NCBI GenBank assembly: GCA_949290355.1
Contig: CASERN010000011.1
Coordinates: forward strand, 795,865 to 859,864
DNA from: an uncultured bacterium
Lineage (GTDB): Bacteria; Cyanobacteriota; Vampirovibrionia; Gastranaerophilales; Gastranaerophilaceae
Length of the DNA: 64,000 nt
Direction of reading: 5' to 3'
Each line of letters starts with the position of its first letter. The stretch's first letter is position 1. The notes below the pieces were generated by a model. The model ran no database searches, was not told the DNA's origin, and saw nothing but the letters and a program-made list of their open reading frames with translations. Below, one piece after another: positions 1 to 64,000 of this stretch. A program made the translations under genes and the position numbers.

Positions 1-257
1 GTACAAGCAATTACAGAGGCTATTATACCGCTTGTGGAACCATTTGTTAAAAAATAGGTATATTTAGTCCCATATATTTTCGAGGCTTTTTCTTGAGCCA
101 ATAAAAGAGCTCTCTCAGGATTATGAGCTTCTGTTTCAGAAATATCATATTTATAAAATTGCCTAAACTTATTAAATAGAAAAAACTTTTGTCCATGAGA
201 CGGAGTCGTAAACAAAAGTTTTTTATTTTTTATTCTCAGTAATTTAACTAAGCTCAT
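1..257 (-). CDS. Orn/Lys/Arg decarboxylase family, N-terminal part (cut by window edge)
   Basis: Reading the minus strand from an ATG at 255-257 gives an 85-residue open frame running off the window. It contains PSHGQ (residues 19-23), in place of the PGHKxG element near the N-terminus of PLP-dependent ornithine/lysine/arginine decarboxylases. It also has YDISE (37-41), matching the family DxTE stretch, and TNGSTSG (71-77), the motif opening the large PLP domain. The family decarboxylates basic amino acids for polyamine synthesis or acid resistance; the substrate cannot be told from this part. The start lies 39 bp after the stop of the PilZ gene on the same strand and has no clear ribosome-binding site. 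A hairpin at 181-223 is inside the coding sequence. Confidence 0.85.
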   Translation of the reverse strand, partial: MSLVKLLRIKNKKLLFTTPSHGQKFFLFNKFRQFYKYDISETEAHNPERALLLAQEKASKIYGTKYTYFLTNGSTSGIIASVIAC

Positions 258-296
258 TTTGTTTTATACTTTCATAAAAATAATTTTTATATGCTT

Positions 297-887
297 TTAC
301 TTATTTTGAATTTCAATACTTCTTTTGCTACAGTATTGAATTAATGTCATTCGATCTTTTGCAACTTTATACTCAAATCTTCCTGACACAGTATACCCAT
401 TATTCTCGTTTTTCTCAATTCTTATTGGACTGAAAAAGCATGAAATAGACTGTTCTTCTGATAAAGGTATAGTAATTTGATATTTACCATCTATATTTAT
501 GTTTTCATTGGTAATAAATTTCATACCACCAGCAGAAATATCAAGAGTAATAATCTTATATTCCTTATTATCCAGAAGTAAACCTAGCTCTTCTTTAAAT
601 TTAATACGGGTATATTGACGTCTTTGCAAAAATCTATGTTTTGCTGGCGTTGCTACTACAATTTTTTTACCCTCAATTTTTTCAGGATATGAATCAAAAT
701 ATAAAGTTCCATGAGTAGTTTGAGTATAAAATTCGCAGTAATTATGACGCATAATCCCACTTGGTTCAAATTCTAATTCAATTGTAAAATATTTTGGTTC
801 TACTTCAGTAATAATGCCTTTATTAGCGCATTTAAAATCTGATGGAACAACAGTGATTTTTCTATTTTTTTCAATTAGTTCTCTCAT
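297..887 (-). CDS. PilZ-domain protein (YcgR-like, c-di-GMP binding)
   Basis: A 196-residue protein. The N-terminal half is a YcgR-type beta domain and the C-terminal half is a PilZ domain with RRQYTR (residues 89-94) and DISAGG (116-121). These are the RxxxR and D/NxSxxG elements that bind cyclic di-GMP in the family. The ATG at 887 is chosen over an upstream in-frame start at 956 because AAGGA lies 7 nt before it. It probably couples c-di-GMP level to surface or motility functions, but the target is not visible here. It sits downstream of two terminators closing the secY operon, so it should have its own promoter. Confidence 0.85.
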   Translation of the reverse strand: MRELIEKNRKITVVPSDFKCANKGIITEVEPKYFTIELEFEPSGIMRHNYCEFYTQTTHGTLYFDSYPEKIEGKKIVVATPAKHRFLQRRQYTRIKFKEELGLLLDNKEYKIITLDISAGGMKFITNENINIDGKYQITIPLSEEQSISCFFSPIRIEKNENNGYTVSGRFEYKVAKDRMTLIQYCSKRSIEIQNK

Positions 888-963
888 AACAATCCTTTTC
901 TTTGCTACTATTCTACAATATATTTTAATTTTTGTCGATATGTTAAGTAAAATCAAAAAAAAA

Positions 964-986
964 GCTCCCCTTATATATTGAGGAGC
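964..986 (-). terminator. Rho-independent terminator (minus strand)
   Basis: GCTCC at 964-968 pairs with GGAGC at 982-986. On the minus strand the hairpin is followed directly by nine T residues. It lies about 100 bp beyond the terminator that follows secY, so it ends either read-through or a separate short transcript. Confidence 0.75.
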
Positions 987-1086
987 AAATACTGAGCAAT
1001 CAGAAGAGTTGAGGATTTACATATATACTATACAAATTTTCTTTAACAAATTCATTGAACTAAATATTAATTATTTACACAAAAAA

Positions 1087-1111
1087 ATAGCCTCTTTTAC
1101 CAAGAGGCTAT
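1087..1111 (-). terminator. Terminator after secY
   Basis: A perfect 10-bp stem (1087-1096 with 1102-1111) with a 5-nt loop is followed by T7 on the minus strand, 18 bp past the secY stop. It closes the rpsE-rpmD-rplO-secY operon. No adk, map or infA follows. Confidence 0.9.
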
Positions 1112-1128
1112 CTTCTTATTTTTTTTAT

Positions 1129-2466
1129 TTATTCTTTTAAGAATGATTCATAATTTCTTGCTAGAAGATGAGTTCTAACTTGGTTAATCAAATCAAGAGC
1201 AACACCTACCATGATTATTAATGAAGTAGCTCCAATCCCTTGTAAAGTTTTAATATTAGTAATATAACTTGCAAGAGAAGGAACTAAAGCAATAATACCA
1301 AGTCCCATAGCTCCAATAAAAGTTGTCTTAGTTAATATTTTATCAAGAGCTTCTGCTGTAGGTCTGCCTGGCTTAATACCAGGAATTGAAGAACCATATT
1401 TTTTCAAGTTATCCGCTATATCTTTTGGCTGCATATTCGGCATAATTGATGCATAGAAAAAGGTTAACGCAACAATTAATAAGAAATATAATACATAATA
1501 TGTTATACCATCAGGACTCAATATTTGATTCAAATGGATAACAACATTTTTTACAGCTTCATTTTTAAAATTAGCTTGTCCAACCAAACTTAATACAGTT
1601 GATGGGAAAAGTAATATTGCTATAGCAAAGATAATTGGCATAACACCACCGGGATTAAGTTTAAACGGAATAAATGAATTCATGCCGCCATATACTTTAT
1701 TCCCAACTTGCCTTTTAGGATTTACAATTATTACTTTTCTAACAGCTTCTTGCATTATTACAATGAATACCATTGCTGCAAAGAATATTAAAAGTAAAAC
1801 TATCAAACCTAATTGCATCATAGAATTATTTGCAACTATCTGAGCTGTTCTTGAGGCATAAATTGGTATCCCTGACAAAATACCTATAAAGATAATCAAA
1901 GAACCACCATTACCAATACCTTTTTCAGTAATAAGCTCCGAAATCCACATAACAAGAACTGAACCAGCTGTTAAAACTACTATAGAACTTATAAAGAACA
2001 TAATAGGGTTAACATTCGGCAAAACTGCTCCTGGTAAGTGATGCAAATACAACATGAAAATTAATGATTGGAATACAGCCAATACAACCGTAAATATACG
2101 TGTGTATTGTGATAATTTTCGTCTACCTGCCTCACCTTCCTCTTTCTGAAGTTTTTCCAAAGATGGAATTACAACAGAAACAAGTTGAATAATAATTGAT
2201 GATGTAATATAAGGTCCAATACCAAGTGCAAATATAGATACTTTTCCTAAAGCACCGCCAGAAAACAAATCAAGAAATCCTATAATATTGTTTCCTTGCG
2301 CTATATTTGAAAATATTTGGTTGTTTATACCAAATAAAGGCATTTGTACACCGAACCTGAATGCTGCAATCATCAAGAAAGTAAAAATAATTTTTTCTTT
2401 TAAGCCTGATGCCTGCCACATTGACATTAAATCATCGGTTGTCGGCATTTTCATTTGTGGTGCCAT
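1129..2466 (-). CDS. secY: Preprotein translocase subunit SecY
   Basis: The central pore subunit of the SecYEG translocon in the inner membrane, 445 residues, the usual length, with ten hydrophobic segments. The N-terminal amphipathic start (MWQASGLKEKIIFTFLMIA), the GGSLIIFIGILSG segment and the C-terminal helices match the family. The start codon shares one base with the stop of rplO (TAATG), showing translational coupling. It is the last gene of its operon; in many bacteria secY is followed by adk, map and infA, which are absent here. Confidence 0.97.
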   Translation of the reverse strand: MAPQMKMPTTDDLMSMWQASGLKEKIIFTFLMIAAFRFGVQMPLFGINNQIFSNIAQGNNIIGFLDLFSGGALGKVSIFALGIGPYITSSIIIQLVSVVIPSLEKLQKEEGEAGRRKLSQYTRIFTVVLAVFQSLIFMLYLHHLPGAVLPNVNPIMFFISSIVVLTAGSVLVMWISELITEKGIGNGGSLIIFIGILSGIPIYASRTAQIVANNSMMQLGLIVLLLIFFAAMVFIVIMQEAVRKVIIVNPKRQVGNKVYGGMNSFIPFKLNPGGVMPIIFAIAILLFPSTVLSLVGQANFKNEAVKNVVIHLNQILSPDGITYYVLYFLLIVALTFFYASIMPNMQPKDIADNLKKYGSSIPGIKPGRPTAEALDKILTKTTFIGAMGLGIIALVPSLASYITNIKTLQGIGATSLIIMVGVALDLINQVRTHLLARNYESFLKE

Positions 2467-2912
2467 TATACTAACTCAACCTTTCCGCCTGCTTTTTCAA
2501 TTTTTTCTTTTGCTGATGGTGTTACATAACAAGCTTTTACAGTAATTGCATCTTTTAATTCGCCATTACCTAAAACTCTTAAACCAACACAAGATGGATG
2601 AACTCTGCCAGCTTCTTTAAGAATTTCTAAAGAAACTTCTTTCATACCATATTGAGAAATTCTACCAACATTAATTGCAGCATATTTTAATTGGTTAATA
2701 AGTTTGAAACCTTTTAATTTTGGCATTTGTCTGTAACCAGGCATTTGACCACCTTCGAAACCTCTTTTAGCAGAGCTTCCTGAACGCTGTCCTTCACCAT
2801 TATGTCCGCGGCAAGAAGTTTTACCTCTACCAGATGAACGGCCTCTGCCAACTCTTTTAATTTTATGTGTAGCACCTTCTGCAGGTCTTAAATCTTCTAA
2901 TGTAATTGTCAT
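2466..2912 (-). CDS. rplO: 50S ribosomal protein L15
   Basis: 148 residues, the usual length. The N-terminal Gly/Arg-rich region (KRVGRGRSSGRGKTSCRGH) is the rRNA-binding extension typical of L15, and the C-terminal globular domain is complete. The ATG at 2912 is preferred to an in-frame start at 2951 because AGGAAA lies 7 nt upstream and the family begins MTxxLxxLRPA. It overlaps secY by one base. Confidence 0.96.
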   Translation of the reverse strand: MTITLEDLRPAEGATHKIKRVGRGRSSGRGKTSCRGHNGEGQRSGSSAKRGFEGGQMPGYRQMPKLKGFKLINQLKYAAINVGRISQYGMKEVSLEILKEAGRVHPSCVGLRVLGNGELKDAITVKACYVTPSAKEKIEKAGGKVELV

Positions 2913-2963
2913 TTTAATTTCCTTTCTTATTACTCGCTTTCGCTTCCGCAATCAAGAAAAACA

Positions 2964-2982
2964 GAGGTCTTAATTTGACCTC
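2964..2982 (-). other. Intercistronic hairpin between rpmD and rplO
   Basis: GAGGTC at 2964-2969 pairs with GACCTC at 2977-2982 (6 bp, 7-nt loop). On the minus strand it is followed by TGTTTTTCTT, a weak terminator shape. It may reduce read-through from rpmD to rplO, but the T-run is interrupted. Confidence 0.4.
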
Positions 2983-2990
2983 ATGTCTTC

Positions 2991-3182
2991 TTATTCTACT
3001 ATTTCAACTAAATGAGGCACTTTATTTACCATACCTAAAATAGTTGCACTGTTGTAATGCTCTACAACTTGATTTTGTTTAGTTAAGCCTAATCCTGCTA
3101 CAACTCTACGTTGCTTTTCAGATGCACCGATAAGGCTTTTAACAAGTTTAATTTTTATTTGTTTTAATTCTGTTTTTGCCAT
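2991..3182 (-). CDS. rpmD: 50S ribosomal protein L30
   Basis: 63 residues, typical for bacterial L30, with the conserved LVKSLIGASEKQRRVVAGLGL and a C-terminal HLVEIVE. AAGGAT lies upstream of the ATG. It sits between rpsE and rplO, the standard order. Confidence 0.96.
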   Translation of the reverse strand: MAKTELKQIKIKLVKSLIGASEKQRRVVAGLGLTKQNQVVEHYNSATILGMVNKVPHLVEIVE

Positions 3183-3241
3183 TTTTATTATCCTTTTTTT
3201 AATTTATTTTTTCTCTAACTTACTGTCAATAACCGAAGTGA

Positions 3242-3883
3242 TTAATTTAACAATTCAGCCATTGTTAAGCCGCGTTTTTTAGCAACCTCTGAAAATGGAG
3301 TAAGAGCTCTCAAAGCTTCCAAAGTAGCATTTGCAGCATTAAGAGGAGCTTTTGATCCTAATGATTTTGCCAAGATATTTTCGATACCTGCAAGTTCAAG
3401 AACTAAGCGAACTGCACCACCTGCAATAATACCAGTACCTTGAGAAGCTGGTTTTAACATAACAGCTCCAGCACCTGAACGTCCTGTAATAGGATGAGGA
3501 ATAGTTGTTTTAAAAATAGGTACAGTAATAAGATTTTTTCTACCATCAGCAATAGCTTTTTGAATTGCGATGATAACTTCTGCAGCCTTAGCGCAACCAA
3601 CACCAACTTGGCCTTTTTTGTTTCCAACAATAACAATTGCTCTAAAGCTTAATTTTTTACCACCTTTTACAACTTTTGTTACACGGCTGATTTGAACAAC
3701 ACGTTCAATCCATTCAGATTGAGGTTTTTCTTCAGTTGTTTCAATTTTTTGTTTTTTACCACGTCCGCGTCTTGAACGAACAGGTTTTTCTTCAACAGCT
3801 TCTTCTGTAGTAGTTTCAGCTTTTTCTTCAACTGCTGCAACTTCTTCTACTACTGCCATTTCTTCTTTGTTTTCTAAATCCAT
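3242..3883 (-). CDS. rpsE: 30S ribosomal protein S5 with an acidic N-terminal extension
   Basis: 213 residues, clearly longer than the roughly 165-175 of common S5. The S5 core starts near residue 58 ([20 protein letters not shown]), followed by [10 protein letters not shown]; both stretches read like the cyanobacterial version. Before it are about 55 extra residues, first Glu/Val-rich and then an Arg/Lys-rich patch ([11 protein letters not shown]). The start is set by AAAGG a few bases upstream; no later ATG precedes the core. It is the first gene of its transcript, whereas rplR normally precedes it. Confidence 0.94.
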
Positions 3884-3962
3884 TGATTTTTACCTTTCAT
3901 ATTAGTTTTACAATTCTATATATACCGAATATACCAAAATAAAGCTATTTAAAGCCTATGGT

Positions 3963-3991
3963 AAAATATTCGTGAGTAACTTTTCTGACAA
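3963..3991 (-). promoter_or_regulatory. Sigma70-type promoter of the rpsE operon
   Basis: On the minus strand TTGTCA (3986-3991) and TATTTT (3963-3968) are separated by exactly 17 bp, about 80 bp before the rpsE start. This supports a transcript starting at rpsE rather than read-through from the upstream gene. Confidence 0.6.
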
Positions 3992-4004
3992 GAATTATAA
4001 TAAC

Positions 4005-4046
4005 AACAAAAAGATTACAATGCAAGTGCTTTGTAATCTTTTTGTT
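4005..4046 (-). terminator. Strong terminator after the phosphohexomutase gene
   Basis: A 16-bp perfect stem (4005-4020 with 4031-4046) with T-rich flanks on both strands. It ends the minus-strand phosphohexomutase transcript 56 bp past its stop and insulates the rpsE promoter. Confidence 0.85.
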
Positions 4047-4101
4047 ATTTTTTTTAATTATCATAATAAATAATTATAGTATTACATTTTATAAAATTTT
4101 G

Positions 4102-5550
4102 TTATTTTAATATATTTTCCAAAGTATTTATCATACAAGATTTGAATTTTTCACATTCATCTTTATTTTTTGCTTCAAAACGCAAAGTGAACACAGGTTC
4201 TGTATTACTTTGTCTAATCAGTGCAAAACCTCCATCGAAGACAATTCGCATACCATCAAGAGTAATAATTTCTTTTATATCAGAACCAAACATATTCTTA
4301 TCTGCTTCAACACATTGTTTGAATTTTTCAAGAACTTCTTTTTTTCTCTCATTTGGGCATGGGAAACGAACTTCTGGAGAAGAACAAACTTCATCAAAAG
4401 GTTTTAACATATCGGATATTTTAAAATTAGGATTAACTTTTTTGTGCTTTGAAATAATTTCAATAATTCTACATCCTGCGTAAATGGCATCATCGAATCC
4501 GTAATATCTGTCTTTAAAGAATGTGTGTCCACTCATTTCTCCTGCAAGCAAGGCATTTGTTTCTTTCATTTTATCCTTAATATAACCATGTCCTGTTTTG
4601 CACATAACAGCATTACCACCAAGTTTATTAATTTGATCATAAAGAACTTGTGAACACTTGACCTCACTTACAACAGTTGGACAAGTGCCAGTTTTTTTAC
4701 AGTCTTCAATTAAGTCCATTGCATAAATTAGGAGTAATTTATCACCGGTCAAGAATTTACCGTCTTCATCAATTATACCAATCCTGTCGCTATCACCATC
4801 ATATGCAATCCCGATGTCGGCGTTATTTTCTTTTACAACTTCTTTTAAAGTATCCAAAGTTTTTTCAACACTCGGGTTTGGATGGTGATTAGGGAAATTC
4901 CCATCCGGTTTTGAGAATAATTCTATAACATCACAACCAAGTAATTTATATAATTGAGGTCCGACAACACCACCTGTAGCATTTGCGCTGTCAACTACAA
5001 CTTTAACACCTACTCCAATATTCCCAAACCTACTTTCCATATCGTTTATATAATTAGGAATAATGTTATATTCTTTTACACTACCTTTTGTTTTTGATTT
5101 TTCTTTATTATTCATAAATTCTTTAAAAGTAAATTCTTTTACTTCAGCAATTTGTTTTTCAGTCAAAGTACGCTTATTAAAAGTCATCTTTAAACCGTTA
5201 TATTCTTTAGGGTTATGACTAGCGGTAATAATTGCTGCAGCAGTGATATCATATCCAGGGATTCCAACTACTTCAGAGTAATAACCAATTGGAGTTGGAG
5301 CTAAACCTAGATGAATAACATTAGCACCAGTCGAAATAATTCCTTCTGTCAAAGCATCCTCTAAAGATTTTGAATGTAATCTTGCATCCCTTGTTATAGT
5401 AATCCATATATCTTTTTCTGATTTATTTGAATGTTTTTTTAACCAATCAACAAATCCTATACCTATTTTGTAGTATAACTCTTCGGTTATATCATCACCG
5501 TATATCCCTCTAATATCATTTTTGCCAAAGGCGTGTTCATATTTTTTCAT
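4102..5550 (-). CDS. Phosphomannomutase/phosphoglucomutase
   Basis: 482 residues of the alpha-D-phosphohexomutase family, interconverting hexose 1- and 6-phosphates for sugar-nucleotide and envelope synthesis. Visible motifs are the phosphoserine loop TASHNP (Ser111), the Mg-binding DGDSDR (251-256), the sugar-binding GEMSGH (337-342) and the C-terminal phosphate-binding SNTEP. GGGGAG lies about 9 nt before the ATG. Mannose or glucose preference cannot be decided by eye. It is a single-gene transcript ended by the 4005-4046 hairpin and divergent from the next gene. Confidence 0.93.
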   Translation of the reverse strand: MKKYEHAFGKNDIRGIYGDDITEELYYKIGIGFVDWLKKHSNKSEKDIWITITRDARLHSKSLEDALTEGIISTGANVIHLGLAPTPIGYYSEVVGIPGYDITAAAIITASHNPKEYNGLKMTFNKRTLTEKQIAEVKEFTFKEFMNNKEKSKTKGSVKEYNIIPNYINDMESRFGNIGVGVKVVVDSANATGGVVGPQLYKLLGCDVIELFSKPDGNFPNHHPNPSVEKTLDTLKEVVKENNADIGIAYDGDSDRIGIIDEDGKFLTGDKLLLIYAMDLIEDCKKTGTCPTVVSEVKCSQVLYDQINKLGGNAVMCKTGHGYIKDKMKETNALLAGEMSGHTFFKDRYYGFDDAIYAGCRIIEIISKHKKVNPNFKISDMLKPFDEVCSSPEVRFPCPNERKKEVLEKFKQCVEADKNMFGSDIKEIITLDGMRIVFDGGFALIRQSNTEPVFTLRFEAKNKDECEKFKSCMINTLENILK

Positions 5551-5577
5551 AAAAAGTTCTCCCCTAATTAATTATTG

Positions 5578-5583
5578 TATAAT
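5578..5583 (+). promoter_or_regulatory. -10 box of a leaderless promoter
   Basis: TATAAT ends 6 nt before the ATG at 5590 and no Shine-Dalgarno sequence is present. Transcription would begin at or next to the start codon. The -35 region is weak. Confidence 0.55.
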
Positions 5584-5589
5584 TATAAC

Positions 5590-6471
5590 ATGAAAAAATT
5601 TCTCAAATCATTAAGCAATAATGAATTTTTTGCAGCTTGGATATTTATTTTACCGGCTTTATTGGGGACGTTTATATTTATTGTTATACCTGTATTTTGC
5701 TCATTCGGATTGAGCTTTGCAAAATGGGATTTATTAAATCCAATAAAATTCGTTGGTTTTGACAATTATATTGAAATTTTTTCAGAACCTCTATTTTATA
5801 AAATATTAATTAATACTATAGTTTTTGCAATATCTACATCCGTTTTAGGTGTTATTATCCCTTTAATACTTGCTTGCATTCTTAATTCAAAAATCAGAGG
5901 GGCAGAATTTTACAAAACAGCCTATTTTTTACCGTTTATTACTCCTATGATTGTAATTGGAGTTGTATGGGAATGGATTTTTGATCCAAATATAGGATTA
6001 CTAAATCACATATTGCACTTACACATAAATTGGCTATATGATACACATTATGCAATGCCGGCAATGATTATTGTGTCTGTTTGGAAATTAATAGGGTATA
6101 ACATGATAATTTTTTTAGCATCATTATCAGGGATATCGCAAAGCATGTTCGAAGCTGCAAAAATTGATGGAGCTAATTCTTTTCAAACATTCAAAAATGT
6201 AACAATTCCGCTACTATCCCCTACAATATTTTTTGTAGTCATAATTACTGCAATAAGTTCATTTCAAGTCTTTGATTTAATATACCTTATGACTCAAGGA
6301 GGACCATTAGATAGCACAAATGTACTTGTATATGCTATATACAAAAATGCTTTTGAATACTTCAATGTGGGTAAAGCTTCAGCAATTGCATATATTTTAT
6401 TTATTATAATTCTTGCACTTACTCTTGTGCAATGGCATTTTCGTAAAAAACTTGTGTACAACGAAGATTAA
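5590..6471 (+). CDS. Sugar ABC transporter permease (MalF/UgpA type)
   Basis: 293 residues with about six membrane segments and the EAA loop (EAAKIDGANSFQTFKNVTIP) that docks with the ATPase. It would form half of an inner-membrane importer for a carbohydrate or related solute. ATG 5590 is preferred to an upstream start at 5575 because a TATAAT box lies between the two. Neither a partner permease, a binding protein nor an ATPase is adjacent; a different permease pair lies at 41.8-43.5 kb. The substrate is unknown. Confidence 0.88.
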   Translation: MKKFLKSLSNNEFFAAWIFILPALLGTFIFIVIPVFCSFGLSFAKWDLLNPIKFVGFDNYIEIFSEPLFYKILINTIVFAISTSVLGVIIPLILACILNSKIRGAEFYKTAYFLPFITPMIVIGVVWEWIFDPNIGLLNHILHLHINWLYDTHYAMPAMIIVSVWKLIGYNMIIFLASLSGISQSMFEAAKIDGANSFQTFKNVTIPLLSPTIFFVVIITAISSFQVFDLIYLMTQGGPLDSTNVLVYAIYKNAFEYFNVGKASAIAYILFIIILALTLVQWHFRKKLVYNED

Positions 6472-6575
6472 AAAAGTAAACTATTGTTACAAAATTAAAA
6501 ATTTTCCTAAAGATTAATATAAAAATTACCGTATACACAACTAAGGTTAGAAATCTAAAATTGGGAGTGTATCTA

Positions 6576-6716
6576 ATGTACGAAAAATTAAAAGACGAAA
6601 AACTTATAGTTGAAATATCAAACTTAGTTGAAAATGTTGAAAATATTGAAGCAGATATTGATGCTTATTGTGAATTTATGAAAGGTGTAATTTTAAATAC
6701 ATCAGGATTAAACTAA
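6576..6716 (+). CDS. Small acidic hypothetical protein (46 aa)
   Basis: A 46-codon frame (MYEKLKDEK ... ILNTSGLN) preceded by GGGAG at a proper distance. Predicted to be helical and acidic, without Cys-rich or membrane motifs. I do not recognise it. The Shine-Dalgarno site and its place in an otherwise empty interval make it a likely real gene. Confidence 0.55.
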   Translation: MYEKLKDEKLIVEISNLVENVENIEADIDAYCEFMKGVILNTSGLN

Positions 6717-6745
6717 TCAGCTAATGAAAAATATTTTTAATAGAT

Positions 6746-6751
6746 TATATT
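6746..6751 (+). promoter_or_regulatory. -10 box of a leaderless promoter
   Basis: TATATT ends 6 nt before the ATG at 6758; no ribosome-binding site lies between. ATGAAA 16 bp upstream could be the -35. Confidence 0.45.
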
Positions 6752-6757
6752 AATACT

Positions 6758-8122
6758 ATGAAAATTTTAATACTAGGAGGCGTTGCTGCTGGTGCAAAAG
6801 CTGCTGCTAAAGCAAGAAGGCTACTACCAGAAGCAATTATAAATTTGTATACAGAAGATACGCATGTATCTTATTCAGCATGTGGATTGCCATATTTTAT
6901 TGAGGGAAATTTTGAGGACTACAGATTACTGCTAGTTCGCTCTCCTCAAGAGTTTGAAGCAAAAAATATACATATACATCTAAAACATAGAGCTGTCAAA
7001 ATTATACCTGAATCAAAGCAGGTATTGATACAGGATTTGGAATCTCAAAAAGCTTTTTTGGCAGAATATGACAAATTAATTATTGCTATTGGTGCAAGAC
7101 CGATACTTCCTAAGATTAAAAATATTAATTTACCAAATGTATTCACACTTAGAAAAATTGAAGATGGTATTGCAATCAAAGAAAAACTTTTAAAATCAAA
7201 ACATGCAACAATAGTAGGCGGTGGTTATATTGGAATGGAGCTTTTAGAAGCTTTCGTTAAACAAAATGTAAAAACAACTTTATGTGAATACTCACCTCAT
7301 GTTATGAGCTTTTTTGATGATGATATGACTATACTTATTGAAAAACAATTAGATTCAATAAACAACAACAGATTTGAAATTCTTACATCAGAACTTGTAA
7401 CAGAATTCTCAGGAGATGCCAATGGGGTAAACGGTGTTACAACCGGTTCTGGGAAAAACTTTGAAACAGACATGGTAGTTATATGCACAGGAGTTACCCC
7501 GAATGTAGAAATTGCAAAAGAAGCAGGAATCGAAATTGGAGTAACAGGAGCAATAAAAGTTAATGAAAAAATGGAGACAAATATAAAAGATATATATGCC
7601 TGTGGTGATTGTGTTGAAGAAAATTTAGTTATATCTAATTCTAAAATATGGATGCCACTTGGTTCGAATGCAAATAAAGAAGGAAGAACAGCTGCAATCA
7701 ATGCCTGCGGCGGCGAAGACAATTTTGACGGAGTATTAGGTTCTGCTGTTACAAGATGTTTGAATTTAACCATGTCTATGACAGGTTTATCCGAAAAAAA
7801 AGCAACAATGCTTGGATATACTCCAGTATCAGCTATAGTTACAAAAAACGATAAAGTTGGATATATGCCTGATGTAAACAACATTACATTAAAATTAATA
7901 GCAGATTATGAGTCTGGATTAATCTTAGGAGCTCAAGCTGTCGGCGCAGGAGATGCAGATAAACGTATAAATGCCCTTACAGCAGCCTTATTAAGCAAAA
8001 TGACAGTAAAACAATTTTATAAAAATGACCTAACATATGCTCCGCCTTTTTCTCCTACAATTGATCCGCTATTGAATGCAGCACAAATTTTACTTGGGAA
8101 AATCAAACAGAAAGAAGATTAG
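6758..8122 (+). CDS. FAD-dependent pyridine nucleotide-disulfide oxidoreductase (CoA-disulfide reductase/NADH oxidase family)
   Basis: 454 residues: an N-terminal FAD fold (LILGGVAAGAKAA), a single redox cysteine in YSACGLPYF (Cys42), an NAD-binding GGGYIGMEL near residue 155, the ATP-like FAD motif IYACGDC, and a C-terminal dimerisation domain. The single-cysteine arrangement is that of CoA-disulfide reductase, NADH oxidase and NADH peroxidase, which act in thiol balance and oxygen or peroxide removal. Which reaction applies cannot be read from sequence. Its 3' end overlaps the convergent next gene by 20 bp. Confidence 0.9.
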   Translation: MKILILGGVAAGAKAAAKARRLLPEAIINLYTEDTHVSYSACGLPYFIEGNFEDYRLLLVRSPQEFEAKNIHIHLKHRAVKIIPESKQVLIQDLESQKAFLAEYDKLIIAIGARPILPKIKNINLPNVFTLRKIEDGIAIKEKLLKSKHATIVGGGYIGMELLEAFVKQNVKTTLCEYSPHVMSFFDDDMTILIEKQLDSINNNRFEILTSELVTEFSGDANGVNGVTTGSGKNFETDMVVICTGVTPNVEIAKEAGIEIGVTGAIKVNEKMETNIKDIYACGDCVEENLVISNSKIWMPLGSNANKEGRTAAINACGGEDNFDGVLGSAVTRCLNLTMSMTGLSEKKATMLGYTPVSAIVTKNDKVGYMPDVNNITLKLIADYESGLILGAQAVGAGDADKRINALTAALLSKMTVKQFYKNDLTYAPPFSPTIDPLLNAAQILLGKIKQKED

Positions 8123-9404
8123 CAATATATTTTGCAATACCCTCACCCATTGAAAAACAGCTTGCTTGAACTCTCAAGGCTCCTTGCGCCATAAAGTCTG
8201 TTGATAAACATCTACCAGCTACAAATAAGTTATCATAATCAGCAGACATTAGACTTTCAATAGGCAAAGAATAATCTTTTACAATCTCTAGAGTAGAGCA
8301 ATCCTTTTTATCAGAATGAACATCTACAGGATAATTAGAGATTAAAACAGGATGTTCAAATTTTTTACTGTTTTTAATATCATCAATTTTATAAACGTAT
8401 TTTCCTTTAATACGTCTTGATACACGTATTCCAAGCATATCTGCTATATTTGAAATAAATGAATCCTCAAATCCTGGAAAATAAATTTTACAAAATTTAG
8501 CTAGTCTGAATATAGCTTTTCTTGCTTGCTGCAGGGCTTTTGACATACTTTCAACATCTAAAGCTTTTGTGTAATCAACAATTCGAGGGCAATTAAAAGC
8601 TATGGTAGAAGGCATACCTGCAACAGTAAATATTTGGAAGTAATTCCTATCATGATCCTCTAATATCCCCTTGTTTACGGCATCATCAAAAATTGGCGCT
8701 AATGCCCAGTGCTTACCTTTATCCCAAGTATAAGCAGTAGATAGATGAATAGCTCCATTTACGCACTCAACAGTAGTTACATTACGGTCATTATCATATT
8801 CTAAAAGCCAATTGGAAAACTTTTTAATATCAACACCACTCATCATAAAACGTAAACTCACAGGTTGATTATCATTCTTTTCTTCTAAAAATTTGCAACC
8901 CAAAAATTTTCCAATTTCGCAATTCCCTGTTGCGTCAATTATATATCTCGTTTCGATAGGTACTGATAATCTACAATTTACATTTTCTATCTTTTCGTTA
9001 TATACCGATAAAATTTCTTTTGAAATTACAATAGATTTTACAATATTACCATCACAAATAATGTCATTTATATGAGCACAAAATATTACTTCAACATTAG
9101 CTCTTTCCATAAGCGAATCAAGCGCAATTTTAGCTAGTTCTGGATTGAACCAGCCTGAATTACCTTGATAAGTAATCTGCCCGCCCATCTCTTTTAATTC
9201 TGCAATAAAATCATTGTAAAACTCAGTATTAATTTGATTTTCTCCTGATTTCATAACAGGAACAACTAAACCAGAAGTAATAGTTCCGCCAAGATGAATT
9301 GATTTTTCTACGATAAGAACTTTTAAGCCTAATTTCCCTGCGATGTAAGCCGCAGCACAACCTGCAGTACCACCGCCTACAACAATTAAATCATATTTTT
9401 TCAT
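8103..9404 (-). CDS. FAD-dependent oxidoreductase (PF12831-type)
   Basis: 433 residues beginning with a Rossmann dinucleotide motif (DLIVVGGGTAGCAAA), followed by EKSIHLGGTITSG and ending with GRCLSTDFMAQGALRVQ, typical of the FAD_oxidored family. The substrate is unknown. The start has a TATAAT box exactly 6 nt upstream and no Shine-Dalgarno sequence. It is convergent with the previous flavoprotein gene, overlapping it by 20 bp. Confidence 0.87.
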   Translation of the reverse strand: MKKYDLIVVGGGTAGCAAAYIAGKLGLKVLIVEKSIHLGGTITSGLVVPVMKSGENQINTEFYNDFIAELKEMGGQITYQGNSGWFNPELAKIALDSLMERANVEVIFCAHINDIICDGNIVKSIVISKEILSVYNEKIENVNCRLSVPIETRYIIDATGNCEIGKFLGCKFLEEKNDNQPVSLRFMMSGVDIKKFSNWLLEYDNDRNVTTVECVNGAIHLSTAYTWDKGKHWALAPIFDDAVNKGILEDHDRNYFQIFTVAGMPSTIAFNCPRIVDYTKALDVESMSKALQQARKAIFRLAKFCKIYFPGFEDSFISNIADMLGIRVSRRIKGKYVYKIDDIKNSKKFEHPVLISNYPVDVHSDKKDCSTLEIVKDYSLPIESLMSADYDNLFVAGRCLSTDFMAQGALRVQASCFSMGEGIAKYIANLLSV

Positions 9405-9410
9405 AGAAAA

Positions 9411-9416
9411 ATTATA
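9411..9416 (-). promoter_or_regulatory. -10 box of a leaderless promoter
   Basis: TATAAT on the minus strand lies 6 nt before the ATG at 9404; TTGCAA 16 bp upstream is a plausible -35. Confidence 0.55.
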
Positions 9417-9452
9417 TAATTTTGAATAAATTTTGCAATAATTTAACTTAAC

Positions 9453-9611
9453 TTAAAATCTAAACGGATAATCATCGGGGATTTTCCATCCATTTTCTTG
9501 TATTAGCGCAGTACAATAAGTTTTTAAGCTTGAATCATTACAGCCATAAGTAGTATTATTAAGTAAAGCTAAAGAGCGAAATTTTAATATATTTACTAAG
9601 ATTTCAAGATA
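9453..9611 (-). pseudogene. Remnant of a prepilin-like gene (C-terminal fragment)
   Basis: Directly after the stop at 9612-9614 the same minus-strand frame stays open for about 52 codons and ends ENGWKIPDDYPFRF. It contains paired cysteines (YGCND and YCTAL). The ending resembles the prepilin at 27561-28345, whose last residues are RSGWKTPKSYKFCL. No start codon is present. I infer a decayed prepilin 3' end; functional read-through of the preceding stop is less likely. Confidence 0.45.
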
Positions 9612-10832
9612 TTATATAGTCTTATTACGCAATTTTAGATACTTCGAACTTGAAAGCAAATTTGAATTTCCAACTTCAATTTTATGTGCTTTTAAAATAG
9701 CCTCATTATCAAGCGATAAATTTTCATCACGATAAAATATACCTACTCGAGTTTTTATAAGCCCTAAATCGAATTCTGAGAGGTCATATTTTATTAGAGA
9801 TTTATTTTTAACAGCAACAGTACCTGTAAATTTATTTGAAGAAGCTGAAAAAATTTTTCCTACATAAAAACCTGCATTCAAAAAAGCATTTCTTATATTT
9901 GCAGAATTTGAATACGTTAAAATCATGCCATTTTCATCAAGATGAGAATAAAGCAATTTAAAAAAGTCAACTGTCCATAGACAAGGACACTTGGATGGTG
10001 TAAATGCATCCAAAAAGATAAAATTATAAGAATTTTTATCATACTTTATCACATTCCTTGCATCATCAATTTTTAGATTAAAATCAAAATCCAACGTTTT
10101 AAGGCATTTATATGCGTTTTTATAACATATAGATATATACTTATAATATATATTATGTAAGAACACACTTAAGTAGCTTAAAGGGGATTTATTATACCTC
10201 TCGTTTAATAAAAAGGAATAAAAATGGCATATATCTTTATCAAAAAATGAAGAATATTTTTTTGAATTTAAAATTTCTAAAATGCCTATATTTATAAATT
10301 TATACAATTTAAGCAATAAAATTATATTGATTTCTTTCGAAAGTTTAAAATTTGTATTAGCAGTTTTACTTAGCATTTTATTTATTTTTTTTTGTGTAAA
10401 TGTTATTGGTAATTTTTTATTTACTTTCCCAATATTTTTTTCATAAGTTTTAAAAAACGGAGACAAAAATGCTAAATTTTTATCTGTGTCTATAGCTGTT
10501 ATAAAAATTTTATACTTTTTATTATTGGTATATATCTTATCGTTATATGTATCACTTCTTTCGATTTTATTATTGGTATGTATCGTCTCGTTATAGTAGA
10601 AATTATAAATTTCATTAAGCAAACTTTTGGAATTATATCCGATTCCGAAACAGATATCTAGAACTTTTATTTCAGAATTATTTTTTAGGAAATTTTTAAT
10701 TTCGGCAGGAATAATAAATTTTTCATATGATTCAGTAATTGCACCATATGTAGAATGGTATATGTCATCTGCATCTTTAGAGAATAAACCTACAGATCCG
10801 TCATTTGTGTAATATGGGTAAAACTCGTACAT
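9612..10832 (-). CDS. MnmC-type SAM-dependent methyltransferase domain protein
   Basis: 406 residues. The opening (YYTNDGSVGLFSKDADDIYH, then TYGAITES) and VLDICFGIGYNS (SAM-binding loop), together with LDAFTPSKCPCLW and the later NSANIRNAF region, match the methyltransferase half of MnmC, which finishes 5-methylaminomethyl-2-thiouridine in tRNA wobble positions. No FAD oxidase half is present. The middle carries a long Lys/Asn/Tyr-rich insert. The ATG at 10832 is preferred over an in-frame start at 10895 because TATAAT lies exactly 6 nt upstream of it. Confidence 0.75.
   Translation of the reverse strand: MYEFYPYYTNDGSVGLFSKDADDIYHSTYGAITESYEKFIIPAEIKNFLKNNSEIKVLDICFGIGYNSKSLLNEIYNFYYNETIHTNNKIERSDTYNDKIYTNNKKYKIFITAIDTDKNLAFLSPFFKTYEKNIGKVNKKLPITFTQKKINKMLSKTANTNFKLSKEINIILLLKLYKFINIGILEILNSKKYSSFFDKDICHFYSFLLNERYNKSPLSYLSVFLHNIYYKYISICYKNAYKCLKTLDFDFNLKIDDARNVIKYDKNSYNFIFLDAFTPSKCPCLWTVDFFKLLYSHLDENGMILTYSNSANIRNAFLNAGFYVGKIFSASSNKFTGTVAVKNKSLIKYDLSEFDLGLIKTRVGIFYRDENLSLDNEAILKAHKIEVGNSNLLSSSKYLKLRNKTI
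10517..10595. repeat. Imperfect 48-bp tandem duplication inside the MnmC-like gene
   Basis: The 31-bp block at 10517-10547 recurs at 10565-10595 with a few mismatches. The period of 48 bp keeps the reading frame, giving two similar TNNK-containing peptides. It explains part of the insert between the SAM-binding loop and the later catalytic region. Confidence 0.7.
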
Positions 10833-10838
10833 ACTCTT

Positions 10839-10844
10839 ATTATA
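10839..10844 (-). promoter_or_regulatory. -10 box of a leaderless promoter
   Basis: TATAAT on the minus strand lies 6 nt before the ATG at 10832. It decides the start of the MnmC-like gene. Confidence 0.55.
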
Positions 10845-10939
10845 TCTACATGTGGGCATTATACACAAATTCGTTAAATATCTTAGTATTAGCATTTTAA
10901 AATGTTTCTGTTATAATATGTATTGTAAATGAGGGAATT

Positions 10940-11884
10940 ATGAAAATAAGTGTAAAAGTGCCTGCTACAACGGCAAATTTAGGCCCCGGATTTGATTGTC
11001 TGGGATTAGCATTACCGATTTATAATACAATCACAATAGAAGAAACAGTATTACCTGGTACGGGCATAGAAATAAACGTTTTAAGTGATGATTCTATAAA
11101 AGATGACCTGATAATGGAACATATTCCAATGGATGAAAATAGCATTATATACAAGGCTGTAGAGCTTTTATATAATTCTATCGGTCAGACTCCAAGTGAG
11201 TTAAAAATAACAGTACAATCACAAATTCCTGTTGCAAGAGGATTAGGAAGCAGTGCTTCTGTTATTGTCGGAGGTTTAATTGCTGCAAATGAACTTCTTG
11301 GACATCCCGCAGATGAAGTAGCACTACTATCAATAGCTACAGAAGTAGAGGGGCATCCTGACAATATCACGCCGGCAATAGTTGGTGGACTTGTACTAAC
11401 ATCATTAGAAGATGATGGAAGAGTAATATACAAAAAATTAGATTGGCCTGATGAATGGAATATTACGGTATGTATCCCTGATTATGAACTTCCAACTGAC
11501 ATTTCGCGTTCTGTATTGCCGAAGAATGTTCCTCTTGAGGATGCTATTTTTAACGCTAAACGCATGGGCATGTTTGTTCAAGCCGTAAATACAAAAGATG
11601 CGGAACTTATGAAACTAGCTTTGCAAGATAAATTACATCAACCATACAGAATGAAACTTGTTCCAGGACTTGAAAATATTATAGATAATCTGAAACATGA
11701 AGAAAATGTTTTGGGATGTGTCTTGAGTGGAGCAGGACCCGCTATAATAATCATTTCTCAGAAAAATGATTTAGAAAAAATTAAAAATATTGTGAAAAAC
11801 ACTTGGGAAGAAATGAATGTTAAAGTAAATATAATGACTCTTCCTGTAGAAAAACAAGGTGCACAAATTATAAACCATGAATAA
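10940..11884 (+). CDS. thrB: Homoserine kinase
   Basis: 314 residues of the GHMP kinase family. VPATTANLGPGFDCLGLAL is the N-terminal homoserine kinase signature, VARGLGSSAS the ATP-binding loop, and LSGAGPAI the C-terminal GHMP motif. It phosphorylates homoserine on the way to threonine. GAGGGA precedes the ATG, and TATAAT at 10913-10918 gives a short normal leader, unlike the leaderless genes nearby. Neither thrC nor hom is adjacent. Confidence 0.95.
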   Translation: MKISVKVPATTANLGPGFDCLGLALPIYNTITIEETVLPGTGIEINVLSDDSIKDDLIMEHIPMDENSIIYKAVELLYNSIGQTPSELKITVQSQIPVARGLGSSASVIVGGLIAANELLGHPADEVALLSIATEVEGHPDNITPAIVGGLVLTSLEDDGRVIYKKLDWPDEWNITVCIPDYELPTDISRSVLPKNVPLEDAIFNAKRMGMFVQAVNTKDAELMKLALQDKLHQPYRMKLVPGLENIIDNLKHEENVLGCVLSGAGPAIIIISQKNDLEKIKNIVKNTWEEMNVKVNIMTLPVEKQGAQIINHE

Positions 11885-11886
11885 AT

Positions 11887-11917
11887 AAAAAAGACTCATC
11901 TGGAATGAGTCTTTTTT
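11887..11917 (+). terminator. Bidirectional terminator between thrB and the convergent gene
   Basis: A 13-bp stem (11887-11899 with 11905-11917) with a 5-nt loop. A-tract and T-tract flanks allow termination in both directions. It lies right after the thrB stop. Confidence 0.9.
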
Positions 11918-11928
11918 TTATTTATTTA

Positions 11929-12459
11929 TTAAGATTGACCTGTATAATCTGGTGTTAAGCCTTTGACGCCGGCTTTTTCTTCTTCTTTCTTAGCATCGTA
12001 TTCAGCTTGAGCTATTTTCAATCTTGATTCTAGGTTATCTTTTTCTGTTTGCAATGAATCTTCTAAATCCTTTAATGACTGCAATTGAGACTCTTTTTCC
12101 ATTTCAAACATATTTTGCCATACAGATTGTGCCATAGAAAATTGCTGCTGTATAGCTTGTTGTATACCCATATATCTAGAATAATCATCATTAGACATTC
12201 CGGAAATTGCTCCCAACATATTTGTTTGATCAAATTGACCAAAACCAGCATTTTGCATAGCTCCTAAAGTAGCATATTGCATTTGGGACATCATTTGAGA
12301 TTTCATGCTTCTTTCTTTTGCACTAAACATGTTTTCCATGTCGCCAATTTCTCTGGTAACACGGCGCAGCCTGCTCTGAACGCTTGTCATTTGATACTGT
12401 AGATCTCGGACAAGTTTCCCGGCCATTAATTTACCATATGCGCCTGATAGAAAACCCAT
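11929..12459 (-). CDS. Hypothetical coiled-coil protein, Met/Gln-rich centre
   Basis: 176 residues with no signal peptide or membrane segment. Residues 15-60 and 110-160 have heptad-like charged patterns typical of coiled coils, separated by a Met/Gln/Gly-rich stretch. I do not recognise a family. AAGGAT precedes the ATG. It is divergent from the AI-2E-type transporter gene across a 174-bp region containing an HLR1-like site. Confidence 0.75.
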   Translation of the reverse strand: MGFLSGAYGKLMAGKLVRDLQYQMTSVQSRLRRVTREIGDMENMFSAKERSMKSQMMSQMQYATLGAMQNAGFGQFDQTNMLGAISGMSNDDYSRYMGIQQAIQQQFSMAQSVWQNMFEMEKESQLQSLKDLEDSLQTEKDNLESRLKIAQAEYDAKKEEEKAGVKGLTPDYTGQS

Positions 12460-12538
12460 GTTAATATCCTTTTTTTTTAGTCCTCGTAAATATATAAAGT
12501 ATATATCTTAATGTGAATTGCTTTTTTTAAAGAAAATG

Positions 12539-12556
12539 TTAACATTTCTTTACATT
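12539..12556 (+). promoter_or_regulatory. HLR1-like direct repeat (RpaB-type site), one mismatch
   Basis: TTAACATT, two bases, then TTTACATT. The cyanobacterial HLR1 box recognised by RpaB is two (G/T)TTACA(T/A)(T/A) units 2 nt apart; one position differs here. It overlaps a 14-bp palindrome (12534-12547) in the divergent region between 12459 and 12634. A closely similar sequence with a perfect match lies at 62549-62566. Confidence 0.4.
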
Positions 12557-12633
12557 AGAAAAATGTATATATAAGTTTATTAATTGAATATTTTACATAT
12601 TCCTGATAAAATAATCTAAAAGGAGTCAAAATA

Positions 12634-13674
12634 ATGCTAAATAAAAGATTTTGGACAAGTAAAAATATTATTTTCACAATTTTGGTAGTTGCACTACTTT
12701 TAATATTACCTAAAATTGTTGGAATACTGATGCTGTTTTTTGGAGCATATGTTATAGCTTGTGCGCTAAATCCTTATGTAACAAAATTAATGAAAAATAT
12801 GAACAGATCTACTGCTTCTTCTGTTGTTATATTAGGAAGCATTTTAGGAATTATAGCTCTTTTTATACCTATAGCTTTTGTTTCATATAAAGAAATTAAA
12901 ACATTTTTGATCACATTACCTGAAAAAATAACAGAAGTTACAAACTTCCTGCTTAATGCAGAATTTTACGGACATAAAATTCCTGAAATGATTGATCCTA
13001 GCACAATTTTAGGGAATAGCTCAACTTTCGCACAAGGACTTGTTAATCAATCTTGGAGCTTAACTGTAAGCATATTCCAACTTATAATGGTATCTGTAGC
13101 ATTAACAATGATTGTATACTATATACTTGTAGATAAAGTTTACTTAAAAAAGAAATTCCTTGAATTTTTCCCGCCTGATTTAAAAGATAAAGCAGACGAA
13201 ATTTTATCAAATATTAGTAATAAAGTTGGCGGATATGTTAGAGCTCAAATTTTATCTATGGCTGCTGTAGGTATTATGATGGCTGTTGTTCTCGTAATAT
13301 TAGGAGTAGAATATTCAACATTGCTAGGTTTGATATCAGGGATTCTAGATATTGTACCAATTTTAGGACCAACTATTGCATTAGGCGTAATCCTTTTAGT
13401 AGCCTATCCATTAGGCCTTGTGAAAATTATATTAATAGTATTTGGTTTCTTATTAGTTCAACAAATTTCAAATTATGTTGTAAGACCCGTACTATTTGGA
13501 AAATTAATGGAATTGCATCCTCTTATGATATTTCTAGCTTTGTTTTTGGCAGAACAATTCTTAGGCTTTTGGGGGGTAATTCTTTCTCCTGCAATTGCAG
13601 CTACAATATGCGTACTTATTGATGAATTATATATTACACCAATAAACCTAAAGGCAAAAGAGTCTGATGAATAA
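12634..13674 (+). CDS. AI-2E family transporter (UPF0118)
   Basis: 346 residues with about eight hydrophobic segments, including the family hallmark LGLISGILDIVPILGPTIAL and the C-terminal LHPLMIFLALFLAEQFLGFWGVILSPAIAA. Members export autoinducer 2 or exchange ions; the role here is not known. AAGGAGT precedes the ATG. It overlaps the next gene by 8 bp, so the two are probably coupled. Confidence 0.88.
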   Translation: MLNKRFWTSKNIIFTILVVALLLILPKIVGILMLFFGAYVIACALNPYVTKLMKNMNRSTASSVVILGSILGIIALFIPIAFVSYKEIKTFLITLPEKITEVTNFLLNAEFYGHKIPEMIDPSTILGNSSTFAQGLVNQSWSLTVSIFQLIMVSVALTMIVYYILVDKVYLKKKFLEFFPPDLKDKADEILSNISNKVGGYVRAQILSMAAVGIMMAVVLVILGVEYSTLLGLISGILDIVPILGPTIALGVILLVAYPLGLVKIILIVFGFLLVQQISNYVVRPVLFGKLMELHPLMIFLALFLAEQFLGFWGVILSPAIAATICVLIDELYITPINLKAKESDE

Positions 13675-15196
13675 TTCTGAAAAATATTTATATAACAGAT
13701 ATAATAAAAAAGAAAAAGATTTTGTAATGTGGATGGCTTTTCCTGGCATATATTCATTTTCAATGTCATCATTAGGATATTTATGGATGTTTAAGCTCAT
13801 TGATGAAACCGAAAATATTAATATTGAAAGGATATGTTCAGATACACAAAACACCAGATATAATGTGTCTGATGTAAATCTGTTCGGATTTTCTTTTTCT
13901 TTTGATATGGACTTTTTAACGATATTTTCAATGCTAGAAAAATACAATATTCCACTAAAATCTTCAGAAAGAGGGGATTACCCGCTTATTTTTGCCGGAG
14001 GCCCTGTAGTTAGTGCGAATCCACAACCTTATAAAGAGTTTTTTGATTTTTTTGTAATAGGTGATGGAGAAGAAATTAATATTCAAGCTGCAAACATCTG
14101 TAAACAAACTTCTTGCAAGGATGATGCACTAAAAAAATTATCAGAACTTGAAGGGATATATGTACCCAAATATCCTAAGAAAGTAAAAAAATTAACAAAT
14201 AAACTTTCTAAATGCGTATATACTCCTATACTTAGCGAAAACGCTTTTTTTAAAAATACATTTATTCTTGAAATGTCTCGAGGTTGCGCTAACAGATGCG
14301 GATTTTGTTTGGCATCATATTTAAATCTTCCTTTGAGAAGCGTTCCTTATGAAGAACTAATTAATACTATTAATCTCGGATTATCCTATACAAATAAAAT
14401 AGCACTTCTTGGCGCACAAATAAGTGCTCATCCTAAATTCCATGAAGTGTGTAAATATATTTATGACAAAATTATTGCAGGTGAAAAAATTGAAATGAGT
14501 GTATCATCATTAAGAGTAGATGCCATTACACCTGATGTAGTAAAAACTCTTGTAGCTGCAGGACAAAAAAATTCAACTTTAGCAATCGAAGCTGGTAGTG
14601 AAAGATTGAGAAAAGTAATTAACAAAAATCTTACTGAAGAACAAATATTTAATGCTGTTAAAATAGCCCGAGATAACGGTCTAAAAGGTCTAAAATTTTA
14701 TGGAATGATAGGGCTTCCTACTGAAACTGAAAAAGACATTTATTCCATAATAGAGTTAGCAAAAAAACTGAAACAAAAATTTAAAGGATTTGATATATCC
14801 TTTGGTTTTTCAAGCTTTGTACCTAAACCTAATACTCCATTCCAATGGATAGGAAGAGAAAATACAAAATCCCTTGAAAATAAAGCTAATTATTTAAAAA
14901 AAGAGCTTCATAAACTAGGTATTGTTGCTCATATATCAAGTATCAAATGGGATTATTGGCAAGCTGTTTTATCCAGAGGAGACGAATCATTAACTGATTT
15001 TCTAATTGAAGCGTATAAAAACGGCGGCAAACTCGGAGCATTTAAGTCCGCAGCCAAAAAATACAAAATTGATGCAAATTATTTTGCTACACAAAATTAT
15101 AAATACGATAAATATCTACCTTGGGACTTTATTGAAATAAAACCAGGTAAAGAATTCTTACAAAAAGAAAGCATTAAGTTACTAAATCAAAATTAA
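13667..15196 (+). CDS. B12-binding-type radical SAM protein (N-terminal half of the TIGR03960 architecture)
   Basis: 509 residues. The radical SAM CxxxCxxC motif is Cys207, Cys211 and Cys214 (RGCANRCGFC). The N-terminal part (AFPGIYSFSMSSLGYLWM, later FAGGPVVSANPQPYKEFFDFFVIGDGEE) matches the cobalamin-binding-like domain of the uncharacterised TIGR03960 proteins. In many bacteria that family is fused to a second domain (TIGR03936), which is missing here. The substrate is unknown. Its start lies inside the end of the AI-2E-type transporter gene. Confidence 0.83.
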   Translation: MNNSEKYLYNRYNKKEKDFVMWMAFPGIYSFSMSSLGYLWMFKLIDETENINIERICSDTQNTRYNVSDVNLFGFSFSFDMDFLTIFSMLEKYNIPLKSSERGDYPLIFAGGPVVSANPQPYKEFFDFFVIGDGEEINIQAANICKQTSCKDDALKKLSELEGIYVPKYPKKVKKLTNKLSKCVYTPILSENAFFKNTFILEMSRGCANRCGFCLASYLNLPLRSVPYEELINTINLGLSYTNKIALLGAQISAHPKFHEVCKYIYDKIIAGEKIEMSVSSLRVDAITPDVVKTLVAAGQKNSTLAIEAGSERLRKVINKNLTEEQIFNAVKIARDNGLKGLKFYGMIGLPTETEKDIYSIIELAKKLKQKFKGFDISFGFSSFVPKPNTPFQWIGRENTKSLENKANYLKKELHKLGIVAHISSIKWDYWQAVLSRGDESLTDFLIEAYKNGGKLGAFKSAAKKYKIDANYFATQNYKYDKYLPWDFIEIKPGKEFLQKESIKLLNQN

Positions 15197-15816
15197 AGAG
15201 GCTTGTAATCGCAATATACAAGACTTGACCATTTCTCATAGTAACTAATTTGGGTAGCACTTCCTGATTTAATGTATATTCTATGCAATGAGCTATGAGG
15301 AATATTTAACGCAGCACAAATTGCAGCTTTTATTACATCTTTATGAGTAACAATAATTATTCTATTCCCGATATTTTCATCAATTATTTTATTTATAGAA
15401 GCACTTACTCGATTAATAAAATCAGATACACTTTCTGCATCTTCAGGAACTGCTTTACCTGGAATATTAATAAGATTATCCAATGCATCAGGGTATTTTT
15501 CATCAACCTGTTCAAAAGTTAATCCGTTAAAACTACCACATTTTCTTGGGTGTAATTCTTTTATAATTTCATAATCTTGTTTAAAAAGTTTAGCTATCAT
15601 TGCAGCTGATTGAGTTGCACGAAGAGCAGGAGAGGTATAAATTTTATCATTTTTAACCCCTCTTTCTTTTAAAAATTCACAAATTTTATCTATTTCTTCT
15701 TGTCCTGCATCATTAATTGGGGGATAAGATTCAGAATCAGTAAACCTGTCATCCTCACTATATATTGTTGCGCCGTTACATATAAAAGTTATTTTACATT
15801 TTCTGCTAAAATACAT
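15193..15816 (-). CDS. Histidine-phosphatase-fold protein lacking the RHG catalytic motif
   Basis: 207 residues with the phosphoglycerate mutase-like fold: SPALRATQSAAMIA near residue 62 and IIVTHKDV for the second active-site histidine. The expected LxRHGE/Q at the first strand reads FICNGAT, so both the arginine and the phospho-accepting histidine are replaced. It is therefore unlikely to be a normal phosphatase or mutase. GAGGTGA precedes the ATG. It overlaps the radical SAM gene end by 4 bp and is divergent from leuD across an inverted repeat. Confidence 0.82.
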   Translation of the reverse strand: MYFSRKCKITFICNGATIYSEDDRFTDSESYPPINDAGQEEIDKICEFLKERGVKNDKIYTSPALRATQSAAMIAKLFKQDYEIIKELHPRKCGSFNGLTFEQVDEKYPDALDNLINIPGKAVPEDAESVSDFINRVSASINKIIDENIGNRIIIVTHKDVIKAAICAALNIPHSSLHRIYIKSGSATQISYYEKWSSLVYCDYKPL

Positions 15817-15837
15817 TATTTCACCTCATTGAGTTTA

Positions 15838-15883
15838 TTATAACATTATTTTATGTTATAATCAAGATAAAATAATGTTATAA
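15838..15883. promoter_or_regulatory. Perfect 17-bp inverted repeat between divergent genes
   Basis: Arms 15838-15854 (TTATAACATTATTTTAT) and 15867-15883 are exact reverse complements with a 12-nt spacer. The 9-mer ATGTTATAA occurs three times: inverted at 15838-15846 and direct at 15853-15861 and 15875-15883, the direct pair 22 bp apart. A TATAAT lies in the spacer (15857-15862). It looks like an operator overlapping divergent promoters, or a transcribed hairpin in the leuD leader. Confidence 0.65.
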
Positions 15884-15900
15884 ATATCTAAGGAGGATAT

Positions 15901-16398
15901 ATGAAAGGGAAAGCATTTAAATTTGGAGATAATATTTCAACTGACCATATTGCACCAGGCAGATTATTTCATTTACGCTCAAATTTACCGGAATTTGCAA
16001 AACACGTGCTAGAAGATGCTGACCCAAATTTTGCTAAAAATATGCATAAAGGGGATTTTGTAGTTGCAGGTTCAAACTTTGGACTTGGTTCTTCAAGAGA
16101 ACATGCACCTAAAATTATAAAAATAGCAGGAGTTGGAGCTGTTATTGCAAAATCATTTGCAAGAATATTTTACAGAAACGCAATCAATATAGGTTTACTT
16201 GCTATAGAGTGTGATACTGATTCAATAGATGCTGGCGACGAATTAGAATTAGATATAGAAAATGGCATTATAAAAAATCTTACAAATGGCACTATCGTAC
16301 AAATTGAACCTTTGCCACCAGTCATGATAAAATTATTACAAGATGGCGGACTTGTTGAGCATATTAAGAAAAACGGTGATTTTAAATTAACAAATTAA
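15901..16398 (+). CDS. leuD: 3-isopropylmalate dehydratase small subunit
   Basis: 165 residues, the size of the LeuD/HacB swivelling-domain subunit. FGDNISTDHIAPGR, the strongly conserved GSNFGLGSSREHAP near residue 58, and SFARIFYRNAINIGL are visible. With LeuC it isomerises isopropylmalate in leucine synthesis; a homoaconitase or methyltransferase-linked homologue cannot be excluded without its partner. leuC is not adjacent. AAGGAGGATAT precedes the ATG. Confidence 0.9.
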   Translation: MKGKAFKFGDNISTDHIAPGRLFHLRSNLPEFAKHVLEDADPNFAKNMHKGDFVVAGSNFGLGSSREHAPKIIKIAGVGAVIAKSFARIFYRNAINIGLLAIECDTDSIDAGDELELDIENGIIKNLTNGTIVQIEPLPPVMIKLLQDGGLVEHIKKNGDFKLTN

Positions 16399-16399
16399 A

Positions 16400-17068
16400 T
16401 TACCACTTTAATAATGTATTAAGCATAATTGAAGCATCATAAGCGTCTTTTGATTTCAATCTTACGTATTGGTGCTTCTCATTATTTATAACACACATAG
16501 TATCACCGCATCGCCTCATAAATTCATATAATAAAGAGTAATCCGCAGCTTTTTGGCGAACTTTATTACATTCTTCAAAACTATCACAAATTTTTGACGG
16601 ACCAACTTCACCTTGTCTTACTAAATTAAAATCTTTTTGCGAATAATCAAATAAAATATAGTTACTTCTCATCTCTTTTGAACTTAAGTAAGAATTAACT
16701 TTATCTCTAAATTCTAAATCAGAATCAGAATTTTTATATGTGTAAAATACAACTTTTTTATCAGAATTAAAAATTTGAGTCCAAACGTTGGAATTTTTAG
16801 AACCTCTTAAAGCTGCCTCTGGAATTATATTAGGCTGATATGATTCATATTTTTTTACAGTTTGTTTTTTATTGTCAGCAGTACCTAAAAAAGAAAACTT
16901 GTCTCTTGATGAGTATGCTTTTGAATCCATATTATTAGTTAAATTACCAAAAGCTTCTTGGAAATCAGATGGAGCAAATCCCTTTAAAAAACCCGTAAAA
17001 TAAGCTATACTTAACAATACAAATATACAAACAACAAAACCAAATATCTCTTTCAATTTTTCATTCAT
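16400..17068 (-). CDS. Membrane-anchored hypothetical protein, thioredoxin-like fold possible
   Basis: 222 residues. One N-terminal membrane anchor (residues 9-27) is followed by a soluble domain with a VVFYTYKNSDSDLEFRDKV segment and a late VINNEKHQYVRL strand, reminiscent of a thioredoxin-like fold. There is no CxxC; cysteines are scattered. The function is unknown. ATG 17068 is chosen over 17080 because GGAG lies at the right distance. It is divergent from rpsL and convergent with leuD, 1 bp apart. Confidence 0.7.
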   Translation of the reverse strand: MNEKLKEIFGFVVCIFVLLSIAYFTGFLKGFAPSDFQEAFGNLTNNMDSKAYSSRDKFSFLGTADNKKQTVKKYESYQPNIIPEAALRGSKNSNVWTQIFNSDKKVVFYTYKNSDSDLEFRDKVNSYLSSKEMRSNYILFDYSQKDFNLVRQGEVGPSKICDSFEECNKVRQKAADYSLLYEFMRRCGDTMCVINNEKHQYVRLKSKDAYDASIMLNTLLKW

Positions 17069-17126
17069 ACAAATCTCCAAATCTCTTTTTGATTATATAG
17101 CATTATTAATATATTTGCAATATTTA

Positions 17127-17155
17127 TTGACAAGAAAATATTATCGTTGTTTAAT
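17127..17155 (+). promoter_or_regulatory. Sigma70-type promoter of rpsL-rpsG
   Basis: TTGACA (17127-17132) and TTTAAT (17150-17155) with a 17-bp spacer, about 90 bp before rpsL. The leader contains the small hairpin CGAAATTTTCG. Confidence 0.7.
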
Positions 17156-17244
17156 AAAGATACACGCTTAGCCGAAATTTTCGTGCTGGATTTGACGGTT
17201 AAGACAAAAGTGTAGTTAACAAAGACAGCAAAAGGAGAAATTAA

Positions 17245-17631
17245 ATGCCTACAATTAACCAGCTTGTACGTTCTGAACGTAAAAAGCTAAAAGACAAAAC
17301 AAAATCTCCTGCTTTGATGGATTGTCCTCAAAGACGTGGAGTATGCACAAGGGTATACACTACTACCCCTAAAAAACCTAACTCAGCTTTAAGAAAAGTT
17401 GCAAGGGTTAGATTAACTAACGGATTTGAAGTTACTTCATATATCCCAGGTATTGGACACAACCTACAAGAACACAGTGTTGTTCTAATCAGAGGTGGAA
17501 GGGTTAAAGATCTTCCTGGTGTAAGATATCACATCGTTAGAGGTACCCTAGATACTGCAGGTGTTGCTAACAGAGCACAAAGCAGATCTAAATATGGTGC
17601 TAAGAAAAATGCTAAAGGAGGTAAGAAATAA
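17245..17631 (+). CDS. rpsL: 30S ribosomal protein S12
   Basis: 128 residues, typical length. [19 protein letters not shown] (Lys43 and Lys44) and [14 protein letters not shown] are intact. The lysine at the usual streptomycin-resistance site is wild type, so the protein predicts no ribosomal streptomycin resistance. AAAGGAG precedes the ATG. Its stop overlaps the rpsG start by one base. Confidence 0.98.
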
Positions 17632-18101
17632 TGTCTAGACGTTCTAAACCAGCTAAAAGAGTACCTTTAGCAGATCCAGTATATAATAGCGTTGATATTT
17701 CTAAATTTATTAACCGTATTATGAGACGTGGTAAAAAATCACTAGCTGAAAAAATCTTTTATGCAACATTGTTGAAAATTGAAGAAAGAACTGGTGAAAA
17801 ACCACTTGAAATCTTCCAAAAAGCAATGACAAACGCAACTCCGCTTTTAGAAGTAAAAGCTAGACGTATTGGTGGTTCAACTTACCAAGTACCTATCGAA
17901 GTAAAAGCTGACAGAGGTTTTGCTCTTGCTTCTTCTTGGTTAATTGAAGCTGCTAAAAAACGTGGTGGAAAATCATTTATTGACAAATTAACAAATGAAT
18001 TGATTGACGCTTCTAACGGTTCTGGTGCAGCTTGCAAGAAACGTGAAGATACTCACAAAATGGCTGAAGCTAACAAAGCTTTTGCTCATTATAGATACTA
18101 A
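17631..18101 (+). CDS. rpsG: 30S ribosomal protein S7
   Basis: 156 residues, full length, starting [10 protein letters not shown] and ending KMAEANKAFAHYRY, both standard for S7. The 16S-binding ARRIGGSTYQVPIEV is present. Coupled to rpsL by TAATG overlap. fusA and tuf do not follow; a terminator does. Confidence 0.98.
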   Translation: MSRRSKPAKRVPLADPVYNSVDISKFINRIMRRGKKSLAEKIFYATLLKIEERTGEKPLEIFQKAMTNATPLLEVKARRIGGSTYQVPIEVKADRGFALASSWLIEAAKKRGGKSFIDKLTNELIDASNGSGAACKKREDTHKMAEANKAFAHYRY

Positions 18102-18120
18102 TTTATTAATAAAAGTAAAA

Positions 18121-18149
18121 AAAGGAGAAGTTAAAATAACTTCTCCTTT
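18121..18149 (+). terminator. Terminator after rpsG (also serves the convergent gene)
   Basis: AAAGGAGAAGTT (18121-18132) pairs with 18138-18149, followed by T residues. A-tract and T-tract flanks make it usable in both directions; the convergent Hcp-like gene stops at 18153. Confidence 0.9.
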
Positions 18150-18152
18150 TTT

Positions 18153-19739
18153 TTATAAATTATTCAACATTTTAAGATCATCTTTTGGTGAACTTATTTC
18201 AAAAATCCCATATAACTTTGTAAATGTTTTTAAAACTGACGGGTTAATTACTAAAGGTGGGCAATCAGATAAAAATATTTTTTTTGCACCTAAATTTTTC
18301 AAATGTATAATGATTGGCAAAGAATTTATATCACATTGAGTTAAGTAAAATACGAGTTTTTCAGAGTTTAGGGGTACTTTTTCTGCAAAAAGTTTTATTA
18401 CATTTAATAATAGAGAATAATCATTCCCTATATTAATGCTAAATACATTATCCAAATCAGGGTCTTCTGAAAAAGTTATTGCGAAATAATTTGCAGGGAA
18501 GAATTTAAAAAATGAATTATAATAATCTTTTTGCTTCATGGAAAAATTTGAAAAACCAAAAATGAAAATTTTATCATAATTTGAATTTACAATTTCATTA
18601 AATTTTTCTTTTAATATATCAGCATTATACCCAACTTTTTGTTCTTTTCTTATTTGTCCTTTAGCAAAGCCTTTAGCCTGCATTGCGGAGTCAATAACAG
18701 GCTTGAAATTATTATTTGATATTTTTGCTACTCCTTGAGCAGAAACTTCATCAGTTGTAAATAAACGGCCTCTATACAAATATTCAATATTTTGAGTTTC
18801 ATTTTTTGTCAAAAGCACAGCTCCAGGAAAAGTTGCGAAGTCTAAAATTGTACTGTAAGTCCCTGTACCATACTGACCTTTTAAATTTTTAAAATTTTTA
18901 AAATGAGAAAAAGCATGAGCAGAAAGCAAATTACCATTTGTATATACATCAATATCATATGGTTCTACATCCTTTAAAAGAGCATCTAAATCCGTAAAAT
19001 TTGACCCTGAGACAAGAATTGCTTTATTTGGACTCGTTGAGAAAGAAACACTATTTTTCTCCACCGGACCATATAAGTTTATTTGTATTTCACTTATTTT
19101 ATTTAAAATATTTATATTTGCCTCCGCAAGAGAGCCTATATTATTTTTTAAAATTTCAATAGACAATCTATCTGAATTAAAAACATTTAATGCAAGAAAT
19201 ACTTTTTCTGATTCCTCAGGCAAAAGAAAATTATAATCATAAAGTCTTGCAAAATTTGAACATACACTTTTTATCAAAGATATTAAAATTTCAGCTAAAT
19301 ATTTTTCATTTTTCTTATATGTTCTATATTTTGCAGAAAATTCTTTATTACCTTTTTTTAAAATTGCAGAAAGGCTTGTCTTTGGAGAAATTTTTATAAT
19401 ATTTTTTAAATTTATACAGTTGATATGATTTGTTTTACAAAAATCTTCATATAATTTCTTTAACTTTATTAAATTACTATATTCTTTTGAAAAAGAATTA
19501 AGTACCTGAGATTCAGAAAAATCTTTAGCAGCATCAATTGATGCAATTTCCAAGATTATATCTTTTTCAATTGACTCAAAAGTCATATCATAAGACTTTA
19601 ATTTTAAAATATAATAGGCAGTCTGTTTTAAAATAGTAAACATTATTTCTTGCATAGAAGAAATATTAGGAGCAACAGAACAAGCTCCTTTGGAAACACA
19701 ATCATTATACTCAAAATTTAAAGATGAATTATAAAACAT
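18153..19739 (-). CDS. Hybrid-cluster-protein (Hcp/prismane) homologue lacking all hybrid-cluster ligands
   Basis: 528 residues, near the usual Hcp length. The segment around 240-330 aligns with Hcp from memory (KAILVSGSNFTDLDALL, DVYTNGNLLSAHAF, KGQYGTGTYS, FPGAVLLTKNETQ). Real Hcp uses His, Glu and Cys here (SGHD, THGEM, TTNC); this protein has Ser246, Asn270 and Glu314. The later cysteines are also gone: Phe396 and Ser424 replace two, a gap removes the third, and the final Glu region reads YLTQCDINSL. Of the four N-terminal cluster cysteines only Cys14 and Cys20 remain. It is probably not a hydroxylamine or NO reductase. It follows a glutaredoxin gene by 5 bp. Confidence 0.8.
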   Translation of the reverse strand: MFYNSSLNFEYNDCVSKGACSVAPNISSMQEIMFTILKQTAYYILKLKSYDMTFESIEKDIILEIASIDAAKDFSESQVLNSFSKEYSNLIKLKKLYEDFCKTNHINCINLKNIIKISPKTSLSAILKKGNKEFSAKYRTYKKNEKYLAEILISLIKSVCSNFARLYDYNFLLPEESEKVFLALNVFNSDRLSIEILKNNIGSLAEANINILNKISEIQINLYGPVEKNSVSFSTSPNKAILVSGSNFTDLDALLKDVEPYDIDVYTNGNLLSAHAFSHFKNFKNLKGQYGTGTYSTILDFATFPGAVLLTKNETQNIEYLYRGRLFTTDEVSAQGVAKISNNNFKPVIDSAMQAKGFAKGQIRKEQKVGYNADILKEKFNEIVNSNYDKIFIFGFSNFSMKQKDYYNSFFKFFPANYFAITFSEDPDLDNVFSINIGNDYSLLLNVIKLFAEKVPLNSEKLVFYLTQCDINSLPIIIHLKNLGAKKIFLSDCPPLVINPSVLKTFTKLYGIFEISSPKDDLKMLNNL

Positions 19740-19744
19740 ATTTT

Positions 19745-19975
19745 TTAAACCTTACTTTGCAAATAATTAATTATATCTTCAGACTCATACATACAAATAT
19801 TATTTTTTGTATCGTTAAGAAAAGGAACCTGAAACTTTCCACCCAATTCAAGCAATTTTTCCTTATTTTTTTCATCAGAAATATCTTTTTTATTATATGA
19901 AATACCTGATTCCGCTAAAAAATCCATAACTTTTCTACAATACGGGCATGTTTCTGAAATATATATATCTAACAT
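19745..19975 (-). CDS. Glutaredoxin-like protein
   Basis: 76 residues with the CPYC active site (Cys10 and Cys13), a VPFLND cis-proline loop and a C-terminal YESEDIINYL, all as in small glutaredoxins. These reduce disulfides or glutathione mixed disulfides, or bind Fe-S clusters. ATG 19975 is chosen over 19996 because AAGGAGA lies just upstream. It is the first gene of a two-gene unit with the ligand-less Hcp homologue. Confidence 0.88.
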   Translation of the reverse strand: MLDIYISETCPYCRKVMDFLAESGISYNKKDISDEKNKEKLLELGGKFQVPFLNDTKNNICMYESEDIINYLQSKV

Positions 19976-20089
19976 ATTCTCTCCTTTTAAAATCATTATA
20001 AAGCTTCATTGTAAATATAAATCACCTTGATATACAATAAATAAATTATCCAATTGCATAAGAAAAATTTTTATAATAAACTAATATGT

Positions 20090-21199
20090 ATGAAAAATAT
20101 ATTATTTGTATTCGGGACAAGACCAGAGGTAATAAAGTTAGCTCCAGTAATAATAGAGTTAAAAAAATACCCAGAATTATATAATGTAATAGTTTGTAAC
20201 ACTGAACAACAAAAAGAACTCTCAAATCAAACTTTAACATATTTTGGACTTAAAGCAGATATTAATCTTGATTGCATGAAACCAAATCAAACATTAATTG
20301 AAGTACAGACAAGGATTCTTAACGCTCTTGATAAAGTGTATGAAAATAATTCTATAGATGCGACAATCGTACAAGGTGATACAATGACCGTCTTATGCGG
20401 AGCTTTGGCAAGTTTTTATAGAAAGATTCCTGTATATCATGTAGAGGCAGGACTTAGATCTTATGATATTTACGAACCTTTTCCCGAAGAGGTTATGCGT
20501 CAAATGACTTCAAGAGTTGCTGAGATAAATTTTGCACCTACAGAAAAGAACAAAAAAGCTCTTTTAAAGGAGAATATTTCCGAGGACAAAATATATGTTG
20601 TCGGTAATACTGTAATAGATGCATTATTTTGTTTATCTGAAGAGACAATGCAAAAAGCTGGACTATATTTTGAAGACAAAAAAATTAAAGTTAATGACAA
20701 GCTTGTATTAATTACTGCCCATCGCAGAGAAAATCACGGGGAAAGAATTGACAAAATTATTGATGCAATAGAATATTTGGTACAAAAATATTCTGATCAT
20801 ACTTTTGTAATACCTGTTCATCCAAACCCTAATGTAAAAAATAAAATATATAGAAGATTAGAAAATTATTGTAATGTAAAATTGCTTGCACCATTAGATT
20901 ATCCTTATCTTGTTTATTTAATGAAAAATGCGAAGCTAATATTGACTGACTCTGGAGGAATTCAAGAAGAGGCTCCATCTTTCGGCTGTCCAACACTTGT
21001 GATGAGATATGAGACAGAAAGACAAGAAGGTGTTGATGCCGGCGTTTCTGTTTTAGTCGGTGCAGATTATAACAAAATTATTTCTTATAGCGAAAATATT
21101 TTATCTAAATCTAGATCAGAAACCAGATTAAAAGCTCAAAATCCTTATGGCAATGGAACTTCTGCCAAACAAATTGAAGCTATAATTCGAAATGCATAA
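20090..21199 (+). CDS. wecB: UDP-N-acetylglucosamine 2-epimerase (non-hydrolysing)
   Basis: 369 residues. FGTRPEVIKLAPVI at the N-terminus, VQGDTMTVLCGAL, YHVEAGLRS and TDSGGIQEEAPSFGCP are family hallmarks. It interconverts UDP-GlcNAc and UDP-ManNAc for surface polysaccharides. The ATG at 20090 is chosen because the family starts directly before FGTRPE; TATAAT at 20072-20077 would leave only about 6 nt of leader and no Shine-Dalgarno sequence is visible. Divergent from the glutaredoxin gene. Confidence 0.94.
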   Translation: MKNILFVFGTRPEVIKLAPVIIELKKYPELYNVIVCNTEQQKELSNQTLTYFGLKADINLDCMKPNQTLIEVQTRILNALDKVYENNSIDATIVQGDTMTVLCGALASFYRKIPVYHVEAGLRSYDIYEPFPEEVMRQMTSRVAEINFAPTEKNKKALLKENISEDKIYVVGNTVIDALFCLSEETMQKAGLYFEDKKIKVNDKLVLITAHRRENHGERIDKIIDAIEYLVQKYSDHTFVIPVHPNPNVKNKIYRRLENYCNVKLLAPLDYPYLVYLMKNAKLILTDSGGIQEEAPSFGCPTLVMRYETERQEGVDAGVSVLVGADYNKIISYSENILSKSRSETRLKAQNPYGNGTSAKQIEAIIRNA

Positions 21200-21211
21200 A
21201 AAGAGAAATAA

Positions 21212-21240
21212 AAAAAAGCGGTTTTTAAAACCGCTTTTTT
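21212..21240 (+). terminator. Bidirectional terminator after wecB
   Basis: 21212-21225 pairs with 21227-21240 (GCGG/CCGC core, A-tract and T-tract flanks). It reaches the stop codon of the convergent gene at 21240. Confidence 0.85.
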
Positions 21241-21875
21241 TATATTTTTGTAGCCATTCTACTCTCATAACTTCTTATTGTTTCTCCTTTAAGTACATGT
21301 TTTGAGTAACTTTTTAATCTGTAATTCATTGTAGGAATAGAAGAAACTTCTTTCTGGAAATTACGATATAATTCTTTCTCTCGTTCTTTCAAAATCTCAT
21401 TAATATCCTTTTTATTATTTTCTGGAGAAGCATTCTTAGATGAACGCATAACTAATAATAAAATAGCAACTGATATCAAACTCCAGATTAACTTTTCTTT
21501 TTTCACTCCATAATTCATAATAATAGGGGATGAATTCGGAGTATCAAAAATCACATTAGCTTTAGCAATATTAGGGGCACTAATATATATTTTAAGTCCA
21601 TTATTTCCATCATTCTGAATTGTTAAAGCATCAACTTTTGCAGAATTTTTATATAAGGTGCTAATATTCGGAGATTGAGAAATTCCTTTAAGTGATAAAA
21701 CCATTTTATCAGAAGAATCTGCAGATTTTTTTATTTTTGCAACACTATCTGAACGTAAAACAATTGAAGTATTTCCATCAGCATTATCTATAACAACCGA
21801 GTTCAAATAATTATCATTTGCAAATGCCGGTATACCAATTAAAACTATTAATATAAGTATAAATTTTTTCAACAT
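21240..21875 (-). CDS. Exported hypothetical protein with AMIN-like domain and one membrane segment
   Basis: 211 residues. A signal peptide (residues 1-19, cut near AFA) is followed by a beta-rich domain of about 85 residues (NSVVIDNADGNTSIVLRSD, later NNGLKIYISAPNIAK) resembling AMIN domains of cell-wall amidases and secretins. Then come a membrane helix near 128-143 and a basic cytoplasmic-looking tail. The family is unproven; AMIN is suggested by strand pattern only. AGGAT precedes the ATG. Confidence 0.6.
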   Translation of the reverse strand: MLKKFILILIVLIGIPAFANDNYLNSVVIDNADGNTSIVLRSDSVAKIKKSADSSDKMVLSLKGISQSPNISTLYKNSAKVDALTIQNDGNNGLKIYISAPNIAKANVIFDTPNSSPIIMNYGVKKEKLIWSLISVAILLLVMRSSKNASPENNKKDINEILKEREKELYRNFQKEVSSIPTMNYRLKSYSKHVLKGETIRSYESRMATKI

Positions 21876-22062
21876 ATCCTAAATCCTCTACACATATAAC
21901 ATACTTGATTTTTAGTCTACATACATCAATCCCGAGGTCTAATCATGTAAATCATATGATTGATATATTTATTAACAAATGTAACAAAAGAAAAACATGC
22001 TGAAATATTGAATTTTCATTTTTGTTTATATAAATGTAAGACACGAATACAGGAGTTAGAGA

Positions 22063-22440
22063 ATGAACGGGATATTAACAAATTCTTCAGAAGCCAGAGC
22101 AAATAATATTAATAACACTAAACAAACAGAATCAGTAGAAACAGCAGGTTCTCTTGCAATGAATCAATTTCATAGTTTGTTTGAAACGAAAGTATATGAC
22201 ATGTTTACATCAAGCAATCCATTTGCTGTAGACTATTCTCAATATTCAGAATCAGGAAATACTGTAGCATATACTGGAGGTTTTTTAAGCAGCTTTTCTA
22301 ATGCTGTATCTACATTATCATCAGGCAGCATAAGTTCAACAAGTGCTTCTTCAGGCTCTTTTGCATCAGCTTCTTGCGGAGGTTTTTCAGGGGCATCATG
22401 TTCAAGCTCTGGCGGTGGAGGATTTTCATCAGTTTGTTAA
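22063..22440 (+). CDS. Hypothetical protein with Ser/Gly/Cys-rich tail
   Basis: 125 residues. The N-terminal half is polar, while from about residue 75 the protein is Ser/Gly/Ala low complexity with three late cysteines and ends FSSVC. No signal peptide is visible. AGGAG lies upstream of the ATG. It may be a small structural or surface protein; no function is recognised. It is followed by a good terminator, so it is monocistronic. Confidence 0.65.
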   Translation: MNGILTNSSEARANNINNTKQTESVETAGSLAMNQFHSLFETKVYDMFTSSNPFAVDYSQYSESGNTVAYTGGFLSSFSNAVSTLSSGSISSTSASSGSFASASCGGFSGASCSSSGGGGFSSVC

Positions 22441-22477
22441 TATAAAATATATAATAAAGAAAAAGAAATACATTAGT

Positions 22478-22505
22478 TGACGGTTAAAATAACCGTCATT
22501 TTTAT
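22478..22505 (+). terminator. Terminator after the Ser/Gly-rich protein gene
   Basis: TGACGGTT (22478-22485) pairs with AACCGTCA (22491-22498), then a T-rich run. Confidence 0.85.
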
Positions 22506-22519
22506 TTATATATATAGGC

Positions 22520-22777
22520 ATGGATAAAAAATATTTTGTTTATATTCTTTTAACAGAAAAAAATACATTATACTGCGGATATACAGACAATGTTGAAAAG
22601 CGTTTCAAACAGCATTTAGAAGGTAAAGGGGCAAAATACACAAGAGCTAATCGTCCTATTAAAATTTTGTATACTAAAGAATTCATTTCAAAGTCAGAAG
22701 CAATGAAAGAAGAAAATAGAATTAAAAAATTAAGTCATAATCAAAAACTTGCATTATGCAGCCAAACAAATTATTAA
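22520..22777 (+). CDS. GIY-YIG nuclease superfamily protein (UPF0213/YhbQ type)
   Basis: 85 residues. The VYILLTEKNTLYCGYTDNVEKRFKQH block is the GIY-YIG core with the catalytic Arg and a later KEFISKSEAMKEENRIKKL carrying the Glu. Stand-alone members of this size are proposed DNA-repair nucleases. The start has only an AT-rich -10-like box (TATATA) about 5 nt upstream. It overlaps the convergent gene by 4 bp. Confidence 0.88.
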   Translation: MDKKYFVYILLTEKNTLYCGYTDNVEKRFKQHLEGKGAKYTRANRPIKILYTKEFISKSEAMKEENRIKKLSHNQKLALCSQTNY

Positions 22778-24129
22778 TTACTATTTTTTAATTTTTCCTT
22801 TTCAACTCTTTCCAATTCTTTTTGACGCTGTTTTTCAATTTTTTCTTGCTCTTTTTGTTCTTGTTGTAATTTTAATTCTTCGTATTTTATCAAAATATCA
22901 TTTTCTGAAGTTGAGCCTTGAATCTTATTTTTAAGAGAATAATCTTTTTGAGTATCTCTTAATTCTTCATTAATCTGTTTAATTCTAGCTTTATATGACT
23001 TTTCAAGTTCTTTAATTTCATTTTTCTGTTGTTGTTTTTTTATTTTTTTATTTTCTTTATCAATCCTTTTAAGCTGTTTTTCTTCTTGTTCAGAAATAGT
23101 TGGAGGGATCACCCCATCTTTTACAAGCTTGAAACCATTAATACTTATTTGAATATTTGAATTTTTTAAAGTTATTAATCTTGATTGTTCTCCCTTAGAA
23201 TTAACAGCCCAAGTACCCAGATTTACCGGAGCACTACCAGTATATGCAACAGCTTTTACAATAACCCAATCAGGATAATCTTGAGAAAAGCCCAAAGGAT
23301 ATATATCCCATCGTTTATCATCTAAATTTATATTTTCGTTTTCTTGCCAATAGTATACAATAGCATCTCTTACCTCTTGCAAGCTATATGAAACAGCATT
23401 GTTAAAATCATAAACTATTGGTGTCGTTTTCCAAATTCCGTCTTTTGAATTTCCTATTTTTTCTTTTACTAACAATTTTGTACCATCAGAAGAAAAATCA
23501 ATAGGAGTGAGCGTTCTAAAAGTATAATAATTATCAATTTTTTTATCAGTTGATAATATTGGTTCAGAAAGTCTATGAATAATATTTGCTGTCAAAATTT
23601 TATGCACATTTGACTTTGCATCCTCTAAATTAATTACAAATAAATCGCAAGCTGTAGATGCACTGTCAGGATAGTAATATATAGAAGGATAAACTAACTT
23701 TTTAAAATCAGGAGAAACAATACCTTGAGCATTCTGCTGCCTTCTTTCATAAAAAGTTTTATTCAAAGAAATTTCAGGACTTCCTGGCGGATTATTATAT
23801 TTAACAATTTTATATGAAGGTTGTGGTACGTAGGCCATATCAGCAGGAGTCGGAATTTTTGGAACTTCAATTTCAATAGACATTCTGTCTTTGGGAACAG
23901 AAAGCTGCTCATATTCTTCAACAGTCATAAAACCTGATGGATTGCTATTATCATGTTTAAGTTCAATCCTTTTTTGTATAAACTTAGTTTTTTCATCACG
24001 TTTTTGGACCTGACTTACATATTTTGCCTCTTTTACATTTATATCATTTTGAGTCGGCAAAGGTATTTCATCACCCCATTGAATAAAAGCACAAAAAGCA
24101 GCAATGACTCCAAGTACAGCATAAAGCAT
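22774..24129 (-). CDS. Membrane-anchored hypothetical protein with C-terminal coiled coil
   Basis: 451 residues: an N-terminal hydrophobic anchor (residues 1-17), a beta-rich central region with propeller-like fragments (SPDFKKLVYPSIYYYPDS, FSSDGTKLLVKEK), and a long charged coiled coil from about residue 345 to the end. The role is unknown. It begins 2 bp after the response regulator stop, so it is probably the output partner or third member of the two-component operon. Confidence 0.65.
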   Translation of the reverse strand: MLYAVLGVIAAFCAFIQWGDEIPLPTQNDINVKEAKYVSQVQKRDEKTKFIQKRIELKHDNSNPSGFMTVEEYEQLSVPKDRMSIEIEVPKIPTPADMAYVPQPSYKIVKYNNPPGSPEISLNKTFYERRQQNAQGIVSPDFKKLVYPSIYYYPDSASTACDLFVINLEDAKSNVHKILTANIIHRLSEPILSTDKKIDNYYTFRTLTPIDFSSDGTKLLVKEKIGNSKDGIWKTTPIVYDFNNAVSYSLQEVRDAIVYYWQENENINLDDKRWDIYPLGFSQDYPDWVIVKAVAYTGSAPVNLGTWAVNSKGEQSRLITLKNSNIQISINGFKLVKDGVIPPTISEQEEKQLKRIDKENKKIKKQQQKNEIKELEKSYKARIKQINEELRDTQKDYSLKNKIQGSTSENDILIKYEELKLQQEQKEQEKIEKQRQKELERVEKEKLKNSN

Positions 24130-24131
24130 AC

Positions 24132-24806
24132 TTACACTAATCCTTCTTTCATTGCCATAGAAATCGCTTTAGAACGAGTATTTACATACAATTTTTGCAA
24201 AATACTATGAACATGAGTTTTAGTAGTAGAAATTGTAATCACTAATTTTTCAGCAATTTGAGGATTAGTTAATCCATCTACAATTAGTGCAAGAACTTCC
24301 ATCTCTCTTTCAGTAAGACCATATAAATTTTTTCCAAGCTTATAATTTATTTCTCCACGCTTTTCAGAGATTTCACTTCCACGTCTTATATTTGTTAAAA
24401 CAACTTTAGCAATAGCAGGATCTAACCACCCTGCACCTTCTGAAACTGCAATTACTGCAGATACAGTTTGCTCAGAAGTAGCACCTTTAGTAATATATCC
24501 ATCAGCTCCAGCTTTAAAAGAATCAAATATATCATCTTCACTTTCACGAGAAGTATACATTAAAACTTTTATATCAGGATTTGCAGCCTTTATTCTTCTG
24601 GTAGCCTCAATACCATCAATAGTAGGAAGACCAATGTCCATAACAACTACATCAGGAACAATAGAAAGAGCTTTTTCAACACCTTCCTCCCCATCAGCAC
24701 ACATATCTGCAATTTCAATATTCGGGTTATTGCTTAAAATCACAGAAAGCCCCATACGAGCCATATCATGATCTTCTACAATTAAAACTCTAATATTCTT
24801 AGCCAT
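24132..24806 (-). CDS. NarL/FixJ-family response regulator
   Basis: 224 residues. A receiver domain has acidic Asp11, phospho-acceptor Asp57 (VVMDIG) and Lys in the YITKG loop. The C-terminal LuxR-type helix-turn-helix (LTEREMEVLALIVDGLTNPQIAEKL) starts near residue 165. It is a transcription regulator, presumably phosphorylated by the kinase whose gene overlaps it by 8 bp. Confidence 0.93.
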   Translation of the reverse strand: MAKNIRVLIVEDHDMARMGLSVILSNNPNIEIADMCADGEEGVEKALSIVPDVVVMDIGLPTIDGIEATRRIKAANPDIKVLMYTSRESEDDIFDSFKAGADGYITKGATSEQTVSAVIAVSEGAGWLDPAIAKVVLTNIRRGSEISEKRGEINYKLGKNLYGLTEREMEVLALIVDGLTNPQIAEKLVITISTTKTHVHSILQKLYVNTRSKAISMAMKEGLV

Positions 24807-26400
24807 TAGAAACCTGTCTTTCTTTAATTTTTCCGTCTGTTACAACATCTGTCAACAAAAAAGTAAATTCACTGCCTTTATCAATTTTACTATCAACCCA
24901 AATTTTACCATTATGAGCTTCTACAATTTGTCTTGAAAGATAAAGTCCAAGTCCAGTACCTGTTGATCTTTTTCTTGCAGTGCCTTGAGAAAATCTTTTA
25001 AACAGATTTGGAATATCTGCCTGAGGAATACCATTCCCGTTATCTGTTACAGAGAAAATAAAATCTCCGTTTTGTGCTTTTGCAAGTACCTTTATTTCTC
25101 CACCCTTATTAGTGTAGTTCAATGCATTACCGCAAAGATTCGTAATCACCCTCTTGATCTCTGCTCTATCTGCACAAATACATGTATCATCATCAAGTTC
25201 AAAGCTTACTTCAAATTTTAAATTTTTCTTTTTTGCTAAAGGCAGCAATTCTGAATAACATTGTTCCACAAGATCTTTTATAGGAAAAACTGTTTTACAC
25301 AAAGTTAATTTTCCGCTTTCAAAGCGATAAACCTCTAACAAAGCATTAACAAGACCTAATAAATCCTCATTACTTTGAAGCATAGTTGATAAAAGAACTT
25401 TTTGTTTTTCATCGAGTTCTCCAATTGCACCTTCAAGAAAGAATTTTAAAGTTTGAATAGCTGCCAACAATGGAGTCCTCATATCATGAGTCAAAGTAGC
25501 AATAAAATCATCACGCAAGCGTTCTGTCTCTTTTTGAATACTAACATCTCTTATCACGCCGACAAATTTATCAGATTTACAATTTTCAGCAGAAATTGTT
25601 GCAAAACTGATCTCTACTGGAATATGTTTTCCACTTAAAGAATTTACAATAAAATAATCCCTCAACAAAATCTCAGAATTATCTTCACCAAGTCCGAATA
25701 TTTCCCCTGACTTATTGTTTTTAGATGAATTTAATTCCTTCACATTTGAATATGCAATTTCTTGAAACTTCTTTTTACATAAAGCTGAAGCTGACAATCC
25801 TGTCAAATTTTCAGAAGCAGGATTTACCTGCTCAATTTTTCCATCACCATTAACGATGATTATTCCATCAGCACAATAATTTATAATTCCTGACAATTTC
25901 TTATTTGCTTCAGACAATTCTATAGTTCTTTCTTCTACTATTTTTTCTAAATTATTAGAATATTCTTGCAACTGCTTTTTAGCAATTTCAAGCTCTGAAA
26001 TCTTTTTACGAAGATTAGCTAGTAAATGACTTCTTTCAATACCATTTTTGATATTTACCATTAAATCATCATTATCCCAAGGTTTTTCAATATATTTATA
26101 CAGACCTATTTCATTAATTGCTTTGATTGCATTTTCTTTATCTGCATAACCTGTCAATAAAATCATACTTACTTCAGGATAGAGCTTTTTAACTTCGGTT
26201 AAGAACTGTAAGCCATTCATTTCAGGCATTATAAAATCAGAAATAATTAAATCCGGAGTATTATTTCTCAAATACTCTACAGCTTCCAAGGGGTTATTAA
26301 ATAAATGTATATCGGAATATCCCTCAACTTTAAATAAAGTCTTGAATGCTGAGGTAACCATTTTTTCATCATCTACAACTACAATTCTACTATTATTCAT
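24799..26400 (-). CDS. Receiver-PAS-histidine kinase
   Basis: 533 residues. An N-terminal receiver with Asp55 (LIISDF) is followed by a coiled-coil linker (about 120-170), a PAS domain (about 170-290), HisKA with His305 (TLTHDMRTP) and an HATPase domain with N, G1 and G2 boxes (NLCGNALNYT, DNGNGIP, GTGLGLYLS). No membrane segment is present, so it is a cytoplasmic sensor. A receiver at the front suggests it receives as well as sends phosphate. TATTAT lies exactly 6 nt before the ATG, with TTGTCT 17 bp further upstream. Confidence 0.92.
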   Translation of the reverse strand: MNNSRIVVVDDEKMVTSAFKTLFKVEGYSDIHLFNNPLEAVEYLRNNTPDLIISDFIMPEMNGLQFLTEVKKLYPEVSMILLTGYADKENAIKAINEIGLYKYIEKPWDNDDLMVNIKNGIERSHLLANLRKKISELEIAKKQLQEYSNNLEKIVEERTIELSEANKKLSGIINYCADGIIIVNGDGKIEQVNPASENLTGLSASALCKKKFQEIAYSNVKELNSSKNNKSGEIFGLGEDNSEILLRDYFIVNSLSGKHIPVEISFATISAENCKSDKFVGVIRDVSIQKETERLRDDFIATLTHDMRTPLLAAIQTLKFFLEGAIGELDEKQKVLLSTMLQSNEDLLGLVNALLEVYRFESGKLTLCKTVFPIKDLVEQCYSELLPLAKKKNLKFEVSFELDDDTCICADRAEIKRVITNLCGNALNYTNKGGEIKVLAKAQNGDFIFSVTDNGNGIPQADIPNLFKRFSQGTARKRSTGTGLGLYLSRQIVEAHNGKIWVDSKIDKGSEFTFLLTDVVTDGKIKERQVSNG

Positions 26401-26406
26401 ACTAAT

Positions 26407-26435
26407 ATAATAAGCTATTTTTATTTTTCAGACAA
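26407..26435 (-). promoter_or_regulatory. Leaderless promoter of the kinase operon
   Basis: TTGTCT (26430-26435), 17-bp spacer, TATTAT (26407-26412), 6 nt to the ATG at 26400. Confidence 0.5.
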
Positions 26436-26462
26436 ATTGTTTACAAAATTGCAATAAACAAA

Positions 26463-26488
26463 AAAGAGGAAAATAAATTTTCCTCTTT
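26463..26488 (-). terminator. Terminator after ferritin
   Basis: AAAGAGGAAAAT (26463-26474) pairs with 26477-26488; on the minus strand it is followed by T5. It closes the superoxide reductase-ferritin unit. Confidence 0.8.
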
Positions 26489-26497
26489 ACACAGAAT

Positions 26498-27010
26498 TTA
26501 ATTTTTATAAGAATGAGATTTATATTCACGTTTTGAAAGTTCTTGATCAAGATGAAACAATGAAGATTTTTCATCACCAAACATTTTCAATTTCGCAATT
26601 ACGTCTCTTGTATGAGCTTCTTCTTCAACTTGTTCAGAAATATACCAATTGATGAAATGACGCGTAGCAAGATCACATTCTTCCTCACTTAAAGATGCAA
26701 CACAATTTATGCTATCAGTAACATATTTTTCATGTTCTAATATTTTTTCAAATACTTGCATAGGATTTTCAAAATTCTTATCTGGAGAATTAATTGAATC
26801 AAATCGGACCTGACCATTCCTTTCAATTACATAATCAAAAAGAATCATACCATGATCCACTTCTTCCTTTGCCTACACTTTTGTCCAATTAGAAAAGCCA
26901 TGCAGCCCAATCTCATCAAAGTATGCAGACATTGCAAGATATAAATAAGCAGAATAAAATTCTTTATTTATTTGTGAATTAAGTATATCTTCGATTTTTT
27001 TACTAATCAC
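26498..27010 (-). pseudogene. ftn: Ferritin gene interrupted by an in-frame amber codon
   Basis: A GTG at 27010 behind GGGAGGG starts a continuous 170-codon ferritin frame (KEFYSAYLYLAMSAYF, EEVDHGMILFDYVI, HFINWYISEQVEEEAHT). Codon 46 is TAG (26873-26875), between WTKV and AKEEVDHG. Ferritins often have Gln there, so one C-to-T change explains it. All other family features are intact, including ferroxidase glutamates on both sides. It is either a very recent null allele, a suppressed stop, or a sequencing error. It starts inside the end of the superoxide reductase gene (8-bp overlap). Confidence 0.85.
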
Positions 27011-27395
27011 TTTTACCCTCCCATAATCCATGCAAATTGCAATATTCTTTTGCAATCGTTTTTCCTAACAATTTTTCAACATGCATTTTAGGTTCCTGAC
27101 CAGGATGCAAATACTGAAGTTGTAAATTATTTTTATCTTCAGATATTATTTCTATAAACATAATATAGTGATCATCATTCATTGGATGCAAAACTTCTCC
27201 CACTCTAACTTCATATCCGGAATCTTCTTTTTTTACAAAAACCGGTATATGTTTTTCAAGTATTGCTTCTTCTCTATTTTGTCCATCTAATTTTTTCATC
27301 GGCTGACCACAACATACAAGTTCTCCGCCGCCCGCTAAAATTACTTGGACCATATTTCCGCAAATTTCGCATCTATATAAATCTAAGCGTTCCAT
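27003..27395 (-). CDS. dfx: Desulfoferrodoxin (superoxide reductase, two-iron type)
   Basis: 130 residues. The N-terminal desulforedoxin-like centre uses Cys9, Cys12, Cys28 and Cys29. The catalytic iron site residues are His49 (EKHIPV), His70 and His76 (HPMNDDHY), Cys119 and His122 (CNLHG). It reduces superoxide to peroxide without making oxygen, typical of anaerobes. AAGGAG precedes the ATG. Pairing with ferritin links superoxide defence to iron storage. Confidence 0.95.
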   Translation of the reverse strand: MERLDLYRCEICGNMVQVILAGGGELVCCGQPMKKLDGQNREEAILEKHIPVFVKKEDSGYEVRVGEVLHPMNDDHYIMFIEIISEDKNNLQLQYLHPGQEPKMHVEKLLGKTIAKEYCNLHGLWEGKSD

Positions 27396-27429
27396 TTTTT
27401 CTCCTTTCGATTTATTATTAACGCTTTAG

Positions 27430-27444
27430 ATTCAATTTTTGAAT
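27430..27444. promoter_or_regulatory. Dyad in the superoxide reductase upstream region
   Basis: ATTCAA, three bases, TTGAAT, about 35 bp before the dfx start on the minus strand. It could be an operator for an iron- or peroxide-responsive regulator. The match to any known box is not close. Confidence 0.3.
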
Positions 27445-27496
27445 TGACCGTTTGGCTATAAATTAAAAAATAAAATATATTATAAGAAATATTACC

Positions 27497-27525
27497 TTGC
27501 AGAATCCTTAAATATAATATATAAT
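27497..27525 (+). promoter_or_regulatory. Promoter of the prepilin gene
   Basis: TTGCAG (27497-27502), 17-bp spacer and TATAAT (27520-27525), with GGAGG and ATG 27561 following. An intact promoter and ribosome-binding site argue that the frameshifted gene is still expressed in some cells. Confidence 0.65.
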
Positions 27526-27560
27526 AAAAGAGAAGAGATGAGATTTTGGAGGTATAAAAT

Positions 27561-28345
27561 ATGTTTAAAATAAAAGCCGTAAAAGTACCCCCCCCCCGAA
27601 AAGTCAAGCTATAGTTGGTTTTTGTCATACTGATAAATTTTATTCAAATAAACAGTATTTTTTAAAAGGCAAACTTTCTGCATTTACTCTTGCTGAGACA
27701 TTGATTACTTTAGGGATAATAGGAGTCGTTGCAGCTTTAACCTTGCACATCTTGATAGATGAATATCAAAAAACAGTTAGAGTACAAAAACTCAAAAAAG
27801 TTTATTCTACAATGATGCAAGTAAATGAACGAGTACAATCTGACTATGGAGACACATTCACATGTCAAACGAGTTCAGGTAAATCTACTGATGAAGCTTT
27901 CTTGGAGACATTTATTTTCCCTTACATAAAACCGCTCAAAACATGTATAAAACCGGGAGATTGCCCATATTATCGTATAAATCCAACTAACGGAAAAGAA
28001 ATTGATATGTCAGCCTATCGAGGTTTTATACTAGAAGATGGTACAATATTTAAAATAGTCAATCAGCATTATAGCTGCTCGAGTGGTTTTGGAATGTGGT
28101 TGATTGACATAAATGGAACTAAAGGCCCAAACGAAACAAACAAAGATATATATTTTGCTGAATTCGGAATAAAATCAACAAGATACGACGCAAGTATTGA
28201 TAAATATATGAATGGGAAAAGTTCTGTATTTTATATGACACCTAATATAGCAGGGGAAAACTACGATGGTATCGGCAGCGGGTGTTTTAAAGAAATTCTT
28301 CGCAGCGGATGGAAAACTCCTAAATCATATAAATTCTGCTTATAA
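27561..28345 (+). pseudogene. Type IV prepilin-like gene, out of frame at a poly-C tract
   Basis: ATG 27561 is well placed behind GGAGG. After nine codons the frame meets ten C and then a TAG soon after. One extra C (eleven) would join it to the open frame coding AFTLAETLITLGIIGVVAALTL, the prepilin signal and N-terminal helix, and run to a stop at 28343-28345. The product would have 261 residues, with cysteine pairs in the C-terminal domain (CIKPGDC, then SGC). The residue before the cleavage point is Ala rather than Gly. The leader of about 40 residues is long. In this sequence the gene is off. Confidence 0.8.
27588..27597 (+). repeat. Homopolymer tract of ten C
   Basis: Ten consecutive C residues in an AT-rich genome, located 27 nt into a coding sequence, one short of the in-frame count. 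This is the form of a slipped-strand phase switch. Confidence 0.9.
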
Positions 28346-28372
28346 TTTTCTTTTTATGATATAATAAAATTA

Positions 28373-28629
28373 AGCCGTGCTCCACGGGGAATTGCAATCC
28401 CTTGACCCGAAGTTAAGGCGGGGTGCAGAGCCTGTTGTGAGGGTTTGGTAAGTAATTTTGATAAATATATTGTTGTTGACATTTATAGATATTGTGGCGT
28501 AAGCTGCTGAACCGTGTCAGGATGGAAACATAGCAGCACTAAGGCAATACTTGCGGGTATAATATTTGTAAAAAGAGATAGTATATTTTAAGATTTTATT
28601 TATTAAATTCGATAGACAGTGGCACGGCT
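28373..28629 (+). ncRNA. ffs: Signal recognition particle RNA, large form with Alu-type 5' domain
   Basis: The S-domain hallmark GTCAGGATGGAAACATAGCA (apical GGAA loop with the Ffh-binding CAGG/AGCAG internal loop) lies near 28516. The ends AGCCGTGC (28373-28380) and GCACGGCT (28622-28629) pair over 8 bp. The G/C-rich 5' part (28380-28440) can fold into an Alu-like domain. The length of about 257 nt is that of the large SRP RNA of Bacillus-type bacteria rather than the short 4.5S RNA. TATAAT at 28360-28365 sits right before it and a terminator follows. Confidence 0.88.
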
Positions 28630-28635
28630 AAAAAA

Positions 28636-28672
28636 AAGAAACCGAAATTCAAATTTCGGCTTCTTTTTTTTT
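28636..28672 (+). terminator. Terminator after SRP RNA (bidirectional)
   Basis: CCGAAATT (28642-28649) pairs with AATTTCGG (28652-28659), extended by AAGAA/TTCTT, with A-tract and T-tract flanks. It also ends the convergent isochorismatase gene. Confidence 0.9.
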
Positions 28673-28678
28673 GATAAA

Positions 28679-29218
28679 TTATTTTATTAAAGCTTGAACT
28701 TCTTTAAATTTAGGATTTTTAGCTCCTTTTAACCATTCAAACAAAGCAATTTCTACACAAGAAACTTTTACACCATTCGCTTGCATAGCCTCAATTCCCT
28801 GTTTGAATTCATATTTATTTCGGCTTGCACAAGCATCTTTTATTACATACACATCAAATCCTTCCGCCACAAGAGCTGAAGCTGTTTGATGTACACATAT
28901 ATGCGTTTCAATCCCAAAAATTACAATTTGCTTTTTACCATAAGATTTAATTTTTTCAAGCATACCATCTTCTAATAAAGCATTAAAAAAAGTTTTCTCA
29001 ATAACATCACTTCCTTCTGGTAAAGACTCCATAAGTTTTGAAACAGTATGCCCTAACCCTTTTGGATATTGTTCAGTTAACAAAACGGGGATATTTAAAT
29101 ATTTTGCAGCACTTGCAACTTTTATCGCATTTGATACAACAATGTCTTTATCTAAAGCTGCAACTAATTTTTCTTGAATATCTATAATCAATACCAAGCT
29201 ATTTTCTGATGATAACAT
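28679..29218 (-). CDS. Isochorismatase-family cysteine hydrolase
   Basis: 179 residues. The triad of the family is visible as Asp13 (IIDIQEK), a Lys in EKTFFN and a Cys in ETHICVHQTA. Members hydrolyse isochorismate, nicotinamide or related amides; the substrate cannot be assigned. It lies 18 bp after the degenerate GGDEF gene and is the last gene of the transketolase-ftsEX run. The terminator at 28636-28672 follows it. Confidence 0.88.
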   Translation of the reverse strand: MLSSENSLVLIIDIQEKLVAALDKDIVVSNAIKVASAAKYLNIPVLLTEQYPKGLGHTVSKLMESLPEGSDVIEKTFFNALLEDGMLEKIKSYGKKQIVIFGIETHICVHQTASALVAEGFDVYVIKDACASRNKYEFKQGIEAMQANGVKVSCVEIALFEWLKGAKNPKFKEVQALIK

Positions 29219-29236
29219 ATTTAATTGTCTCCTTTT

Positions 29237-30472
29237 CTATAATAACGAATTTTTGAAATCTTTAATGTAGTTTTCAATAATACTAATTAATTCTTTTTGG
29301 GTAATTTTTGTCAAAGATAATTGTATTTCTTTGTTTTCAGGGCTATCTAAACCTTCATATGATATTGTGATTATGATTTTTGCAAATCCAGGATATACAA
29401 TGCGTAAAGAACTTTTTAGTTTATCATTTTCTAGTTTAAATACACATTCATCATTACTAATATATTGCTGAATTTTAGTTCCAACGAGTTTTTCTTCCCA
29501 AGACTTTTGTAATCTGTAAAAGACAGGAGATATAACTTTATCCATTTTTTTATTAAACATTTGTTTAAATATTTTATAATTTCTCGGGCTTTCTGAAGCT
29601 ATATTTAACCATTCATCTAACGTGTCATCCTCTTTATCATCAGCAAAAATATAAAAAGCGTTATTAGCCATTGCTTCTGATAATGCTTGCAATGAATCAG
29701 ATTCCATATCTTTAAAATTACGATTTTCTATCGATGATATACCGGCACAAATATCAAAATCATCTCCATAATTAGCTTTGATTTTATTTAACACAGTAAT
29801 CGCACCATTCAAGTCTGTCTTTGGCAATAAAATATAAAACTTTGCACTTTGTCCCAATGCTGCAATATCATCAACTCTTAATGAATCTAATATAGATTTT
29901 GCCATTTTCTCTTGAGAAAAAGTTAACTTATATGTTTCAGTTGGAGAAACAATCATAAATATACCATTATCTAAAAGATTGTCATCTATAGCATTTTCAA
30001 ATACAAGAGATGAATATTCATAATTATATAATTCGGTTAACTCATCAATCACCTTAATTTGTTTAAGAATTTTATTATTTCGTAGAGCATCTTTTTTTAT
30101 GGAACTATGTTTAATATTATTAACAGCTCTGATAACTAATTCATAATTTTCTGCACTTGAAAGAGCATAATCATCAATACCACAATCATATGCGGAAAGA
30201 ATCAAATCTTTATCATAAGAATTTACCAATAATATGATTGCTAAACTCTTATTTATACGAATGCTTTTTATCAAATCAAGAGTTTTATTAATATCAGGCA
30301 TCTGATGTATAAAAACAACATTTGCACCACTTAATTCCAAATCAGCCTCAGCACTTTTATAATTTGAGCAAATTACAGAATCATTACTCCTCAAAAAAAC
30401 TAGCTTTGGCTCAGTAATTTTTAAGAAATTCTCATCTTCTGAAATTAAAAGTATACTATTTTTAGAATTCAT
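29237..30472 (-). CDS. Pseudo-receiver plus degenerate GGDEF-like protein
   Basis: 411 residues. Residues 1-125 resemble a receiver, but the phospho-acceptor strand reads VVFIHQMPD, so Asp is missing. Residues about 140-275 begin like a GGDEF domain (DELTELYNYEY) and end with AGISS, yet the signature position reads GQSAKF. The C-terminal 130 residues are unassigned. It is unlikely to make c-di-GMP. ATG 30472 is preferred over an adjacent TTG. It starts 3 bp after the ftsX stop, suggesting a division-linked role. Confidence 0.65.
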   Translation of the reverse strand: MNSKNSILLISEDENFLKITEPKLVFLRSNDSVICSNYKSAEADLELSGANVVFIHQMPDINKTLDLIKSIRINKSLAIILLVNSYDKDLILSAYDCGIDDYALSSAENYELVIRAVNNIKHSSIKKDALRNNKILKQIKVIDELTELYNYEYSSLVFENAIDDNLLDNGIFMIVSPTETYKLTFSQEKMAKSILDSLRVDDIAALGQSAKFYILLPKTDLNGAITVLNKIKANYGDDFDICAGISSIENRNFKDMESDSLQALSEAMANNAFYIFADDKEDDTLDEWLNIASESPRNYKIFKQMFNKKMDKVISPVFYRLQKSWEEKLVGTKIQQYISNDECVFKLENDKLKSSLRIVYPGFAKIIITISYEGLDSPENKEIQLSLTKITQKELISIIENYIKDFKNSLL

Positions 30473-30475
30473 CAA

Positions 30476-31384
30476 TTAAACCTGCAAATGTTTTTTGATA
30501 CAAAGGAAACTTCCTCCAGCACCGAATAAAATCGCCATTGCAAACATAACTGCAATAACAAAATTCTGTGCATATAAAGGAGTTGGTACCATAAAGAACT
30601 GGTGCATATGATTTAAGCCATTCTGAACAAAATTCAACGGTAACAATGCGATAACAGCACCTGAAAAACCATAAAAAGCACCCTGCATAATCAATGGGAA
30701 TCTAATATACCAGTTAGATACCCCCATTAAACGCATAATCTCAATTTCCTCTTTCCGAGATTGAATAACCAGCTGGATTGTGTTGTTTATAATAGTAATT
30801 GTCAAAATAGCCATGATAATAACAACAAAAACAGTTATGGTATTAACAATTTTATTCAACGCTTCAATTTTTTTCGCTAAATCTTGAGCATAACTCATAT
30901 CTTCAACTGAATTTAATTGTCTTATTTTATTGAAAACTTCTTCTATATTTTCAAGTTTATCAACTTTTACATGCAAAGTATCAGGTAAAGGATTCTCTAT
31001 ATCAGGTAAATCCATTTCTCTTTTCAAATTAGCCCAAGATGAAGCTTTAGGAATAATTGTAACATTTTCAACATGAGCAAAATCTTTTATTCTTGATTTT
31101 GTCATATTTACATCTGCATTATCTTTTATGTACACAGAAATCTCTAAAACATTACCTAATTCATGTGCAAATGCAGATATTGAAAGAGTTGACCTGAAAA
31201 AAGAAGCAAAAATCGTAAGAATTGCTGCCATAGTTGTTATAATAACAATATTCACAATACCTGTTCTTGCTATATCATGAACAGTTTGCTTTGTTAACCT
31301 ATACAAAATTCTTAATTCGCATAACCAATCTTTTGGAATATGTTTTTTTACTTCTTTTTTTATTTTTGTTTTTGAACTATTCAT
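30476..31384 (-). CDS. ftsX: Cell division ABC transporter permease FtsX
   Basis: 302 residues with four membrane helices (near 40-60, 180-205, 230-250 and 270-295) and a periplasmic loop between the first two, as in FtsX. With FtsE it transmits signals to periplasmic wall hydrolases at the septum. It overlaps ftsE by 8 bp, the usual coupling. Confidence 0.93.
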   Translation of the reverse strand: MNSSKTKIKKEVKKHIPKDWLCELRILYRLTKQTVHDIARTGIVNIVIITTMAAILTIFASFFRSTLSISAFAHELGNVLEISVYIKDNADVNMTKSRIKDFAHVENVTIIPKASSWANLKREMDLPDIENPLPDTLHVKVDKLENIEEVFNKIRQLNSVEDMSYAQDLAKKIEALNKIVNTITVFVVIIMAILTITIINNTIQLVIQSRKEEIEIMRLMGVSNWYIRFPLIMQGAFYGFSGAVIALLPLNFVQNGLNHMHQFFMVPTPLYAQNFVIAVMFAMAILFGAGGSFLCIKKHLQV

Positions 31385-32054
31385 AAGTACCTGCTTGTAT
31401 ATCCCTAACTACTTCACCTTTATCAAGAGTAATAACTCTTTTTCTAAAATAATCAACCATAGCATTATCATGAGTAGATACAATTACTGTAATACCTCGT
31501 TGATTAATCTGATCAAGAATTTGCATAATTTCCATGGAATTTTTTGGATCCAAGTTTCCAGTAGGTTCATCTGCAATCAAAAGCGGAGGTCCATTAACAA
31601 TTGCACGAGCGATTCCTACTCTCTGTTGTTCTCCCCCAGATAATTCTGAAGGGAAAGCATTAATTTTATCATATAAACCTACAATTTTTAATGCTCCAGA
31701 CACTCTCGCATTAATTTCTTTTGAACTTATACCTAATGTTCGTATTACATAAGCTACATTATCATATACGCTTTGATTTTGGAGCAGTTTATAATCTTGA
31801 AAAACAATTCCCATGCACCTTCTTAGATTTGGAACTTTATCATTTGATAAATTTGCAATATTAATTCCACCTATAGTAACAGTGCCACTGGATGGTCTTT
31901 CTTCATTATATAGTAATTTCATTAATGTAGATTTTCCAGCTCCAGATGCACCAACTATAAATACAAATTCTCCTGACATAATGTCCAAATTTATGTTTTT
32001 TAATGCATAGTTATCATTTTTATATTTTTTTGTAACAGATCTAAATTGAATCAT
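31377..32054 (-). CDS. ftsE: Cell division ATP-binding protein FtsE
   Basis: 225 residues. Walker A GASGAGKST near residue 36, signature LSGGEQQRVGIARAI, Walker B LLIADEPTGNLD and a switch His in STHD are all intact. AAGGAT precedes the ATG, 12 bp after the transketolase stop. Confidence 0.95.
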   Translation of the reverse strand: MIQFRSVTKKYKNDNYALKNINLDIMSGEFVFIVGASGAGKSTLMKLLYNEERPSSGTVTIGGINIANLSNDKVPNLRRCMGIVFQDYKLLQNQSVYDNVAYVIRTLGISSKEINARVSGALKIVGLYDKINAFPSELSGGEQQRVGIARAIVNGPPLLIADEPTGNLDPKNSMEIMQILDQINQRGITVIVSTHDNAMVDYFRKRVITLDKGEVVRDIQAGTYE

Positions 32055-32066
32055 AATTTATCCTTA

Positions 32067-33029
32067 TTATTTTACAAGTCGATACTTGTCAATATATCTT
32101 TTTAAGCTTATTTCTAATTTGTTAGAACTTAATCCGTAATAATCCAACAAGAAATCAGCTTTTCCACTTTGTCCAAAAGTATCATTAACCCCTATTCTAT
32201 GAACTGGAACAGGATAATACTCTGCTAATAATTCACAAATAGCACTGCCAAGGCCACCTGTAATAGAATGGTTTTCTACAGTCATGACAAACTTAGTTTT
32301 TTTGACCTCATCAATTATAGTTGCACCATCGAGAGGTTTTACAACAGGGACATGTATTACCTGAATTGAATATCCTTGTTTTTCTAAATTTTCAGCAGCG
32401 ATAAGAACTTCTGCTAGCGTTTCTCCATTAGTAATAACTGAAGCGTCTTTACCCTCTTTTAAAATGCATACTTTACAAAAGTCAAATTCATAATCTTCAT
32501 CAAATATATCGCAAACATTTGATCTCGGTATTCTTATATACATAGGACCATAATTCTCAGCTGCAAACTTTATTACCTGCTCGCATTCATGACAATCAGC
32601 AGGAACTATAACAGACATATTCGGAATACCACGCATTAAGGAAACATCCTCAAGGGCCTGATGGCTTGCTCCATCCTCACCAACTGTAACTCCACCATGA
32701 GTACCGACTATTTTTACGTTAAATTCAGGATAACAAACAGAATTTCTTATTTGATCATATGCACGCCCTGTAGCAAACATCGCAAAACTTGCTGCAAAAG
32801 GAATCTTTCCGACAGAAGCAAGCCCAGCTGCTGTTGCGATCATATCTTGTTCTGCTATACCAACATCAAAAAATCTTTCAGGAAATTCTTTTGCAAATAT
32901 TTTTGTCTGAGTCGAGCATGACAAATCCGCATCTAATACAACAATATTTGGATTATTTTCCCCTAACATTGCAAGAGTCTTACCAAAAACAGAACGCATT
33001 GATTTTTTATTTGTTTTGTCAATTTTCAT
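32067..33029 (-). CDS. Transketolase, C-terminal subunit
   Basis: 320 residues covering the pyrimidine-binding and C-terminal domains of transketolase (DADLSCSTQTKIFAKEFPERFFDVGIAEQ, GTHGGVTVGEDGASHQALED, VENHSITGGLG). Split transketolases need a separate thiamine-diphosphate-binding N-terminal subunit, which is not next to it. ATG 33029 is preferred to a TTG at 33059. AGGAT is upstream at a rather long distance. First gene of the run leading to ftsEX. Confidence 0.9.
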   Translation of the reverse strand: MKIDKTNKKSMRSVFGKTLAMLGENNPNIVVLDADLSCSTQTKIFAKEFPERFFDVGIAEQDMIATAAGLASVGKIPFAASFAMFATGRAYDQIRNSVCYPEFNVKIVGTHGGVTVGEDGASHQALEDVSLMRGIPNMSVIVPADCHECEQVIKFAAENYGPMYIRIPRSNVCDIFDEDYEFDFCKVCILKEGKDASVITNGETLAEVLIAAENLEKQGYSIQVIHVPVVKPLDGATIIDEVKKTKFVMTVENHSITGGLGSAICELLAEYYPVPVHRIGVNDTFGQSGKADFLLDYYGLSSNKLEISLKRYIDKYRLVK

Positions 33030-33226
33030 TTCAATAATAATCCTGTATAGTCCTACCAAACAACATTATAGCACAAACAAAAAATATAGGGCAAGGGACA
33101 TTTTTATAAATTCAAATGTTAAGAATTATTAAAAAAAAAAAATTTTTTAGCAATTTTATATCTTGAGAGATATTTAAACAGTAGAATGAAAATATAGAAA
33201 ATATTTTATCGAAAGGAAGAAATTAA

Positions 33227-34381
33227 ATGATTCAAGCACCAAATTTAGTAAATCCTTACATGCAACCCCAAATGATGCAGGCATACATGCCTCAACAACA
33301 ATTACCTGCTCCTAATTACAATGCTGTAAAGATTGATGTAAACAATCCTACAATGAGTGCTCCGGCAGTTGCACCTAACACTGCGCAGTATGCGACACCA
33401 ACAATGCCATACTATAACTATCCACAAGCACAATTATATCAATACCCGCAAGCTCAAACGCAACCATATTATATGCCAATGCCTCCAGTAGCACAACCGG
33501 TACCAACACCAGTTGCTCCTCAACCGGCACCAGTGACACCTCAAGTTGCAGAACCTGCAGTTGCACAAGCAGCTCCGCAGCCAATTCAACAACAAAATAT
33601 TAATACACCGGCTCCTGTTGTAACACAACCGTCTCCTGCTGTAGAACAGGCTCCAAAAGTAGAAGTTGAACAACCTGCACCTATGGCACCACAAGTTGAC
33701 TTAAATTCATTCATTGCGAAATTAACAAACCCAGATTATGAAGTACAAGCAAACGCAATGGAAGAAATTGCAAATATGGTAAAAGATGACCCGCAAAAAG
33801 CAACTGAATTATTAGATGAAAAAGTTGTAAATGCTTTAAACACAATTATTAATGCTGACACTAGCAAACTTGCAGGACCTACACAAGAACAAATTACTGC
33901 AAGAGAAAAATTAATGAAAGGCGAACAACTTTCTGAAGCTGATAAAAAGTTAGCAACAACAATAACACCAATGGAACAAGCTGAAAGAAATAAAAGCTAT
34001 GCAATGTTCACATCATCAATAATGCAAAAACTATATGGTGATGAAGTAAACAAACTAACAGGCTCAACAGTACCTCTTACTGAATTACCTGGCGCTGTAA
34101 CAATTGTTGAACAACTAAAGAACAACCCAAACCCAATGGTAAGAACATCAGCAATTGAAGCATTAAGCTATATCCAACAACCGGCTTACAAACAAGACTT
34201 AACTACCTTGTTCACAATTGCTAAAAATGATAAAGACAAAAATGTTCAAGAAGCAGCAACAGCAGCTTTAGCTAAACTTGAACAATTACCTCAAGCTCAA
34301 GATACTAAAGCTAATGAACAAAAAGTCGAAGCTCCAAAATCTGAAGCTCAAGCTCAAGAACAAACTCAAAAAGCTGCATAA
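33227..34381 (+). CDS. Hypothetical protein: Pro/Gln-rich N-terminus and HEAT-like helical repeats
   Basis: 384 residues. Residues 1-155 are low complexity rich in Pro, Gln, Ala and Tyr. Residues 156-360 form helical repeats resembling HEAT motifs (DYEVQANAMEEIANMV, then NPMVRTSAIEALSYI and KNVQEAATAALAKL). The tail is again Gln/Ala rich. No signal peptide. It is probably a scaffold; no specific function is recognised. AAAGGAAG precedes the ATG, and a strong terminator follows. Confidence 0.75.
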   Translation: MIQAPNLVNPYMQPQMMQAYMPQQQLPAPNYNAVKIDVNNPTMSAPAVAPNTAQYATPTMPYYNYPQAQLYQYPQAQTQPYYMPMPPVAQPVPTPVAPQPAPVTPQVAEPAVAQAAPQPIQQQNINTPAPVVTQPSPAVEQAPKVEVEQPAPMAPQVDLNSFIAKLTNPDYEVQANAMEEIANMVKDDPQKATELLDEKVVNALNTIINADTSKLAGPTQEQITAREKLMKGEQLSEADKKLATTITPMEQAERNKSYAMFTSSIMQKLYGDEVNKLTGSTVPLTELPGAVTIVEQLKNNPNPMVRTSAIEALSYIQQPAYKQDLTTLFTIAKNDKDKNVQEAATAALAKLEQLPQAQDTKANEQKVEAPKSEAQAQEQTQKAA

Positions 34382-34407
34382 TCAAATAATTTCTTTCTTT
34401 AATATAA

Positions 34408-34443
34408 AAAAAGAATCCTCTGCAAATTCAGAGGATTCTTTTT
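34408..34443 (+). terminator. Terminator after the HEAT-like protein gene
   Basis: 34408-34422 pairs with 34429-34443 (core AATCCTCTG/CAGAGGATT), A- and T-tract flanks. Confidence 0.92.
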
Positions 34444-34509
34444 AGTTTAAATTTTTATTTTTCAATTATTTGAAGTATATTTATAATTCTTAAATAAAAA
34501 TATTTGTAA

Positions 34510-34515
34510 TATAAT
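34510..34515 (+). promoter_or_regulatory. -10 box of a leaderless promoter
   Basis: TATAAT ends 6 nt before the first of two tandem ATG codons at 34522; no Shine-Dalgarno sequence. No magnesium riboswitch fits in the 140-bp gap upstream. Confidence 0.55.
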
Positions 34516-34521
34516 ATAAAT

Positions 34522-35889
34522 ATGATGAACGTTCAAAACATAGTCGACAGAATCAGAGAAATCATGGAAGATGAAACTCTTGTTCAATTAAAAGAAGAAT
34601 TGAACAGTTATCATGTGGCAGATTTGGCTGATATTTTTCAAGAATTGAAACAGGAAGAAAGGCTTCAATGTTTTAAATTACTTGACTTAGAAAAAGCTGC
34701 CGATTTAATGGAATATTTGCCTCCACAAATGCAAGTTGAGCTTCTTGGTGATATTGATGAAAATTTAGCATCACAAATTCTTACTCAATTACCTCACGAC
34801 GCTGCTGCTGATGTATTGGGCGACATGGAGGAAGATGAAAGTGAAACTTACTTAGATAAGCTTCCACATAAGTTTTCTGAAGAAGTTAGAGAACTTTTAA
34901 CATATAACGAAGATACAGCCGGAGGTATCATGAATCCGGCAGTACTTACCGTTAATTCTGATATGAGCGTACAAGATGTACTAAACCACATTAGAATTAA
35001 AGCAGAACAAGATAATATGGAATTATATTATGTTTACGTAGTAGATAAACAAAATCACCTTTTAGGTGTTGTTTCATTAAGAAAACTTTTAACTTCTCCT
35101 ATCAATCAAAAAGTTGAAGATATAATGATTTCTGATATTGTAAAGTTGCATGTAGATGATTACAGCGATTTTATAATAGATGAATTTATGAAATATCAAT
35201 ATAATGCTCTACCTGTAGTCGACTTATATAACAGACTAAAAGGAATGATAACATGGGATGATGTTCATGACTTATTTGAAGAAGAAACAACAGAAGAAAT
35301 ATATCAATCTTCAGGTATTTCAACAGAAGTTGTAGATGAAGATGAAATTCTTTCCGGCAATGTTTTTAATGCAATTAGAGCAAGAACTCCTTGGCTTTTT
35401 ATAACATTAATCGGAGAATTTATAGCGGTTAATGTTGGGAATCATTTTGATCACACTTTACAAGCTTTACCAATAATTGCAATATTTATGCCACTTCTTG
35501 CAGGACTTGGCGGTAACATAGGAACACAAAGTATTACTCTTATGGTTAGAGGTCTTTCTACAGGTCAAGTTACATTAAACTCAGCGATCCACCATATAAT
35601 AAGAGAAACTTTTATAGGTCTTGTTATTGGTACAATTTTTGGAGTCCTAGTTACTTTTGTTACATGGGGATGGCAGCATAATATTGAATTAGGAGCAATT
35701 GTCGGGATTGCGATGGCAATAAACATGACAATGGCAACAATTATCGGTACATTTACACCATTTGCTTTAAAAGCAATCAAAGTAGATCCTGCAGTTGCAT
35801 CAGGCCCTGTTATTGCAACAACTATTGACGTACTAGGGTTAGCTATTTATTTCACTCTGGTATCAACATATTTAATCAAAGTAATGTAA
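34522..35889 (+). CDS. mgtE: Magnesium transporter MgtE
   Basis: 455 residues with the family order: N-terminal helical superfamily domain (about 1-125, ADLADIFQEL, AADLMEYLPP), a CBS pair (about 130-260), a plug helix and five membrane helices (about 285-455). GLGGNIGTQSITLMVRGL and the final IDVLGLAIYF are typical. It is a Mg-gated Mg channel of the inner membrane. Confidence 0.95.
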   Translation: MMNVQNIVDRIREIMEDETLVQLKEELNSYHVADLADIFQELKQEERLQCFKLLDLEKAADLMEYLPPQMQVELLGDIDENLASQILTQLPHDAAADVLGDMEEDESETYLDKLPHKFSEEVRELLTYNEDTAGGIMNPAVLTVNSDMSVQDVLNHIRIKAEQDNMELYYVYVVDKQNHLLGVVSLRKLLTSPINQKVEDIMISDIVKLHVDDYSDFIIDEFMKYQYNALPVVDLYNRLKGMITWDDVHDLFEEETTEEIYQSSGISTEVVDEDEILSGNVFNAIRARTPWLFITLIGEFIAVNVGNHFDHTLQALPIIAIFMPLLAGLGGNIGTQSITLMVRGLSTGQVTLNSAIHHIIRETFIGLVIGTIFGVLVTFVTWGWQHNIELGAIVGIAMAINMTMATIIGTFTPFALKAIKVDPAVASGPVIATTIDVLGLAIYFTLVSTYLIKVM

Positions 35890-35902
35890 AAAGGTAAGAA
35901 AA

Positions 35903-37234
35903 ATGACAAATCAAATACAAAGAAATAGAAGAGATTTAAGAAGAACACGTTCATTTGTTAGAAATGCTAGACAGGCAAGAGAAGAAAAGTCATCTTTTGC
36001 AAAAGTTTTAATTGGAATGATTATTGTATTTATAGGTGTTATTATGAGCATTTTCATTCTAGCAGATAATGAAAATTTCTTAGAGGATCATTTTGGAGAA
36101 GATTCTATAATTACAAAAATATTTCAAAAACTTACGCTAAGTAATAATAATAAAGAACATGCCGATTTCGCTCTACCTTTTGGATTAAGAAGACAAAACA
36201 TACTTTTCTTAGGCGTTGACGCAAGTGGAAATCCTAAAGATCTATGGACTGGAACAAGAACAGATACAATAATTCTTGTAAATGTTGACCCAAGGACAAA
36301 ATCAGTTAATGCTTTATCTATTCCTAGAGACAGCAAAGTTTATTTACCAGGAAACAATGGTGTAAACAAAATTAATGCAGCACATGCAATTGGCGGAATT
36401 GAAATGACTAAGAAAACTATTGAAGACACATTAGGTGTTCACATAGATAGGTATATAATGGTTCATGATGATGCTGTAAAAGAAATTGTTAATGCAATGG
36501 ATGGATTAGATGTTTATGTTGAAAAACCTATGCATTATAATGATTATTCAGGTAATTTACATATTAATTTTACCAAAGGAGAGCATCATTTGGATGGGCA
36601 ACAAGCAGTTGAATACTTAAGATTCAGACATGATGCATTGGGAGATATCGGAAGAACACAAAGACAACAATGGTTATTAAGAAGTCTTTTAACAAAAATG
36701 AAACAACCATCTACAATTACAAAAATCCCAGACATAATTTCTGTAGCGAAAAAATACATAAAAACAGATATGTCATTTTATGAAATGTCCCAATACGCAG
36801 CTCTTGCAAAACATATAGATATGGACAAAATTGAAATAGCAATGCTCCCTGGAGCTCCAAATCAAAAAGGTTACATAAGTTATTGGATTTTGGATCCTGA
36901 AAAAACTCAAGAAGTTATAAATAGAGTTATATACAGAGATAAACAACATTTTGACGAGACAACACCAATGACAGCAGCAGTTTTATCATCTGATCCAGCT
37001 AAAGGACAGCAAATGAGTCAGAATCTAAAAGATGCTGGTATTGATGTCAAATGTACAGGCAAATCAACAAGATCTCATTCTCAATTTATTGCTCATTCCA
37101 GCAATGTTACAAATGAATATTACAACTGGCTCAAAAAGAAAAATGAAGCATTTGGAGGATTACAATTTGTGTATGACCCCGTAAATTACCAGTGCGGAGA
37201 AACAGATTTTACGATTATTTTATCGGGGAATTAA
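35903..37234 (+). CDS. LytR-CpsA-Psr family protein with LytR_C domain
   Basis: 443 residues. A basic N-terminal tail is followed by one membrane helix (about 34-54) and the LCP catalytic domain: NILFLGVDAS, TRTDTIILVNVDP, LSIPRDSKVYLPG, NKINAAHAIGG and a late RFRHDALGDIGRTQRQQ. These enzymes attach glycopolymers to peptidoglycan from lipid carriers. The C-terminal LytR_C domain starts near residue 355. It fits with wecB and the phosphohexomutase as envelope glycan genes. AAAAGG precedes the ATG, 13 bp after mgtE. Confidence 0.93.
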   Translation: MTNQIQRNRRDLRRTRSFVRNARQAREEKSSFAKVLIGMIIVFIGVIMSIFILADNENFLEDHFGEDSIITKIFQKLTLSNNNKEHADFALPFGLRRQNILFLGVDASGNPKDLWTGTRTDTIILVNVDPRTKSVNALSIPRDSKVYLPGNNGVNKINAAHAIGGIEMTKKTIEDTLGVHIDRYIMVHDDAVKEIVNAMDGLDVYVEKPMHYNDYSGNLHINFTKGEHHLDGQQAVEYLRFRHDALGDIGRTQRQQWLLRSLLTKMKQPSTITKIPDIISVAKKYIKTDMSFYEMSQYAALAKHIDMDKIEIAMLPGAPNQKGYISYWILDPEKTQEVINRVIYRDKQHFDETTPMTAAVLSSDPAKGQQMSQNLKDAGIDVKCTGKSTRSHSQFIAHSSNVTNEYYNWLKKKNEAFGGLQFVYDPVNYQCGETDFTIILSGN

Positions 37235-37249
37235 TGTTCCCCGTTTTTT
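37224..37249 (+). terminator. Terminator overlapping the LCP gene end
   Basis: CGGGGAA (37224-37230) pairs with TTCCCCG (37237-37243), followed by T6. The tRNA begins at the next base. Confidence 0.85.
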
Positions 37250-37323
37250 GTGCCTGTAGCTCAGCTGGATAGAGTGTTTCCCTCCGAAGGAAAAGGTCGT
37301 GCGTTCGAATCGCATCAGGCACA
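37250..37323 (+). tRNA. tRNA-Arg (CCG)
   Basis: A 74-nt cloverleaf: acceptor GTGCCTG/CAGGCAC, D-arm GCTC..GAGT, anticodon stem TTTCC/GGAAA around loop CTCCGAA (anticodon CCG), T-arm with TTCGAAT, discriminator A. CCA is not encoded. Confidence 0.95.
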
Positions 37324-37421
37324 ATTATATACACATAACTATAAATTTATTCAAGAATTAATTTTGTGATATAATAATAATGGTTGACAGCTGGTTTTTT
37401 ATAAATCAAATACATAAAATT

Positions 37422-37495
37422 GGCTTCGTAGCTCAGCAGGATAGAGCAGCGGTTTCCTAAACCGAAGATCGCGCGTTCGAATCGCGCCGGGGCCA
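37422..37495 (+). tRNA. tRNA-Arg (CCT)
   Basis: A 74-nt cloverleaf: acceptor GGCTTCG/CGGGGCC with G-U pairs, D-arm GCTC..GAGC, anticodon loop TTCCTAA (anticodon CCT), T-arm GCGCG TTCGAAT CGCGC, discriminator A. One pair at the top of the anticodon stem (27-43) is a mismatch. TATAAT at 37370-37375 could drive it. Confidence 0.93.
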
Positions 37496-37544
37496 ATTTT
37501 TATTATAAAAAACACTAAAAATATAAAAAAATACTAAGCTAAAA

Positions 37545-37868
37545 TTATAAATTTATTATATCATTATGAATTTTATATAGAAGTTGTAAATGTTTATCAT
37601 CAGAATAGTTAATCATTTTTTTAAATTCTTCTTTTATATAATTTCCATCTTTTAAACTATCAAAATCAAAAAATTCTTTTATTTCAACATTTAATGCAAT
37701 TGCAATTCTTTCCAGAGTTTCAATTGATGGATAAGAACCTGCTATTTCAAGCTTTGAAATGTGCTTAGTATCCCTATCAATTAATTCAGCGAGCTTTTCT
37801 TGCGTTAAACCCCGACTTTTTCTTAATTGTTTTAACCTTATAGCTAATAATTCTTTTGTATTCTTCAT
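37545..37868 (-). CDS. XRE-family transcriptional regulator
   Basis: 107 residues. The N-terminal helix-turn-helix of the Cro/CI type spans about residues 6-62 (RLKQLRKSRGLTQEKLAELIDRD, ISKLEIAGSYPS); a short helical tail follows. ATG 37868 is chosen over 37904 because AAGG lies upstream. Divergent from the GT2-DUF616 gene and directly behind the two tRNA-Arg genes. Confidence 0.9.
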   Translation of the reverse strand: MKNTKELLAIRLKQLRKSRGLTQEKLAELIDRDTKHISKLEIAGSYPSIETLERIAIALNVEIKEFFDFDSLKDGNYIKEEFKKMINYSDDKHLQLLYKIHNDIINL

Positions 37869-38011
37869 AATAATACCTTTTAAATAATAAGAAGTATTTG
37901 ACAAAAATAAAACATCATGAAATAATTACTTTTAATAAATAAAGTATCATATTATTAGTACTTTTTCTAAAAATACTCATTTAAAGATTATAATATAGGG
38001 AAGAAAATATA

Positions 38012-39604
38012 ATGAAAAAGATATGCGTTATAATCCCAGTATTCAATGCATTAAAAGAAACAAAAGCATGTATTAAAAGTATTTTAAAAAATTTTGATTT
38101 TAACTGTGGAGAAATTATAATTGCAGATGATCATTCAAGTAAAAAAACAGAAATATTTCTGAAAAAAATTTGTAATAAACATTCTGGAAAATTAACATTA
38201 TATAGAAATAAAGAAAATCTAGGTTACATAAAAAATTGTAATAATGCAATAAAAAAAACAAGTGCAGAGATAATTGTTTTACTTAATAGCGACTGTAAAA
38301 TTCCTGAAAATTTTACAAGCAAAATAATAGAATGCTTTGACTCAAATCCAAATATTATTACAGCATCTCCAATTGCATCAAATAGTGCAAATTATTTTAT
38401 ACCAAAAGTTTTCCCATCAAAACTAATAAATAATATATTATCTTCTCAAAAACCTATGTATCCAGAATTAAACAACTCTGAGGGTTTTTGTTTTTGTATA
38501 AGAAAATCATTTATTGACAAATATGGTTTATTTGATGAAATTTATGGACAGGGATATTATGAAGAAGTTGATTTTTGTTTAAAAGTACACAAAGCAAATA
38601 AAAAATGTGTGCTTATTGATAATCTTTATGTAAATCATAAAAGGAATTGTAGTTTTGGTAGTAAAAGAAAAAAATTAATGGCCAAGAATATAAAAATTTT
38701 CTACAACAAATGGGGTAAAGCAATATATAAAAATGCACTAAATTCAACAACAATTAAAGATATTATAAATAAAAAATTTGGTAAATTTAGTATTATTCCA
38801 CTAATTGGGCTAAAAATAAATTATATCATGACTAGACCTAATAGGCTTACTACACTTAAAAATATATTTACAACAATTCCAAAACATAAAAAAAATACAA
38901 AAGTTATTTATACTTGTATATCTGGGGAATATGACTTTATGCCTATAATACAGACATATTATGCAAAAGACTGGAGATATATTTGTTTTACAAATAACAA
39001 AAAATTGCTCAAATACAAACACATTGGAATGTGGGAAATAAAAAAAATGGAATTTAATAAACTTGATAATACAAGAAATGCAAGATGGCATAAATTACAT
39101 CCTGACATATTATTTCCGGATAGTGATGAAAGTATATGGATTGATGCAAATATTGATATTTTAACCGATAAACTTTTCACAATAATTAATAGTAGGAATT
39201 CTGATATTTTGATTCCAAGTCATAATTTAAGAGATTGCATATATGAAGAATTAGAAACAGTAAAACAAATGAATTTAGATAATTATGAAATTTTAGAAAA
39301 AGTTAAAAATTATTTAATTGAAAATAATATGCCTAAAAATTATGGATTGAATGAAACAAACATAGTATATAGAAAACATAATACACCAAAAAATAAAAAA
39401 ATTATGGAAGAATGGTGGAATATGATTGAAAATTATTCAAAAAGGGATCAATTATCTCTATCATACATTCTATGGAAAAATAACATATCTGTAAATAATT
39501 TATCTATAGATAATACTCGTATTGATATAGAAAATTTCAACATTTATAGTCATAATTTACAAAATACAATTCAAGGTAAAATTTTGAAACTGCTATTTTG
39601 TTAA
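38012..39604 (+). CDS. Glycosyltransferase family 2 fused to a DUF616 (TOD1/MUCI70-like) domain
   Basis: 530 residues. Residues 1-240 are a GT2 domain (VIIPVFNALKETKACIKSIL, LLNSDCKIP, GYYEEVDFCLKVHKAN). Residues about 290-520 match DUF616 (TCISGEYDFMPIIQ, WRYICFTNN, KLHPDILFPDSDESIWIDANIDI). Both halves are sugar-transfer domains, so the protein may add two residues to one acceptor, probably a surface glycan. Codon use is even more A/T-biased than the neighbours. It lies next to tRNA genes and an XRE regulator, so acquisition by transfer is possible. Confidence 0.8.
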   Translation: MKKICVIIPVFNALKETKACIKSILKNFDFNCGEIIIADDHSSKKTEIFLKKICNKHSGKLTLYRNKENLGYIKNCNNAIKKTSAEIIVLLNSDCKIPENFTSKIIECFDSNPNIITASPIASNSANYFIPKVFPSKLINNILSSQKPMYPELNNSEGFCFCIRKSFIDKYGLFDEIYGQGYYEEVDFCLKVHKANKKCVLIDNLYVNHKRNCSFGSKRKKLMAKNIKIFYNKWGKAIYKNALNSTTIKDIINKKFGKFSIIPLIGLKINYIMTRPNRLTTLKNIFTTIPKHKKNTKVIYTCISGEYDFMPIIQTYYAKDWRYICFTNNKKLLKYKHIGMWEIKKMEFNKLDNTRNARWHKLHPDILFPDSDESIWIDANIDILTDKLFTIINSRNSDILIPSHNLRDCIYEELETVKQMNLDNYEILEKVKNYLIENNMPKNYGLNETNIVYRKHNTPKNKKIMEEWWNMIENYSKRDQLSLSYILWKNNISVNNLSIDNTRIDIENFNIYSHNLQNTIQGKILKLLFC

Positions 39605-39630
39605 TACAAACAAATATCATGTAATAGGAT

Positions 39631-40932
39631 TTAAAATACAGCAACAGCTAACAACGCAAATAAAATTAAAGGGATATTATAATGTAAAAATGTCGGGATA
39701 CAAGTGTCTTTTATATGATCATGCTGTCCATCAACATTCAAACCTGCAGTAGGACCTAAAGTTGTACCTGAAGCAGGAGATCCAGCATCTCCTAAAGCTG
39801 CAGCAGCTGCAAATACAACAATGGCTTCCATTGGAGTAAAATGCAAATGAATAAATATTGGAACGAAAAGAACAGCCAAAATCGGGATTGTTCCAAAAGA
39901 AGTTCCAATACCAATTGTAATAAACAAACCGACAACAAGCATTAAAAATGCTGCTAATAGTTTTGATCCCATCATAAAAGGAATCAAAGCACTTACAAGA
40001 GAATCTATTCCTCCTGTAGACTTTAAAACTCCAGCAAACCCAGCAGCTACAAGCATTACAAAAGCGACATATCCCATTAAACCAATACCTTCATTGATCA
40101 AAATATCCATTTTTTCAGGATTAATAGCTCTTGTTCCAAAAATTATTGTCAAACCTATTAAAGCTCCTAAAGGCAAAGATTTTGTCCACAACTGTACTGC
40201 TAGAGTTGCAATAGCTGCAAGTAATGTTATGTAATGACTTCCCGTAAATCTTAGGGAACGACGTCTTTCTTCTCGGAATTGAACATTTTCATATTCTCTC
40301 GGTTTTCGATAAGATACAAATACTGCCCACAAAAGTCCACAAAACAAGCCTAATCCAAGTATCCAAACAGATTGCCAAACATCATTCACAGACACTTTCA
40401 TCCCATTTAATGTCATATTATCAGCTAACAATCTTTGAAAAATCAAGCCAAATCCTGCTGGAAATACAATATAAGGGGTTACAAGCCCGAAAGCTAGTGC
40501 ACAAGCAACAGCTCTTCTATCAAGTTTTAATTTATTCATTACTGAAATCAAAGGGGGAATAATTACAGGAATAAATGCAATATGGACAGGTATTAAATTT
40601 TGAGAGGCACAAGCTAATAGAGTTAAAATTAATAACAATACAAATTTATTATTTTTAATTAATAAACTTATTCTCTTAGCTAAAACATCCGCTAACCCTG
40701 TATGAGCCATTGCTGCAGCGAAAGTCCCAAGTAAAATATAACTTAGAGCAGTTTCACTATTTTGTCCCATACCGCTTATAAATACATCCATAATTTGTCC
40801 GGCATGCATGCCTGAGACCTTGCCTGCAACTATAGCTGAAATTATAAGAGCCAAAAGAACATTTACTCTTGCAAGGCAAAGTATACACAATAAAATTACT
40901 GATACAATAATAGGATTTAATAAAAATTCCAT
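39631..40932 (-). CDS. Na+/H+ antiporter family protein (YuiF-like)
   Basis: 433 residues with 10-12 hydrophobic segments and the repeated ion-binding-like stretches LVTPYIVFPAGFG and ALGDAGSPASGTTLGPTAGLN. It belongs to the ion transporter superfamily, probably exchanging Na+ or taking up an amino acid. ATG 40932 is preferred over a GTG at 40944, which lies inside thyX. It starts 4 bp after the thyX stop and has no ribosome-binding site, so translation is probably coupled. Confidence 0.83.
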   Translation of the reverse strand: MEFLLNPIIVSVILLCILCLARVNVLLALIISAIVAGKVSGMHAGQIMDVFISGMGQNSETALSYILLGTFAAAMAHTGLADVLAKRISLLIKNNKFVLLLILTLLACASQNLIPVHIAFIPVIIPPLISVMNKLKLDRRAVACALAFGLVTPYIVFPAGFGLIFQRLLADNMTLNGMKVSVNDVWQSVWILGLGLFCGLLWAVFVSYRKPREYENVQFREERRRSLRFTGSHYITLLAAIATLAVQLWTKSLPLGALIGLTIIFGTRAINPEKMDILINEGIGLMGYVAFVMLVAAGFAGVLKSTGGIDSLVSALIPFMMGSKLLAAFLMLVVGLFITIGIGTSFGTIPILAVLFVPIFIHLHFTPMEAIVVFAAAAALGDAGSPASGTTLGPTAGLNVDGQHDHIKDTCIPTFLHYNIPLILFALLAVAVF

Positions 40933-40936
40933 AATT

Positions 40937-41632
40937 TTATACACTTAATTTTGGTTTTCTTCCACAGGATTTATCTTCATCACAAAAACCTAATCGCTCA
41001 CATTTAGGAACAAGATATGGTTTTAACCAAGGTTCCTCTTTCACGAGTTCGTCGCACATCATTTTTACGAGTGTACGAATTTCATACTGTGCTCGTGTAC
41101 ACAATCGTAAATTAGCAAGATGAATCATTTCTCTTAAATTTAAACTTGCAACCATAGAGCTTGCTGCAGCATTTGGAAGCACAAATCTAGCATCTTCTGC
41201 AGGAATACCAGCATCGACAAATTCTTGATACTGAGCTGATATCTTAGACATAAAATCGACAAACTTATTTTTTAACTCTGGATCTTTTTCTATTGTTGGA
41301 GGAATTATATAGTCGAATTGACCTTTTTCTTTTACATATCTTTGAGACTTTTGAGAAAAAGACATATGTCTATGCCTTACTAACTGATGAGTACAAGCTC
41401 TTGAAACATTTGAGATTGCAAAGCTTATTTGGATATGTTCTATTGTTGAATAATGACCTGAAGAAATTACTCTTTCTATTAGTTTCAACATTTTGTCTTT
41501 ATCATCAGTACTATTATATATATTAATTGGAGAATCTGCACTATAACAAGTTCTACAAGCTGTATATACTGTTTTAAGCATATTTTCCGGTTTTGAAATT
41601 AAATTTACAACAGGTTTGTTATTCTCTGACAT
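40937..41632 (-). CDS. thyX: FAD-dependent thymidylate synthase
   Basis: 231 residues. The ThyX signature RHRx7S is Arg86-His87-Arg88 with Ser96 (RHRHMSFSQKSQRY). It makes dTMP from dUMP using flavin and methylenetetrahydrofolate, independent of ThyA. AAGGGA lies about 10 nt upstream of the ATG. Confidence 0.96.
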   Translation of the reverse strand: MSENNKPVVNLISKPENMLKTVYTACRTCYSADSPINIYNSTDDKDKMLKLIERVISSGHYSTIEHIQISFAISNVSRACTHQLVRHRHMSFSQKSQRYVKEKGQFDYIIPPTIEKDPELKNKFVDFMSKISAQYQEFVDAGIPAEDARFVLPNAAASSMVASLNLREMIHLANLRLCTRAQYEIRTLVKMMCDELVKEEPWLKPYLVPKCERLGFCDEDKSCGRKPKLSV

Positions 41633-41757
41633 AATTATTATCCCTTCTACTAAATCAACGTAACAATTATATCATTTTTTTTCAATTAAGCCATAATGTA
41701 AATTTTTCTTATTAGTTAATAATAAAAGATAATTTTTGTATAAAAAAAGCAACATTA

Positions 41758-41786
41758 TTGACCGAATATACTAATAGTGCAATAAT
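41758..41786 (+). promoter_or_regulatory. Leaderless promoter of the sugar-permease pair
   Basis: TTGACC (41758-41763), 17-bp spacer, AATAAT (41781-41786), then 6 nt to ATG 41793. The best complete example of the pattern together with the uvrB promoter. Confidence 0.6.
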
Positions 41787-41792
41787 AAACTT

Positions 41793-42665
41793 ATGTTTAA
41801 ATATTACGGCAAATATACACCATATTTATTTATTCTACCTGCAGCTGTTGTTTTGGTAATATTCTTTTTTATTCCGTTTTTCCAAACATTTTTATTAAGT
41901 TTTTTGGATTATTCAAAAAATATATATTCTCCAACATTCATAGGTATAGATAATTATATAAAATTACTGCATAATCCTATATTTTACAAAGTTTTATGGA
42001 ATACATTTATTTACCTTTTTGTTGCAGTGCCTATTCTTGTAATATTTCCATTATTTTTGGCAATTTTAATTAATCAAAAAATTAGAGGCGTTACAATATA
42101 TAAAATTTTAATATATTTACCGGTAATAGTTTCAATAGTCGTTGCAGCTATAGCATTTAAATGGTTGTATGCAGATGAAGGAGTTTTGAATTATCTTGTA
42201 ACCTTGTTTGGATTTAATCCAATAGGATGGTTAACTGATCCTAACTTTGCACTTTATTCTGTTATCATCGTAACTATATGGAAAGGTATAGGATATTACA
42301 TGATAATCTATCTCGCAGCTTTAATGAGTGTCCCCAAAGAATTATATGAAGCATGCGATATTGATGGAGCAAGTTTTTTTACCAAACATCTCACAGTTAC
42401 GATTCCTCATATTATGCCTACAATTGCACTAGTATCAACTATAAGTGCAATTTCTGCAATGAAAGTTTTTGCAGAAATATATGTAATGACCAAAGGTGGA
42501 CCTTTAAATTCCAGCAAAACAATAGTTTATTACATATATGAAAGAGCTTTTGAAAATTTGGATTTAGGCTTTGCATCTGCTATGGCTGTTGTTTTACTTG
42601 TAATTGTAATGATATTTTCTTTAATTAATATTTTATGCTTTGAAAGGAATAAATATCAGCTATGA
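41793..42665 (+). CDS. Sugar ABC transporter permease (MalF/UgpA type)
   Basis: 290 residues, six membrane helices, EAA loop EACDIDGASFFTKHLTVTIP. Similar in layout to the orphan permease at 5590. It overlaps the next gene by 4 bp (ATGA), so the two form one heterodimeric channel. The binding protein and ATPase are elsewhere. Confidence 0.92.
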   Translation: MFKYYGKYTPYLFILPAAVVLVIFFFIPFFQTFLLSFLDYSKNIYSPTFIGIDNYIKLLHNPIFYKVLWNTFIYLFVAVPILVIFPLFLAILINQKIRGVTIYKILIYLPVIVSIVVAAIAFKWLYADEGVLNYLVTLFGFNPIGWLTDPNFALYSVIIVTIWKGIGYYMIIYLAALMSVPKELYEACDIDGASFFTKHLTVTIPHIMPTIALVSTISAISAMKVFAEIYVMTKGGPLNSSKTIVYYIYERAFENLDLGFASAMAVVLLVIVMIFSLINILCFERNKYQL

Positions 42666-43504
42666 GAAAGTTTTTAGAAAAATTATCTACACATACTATA
42701 TTAATATTTGTTTCTTTACTATCTATTTTCCCATTTATATGGCTAATTTCCACATCATTAAAAGGAAATTCGGAAAATATCTTTGCTTACCCTCCGCAAA
42801 TAATACCTTCTGACTTTACGTGGACAAACTATATTGGAGTTTGGGGAAAGGTAGATTTTATAGGATATTTTGTAAACAGTATGATTGTTGCCGGAGGAAC
42901 AGTACTACTAAATTTAATTTTATCCTCAATGGCAGGGTATCCACTTGCAAGAATGCAATTTAAAGGTAAAAAATTCACATTCTTTGCGATTCTTGCGACT
43001 ATTATGATACCTTTTCAAGCAATAATGCTTCCAGTATACCTAATAACATTAAAACTACACTTGATAGATACTGTCAATAATTTTGCAGGATATATAGGAT
43101 TAATAATGCCTTTTGCGGTTAGTGCGTTCGGGATATTCTTGATGCGTCAAGCTTTTCTAGGAATACCTAAAGAAATGGAAGAAGCGGCAATAGTTGATGG
43201 ATGCAATACTTTCCAACTTTTTATAAAAGTACTTTTACCAATGGTAAAGCCATCACTTGCAGTCCTTGCAATATTTACATTTATTGGTTCTTGGGGAGAA
43301 TTTTTATGGCCAAGTATTGTTCTTACTAAAGAAGCAATGTACACACTACCAGTAGGGGTTAATAACTTACAAGGGATGTTCAGCTCAAACTGGAGATTTA
43401 TTGCTGCAGGATCAATTCTGTCTACAATTCCAATTTTAATATTCTTCCTTGCAATGCAAAGATATTTTATATCAGGCGAAAATGAAGGTGCAGTAAAAGG
43501 ATAA
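42662..43504 (+). CDS. Sugar ABC transporter permease (MalG/UgpE type)
   Basis: 280 residues, six membrane helices, the family N-terminal ISTSLKG motif and EAA loop EAAIVDGCNTFQLFIKVLLP. Second half of the importer channel. It ends 1 bp before the convergent MFS gene. Confidence 0.92.
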   Translation: MRKFLEKLSTHTILIFVSLLSIFPFIWLISTSLKGNSENIFAYPPQIIPSDFTWTNYIGVWGKVDFIGYFVNSMIVAGGTVLLNLILSSMAGYPLARMQFKGKKFTFFAILATIMIPFQAIMLPVYLITLKLHLIDTVNNFAGYIGLIMPFAVSAFGIFLMRQAFLGIPKEMEEAAIVDGCNTFQLFIKVLLPMVKPSLAVLAIFTFIGSWGEFLWPSIVLTKEAMYTLPVGVNNLQGMFSSNWRFIAAGSILSTIPILIFFLAMQRYFISGENEGAVKG

Positions 43505-43505
43505 A

Positions 43506-44693
43506 TTATTTATTATCAGGAATAAATAATTCTTTTACCAAAATTGAACATACAGCAGGAATTACTGCAACAAAAATCAGAACATTTGTAATTCCACATT
43601 TTTCTGCTACAAAACCCAACATTGACATAACTATTGCTACAATTCCCCAAGAAAACCCATTTATGAATCCAGAAATGATACTTTTATACTCTGGTAATAC
43701 ATTTTGAGCCATCACCATAACAACAGGAGTGGCCATAAGTGTTATAAATCCGGTAATCACAAAAATTACCAAAGAAAAAGTCGGATGTGCCTTATAAGTT
43801 AATACAAAAATTATCATCAAAGGCAAAGTAGAAATCATTGAAATATAAAATACATTAGCTGCTCCAATAAGCTTTTCAATACTACTACTAACTAAAGAAC
43901 CAATACCTCCGGCAAAAATAAATAAAAATAAAGCAATACCTATATAAAAAGGTCTATAACCCATATTTTTCCACAAAAATGGTAACAATATAAAACAAGA
44001 AGACATTACCATTGTTTTAAGCATTGCAATAATATTCAAAATATTTAATTTTCTGTTAGTCAATATTCTTTTGAATGCCGTTTTGAAATCAATTTTCAAG
44101 ATTCTACTCTGTTTATCAGATAATTTGGGAACACAAAGAAACATCATAAATGCCCAAATAATTCCTAAAATAGTCATCACAGGCATCTTTGGCATACCCA
44201 AAAATTGAGTAATAGCTGAAGATATAACGGGTCCAGTTGAATAACCCAAAGTACCCATTGCAACAAACACTGCCATAGCCTTGCCTTTATCAGACAAATC
44301 CGCAAATCTTGATGCAAACCCTAGAGCTTGAGGATGAAAAAGACTTGAGCCTATACTTCCAATAATTATAAACAAAACTAATATTAATACATTATTTGCA
44401 ACAGCAGACAACGGTATAAAAATTGAAGATAATATTAATCCCCAAAAAATAAATGAACGTTTAACATTATTATCGGCAAAAAAACCAAATAATGGTTGTA
44501 ATAAGGAAGAAAAAATATGCGAAATAGTTAATATTACAGTAGCAATTGCCATTGTAATTCCAATTTTAGCAGCGATAAAAGGCATTATTGGATTTAAAAC
44601 ACCTGTATATACATCATTAATAAAATGACCACCGCTAAGCCAAAACAAAGCTTTTTTATTTTTATTAGGGGGCAATTGATTCAAATCTTCCAT
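43506..44693 (-). CDS. MFS transporter, fosmidomycin-resistance (Fsr) type
   Basis: 395 residues with 12 hydrophobic segments. The opening LFWLSGGHFINDVYTGVLNPIMPF and QPLFGFFADNN match the Fsr subgroup of major facilitator exporters. The substrate is unknown. It follows lgt by 36 bp on the same strand; no clear ribosome-binding site. Confidence 0.87.
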   Translation of the reverse strand: MEDLNQLPPNKNKKALFWLSGGHFINDVYTGVLNPIMPFIAAKIGITMAIATVILTISHIFSSLLQPLFGFFADNNVKRSFIFWGLILSSIFIPLSAVANNVLILVLFIIIGSIGSSLFHPQALGFASRFADLSDKGKAMAVFVAMGTLGYSTGPVISSAITQFLGMPKMPVMTILGIIWAFMMFLCVPKLSDKQSRILKIDFKTAFKRILTNRKLNILNIIAMLKTMVMSSCFILLPFLWKNMGYRPFYIGIALFLFIFAGGIGSLVSSSIEKLIGAANVFYISMISTLPLMIIFVLTYKAHPTFSLVIFVITGFITLMATPVVMVMAQNVLPEYKSIISGFINGFSWGIVAIVMSMLGFVAEKCGITNVLIFVAVIPAVCSILVKELFIPDNK

Positions 44694-44729
44694 ATAAAAT
44701 ATTTAACTTCAAATAGGATTAAAAATCAA

Positions 44730-45515
44730 TTAAACATGTTTTCTTGTTAATATAAAAATTAACACTAAGGAGGCAAAAGATATGAGAATTAACGACATCA
44801 ACTGAGCGACAGGAATTCCATCAATATTTAAAACACTGTCTACTCTATAATGTTCCACAAAAATTCTCGCAAAAGAATATAATATTAAATAAATACAAGC
44901 AATAACACCGGGAGTTTTTGAGAATTTTTTAAATATTGATAAAAGAACTAAAAAAATAATAAAATCTAATATACTTTCATACAAAAATGTCGGATGAAAA
45001 TATTCAAAATTTATAAACTGTGAAGGTCTATGCTCGAGTGGAATATACAATTTCCATGGCAAATTAGTTGGAGTACCAAAGGCTTCAGAGTTAAAAAAGT
45101 TTCCCCATCTTCCGATACTTTGAGCTAGTGCTGTCCCTACAAAAAATGAATCTAAAAGTTTAAAAAATTCAATCTTATACCTTTTGGCGAAATAAAATAA
45201 AACCAAAATACCAATAATTATCATTCCATGGATTGAAAGTCCGCCTTGTCTAATATTTAGGATTTCTGTAGGATTATATAAATAATAAGAGTAATTCACC
45301 AAACAATAATAAAGCCTTGCACCCAAAATTCCAACCAAAATTACAACAGGAGAAAAATCAATAATTAAAAAAGCTTTTTCTTTATCATAAAAATTTTTAT
45401 AAAGCATAAAAGCAGTATAAACACCAACTAAAATTGCTAAAGCTAAAATTATACCATACCAATAAATTGGAAAACCCAAAAGACTAAATGCAATTTCTGA
45501 CGGAGATTGGAACAT
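44730..45515 (-). CDS. lgt: Prolipoprotein diacylglyceryl transferase
   Basis: 261 residues, seven hydrophobic segments. The Lgt signature GRWGNFFNSEAFG is near residue 135, with HPTFLYES and a late EHYRVD. It transfers diacylglycerol from phosphatidylglycerol to lipobox cysteines. It lies 4 bp downstream of a gene for a lipoprotein, a likely substrate. Confidence 0.96.
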   Translation of the reverse strand: MFQSPSEIAFSLLGFPIYWYGIILALAILVGVYTAFMLYKNFYDKEKAFLIIDFSPVVILVGILGARLYYCLVNYSYYLYNPTEILNIRQGGLSIHGMIIIGILVLFYFAKRYKIEFFKLLDSFFVGTALAQSIGRWGNFFNSEAFGTPTNLPWKLYIPLEHRPSQFINFEYFHPTFLYESILDFIIFLVLLSIFKKFSKTPGVIACIYLILYSFARIFVEHYRVDSVLNIDGIPVAQLMSLILISFASLVLIFILTRKHV

Positions 45516-45519
45516 AATT

Positions 45520-46110
45520 TTATTTTTTTACTGTATATTTTGCAATAAGAAGCTGAAGTTCTTTAATTTTATCCTCTACAAATTTTTTATCATCTAAAGT
45601 CTTTGACTTATCCAAATATATATTATAATCAGATATAGAATCATTCAAAAGAGACACTACAGTTTCAGAAGCATTTTGAGTTAACTTAATTTCAGTATCT
45701 ACGACATCCTCCTCTTTATCAGTGACTTCAACTTTCTCAATAGTATTATCATTATTTACTCTTACTGCACCTGAAATAACATCTTTTGCTAAATTTTCCT
45801 CACAAACAGCCAAAGAATAATATGAGTCTGGAAAATCCGGATTTATTTTTATAGCATCATTGTAAGTTTTTATGGCATTTGTATAATCTTCAGCTTTAGT
45901 ATATGCAACAGCAAGATTATACTGTGTTTCAAATACACTGGCATCTAGATCAACACTTGATTTTAAACGTTCTATAGCTGAGACATAATCTCCCTTATCC
46001 ATGAACTCTTTAGCCTTCGTATTTAACTCTTGAATCGCAAAATTATTTATACATGCCGTAGATATTACAGAAATAAACAAGATACTAGCTAGTAAAAATG
46101 CTTTTTTCAT
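45520..46110 (-). CDS. TPR-repeat lipoprotein
   Basis: 196 residues. A lipoprotein signal ends in ISTAC (Cys20). At least two TPR units follow (GDYVSAIERLKSSVDLDASV, EDYTNAIKTYNDAIKINPDF), then a Glu/Asp/Val-rich part and a C-terminal helix. It is probably a scaffold at the membrane surface. AGGA lies upstream of the ATG. First gene of the lipoprotein-lgt-MFS unit. Confidence 0.85.
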   Translation of the reverse strand: MKKAFLLASILFISVISTACINNFAIQELNTKAKEFMDKGDYVSAIERLKSSVDLDASVFETQYNLAVAYTKAEDYTNAIKTYNDAIKINPDFPDSYYSLAVCEENLAKDVISGAVRVNNDNTIEKVEVTDKEEDVVDTEIKLTQNASETVVSLLNDSISDYNIYLDKSKTLDDKKFVEDKIKELQLLIAKYTVKK

Positions 46111-46229
46111 GCTATAATAATCCTCATAGAATCATCCGTGATTTTTATTATAAAATAAGCTATAAAATTTGGCAACTTTATAAAAAAATTTACAATTTAC
46201 TAAAAGCAGCCTATACATGAGAGGTGAAT

Positions 46230-46496
46230 ATGTCTGAAGAAAAAATTATTAAATTAGGAGAAAAAAGAGAAAAAAAGACAGAACATAAAGAACATGAACA
46301 CAATAATGATGACCTTGTATACTGCAGTTTTTGCCATCGTCCAAATACACAAGTTTTAAAAATGGTACAAGGTCCAGGTGTAAATATCTGTTCTGAATGT
46401 ACAATGATTGCCGTTCAGTATTTAATTTTAAATGACAGAATGCCTTCTGCTGAAGCTCAACAAATATTAGATGCATTTTGGGGGAAAGCACGTTAA
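46230..46496 (+). CDS. Stand-alone ClpX-type zinc-binding domain protein
   Basis: 88 residues. The C4 zinc finger CSFCHRP...ICSECT (Cys32, Cys35, Cys54, Cys57) and the following helix match the N-terminal domain of ClpX, which dimerises and binds substrates and adaptors. No AAA+ part follows. A charged Lys/Glu/His tail precedes it. ATG 46230 is preferred over a GTG at 46224 because of GAGAGGTG. The next gene starts at its stop codon (TAATG). Confidence 0.85.
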   Translation: MSEEKIIKLGEKREKKTEHKEHEHNNDDLVYCSFCHRPNTQVLKMVQGPGVNICSECTMIAVQYLILNDRMPSAEAQQILDAFWGKAR

Positions 46497-48010
46497 TGAA
46501 TACATTCGCTCAACTTAATCCTTTTGAGATAAAAGCAGAAATATCTAAACTATTTTCTAAACTTTCAGACGTTAATGATTTTGAGAATTATGAAATCCAT
46601 TATAAAATACTGGATGCTCAAAATGATAAAAATATCATTACAAAGCTTCTTTTTAAAGAAATTAATAACCAAAATTCCAATAAAAATCTAATTAAATTTT
46701 TGTTGTTAAGATATAGCCCAAAAGATGAATTAATTGAGCATTTATGGAATATTATAAAAAATAATATGTCTTCAAATCAGGCTAAAATATTTGCATTAGA
46801 TTTATTAAGAGATATTGATACAGAATGGTCATATGAACAATGCGACAAATATTTAGACAATCCTGATGAACTTGTGGATTCAGATACAAGAAAAATTTTA
46901 AATAATGCAATTAGCAACCCAGAAGTACAGATTGATTTTTTAGATTTTCTTAATTCTTTGACAGAAGAAGACCAAATTACTCTTTTAAAATCTTTTGAAA
47001 AAGATTATTCAAAAGACGAGCTTGCCAATATGCTCATACCGGTATTTTTATCAATGTCAAACACTGAAACAGGTAAAACTGCACTTGAAATATTAGGAAA
47101 TTCAAAATCACAATTGGCATATCATGCGCTTAACAGCGCTTTAGAATTCGCTGACGAAAAATTAATTCCATCAATCAAAAAGAATCTTTCTATCTTAAAA
47201 CTTTCAGGCATAAGGGAAGACAATTCTTTATTATTTTATAAAGAACTGCTAAAAGATTCAAAACCTTATAAATTTTGTATAACATACCCTGATGGACAAG
47301 GAAATCAAGCTGTTATAATATCAAGAATTAACAAACAAGGGAAAGTTCGTTTCGTAGCAATAGTAATAGATGATTACAAAGGTATCAGAGATTGTTTTGG
47401 ATTTAATGAAATAACAAAATTTGAATGTAATACTATTATTGAAAGATTTTATAGAGGACAAAGAGCTCTTGATATAGCCCCAGGAATATTAAAGACAATA
47501 CTTTTAAACGCTGAAAAATTATCAAAAGATAAAATTCCTTATGAATATATATGCTGGAAAAATCTTTTAGCAGATGTTGAGCCTTCTAAGGTTAAGCTCT
47601 CATTTAACATAAAAAAAATAACAAAAAAAGATTTTTCTGAAATACTAAAATACGAATTTTTAGATTATTGGTTTCTCAATCAAGATTATAGCGATGAATT
47701 TGAAGATTTTATAAAAATTATTAATAATACACCAACAGATTTTTATGAAAAAATTATTGAAGAAAATCTCGAAAAAGTATTCTTTCAAGAAGAATATACA
47801 ATATGGTCAGAAAGGATTTTGCACACAGCAATACTAAAACATTTTGCAAAAGACGAAAAAGCTGCACAAAATTTATATTCTCTGTATAATGATAAGGAAT
47901 TAAAAAGAGAATTTCTTAAAAATATATTGAGAAAAAGTATATATGAATATTACTTTTTAAAACAAGACAAAGAAAAAATTCAAGCTATTGAAACGATGTG
48001 GGTAAAATAA
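46496..48010 (+). CDS. Hypothetical helical-repeat protein
   Basis: 504 residues, nearly all alpha-helical and acidic, without signal or membrane segments. Residues about 40-250 look like HEAT-type repeats; residues 260-350 contain a more beta-like segment (KFCITYPDGQGNQAVIISRIN, FVAIVIDDYKGIRDC). I do not recognise the family. It overlaps both neighbours by one base, so it is tightly coupled to the zinc-finger gene and ruvX. Confidence 0.72.
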   Translation: MNTFAQLNPFEIKAEISKLFSKLSDVNDFENYEIHYKILDAQNDKNIITKLLFKEINNQNSNKNLIKFLLLRYSPKDELIEHLWNIIKNNMSSNQAKIFALDLLRDIDTEWSYEQCDKYLDNPDELVDSDTRKILNNAISNPEVQIDFLDFLNSLTEEDQITLLKSFEKDYSKDELANMLIPVFLSMSNTETGKTALEILGNSKSQLAYHALNSALEFADEKLIPSIKKNLSILKLSGIREDNSLLFYKELLKDSKPYKFCITYPDGQGNQAVIISRINKQGKVRFVAIVIDDYKGIRDCFGFNEITKFECNTIIERFYRGQRALDIAPGILKTILLNAEKLSKDKIPYEYICWKNLLADVEPSKVKLSFNIKKITKKDFSEILKYEFLDYWFLNQDYSDEFEDFIKIINNTPTDFYEKIIEENLEKVFFQEEYTIWSERILHTAILKHFAKDEKAAQNLYSLYNDKELKREFLKNILRKSIYEYYFLKQDKEKIQAIETMWVK

Positions 48011-48414
48011 TGTACAAAATCATGGCACTTGATATAGGAACAAAACGTATAGGTATAGCATTGAGCGATTATCTTTTAATGCTTGCCAACGGACATTCTT
48101 ATATTTCAAGGCAGCCGGAAGATAAAGCAATTGAAAACATTTGTAAAATTGCAAAAGAAAATAATGTAAAAAAAATCATAATAGGTATACCATACAATAT
48201 GGATGGGACTCAAGGCTCTCAAGCTGATGATTGCAAAAATTTTGCATCAAAACTTTCAGGTTTTGAATTAGCGTATGAGGATGAAAGGCTTACATCTGAT
48301 GCAGCAGAAGAAAATTTAAGAACAAAAAAAATAGACTTTCGAAAAGACAAAGGATTAGTTGATATCGAAAGTGCTTGTATTATACTTGAACAATATTTAA
48401 GCAGAAAAAAATAA
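48010..48414 (+). CDS. ruvX: Putative pre-16S rRNA nuclease / Holliday junction resolvase-like YqgF
   Basis: 134 residues with the RNase H-like fold: MALDIGTKRIGIALSD (first catalytic Asp), KIIIGIPYNMDGTQG, YEDERLTSDAAEENL and a final DIESACIILEQYL. Members mature the 16S 5' end. ATG 48010 overlaps the previous stop by one base. Confidence 0.93.
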   Translation: MYKIMALDIGTKRIGIALSDYLLMLANGHSYISRQPEDKAIENICKIAKENNVKKIIIGIPYNMDGTQGSQADDCKNFASKLSGFELAYEDERLTSDAAEENLRTKKIDFRKDKGLVDIESACIILEQYLSRKK

Positions 48415-48428
48415 GAAAGGATAAAATT

Positions 48429-48689
48429 ATGGCAGATGAAGATCAAATAATCGAAACGATTGACGAAAACGGTAACGTTGTAAAATTTGAATTATTCGAT
48501 ATAGTAGAAGTTGATGAACAAGAATATGCACTTCTTTTACCTGTTGAAGAGGAAGAAGGAGATGAAGTTGTTCTTATGAGACTTTCTAAAGATGGTGATG
48601 AATACTTATTCGAAACAATTGACGATGATGATGAATTTGAAAAAGTTGCAACTTACGTTGAAAACATGGAAGATGAAGACGAGGAATAG
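48429..48689 (+). CDS. DUF1292 protein (YrzB-like)
   Basis: 86 residues, strongly acidic, with the DUF1292 pattern (IIETIDENGNVVKFELFDIVEV, EYALLLPVEEE, DEVVLMRL). The ruvX-DUF1292 order is common in Firmicutes. Function unknown. AGAAAGGA precedes the ATG. Confidence 0.88.
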   Translation: MADEDQIIETIDENGNVVKFELFDIVEVDEQEYALLLPVEEEEGDEVVLMRLSKDGDEYLFETIDDDDEFEKVATYVENMEDEDEE

Positions 48690-48692
48690 ACT

Positions 48693-50060
48693 TTGTTTGA
48701 AAAATTTACAGAAAAAGCAATAAATGTAGTAAGCACATCACAAAAACTAGCAAAAGAAATTGGAGTAAAAAAAGTTACTCCAGAAATTCTTTTGCTTGCG
48801 TTATTTGATGAGGCCAAAGGAATACCTTCAAAAATATTCAAATCATACAATATTACACACGATAAAATTATGGAAGAAATAAAAAAATATTGCGATTGTT
48901 CTGATTTGCAAAAAAATAATATCCAAAACCTTCCTTTTGATGATGAATATAAAGAAATTCTAAAAAACACTTTAGATTTGGCCAATAAATCTGGGAATGC
49001 AACTATTTTGTATGAACATTTATTTTTAGCTGTAATTTCAAACAAAAAATCTAATAATATAAAAATATTAGATGATCTTGGTTTTGACATATATAAATCG
49101 AAAAATTTACTCGAAAAACTTGTTCAGAAAAAAATAAAAAAACTATATCACCCCGAAATTGAAGATAATAGAGAAACTGCAGAAGATAATAATCTAAAAA
49201 CAACTGATAGTATTTTTGATAGCGAAGAATCAGCAAAAATATTTGAACGTGCAGTATCTAAATTATCTACATCCAATTACGAAATATTAGGAACTGAACA
49301 AATTTTATCATCTATACTTGAGGATAAGAATCTTGAGTTAACAAAGATTCTTAATGAAAATGGGGTAACCAGTGAAAATTTTGAAGAAAAACTTCAAAAT
49401 TTTCAATCTCGCCAAGCAGAATATGAAGGGAAACAAATAATATTCACTCCAAATGCTTTCAAAACTATGAACATGGCTTTTGAGACAGCAAAAGAACTTG
49501 GATCATCAATTGTATTGCCTGAACATATAGTACTTGGGTTATTAAAAACAAAATGCGGAATTGCTTATGAAATATTAAAAGAACTTAAAGTGCATGATAA
49601 TGATCTAGCCCATTCCATTATAAAACCCATCGAGAAACAGATGCCTGAAACCCTTACGATTCTGAGGCTTGCAAAAGAAGAAGCAAGAAGACTTGGACGC
49701 AATATTGTTGGGACTGAAATGTTTTTACTTGGAATCATAGGAGAAGGAACAGGCATAGGCGGTCAGGTACTTGCAGAATTAGAAATTAACATAAAAGAAG
49801 CAAGAGCTGTTGTTGAAAATTTAATAGGCTTTGGAAACGAATATTATGATAAAGAAATAGTATTTACAAAACGAGCAAAGCGAGTTCTTGAGACAGCCTG
49901 GGAACTTGCAAAAAAAGATCATAAACAAAAAATAGAATCTGCACATATGCTTCTTGCCATAACAACAGAGCCTGATTCTCTTGCAATGAGAGCATTAGAA
50001 CAATTGGGAGTTGACGCTGTTGAGATAAAAGAAGGGGTAAAAAAATTTCAAGAGGCATAA
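48693..50060 (+). CDS. Triple Clp-N domain protein without AAA+ module
   Basis: 455 residues: three Clp_N domains in tandem (about 1-145, 178-305 and 310-455). The first begins MFEKFTEKA as ClpC does; the last has ARRLGRNIVGTEMFLLGIIGEGTG and FTKRAKRVLETAWELAK. No Walker motifs exist anywhere, so it cannot be an unfoldase. It resembles a decoy or adaptor, as plant ClpT derives from a Clp N-domain. The start is TTG with GAGGAA upstream, 3 bp after the DUF1292 stop. Confidence 0.87.
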   Translation: MFEKFTEKAINVVSTSQKLAKEIGVKKVTPEILLLALFDEAKGIPSKIFKSYNITHDKIMEEIKKYCDCSDLQKNNIQNLPFDDEYKEILKNTLDLANKSGNATILYEHLFLAVISNKKSNNIKILDDLGFDIYKSKNLLEKLVQKKIKKLYHPEIEDNRETAEDNNLKTTDSIFDSEESAKIFERAVSKLSTSNYEILGTEQILSSILEDKNLELTKILNENGVTSENFEEKLQNFQSRQAEYEGKQIIFTPNAFKTMNMAFETAKELGSSIVLPEHIVLGLLKTKCGIAYEILKELKVHDNDLAHSIIKPIEKQMPETLTILRLAKEEARRLGRNIVGTEMFLLGIIGEGTGIGGQVLAELEINIKEARAVVENLIGFGNEYYDKEIVFTKRAKRVLETAWELAKKDHKQKIESAHMLLAITTEPDSLAMRALEQLGVDAVEIKEGVKKFQEA

Positions 50061-51326
50061 TTGATTAATACAATTGTCAAAAATTTTATAGAAAAATATA
50101 AATTATCAGGGACATTCATTCTTGCTTTTTCTGGCGGATATGATTCAATGTGTCTTTTGGACATACTTTATAAAAGCGGATACAATATAGTTGCAGTTCA
50201 CCTCAACCACAATTGGAGAGGAGAGGAAAGTTTTAAAGAAGAAGAAAACTGTAGAAAATTTGCCGAAGACAGAGGTATAAATTATTATTCTGAGATACTA
50301 CCTGACAATATTGCCAAAACAGAAACCGGAGCTAGAGAAGCAAGATATGAATTTTTTAGAAGATGTGCTTTAAAATTCAATAGCAATATAGTCTTCACCG
50401 CCCATAACTATGATGATAATGCTGAGACTGTCTTATATAGGATTATAAAAGGAACTGGGACTTCTGGACTACAAGGGATTTTAGAACATAGAGATATTTT
50501 TTACCGTCCTATTTTAACTATCAAAAGGAAAGACATTGAAAATTATTGCAAAGAGAATAATTTGTCGCCAAATGTTGATAGCTCAAACAATAATACAAAA
50601 TACAAAAGAAATCTCATTAGACATAAAGTGTTAAACCTGTTAAGAGAGATTAATCCAAATGTTACAGATGCACTAAATTCTCTTTCTCAAATTGCAAAAG
50701 AAGATAACGAGATTATAAATAAATACTTACCTAAAAATATTCTTGATGCTACTGATATTGAACAAAAAAGAATTATTTATAACATATTAATCCAATATAA
50801 TATTGAATATGATAAAGAAAAAATTAAAAATATTCAAAAATTTATAAAAGAGAATAAATATTCAAAATCTGGGAAAAAAATTTCTCTCACAAAAGATTTA
50901 TGGCTATTTGTTAGCGAAGAAAAAGTAGAACTTGTAACCAAAACAGGAAAAAGTAACAATCAAATTCAAATAAATAAATGCGGAGAATATAATTTTGAAA
51001 ACTACACTTTTTCAATAAAAGAATATTCAAACCAAATAACCGATTTTCCAAAAGATACAGATTTCACAGCTTATATATCAACTGATGATGTAAATTTTAC
51101 TTTAAGACATAGAAAAGATGGAGATAGAATATACCCTTTAGGCTTGAACGGAGGGCAAAAACTAAAAAAATATCTTAATGAAAAAAAAATTCCGCAACAC
51201 GAAAAAGACAAACTAATCTTTTTATGTAAAGGAAATGAAATTTTTTGGGCAGCAGGACTTGGAATAAGCGAAAAAATCAAAGTTGTACAAACTCCAACAC
51301 ATGTGATATCATTAAGAAAAAGGTAG
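50061..51326 (+). CDS. tilS: tRNA(Ile)-lysidine synthase
   Basis: 421 residues. The PP-loop SGGYDS is at residues 24-29, followed by HLNHNWRGEES and TAHNYDDNAETVLYRI, with the TilS-specific C-terminal domain (RHRKDGDRIYPLGLNGGQKLKKYL). It converts C34 of tRNA-Ile2 to lysidine so that it reads AUA. The TTG start is adjacent to the stop of the Clp-N gene. Confidence 0.95.
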   Translation: MINTIVKNFIEKYKLSGTFILAFSGGYDSMCLLDILYKSGYNIVAVHLNHNWRGEESFKEEENCRKFAEDRGINYYSEILPDNIAKTETGAREARYEFFRRCALKFNSNIVFTAHNYDDNAETVLYRIIKGTGTSGLQGILEHRDIFYRPILTIKRKDIENYCKENNLSPNVDSSNNNTKYKRNLIRHKVLNLLREINPNVTDALNSLSQIAKEDNEIINKYLPKNILDATDIEQKRIIYNILIQYNIEYDKEKIKNIQKFIKENKYSKSGKKISLTKDLWLFVSEEKVELVTKTGKSNNQIQINKCGEYNFENYTFSIKEYSNQITDFPKDTDFTAYISTDDVNFTLRHRKDGDRIYPLGLNGGQKLKKYLNEKKIPQHEKDKLIFLCKGNEIFWAAGLGISEKIKVVQTPTHVISLRKR

Positions 51327-51333
51327 GTTATTT

Positions 51334-51873
51334 ATGGACATCAATAAATTAAAAATATTATTTACCGAAGAACAAATACAGACCAGAATAAAAGAACTTG
51401 CAGATCAAATGAATAAATTTTATGGAAATGAAGAAGTTTATGCTGTTTGTGTATTAAAAGGTGCTGTTATGTTTGCAACAGATTTAATAAAACATTTAAA
51501 TATGCCTTTAAAAATTGAATTCATAAGACTCTCAAGCTATAACGGAGGCACTAGCACTACTGGAAAAGTTAATGCTGTTGATATTTCATTACCTGATTTA
51601 AACGGAAAAAATGTTCTTATTATTGAAGACATAGTTGATACAGGACTAACCGCAAAATTTCTTTTGGATTTTTTACACTGCAATTTTCACACAAAATCTA
51701 CAAAATTTTGTTCACTACTTGATAAAAAAATAACAAGAATTGCAGATGTTGATGCTGACTATTTTGGTTTTGAAGTTGATGACAAATTCTTAATCGGATA
51801 TGGGCTTGATTATGATGGATACTATAGAAACCTTAGATATATAGGCTATATGGACAAATCTGATCTGGAGTAA
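51334..51873 (+). CDS. hpt: Hypoxanthine phosphoribosyltransferase
   Basis: 179 residues. The PRPP-binding motif VLIIEDIVDTGLT and the N-terminal VCVLKGAVMFATDL are conserved. It salvages hypoxanthine or guanine to nucleotides. tilS-hpt adjacency is widespread in bacteria (often followed by ftsH, which is not here). AAGGTAGG precedes the ATG. Confidence 0.95.
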   Translation: MDINKLKILFTEEQIQTRIKELADQMNKFYGNEEVYAVCVLKGAVMFATDLIKHLNMPLKIEFIRLSSYNGGTSTTGKVNAVDISLPDLNGKNVLIIEDIVDTGLTAKFLLDFLHCNFHTKSTKFCSLLDKKITRIADVDADYFGFEVDDKFLIGYGLDYDGYYRNLRYIGYMDKSDLE

Positions 51874-51876
51874 AAA

Positions 51877-52974
51877 TTGAATATTAATGATAGATTTATA
51901 AAAAATTTCAATAAATTTTATAATATACAGTATTCTCTAAATTTTGAAAAAGAATTATTTGAAATACTTAAATCTATCATCCCTTTTGAATCAGGATATA
52001 TATTTTTTACAAACCCTGAGAAATTGGAATATGCTTATAACCCAAAATATAAAAAACTCTGTGAAATAGACAGTCCCGGCTTAAAAGAAACTTTAATGTA
52101 TAAAAATACTCCATTTGGTGAAATTATAATATCAGGAGGAGATTATACAATCCAAGATGCTATAGTTTTTAGAGCCTGCGCCTCAATTATTGCTAATATT
52201 ACAAAAGACATTGAGATATCTAAAATTATGAAAATCCAAACCGAAACATTGATGAATGAATATAAAGATATTTCAAAAAATAATAAAAAAATAAAGCAAG
52301 AAGAAGAAATTAAAACGAAATTTTTATCGCACGTATCACATGAATTAAGAACTCCAATAAACTCAATACTTGGTTTTTCAGATTTACTAAATAATGAATT
52401 TGTCGGGAAATTGAATAAAAAACAAAAAGAATATATAAATGATATTAAAATATCATCTCTGTATTTGCTTGATATGATTAATGAAATTCTTGATATGTCT
52501 AAAATTGAAACAAACACTATTAAATTAAATTTAACAAGTTTTAATATAAAAAAACTCATTACTGAAATTGAAAATTTGGTAGAACCATTGGTTATAAAAA
52601 AACAAATTAAATTGATCAATAATGTTAATGACTTTAATATCACAGCAGATTACCAGAAAATTAATCAAATTATATTTAATCTACTAAGTAATGCAATAAA
52701 ATTTACAGATAATAATGGGCAAATAACAATTTCTTCGCACAAAAGCGACTTAGGATTCAATATATCAATCAAAGATAATGGAATAGGTATAGCTAAAAAA
52801 GACCAAAAAAGAATTTTTAAAAAATTTGAACAAATAGATAATACCCATACAAATTCTACAGGACTTGGATTAGCTATCACTAAAGAACTTGTAAAACTGC
52901 ATAAAGGCAAAATTTCACTTATTAGTGAATTAGGAAAAGGTTCAGAATTTATAATAAATATCCCACAAAAATAA
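51877..52974 (+). CDS. Soluble sensor histidine kinase
   Basis: 365 residues. An N-terminal GAF-like region (about 20-115) is followed by a short coiled coil, HisKA with His155 (SHVSHELRTP), and HATPase with NLLSNAIKFT, DNGIGI and STGLGLAI. No membrane helix. It starts with TTG 3 bp after hpt. No response regulator is adjacent. Confidence 0.9.
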   Translation: MNINDRFIKNFNKFYNIQYSLNFEKELFEILKSIIPFESGYIFFTNPEKLEYAYNPKYKKLCEIDSPGLKETLMYKNTPFGEIIISGGDYTIQDAIVFRACASIIANITKDIEISKIMKIQTETLMNEYKDISKNNKKIKQEEEIKTKFLSHVSHELRTPINSILGFSDLLNNEFVGKLNKKQKEYINDIKISSLYLLDMINEILDMSKIETNTIKLNLTSFNIKKLITEIENLVEPLVIKKQIKLINNVNDFNITADYQKINQIIFNLLSNAIKFTDNNGQITISSHKSDLGFNISIKDNGIGIAKKDQKRIFKKFEQIDNTHTNSTGLGLAITKELVKLHKGKISLISELGKGSEFIINIPQK

Positions 52975-52981
52975 ATAAAAC

Positions 52982-53010
52982 TTGTTTGAAAGTCTAAATT
53001 ATGCTATAAT
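52982..53010 (+). promoter_or_regulatory. Promoter of the membrane protein gene at 53050
   Basis: TTGTTT (52982-52987), 17-bp spacer, TATAAT (53005-53010), about 40 bp before the start. Confidence 0.6.
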
Positions 53011-53049
53011 ACATCATATACAAGATAAAAGAGGAGCTTACAAAATACT

Positions 53050-53769
53050 ATGGCATCAATTAAAGACGCATTTGAAGAATCAATTCAAGAAGAAAATGCA
53101 ACTTTAAAATACATTATATTTGCTATCCCTATATATTATTGGGTAGATCTTTATGTAAAAAATGAAGATATGTCAAAGTTTTGGATTTTAGCTCTTATAT
53201 TAATACCTCTTTATATAGGTTTTTTAACACAATGTACCACTAATGTTCGCAACGGGAAAAATAAAGTATTGCCATCATTTAACATTTTTTCAATGTTTTG
53301 GGATGGAATTAAATGCCTACTGGCAATAGGTCCTTCAATTGCAATTAATTGCATACTTGCTTCTATATGTAGTAAATTAACTCAAGAGCACATCCCAGAA
53401 TCAAGTACTTTAACAGTTTTTCTCTTTGCGATATGGGGATTATTTATTTCCTTTATATTAACATCTTATTTATGCTACATTAAAGATTTTAAAATCCTTG
53501 ATGCATATAATCTTAAAACAATTTATAACACAAGTGTGGATGTATTTTTTGGGGTTATATTTATGATTCCGCAAGTATTAATAGCAAATGCTATTTTAAT
53601 CATGCCGGTAACTTATATAATTTGGATATTTTTCGGAATTCCAAATCCTATCGCAACTTTTTACTGGTGTTGTGTTTTTATATTCAATTTAGCATTATGC
53701 GGGCATTATCTTGCTCAAATAGGATATGAAGCAATTGCGACAAAAGAAAACCAAGATAAGCTCTTATAA
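53050..53769 (+). CDS. Hypothetical polytopic membrane protein (DUF4013-like)
   Basis: 239 residues with about six hydrophobic segments. The layout, including PSFNIFSMFWDGIKCLLAIG after the second helix, resembles DUF4013 proteins. No function is known. GAGGAG lies about 13 nt before the ATG, further than normal. It ends 2 bp before the convergent uvrB. Confidence 0.65.
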   Translation: MASIKDAFEESIQEENATLKYIIFAIPIYYWVDLYVKNEDMSKFWILALILIPLYIGFLTQCTTNVRNGKNKVLPSFNIFSMFWDGIKCLLAIGPSIAINCILASICSKLTQEHIPESSTLTVFLFAIWGLFISFILTSYLCYIKDFKILDAYNLKTIYNTSVDVFFGVIFMIPQVLIANAILIMPVTYIIWIFFGIPNPIATFYWCCVFIFNLALCGHYLAQIGYEAIATKENQDKLL

Positions 53770-53771
53770 AA

Positions 53772-55760
53772 TTAATTTTCAAGCATTTCTCTTAATTTTT
53801 TTAACTTATCCCTAATTTCCGCAGCTCTTTCAAAATCAAGGATTTTAGCTGCTTTATGCATATCCTTTTCAAGTTTGTCAATAAGTTTAGGTAAATCTTT
53901 TTTATCGATTCCCATATCCACCATTTCTTCTGCAACAATATCCTCTAAATCTCGGTAACTTGCAACAAGAGATAGTAAGTTGTTTTCAATCGGTTTTTTT
54001 ATTGTTTGAGGTATAATACCATATTTTTTATTATAATCAAGTTGAATTTTTCTACGACGCTCAGTTTCTGAAATAGCTTTTTCCATAGATTCGGTGATTC
54101 TATCAGCATACATAATAACTTCACCGCATGCATTACGAGCAGCTCTGCCAATAGTTTGAATCAAGCTTGTTTCAGAACGCAAAAATCCTTCTTTATCAGC
54201 ATCCATAATTGCAACAAGAGATACTTCTGGAATATCCAACCCTTCTCTTAAAAGGTTTACACCAATCAATACATCAAACTCTCCAAGTCGTAAATCCCTT
54301 AATATTTCAACTCTTTCAAGAGATTGAATTTCACTATGCAAGTATCTAACTTTTATTCCTTCTTGAGTAAAGAAATCCGTTAAATCTTCTGCCATTCTTT
54401 TGGTCAAGGTTGTTATTAAAACTCTTTCATTTTTATCTGCCCGCTTTTGAATTTCTAATTTTAAATCATTAATTTGCGACTCAATAGGTCTAACTGAAAT
54501 TTTAGGATCTACCAAACCTGTTGGTCTGATAATTTGCTCTACTAACTGCAGTGAAGTTTGTCTTTCAAATTCCCCAGGAGTAGCAGATATATAGATTTTT
54601 TGATGAACTTTTTTGAAAAATTCCTCATTTTTCAATGGCCTGTTATCTCTTGCACAAGGCAGTCTAAAACCATATTCAATAAGTGTATTCTTCCTTGAAG
54701 CATCTCCATGATACATGCCTTTTAATTGAGGCAAAGTAACATGTGATTCATCTATAACTGTCAAAAAATCCCCTCTAAAATAATCCAACAAAGTTGCAGG
54801 AGCTGATCCGGGCGGGCGTCTTTCTATAATTCTTGAATAATTTTCAATACCAGAACAATACCCCATTTCCTTTATCATTTCAATATCATATTTTACTCTT
54901 TGTTCAAGTCTTTGAGCTTCAACTAACTTATTTTGATTATTAAGCTCTACAAGCCTTTGTTGTAATTCTTGTCTGATTAAAGAAATAGTTTCGTCAACAT
55001 TTTCATCATATGATAAATAATGTACAGCTGGATATATAACTACCTTATTCGGAGTCTCAATTATCTCTCCAGTTACATTATCAATCCTCACTATTTTTTC
55101 TATTTCATCTCCAAAAAAATAAATTCGTGTAATTATTTTTTCGTAAGCAGGCATGATTTCTACAATATCACCACGAGCTCTAAATGTTGAACGCTCTAAA
55201 ACAAGATCATTTCTTGAATATTGAACACTAACAAGATGTCTTAGCAAATCATCCCTGGATACTTCATCCCCAATGTTTAACTCAATAGAACCTTTAAAAT
55301 AATTTTCGGGCAATCCTAAACCATAAATACAACTGACAGATGCAACAATTATTACATCATTTCTTTCATACAAACATCTTGTTGCATTATGTCTTAACCT
55401 ATCAATTTCTTCATTAATAGATGCAGATTTTTCAATAAAAGTATCAGTTCTTGGTATATAAGCTTCGGGCTGATAATAATCATAATAACTAATAAAATAT
55501 TCAACAGCATTGTCTGGAAATAATTCTTTAAATTCATTATATAATTGAGCAGCAAGTGTTTTGTTATGAGCAATAATTAATGTTGGCTTTTGAACTTTTT
55601 CTATAACATTTGCAATTGTAAAAGTTTTTCCAGAGCCTGTAATTCCTAAAAGAGTTTGAGCATCATCACCTTCTTCAATTCCTTTAACAAGCTTTTCAAT
55701 AGCTTTTGGTTGATCTCCAGCAGGCTTATATTTTGAACATATTTTAAATTTCTTATTCAT
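53772..55760 (-). CDS. uvrB: Excinuclease ABC subunit B
   Basis: 662 residues, full length. Walker A GITGSGKT (39-46), the beta-hairpin region [21 protein letters not shown], helicase motifs ([26 protein letters not shown]) and the C-terminal UVR domain are intact. It verifies DNA damage in nucleotide excision repair. The promoter TTGCCA-17-TATAAT lies so that the ATG is 6 nt past the -10. No LexA-like box is visible. Confidence 0.97.
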
Positions 55761-55766
55761 ATTAAA

Positions 55767-55795
55767 ATTATACTTTAATTATAAAATACTGGCAA
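55767..55795 (-). promoter_or_regulatory. Leaderless promoter of uvrB
   Basis: On the minus strand TTGCCA (55790-55795), 17-bp spacer, TATAAT (55767-55772), then 6 nt to the ATG at 55760. Confidence 0.6.
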
Positions 55796-55851
55796 AAAAA
55801 TTTTTTATGTGCTTATATATAATGTGAAATAAAGTCTTAAGGCAACTAAAA

Positions 55852-56916
55852 TTGATTAGTTCTATACAATATACTCCTGAAAAGAAAAAACATCACAAAT
55901 ATCAAGACCCTTTAAATAAAACATTACCAGTACTAATGTCATATTCAAATGAAGTAGGTACAGCAATTTCTGAAATAGCGCCAAAACTTGGGGCTGCACT
56001 TTGGGCACCTACATTTATGTATTTAGGTGCAGATATATATGATAAATATAAAAATGATAAAGATAATTACAAGCCAAGCAGCAGAAGAGCGATAAAAAGA
56101 GCTATTTTTCAAGGGCTAACCTCATTGGTTGCACTTCCTGCTTTAATTTTTGCAGGGCAATGGGCTGTATCACCATTAGGGAAAATTGATAAATCAGGAA
56201 TATCAGGGAATGCAAAAGACGCAATATATAGGCACACAAAAAATGTATTAGACCAAGCTCATGGAATAGCACTAGAAAATCTGGAAAACTTCAAAACTAT
56301 TATAGCAGATAGTCTTGAAAACAAAATTAATACAAGAAAACATGAGAAAAAAACTGCAGGATTTTTAAAGAAATTATACTTTAAACTTTTCACAAAAAGA
56401 TACACTTTATTAGAATCAGACAGAAATAAAATATTAGCATTTGCAAAAAGTAACGCAGAGAAAACTTACAACATTGCAAAAGCATTAAAAAATAATGACA
56501 GAAAAAAAGTCCCGCTATTTATATACAAAAAATACAAAAATACTATTCCTATAATGAATGAAATGTATAAAGAAGGAGATTATTCATACTTCGCGACAAG
56601 AACAGCTTTAAAAGATTATCAAAAATCATTAATTTTTAAAAATAAACTACTCAAAACATTTGGAGGTTTTGCTGCTCTAATTTTATTTGCAAAACCAGTA
56701 AATGATTTTGTAGAAAAACAAATAATGAAAAAATATATTGATCCGGGAATTGATATGATAACGCAAAAACATATCAATGAATCTAAATTAAAAAATATTA
56801 TAAATGAAATGAACAAAAATACTAGTTCTTTTGATAAAAACGTGAAGACATCAAACCTGATTGTGAAAATGCAGCTTGAGCGCGAATCGAAGTCAAAGGC
56901 TGCGGAATCTCACTAA
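55852..56916 (+). CDS. Hypothetical membrane protein, related in layout to the protein at 60317-62482
   Basis: 354 residues with hydrophobic segments near 50-62, 92-108 and 265-282. GADIYDKYKNDKDNY resembles KGMDIYANKSRGNY in the 721-residue protein at 60317, so the two may share an ancestor. The start is TTG with AAGG upstream. The last 31 or so codons lie antisense to the CpaF-like gene and use G/C-richer codons than the rest, as if the original stop had been lost. Unknown function. Confidence 0.65.
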   Translation: MISSIQYTPEKKKHHKYQDPLNKTLPVLMSYSNEVGTAISEIAPKLGAALWAPTFMYLGADIYDKYKNDKDNYKPSSRRAIKRAIFQGLTSLVALPALIFAGQWAVSPLGKIDKSGISGNAKDAIYRHTKNVLDQAHGIALENLENFKTIIADSLENKINTRKHEKKTAGFLKKLYFKLFTKRYTLLESDRNKILAFAKSNAEKTYNIAKALKNNDRKKVPLFIYKKYKNTIPIMNEMYKEGDYSYFATRTALKDYQKSLIFKNKLLKTFGGFAALILFAKPVNDFVEKQIMKKYIDPGIDMITQKHINESKLKNIINEMNKNTSSFDKNVKTSNLIVKMQLERESKSKAAESH

Positions 56917-58135
56917 TATATTTTCCATCAACTAATTTTACAATATTTTTTACAGATAAAGCATTTGTTCTTGCGGGAGTTAATTCTACTATTGATGTAA
57001 GTTTTATCTTGCCATCAGAAAATTTATTTAATTGAATTAAATAATCACAAGAATCCAAAATAGTATGTTTTGCAAACTTATCAGAACATTTTTCTTCATT
57101 CATAACTGCGGCAATCATTTTTGCCAAAGCATTTTCAACAGAAGACGATCGCAAAGAAAATATCAAACCCTTATTTTCTATAAGCACTGGAACATAATTA
57201 TTCAAATCAGCAAAAACAACCTCATATGGAAATTTCAATATGCTATCCAGAAATTTGTGATAATCATCACTTTTAACATCAATTAAAAAATCTGTTGAAT
57301 CTTCAAATTTATTTGATATTTGAGGAAATTCCTGTATAAGAGCTCCTCTCTTATTTTTAGCTAAACAATTATATAAAGTCCCTAATAAAAATGTCTTACC
57401 GGAATTTATATCACCGGATATAACAATATTTTTACCAGAATCAACTATAGACAAAATAAAGTCAAATATTTCTCTAGACATTATACCTGAATTCATAAAT
57501 GAATCAACAGTAAATTCCGGAATTTTTCTTATTGAAATTATGGTACCTGAAATTGATATGTCAGATGAAATAATCGAAAACATATAACCGCCAGCAGCAA
57601 AATTAAAAACTTTTTTTATACATAATTTATCCACTGAACAAATTCGTAAAATATTTTTTATTATAAAATCAACTTGAGTTTTTGATAATACAATCTCTGT
57701 ATCATGCATTTTCCCAAACATTTCAATATAGACCTTCTTATTTCCATTAATAAGAATAGAAGAAACATTCTCATTTTTTAGCAAATTTTCTATAGGCCCA
57801 AAACCTCTAATAATATCAAATAATTTTTCTATTATCGCATTTTTTTTATCATCACTAATATTTAACTTCTGAGAATCAATAAAATTTTTTACTAAATTTA
57901 TTTGCTTAGCATCTTCATAATCATTCCAAACAGGAATAGTATTTATTTTATTTAGCAATTGATCAAGTAAATCTTCATCACTGCAACTAACTTGATGTTG
58001 CTTGATAATTAATTGTTCATTTGAAGGCTCTGAATATTCTTTACTTTCAATATTCAATTCTTTATCATTAGAATCTTCTTCTGAAAGAATATTTTTTTTA
58101 AATCTTGTACTCAATTTACTACTTTGGAGAATCAA
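56822..58135 (-). CDS. CpaF/TadA-like secretion ATPase homologue with eroded active site
   Basis: 437 residues. The middle part follows CpaF/TadA (LFDIIRGFGPIENLL, VSSILINGNKKVYIE) and Walker A GDINSGKT (241-248) is present. The Walker B region reads VVFADL without the usual Glu-Val-Arg, and the His box reads IFSLRSSS instead of TIHAN. It may bind but not hydrolyse nucleotide. The TTG start follows the CpaE-like stop directly. Its last 95 bp overlap the convergent gene. Confidence 0.75.
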   Translation of the reverse strand: MILQSSKLSTRFKKNILSEEDSNDKELNIESKEYSEPSNEQLIIKQHQVSCSDEDLLDQLLNKINTIPVWNDYEDAKQINLVKNFIDSQKLNISDDKKNAIIEKLFDIIRGFGPIENLLKNENVSSILINGNKKVYIEMFGKMHDTEIVLSKTQVDFIIKNILRICSVDKLCIKKVFNFAAGGYMFSIISSDISISGTIISIRKIPEFTVDSFMNSGIMSREIFDFILSIVDSGKNIVISGDINSGKTFLLGTLYNCLAKNKRGALIQEFPQISNKFEDSTDFLIDVKSDDYHKFLDSILKFPYEVVFADLNNYVPVLIENKGLIFSLRSSSVENALAKMIAAVMNEEKCSDKFAKHTILDSCDYLIQLNKFSDGKIKLTSIVELTPARTNALSVKNIVKLVDGKYISEIPQPLTSIRAQAAFSQSGLMSSRFYQKN

Positions 58136-59305
58136 TTATACACCTCTATCATTATTTGAAAATTTTTGTCTATATATACTGTCTGATACCATCAAAGCTA
58201 AATTTTTATAGCTTACAGCAACATTTGAATCTGGACTAACTTCAGACACTGGAACACCTTTATTTATAGCGGTCATCATCGTAAAGTAATTATTTGGTAT
58301 TTTCCAATAAAGTTTTTTACCCAATACTTCTTCAACATCTTCTACTTTTATATCATCATTTTCCATATATCTATTAATCAATACCTGAATTTTTTCACTA
58401 TTAATACCCAACTTATCAAAAAGTTCAAGACATCTTTGACAATTTCTCAATGCAGGTAAATTTACAATAGACACTAAAAATACTAAATCCGAATTTTCAA
58501 CAGCTGTCATAGCTGTATTATCAAAACCTCCTGAAGTATCTACTACTACATATGAAAAAGTTTCTTTTAAAATTTCAAAAAGCTTCGAAATATCCTTTGC
58601 AGGGACTTTATCCACCTGTTTAAAATAAGGAGGATCTGCTAATACATACAAACTAGTATCTTTATATTTTTCCAGTGTTGATAATAAAAAGTCTTCATTA
58701 ATTTTATCCAAATTTTGCAACATATATGAAATATTAAAAGAAGGCTTCAAATCCAAAAATGTAGTTACATCCCCTAACTGAAAATTCAAATCAATTAATG
58801 CTACATTTTCTTTAGTAATTTTAGCCAGCTCTAATGCTAAATTTGTCGCAACAGAAGTTTTTCCAACCCCACCTTTATTTGAATAAACAGTTATAATTCT
58901 GCATCTGGATTTTTTTTGCTTTATATTTTCCATATCACAATATAACTTTGATAAAGAATCAAATAAATCTTTCTTTATAACAGGCAAAGCAAGAAAATCT
59001 GAAGCTCCAACACGCATTGATCGGATAACAATATCTACATCTGGCCTATCTGACATTGCTATCACTTTACAGAAAGAAAACTCAGAAGTTATCTTTGATA
59101 TAAAATTCAATCCCTGCTCTTGATATTCTGAAATATCAACAATTACTAAACACTTTGAAAGTTCTTTTACAGCGTTATAAGCCTTAGAAAAATCAGAAGT
59201 AGAGGATAAAAAACTAAATTTTTCAAACTCTTCTGAATACTTTTTCAATAGTTCTGCTAAATGAAACTGCTCGGTAATAATAATTGTAGGAATACTATGT
59301 TTCAT
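58136..59305 (-). CDS. CpaE/TadZ-like protein: pseudo-receiver plus ParA-type ATPase
   Basis: 389 residues. Residues 1-125 form a receiver-like domain (LVIVDISEY). Residues 136-380 are a MinD/ParA ATPase with deviant Walker A KGGVGKT (144-150) and VALIDLNFQLGDVT. CpaE/TadZ localises Tad pilus assembly at the pole or midcell. No tadB, tadC or flp gene is adjacent. TACAAT lies 6 nt before the ATG with TTGATT 17 bp further upstream. Confidence 0.87.
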   Translation of the reverse strand: MKHSIPTIIITEQFHLAELLKKYSEEFEKFSFLSSTSDFSKAYNAVKELSKCLVIVDISEYQEQGLNFISKITSEFSFCKVIAMSDRPDVDIVIRSMRVGASDFLALPVIKKDLFDSLSKLYCDMENIKQKKSRCRIITVYSNKGGVGKTSVATNLALELAKITKENVALIDLNFQLGDVTTFLDLKPSFNISYMLQNLDKINEDFLLSTLEKYKDTSLYVLADPPYFKQVDKVPAKDISKLFEILKETFSYVVVDTSGGFDNTAMTAVENSDLVFLVSIVNLPALRNCQRCLELFDKLGINSEKIQVLINRYMENDDIKVEDVEEVLGKKLYWKIPNNYFTMMTAINKGVPVSEVSPDSNVAVSYKNLALMVSDSIYRQKFSNNDRGV

Positions 59306-59311
59306 AAAGCA

Positions 59312-59340
59312 ATTGTATCATATTTTAAAGAAATAATCAA
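59312..59340 (-). promoter_or_regulatory. Leaderless promoter of the cpaE-cpaF-like pair
   Basis: TTGATT (59335-59340), 17-bp spacer, TACAAT (59312-59317), 6 nt to the ATG at 59305. It is directly downstream of the 6S RNA end. Confidence 0.5.
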
Positions 59341-59341
59341 A

Positions 59342-59522
59342 TAAAAAAGCCCTGCACAGATGTGATTTTGTTGCCTGCGTGGTCTCGCAGGTGGGTGAAC
59401 GCCTTGGATTATCCGTTTCCCGCTGGCGATTTTTAAATCGGCGGGTATACTTCACATCCTATAAGAGCTTATTCTCCCTTTTAAAATAAATGTAGGAACA
59501 AAATGAGCACCTATACAGAGCT
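59342..59522 (-). ncRNA. ssrS: Probable 6S RNA
   Basis: On the minus strand the two ends (59508-59522 and 59348-59362) form a continuous 15-bp stem with G-U pairs, followed by T6. Inside are a GTTCACCC stretch with the small hairpin CCTGCG/CGCAGG, and a second hairpin CCCGC/GCGGG in the upper stem. Length (about 180 nt), end pairing, central bubble and the 3'-bubble hairpin fit 6S RNA, which binds sigma70 RNA polymerase. A TTGAAT-17-TATAAT promoter ends 7 bp before the proposed 5' end. Assignment is by shape, not by database match. Confidence 0.7.
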
Positions 59523-59528
59523 ATTTCC

Positions 59529-59557
59529 ATTATAACATAATCATTTTACAAATTCAA
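59529..59557 (-). promoter_or_regulatory. Promoter of the 6S-like RNA
   Basis: On the minus strand TTGAAT (59552-59557), 17-bp spacer, TATAAT (59529-59534), placing the start near 59522, where the closing stem begins. Confidence 0.65.
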
Positions 59558-59563
59558 TATAAA

Positions 59564-60253
59564 CTAGTTTCTATTCTTATTAACTCCGATAAAAAATCCG
59601 ATATATCCTGATAGTAAAACAACAACTATCGCATTAACTATCATAATTATAGGATTAGCAGGATGCAAAATATTTAAAACTATAACGACAAAACCAAGTA
59701 AAAGTGCTGCTAATGTGCAGTTGAAAGTACCTTTACTACTTTTCTTTACTTTAACATTATGACAAAGCTTTTCTTTCATTAATTTTATATTTGATAGATT
59801 TAAAGCTTTCAAATAAGCAGCCTTAGAAATTTGACCATTTTCATATAAACGTCTGCAAGACTTTTCATATGCTTTATTTAATTGAACCTCAACAAGTTCA
59901 AGCATTTCGTCTTGAGTTAAATTACCGATAGTAGCTTCTTTGGTCATTTCAAAAGCTACATAAGCCAACTTTTGCAGAATATTTTCATGATAAATTTCAG
60001 GGATATCAGAACGCAACAAGTCAATATATTTATGAAAAGTCCATTCAGAAATAATTTGAGTCAAAACTTTTGCAGTATCAGAATTCTCTATGGTTTCGTC
60101 ATTTGAAAAAGCCTGACCTGCAATATAGGTATAATTATATATTTTATCCAAAAATGCTTTTTTATGCTTTAAAGCAATATCTTCTGGTATAAAATCTGCT
60201 GCCTGTTTGGTTAAATCTTTAGCAAAACCCTTATAATCAAATGAAGCTCTCAT
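59564..60253 (-). CDS. Hypothetical protein with two C-terminal membrane helices
   Basis: 229 residues. A helical soluble domain (1-165) is followed by two membrane segments (about 172-190 and 197-220). Family not recognised. ATG 60253 follows AGGAGG by a few bases; an adjacent TTG is less likely. Confidence 0.68.
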   Translation of the reverse strand: MRASFDYKGFAKDLTKQAADFIPEDIALKHKKAFLDKIYNYTYIAGQAFSNDETIENSDTAKVLTQIISEWTFHKYIDLLRSDIPEIYHENILQKLAYVAFEMTKEATIGNLTQDEMLELVEVQLNKAYEKSCRRLYENGQISKAAYLKALNLSNIKLMKEKLCHNVKVKKSSKGTFNCTLAALLLGFVVIVLNILHPANPIIMIVNAIVVVLLSGYIGFFIGVNKNRN

Positions 60254-60316
60254 CAAAACCTCCTAATCAATTATACCATATCTTTAAAATATAGGCAATG
60301 ATTTTTAATCAGAGTA

Positions 60317-62482
60317 TTAATTCATTTTTAAAGTTTTTAAAGCTTCTTGTTCTGCAAGATCAGCCTTGTGCATAACAGCATTAGCCTGAGTCATGTCTTC
60401 CTGTCCTTCATTTTGAAGTTTTACCCCCTCTGGAGAAGGGATATAAGTCCTTACAGGTTCATTAGTAGCAGGTTTATATTGAGTAGTTTCAGGTTTAATT
60501 GTATTTTGAGTATTTTGAGGAGTAGTTTGTAAAACCTGAGCAGATTGTGCACCATTTTTATACTTATCTAACAAATTGGTACTACTTGTATTCTGCGAAT
60601 AATTCTGAGTTTGTTGAAGCTGCGGAGGAACTTGTGTTTGATTCAAATTAGTTTGATTGTTTGCAACATTTTTATCTTCTTTACCTTCATCCAAAATAGA
60701 ATTTTTAGGTTTACCAAACAGCAAATGAGAACCTTTCACAGCGATTTTACTCAAGAAAGGCAAAATCATCATCATACCAAGAATAATTCTTACAGGATAA
60801 CCTGCCATTTGTTTCATTCCAAACTTAGGATGTCTGAATAAATCTTTAATTTTATCCATTATACTATTTCTTGTAACAGCTTTATTATCATAAGGTCTAA
60901 TTTGTTCAAGACCTACACTTACAATTCTACCAATTTGTTTGAATAGTTTTGTAATAGGATTTTTAACTCCTGCATTTAATTCTTTTCTCAATGCTTTTTT
61001 ACTAGCTTTCCATTCAGCTTTATTAGCGAATTTTCCAGCCATTGCTTTCATATTATGTTCATTCAAATGTTTACGGTAAGCTTCAACAGCTTTTTTCATT
61101 TCTTCTGGAGTTTTACCCATTCCGGCATATTGCAAACCTCCGATTTTATGCATCAACTGAATTGCTAAAGGCATACATGCAAAGAATGCAATCATTTCAG
61201 TAAAACGTTCCATAAATGATTTAAATTTTTCACTTCCGCCACCTTCAGCTTTTGCTGATTTATATATAACATCAGCCAAATAAAAAGCTTGTGCAATGGC
61301 AACAAATTTACCTCCGGCAACTCTGTTTGTAGCACCTTCCAATATAAGATTATTATATTTTGCTAATATTTTTCCTAAAATTGATTTCGGAATTTTGTTT
61401 ATTAATCCTGTTTTATTAAGTACCTGTTCAAGTTCAGGATGATTTTTTAAATTCACATTACCTAATGAAGCCGCTATTTTATTTGCAGTCTCAGAAGCAT
61501 ACACTTCTCTACCAATAATTTTAGTTTTTAATTTCCTTAAAGAAGTACTATTAGATCCCCAAATTCTTGCAAACATATTTTTGTTGGCATCATGACAAGC
61601 TTCCAAAACTCGAGGCATTCTATCTTGAATGTTCTTTTTCACAACTTCTAATTCTGCGAAATCTTTATATCCCCATTCAAAAGCTTTCATATCTTTCAAT
61701 TTTGAAGCTCTATCTGCAAATGGGAGTTTTTCAAAATCAGCAATAGCAGATTTTATATAAGAATCAGTTCTTTTAACTCTTGAATTTTGCAATATTGTTT
61801 CAAATTCTGCTTTTTGTAATATCTCTGCTTTTGCCTGAGATGTAGGAGCATTATCTAATAAATTTTTCCATTTAGAAATATCTTTATCAGATGCTCCATA
61901 ACAATCCAAATCTTCTATATACTTTAATGGCTCAACAAATTTTTCTATGTGTTGAGGGTAATCGTATAAAATCATCCCCCACATACCATTAGCTTGTCCC
62001 TTTACCATATCTAATTCCGGTAAAGACGAAGTATACGTCATAGCACGTGTTATTTTAAATCTGTCAATAATATGTTGTTTAAAAAAATGCTTAATACCTT
62101 TGAAACCATTATTAGTAATAGTTGCAAAATTAGATTTACCAAATGAACTATTTTTTACATAGCTGGTTACATCATCACCAAATTGTCCAACTTTATAATG
62201 GATTGTATTTTCATAATTCCCTCTTGATTTATTTGCGTATATATCCATCCCTTTAGATATAGCAAACCAAGCAGGAATCCCAATTCCTGCAGTATATAAC
62301 ATTCCTTTAGGATCATCTGTAGTTTCTGATACCCTATTTGCAACATATGTATCTTGAACATTTTGCTTTAACAATTCAGGATTAACAGCCTGCATAGGCA
62401 CTTGAGGCTGATTTCCTTGTTGCGGTGATACAGCCGAAAACTGAGGATTATTTAACTTATCATTATATATATTATTGAACAT
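60317..62482 (-). CDS. Large hypothetical membrane-associated protein
   Basis: 721 residues. The Gln/Pro-rich N-terminus (1-45) is followed by a hydrophobic segment near 62-75, a long helical region, hydrophobic stretches near 425-445 and 570-595, and a Gln/Asn/Thr-rich tail. FAISKGMDIYANKSRGNY resembles a stretch of the 354-residue protein at 55852. GGGGA lies only 3 nt before the ATG, closer than usual. Function unknown. The upstream region shared with a divergent small gene has an HLR1-type box. Confidence 0.68.
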   Translation of the reverse strand: MFNNIYNDKLNNPQFSAVSPQQGNQPQVPMQAVNPELLKQNVQDTYVANRVSETTDDPKGMLYTAGIGIPAWFAISKGMDIYANKSRGNYENTIHYKVGQFGDDVTSYVKNSSFGKSNFATITNNGFKGIKHFFKQHIIDRFKITRAMTYTSSLPELDMVKGQANGMWGMILYDYPQHIEKFVEPLKYIEDLDCYGASDKDISKWKNLLDNAPTSQAKAEILQKAEFETILQNSRVKRTDSYIKSAIADFEKLPFADRASKLKDMKAFEWGYKDFAELEVVKKNIQDRMPRVLEACHDANKNMFARIWGSNSTSLRKLKTKIIGREVYASETANKIAASLGNVNLKNHPELEQVLNKTGLINKIPKSILGKILAKYNNLILEGATNRVAGGKFVAIAQAFYLADVIYKSAKAEGGGSEKFKSFMERFTEMIAFFACMPLAIQLMHKIGGLQYAGMGKTPEEMKKAVEAYRKHLNEHNMKAMAGKFANKAEWKASKKALRKELNAGVKNPITKLFKQIGRIVSVGLEQIRPYDNKAVTRNSIMDKIKDLFRHPKFGMKQMAGYPVRIILGMMMILPFLSKIAVKGSHLLFGKPKNSILDEGKEDKNVANNQTNLNQTQVPPQLQQTQNYSQNTSSTNLLDKYKNGAQSAQVLQTTPQNTQNTIKPETTQYKPATNEPVRTYIPSPEGVKLQNEGQEDMTQANAVMHKADLAEQEALKTLKMN

Positions 62483-62548
62483 AGTTCCCCTATTTTCCCT
62501 ATATTATTAATAAAACAAAAAAGAACAAATTATTGCCATATAAAATTA

Positions 62549-62566
62549 TATGTAAAGAAATGTAAC
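62549..62566 (-). promoter_or_regulatory. HLR1-type direct repeat (RpaB-like site), perfect match
   Basis: On the minus strand GTTACATT, two bases, TTTACATA, matching (G/T)TTACA(T/A)(T/A) twice with the 2-nt spacing of the cyanobacterial RpaB box. It lies 67 bp before the start at 62482 and 86 bp before the divergent start at 62652. Confidence 0.5.
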
Positions 62567-62651
62567 AAGTTTAAGCTTTTTTGAAATTATACATTTTTTA
62601 TATACTTTATATATACACAAGCGATAAATAAATAAGATTGAGAGGCATAAT

Positions 62652-62816
62652 ATGGCAGTAGCAAATTTAAAAAAAATTGATGACAAATTAAAAAATATCT
62701 ACGAAAATCAAGTTACAGTCAACAACAATCAGCCTTTTGAAGATCGTTCAGAATTGCTTTTTGCTCAAATGAATTTTATTGCAATGGCAAATAAACAAGC
62801 TTTACATTTAATTTAA
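62652..62816 (+). CDS. Small hypothetical protein (54 aa)
   Basis: 54 codons (MAVANLKKIDDKLK ... KQALHLI) with GAGAGG 7 nt upstream. Helical, no membrane segment. Family not recognised. It has a good ribosome-binding site and fills the gap before nadD. Confidence 0.6.
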   Translation: MAVANLKKIDDKLKNIYENQVTVNNNQPFEDRSELLFAQMNFIAMANKQALHLI

Positions 62817-62894
62817 CACATTTTAACTCCAATTAATTTTTCCCCTACAAATTTTGTACCTGATTTCAGAAGAAATCAGGTTTTCTTTTTATTG

Positions 62895-62900
62895 TATAAT
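62895..62900 (+). promoter_or_regulatory. -10 box of nadD
   Basis: TATAAT ends 9 nt before ATG 62910, leaving at most 3-4 nt of leader and no Shine-Dalgarno sequence. Confidence 0.5.
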
Positions 62901-62909
62901 AAAACTATT

Positions 62910-63506
62910 ATGAAATTATGCGTATTTTCTGGAACATTTAATCCTATTCATAATGCACATCTTAAAATGGCAGAATATGTTATTACGCATTACGAATTTG
63001 ATAAAATTTTATTCATACCTGCGTATAAACCTCCACATAAAAACTACTCAAAAGAAATGTGCAAGCACAGGTACAAAATGGTCCAACTTGCAATAAAAAA
63101 TAATCCGCATTTTGAAATATCTGATATTGAATTTAAAAATGAAGGTAAATCATATTCCTATCTTACAGCTATAGAATTGTACAAAAAATACAATATTGAT
63201 GGAAAAATTAATTTCATTATAGGTACAGATGCTTTTGAAAAGATTGAAAGCTGGTATGAGACAGATAAGTTTAAAAATCTTGTTGATTTTATTATTTTTA
63301 TACGAGAAAATGAGTCTGTAAATTTTGATAGATTAAAAGATAAAGGTTACAATTTTAAATTTGCGAAAATGCCTTTTATTGATATATCTTCAACAGAAAT
63401 AAGAGAGAAAATCGCAAAAAAAGAAGATTTTAATAATTTATTACCTAAAGAAGTAGAGGAATACATAAAAGAAAATGGATTATACACAAATAAAAACTTG
63501 GCTTAA
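62910..63506 (+). CDS. nadD: Nicotinate-nucleotide adenylyltransferase
   Basis: 198 residues. FSGTFNPIHNAHLKMAEY is the nucleotidyltransferase GxFxPxHxxH motif, and DISSTEIREKIAKKE the C-terminal ISSTxIR motif. It makes deamido-NAD. ATG 62910 is preferred over a start at 62892 because the -10 box TATAAT overlaps that stretch. The next gene starts 32 bp before its end. Confidence 0.95.
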   Translation: MKLCVFSGTFNPIHNAHLKMAEYVITHYEFDKILFIPAYKPPHKNYSKEMCKHRYKMVQLAIKNNPHFEISDIEFKNEGKSYSYLTAIELYKKYNIDGKINFIIGTDAFEKIESWYETDKFKNLVDFIIFIRENESVNFDRLKDKGYNFKFAKMPFIDISSTEIREKIAKKEDFNNLLPKEVEEYIKENGLYTNKNLA

Positions 63507-64000
63507 GGAAAATTTAAACGAAAAACGATATATTCATACACTGGGCACTGCAGAATGCGCTAAATATTTAGCTAAAAAATTCAACTTAGACTTTGAAAAA
63601 GCTTATCTTGCAGGATTATTACACGATTGCGCAAAATGTTTTTCAAATGAAAAGCTATTAGATATTATTCACAAAAATCTTGATGTTGAAGAATGTGAAA
63701 TGCTAAATTATAAAACTTTACACGCACCAGTAAGTGCCTACATCGCAGAAAAAGAATTTAATATAACAGACAAAGAAATACTATCAGCAATTAGATGGCA
63801 TACACTCGGTAAACTTGAAATGACAGATTTTGAAAAAATTGTATTTCTTGCCGACAAAATAGAACCAAATACCAGAGACAAAGAATACTCTGATAAAATT
63901 CAAGCCATTTTACAAGAAGAAAATGGTTTGAATAAAGCTCTTTTAATATGTTATAAAGAAACAATAAAAAGTTTAGTAAAAAGAGATTTAAAAATCTGTA
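63475..64000 (+). CDS. yqeK: HD-domain hydrolase YqeK (partial at window edge)
   Basis: 175 codons visible from ATG 63475. HD metal ligands are seen in RYIHTLGTAE, LLHDCAK and AIRWHTLG, and DKIEPNTRD is typical of YqeK, which cleaves diadenosine tetraphosphate. nadD-yqeK adjacency supports the call. The C-terminus lies beyond the window. Confidence 0.92.
   Translation, partial: MDYTQIKTWLKENLNEKRYIHTLGTAECAKYLAKKFNLDFEKAYLAGLLHDCAKCFSNEKLLDIIHKNLDVEECEMLNYKTLHAPVSAYIAEKEFNITDKEILSAIRWHTLGKLEMTDFEKIVFLADKIEPNTRDKEYSDKIQAILQEENGLNKALLICYKETIKSLVKRDLKIC

Follow-up and report, generated by a model that had tools for sequence, protein, structure and literature searches.

Hybrid cluster protein homologues without hybrid-cluster ligands, encoded beside a glutaredoxin gene in Gastranaerophilales

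The stretch of 64,000 nucleotides analyzed here, called the window, encodes a 528-aa homologue of the hybrid cluster protein (Hcp) that keeps none of the seven ligands of the hybrid cluster. Few Fe-S clusters are as unusual as the one for which Hcp is known. Judged from the aligned sequences, this cluster is lost in the whole clade to which the window protein belongs. The clade spans nearly an entire family of common gut bacteria, which are relatives of cyanobacteria. Every hybrid-cluster ligand is gone, the fold is under strong selection, and a new pair of cysteines is present; the clade is thus a natural experiment on the Hcp fold without its cluster. It seems that an ancestral metalloenzyme was converted to another task, probably one based on thiols.

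Locus and fold

The Hcp-like gene and a glutaredoxin gene constitute a two-gene unit on the minus strand of the window.

18117..18153, minus strand: terminator-like hairpin with a T-run, between the Hcp-like gene and the convergent rpsG (read from the sequence)
18153..19739, minus strand: CDS of the ligand-less Hcp homologue, 528 aa (ORF call, Pfam Prismane, AlphaFold2 model and fold comparison)
19745..19975, minus strand: glutaredoxin CDS, 76 aa, with CPYC, QVPF and YES in this order (ORF call, Pfam)

The stop codon of the glutaredoxin gene is at 19745-19747, and 5 nt separate its ORF from the start of the Hcp-like gene. The sequence AAAAGGAGAA lies upstream of the glutaredoxin ATG. By its sequence, the hairpin at the other end could terminate in both directions. 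In 66 of the 80 related loci, the rpsL-rpsG side as well as the wecB side lies no more than 5 kb away, indicating that the unit occupies a conserved genomic place. Two other ORFs are observed in the window, both with no Pfam match. One (22063-22440, plus strand) encodes 125 aa and ends in a tail rich in Ser, Gly and Cys (SCSSSGGGGFSSVC). The other (16400-17080, minus strand) encodes 226 aa with a single N-terminal hydrophobic stretch, and ORFs resembling it are present at the matching place in three other loci (L217, L220 and L225).

The 528-aa protein matches the Prismane family (PF03063) with an E-value of 1.2e-27. Its scores against the NCBIfam models hybrid_clust and PRK05290 are 164.7 and 172.6 bits, where the cut-offs are 360.8 and 367; less than half of the equivalog cut-off for hydroxylamine reductase is reached. 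The nearest relatives whose structures have been solved are Hcp of E. coli, Desulfovibrio and Methanothermococcus. The AlphaFold2 model, for which 55 family members were the input, has a pLDDT of 86.7 and a pTM of 0.88. Residues 1-21, which include C14 and C20, are unordered and of low confidence. The earlier note had proposed a comparison with Desulfovibrio Hcp, with the lack of a structural match as grounds for giving up its reading; the model aligns with D. vulgaris Hcp (1e1d) over 501 residues at 3.2 A with a Z-score of 31.3. The Z-score against carbon monoxide dehydrogenase (CODH) is only about 16, so CODH is not the closer fold and the Hcp fold is kept over the full length. On the basis of the model, the protein is confirmed as a full-length Hcp homologue with the three-domain Hcp fold. 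By its sequence, it nevertheless does not pass the ligand tests that define Hcp, and it should not be classed as Hcp.

Cluster ligands and new cysteines

Ligand columns were read against Hcp proteins in which all eleven ligands are intact. The following positions of the window protein, assigned by alignment, are all encoded on the minus strand.

19698..19700, minus strand: C14, a former cubane cysteine, third of four
19680..19682, minus strand: C20, a former cubane cysteine, fourth of four
19437..19439, minus strand: C101, a near-invariant cysteine
19002..19004, minus strand: S246, at the position of the His ligand
18930..18932, minus strand: N270, at the position of the first Glu ligand
18798..18800, minus strand: E314, at the position of the first Cys ligand
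18549..18551, minus strand: S397, at the position of the persulfide-Cys ligand
18333..18335, minus strand: C469, one residue before the Glu494 ligand of D. vulgaris Hcp; Tyr or Phe in canonical Hcp
18330..18332, minus strand: D470, aligned with the Glu494 ligand of D. vulgaris Hcp
18261..18263, minus strand: C493, after the next strand, aligned with Thr in the GPTLPAF loop of canonical Hcp

The seven hybrid-cluster ligands (one His, two Glu and four Cys) are all missing. The earlier note had read Ser, Asn and Glu at 246, 270 and 314, which is exact, and had reported the three later cysteines as gone. S397 replaces the persulfide Cys, and most of the loop bearing the next two Cys ligands is deleted, which leaves it too short for both. 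The final Glu, also noted as absent, is Asp in the window protein and in 78 of the 81 close family members, which are the window protein and 80 aligned relatives with 36-61% identity. In divergent lineages the column holds T, N, H, A, S, Y or G instead. Across the 81 proteins the ligand columns are mostly S/N/G, N/D/S, E/S/A, S/D/A/T and Y, with D at the last. Since 80 relatives show the matching loss, chance is excluded, and the Hcp homologue without ligands that the earlier note described from one gene extends over the family. Of the conserved, metal-free scaffold proposed there, the conservation of the scaffold and the loss of hybrid-cluster binding stand, and the term metal-free is narrowed to the hybrid cluster.

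Only C14 and C20 remain of the four cubane cysteines, as had been noticed before. With two of four ligands missing, the cubane cluster is very probably lost as well, as far as can be read from the sequence. In Hcp, the N-terminal part becomes disordered when just one cubane Cys is lost (PMC10502027); the first 21 residues of the model, which are of low confidence, resemble this state.

It could be supposed that the hybrid cluster is still assembled through replacement ligands and that the protein is an ordinary Hcp reductase, as the overall preservation of fold and length would allow. This is highly improbable. The protein has 0/7 ligands, most of the loop with two Cys is deleted, and another residue stands in for the persulfide Cys. 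According to PMC10502027, all three HCP classes conserve the residues that bind the metalloclusters. On these sequence grounds, an ordinary Hcp with a hidden hybrid cluster is nearly excluded.

Three cysteines that the earlier note had missed, C101, C469 and C493, are near-invariant in the family, and none of them is conserved in canonical Hcp. In total, 120 family proteins were examined for C469 and C493, and 119 could be scored, as L092 ends at the end of its contig. Both positions are Cys in 115 of the 119, both are missing in four, and a loss of one alone is never observed. The four proteins without the pair (L160, L169, L170 and L174) belong to three separate branches; these three joint losses on the tree are too few for significance (sign test, p 0.25). 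C101 is lost on four branches and C14/C20 on three to four, and the losses of C101 are separate from those of C14/C20. The pair is retained where C14 and C20 are gone (L171-L173, L175 and L178-L180). In the model, the strands 462-466 and 487-490 are consecutive, and C469 and C493 follow the former and the latter, respectively. Therefore, the two cysteines should share one edge beside the old cluster site, where they would be spatially close, in the C-terminal Rossmann-like domain. Conservation is not significantly concentrated at the C-terminal ends of strands, that is, at the edge of the old active site (p 0.22).

The cysteines could also belong to a rewired metalloprotein, in which a metal or Fe-S centre simpler than the hybrid cluster has taken its place and is bound by C469 and C493, with C101 or with C14 and C20, and perhaps by D470 and H275. 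As some glutaredoxins carry Fe-S clusters, the neighbouring one could load or repair such a centre. Up to five near-invariant Cys, the invariant H275, and the Asp that holds the old Glu ligand position in nearly all close family members are in favor of this explanation, and the joint presence or loss of C469 and C493 suits shared metal ligands equally well. However, only these two are always retained together. D470 is exchanged in divergent lineages, C101 as well as C14 and C20 have been lost repeatedly, and the N-terminus bearing C14 and C20 is unordered in the model. A rewired metal centre, the main rival of the thiol-based reading proposed below, is considered unlikely, though it keeps some weight.

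Two groups of family members with diverged sequences were observed. Tandem duplicates of the ligand-less gene (L166, L167 with 2 copies, and L168 with 3 copies) are divergent at the old ligand columns, and each copy retains C101, C469 and C493. A deep subfamily (L154-L165 and L032) encodes proteins of about 480-510 aa whose C-terminal part is diverged and in which C469 and C493 are mostly kept; no glutaredoxin was found beside the gene at these loci.

Distribution, selection and canonical Hcp

The ligand-less gene is present in 28 of the 33 genomes of the window's genus. In family f1 of Gastranaerophilales, a match to the family profile was obtained in 113 of 117 genomes and in 99 of 100 good-quality ones, a few of which possibly have canonical Hcp only. 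The profile matched 111 of 117 genomes of the order. Named relatives in the species collection are metagenome-assembled genomes of Gastranaerophilales or Melainabacteria, together with records that bear names such as 'Fusobacterium sp. CAG:439' and 'uncultured Brachyspira' and are presumably mislabelled. The search of the phylum revealed no ligand-less Hcp outside the order; the best matches there are canonical Hcp. The two best of them (G198 and G279) were considered as family members and rejected, both being canonical Hcp; the frame of the former is broken by a run of N. In the tree, all sampled members form one clade separate from canonical Hcp, with an SH-aLRT support of 100.

Partly degenerate Hcp homologues are also present in two other families of the order. 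In f7, L035 retains the cubane Cys together with part of the ligands, His being changed to Arg, and L042 and L046 have two cubane Cys left. In f6, L044 and L047 have no cubane Cys. In the midpoint-rooted tree these sequences cluster with canonical Hcp and not with the window's clade, implying that ligand loss may have occurred more than once.

The chance that the gene is a decaying relic of an Hcp gene is negligible. The gene has been lost outright in four genomes (G013, G021, G027 and G177), whose syntenic site shows a clean gap, and a stop codon lies within the matched region in five others (G010, G081, G172, G184 and G090), as decay would predict. Against these cases, nearly all genomes, from dozens of genera, have a full-length open frame. 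The dN/dS ratio (NG86) between close pairs is 0.03-0.18, and 28 columns are invariant across 55 proteins. The earlier note had asked for orthologues with the same substitutions and for signs of frameshifts or relaxed selection; the substitutions recur in the 80 relatives, and the data on selection and distribution refute decay.

A normal Hcp, which the earlier note had proposed to look for, is encoded at another place in the genome that contains the window (G000:C2) and has all eleven ligands. Canonical Hcp was found in 16 of the 33 genus genomes; 15 have both types and 13 have the ligand-less type only. This co-occurrence in 15 of the 28 genomes with the ligand-less gene, together with the loss of all catalytic ligands while fold and length persist, would suit a non-redox pseudo-enzyme, a scaffold or regulator of, for example, canonical Hcp or an electron carrier, with its cysteines being structural. 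The other 13 of the 28 genomes give no canonical match, so the protein cannot exist solely to regulate canonical Hcp. The conserved, newly gained Cys pair and the pairing with a glutaredoxin gene suggest thiol chemistry, and a pseudo-enzyme is quite unlikely.

The glutaredoxin, possible function and known systems

The ORF upstream of the Hcp-like gene scores 48.9 bits against PF13417 (cut-off 22) and 35.1 bits against PF00462 (cut-off 22.9); with domains above the gathering cut-offs, the active-site Cys and the VP and ES motifs, it is a glutaredoxin. In 73 of 80 loci a glutaredoxin gene is directly upstream. In 72 of them it ends within about 20 nt of the start of the Hcp-like gene; L094 was counted as paired because its apparent gap stems from a start codon placed too early. 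The active site of the 72 glutaredoxins is CPYC in 53, CPYS in 13 and CPFC in four. Cys10 is always present and, like P51 and S65, invariant, and the VP and YES motifs are nearly always present.

The partnership proposed in the earlier note thus holds as a gene pairing, but the tie is not obligate, because the glutaredoxin outlives the Hcp-like gene and because deep lineages have no such glutaredoxin. The Hcp-like gene has been cleanly lost from at least four genomes that still carry the glutaredoxin; in G013, G021, G027 and G177 the latter is retained between rpsG and wecB. Five deep lineages (G136, G110, G140, G060 and G129) show no clear copy of this glutaredoxin at E <= 1e-6; at the locus of G129, a divergent glutaredoxin adjoins the Hcp-like gene. 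In G069 and G065, which have two or three tandem Hcp-like genes, the glutaredoxin is on a different contig. Neighbours of copies without a glutaredoxin, inspected by eye, include no common redox partner. Nor are the cysteine pair and the glutaredoxin tightly coupled, given these deep lineages, the 13 CPYS proteins among the 72, and L169 and L170, where the pair is lost and the glutaredoxin is still adjacent.

Genes for glutathione synthesis are widespread: GCS2 is present in 26/26 and GSH-S_ATP in 25/26 sampled genomes. The window's own genome has both, and they adjoin in several genomes (G129, G066 and G060). Glu_cys_ligase (PF04262), the proteobacterial type, is absent from all 30 genomes searched. 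From these gene contents, glutathione synthesis is plausible.

A neofunctionalised Hcp paralogue of family f1, which retains the fold and has lost the hybrid cluster, is proposed on this basis. The linked pair C469/C493, gained beside the emptied cluster site, would be its working centre. It would switch between the dithiol and an oxidised state, which may be a disulfide, an S-nitrosothiol or a persulfide, acting on a small substrate or a partner protein, and would be re-reduced by thiols. The reductant in most lineages would be the glutaredoxin translated from the shared unit, supplied by glutathione. We infer the redox cycling, the role of glutaredoxin as reductant and the class of substrate; an S-nitrosothiol, an NO-derived species or sulfane sulfur are guesses that draw on the ancestry of the protein. 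As a whole, a hybrid-cluster-free scaffold with thiol redox at C469/C493 and thiol reductants, mostly the adjacent glutaredoxin with glutathione, has the best support among the readings but is tentative, a serious possibility that falls short of being probable. The broader statement that Hcp has become, family-wide, a cysteine-pair redox enzyme that handles NO-, nitroso- or sulfane-sulfur species, and that a dedicated glutaredoxin with glutathione recycles it, is doubtful. Prismane-family genes in gut Gastranaerophilales need a check of their ligands before they are read as hydroxylamine or NO reductases.

The earlier note knew of no family of this kind; likewise, no description of a ligand-less Hcp, or of Hcp in Gastranaerophilales, was found in the open-access literature, which was the scope of the search (subscription papers lay outside it). 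The partner glutaredoxin shares the CPYC, VP and ES motifs (PF13417, PF00462) with glutaredoxins of the Glutaredoxin 3, GrxB and GST_N types, but it scores below every NCBIfam equivalog cut-off and usually has an Hcp-like gene downstream of it. Hcp of class III (M. marburgensis, 7e0l) and Ni,Fe-CODH share the superfamily fold (Z 29 and about 16, respectively). The window protein differs from both in its missing ligands and lower similarity, and from class III in its longer N-terminal helical part. For class II with Hcr, the E. coli structure 7de4 is the best PDB sequence match by profile (193 bits); in the window, the ligands are missing and a glutaredoxin gene, instead of an Hcr-like gene, is adjacent. 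The likeness to class I (Desulfovibrio and Methanothermococcus; PF03063, TIGR01703) covers the three-domain fold along the entire protein (Z 31), the SG..DL, YT.. and FPGA motifs and the gene length. In contrast to class I, the window protein lacks the hybrid-cluster ligands and half of the cubane ligands, its ligand loop is shortened, and it has the new C101, C469 and C493 and a glutaredoxin neighbour.
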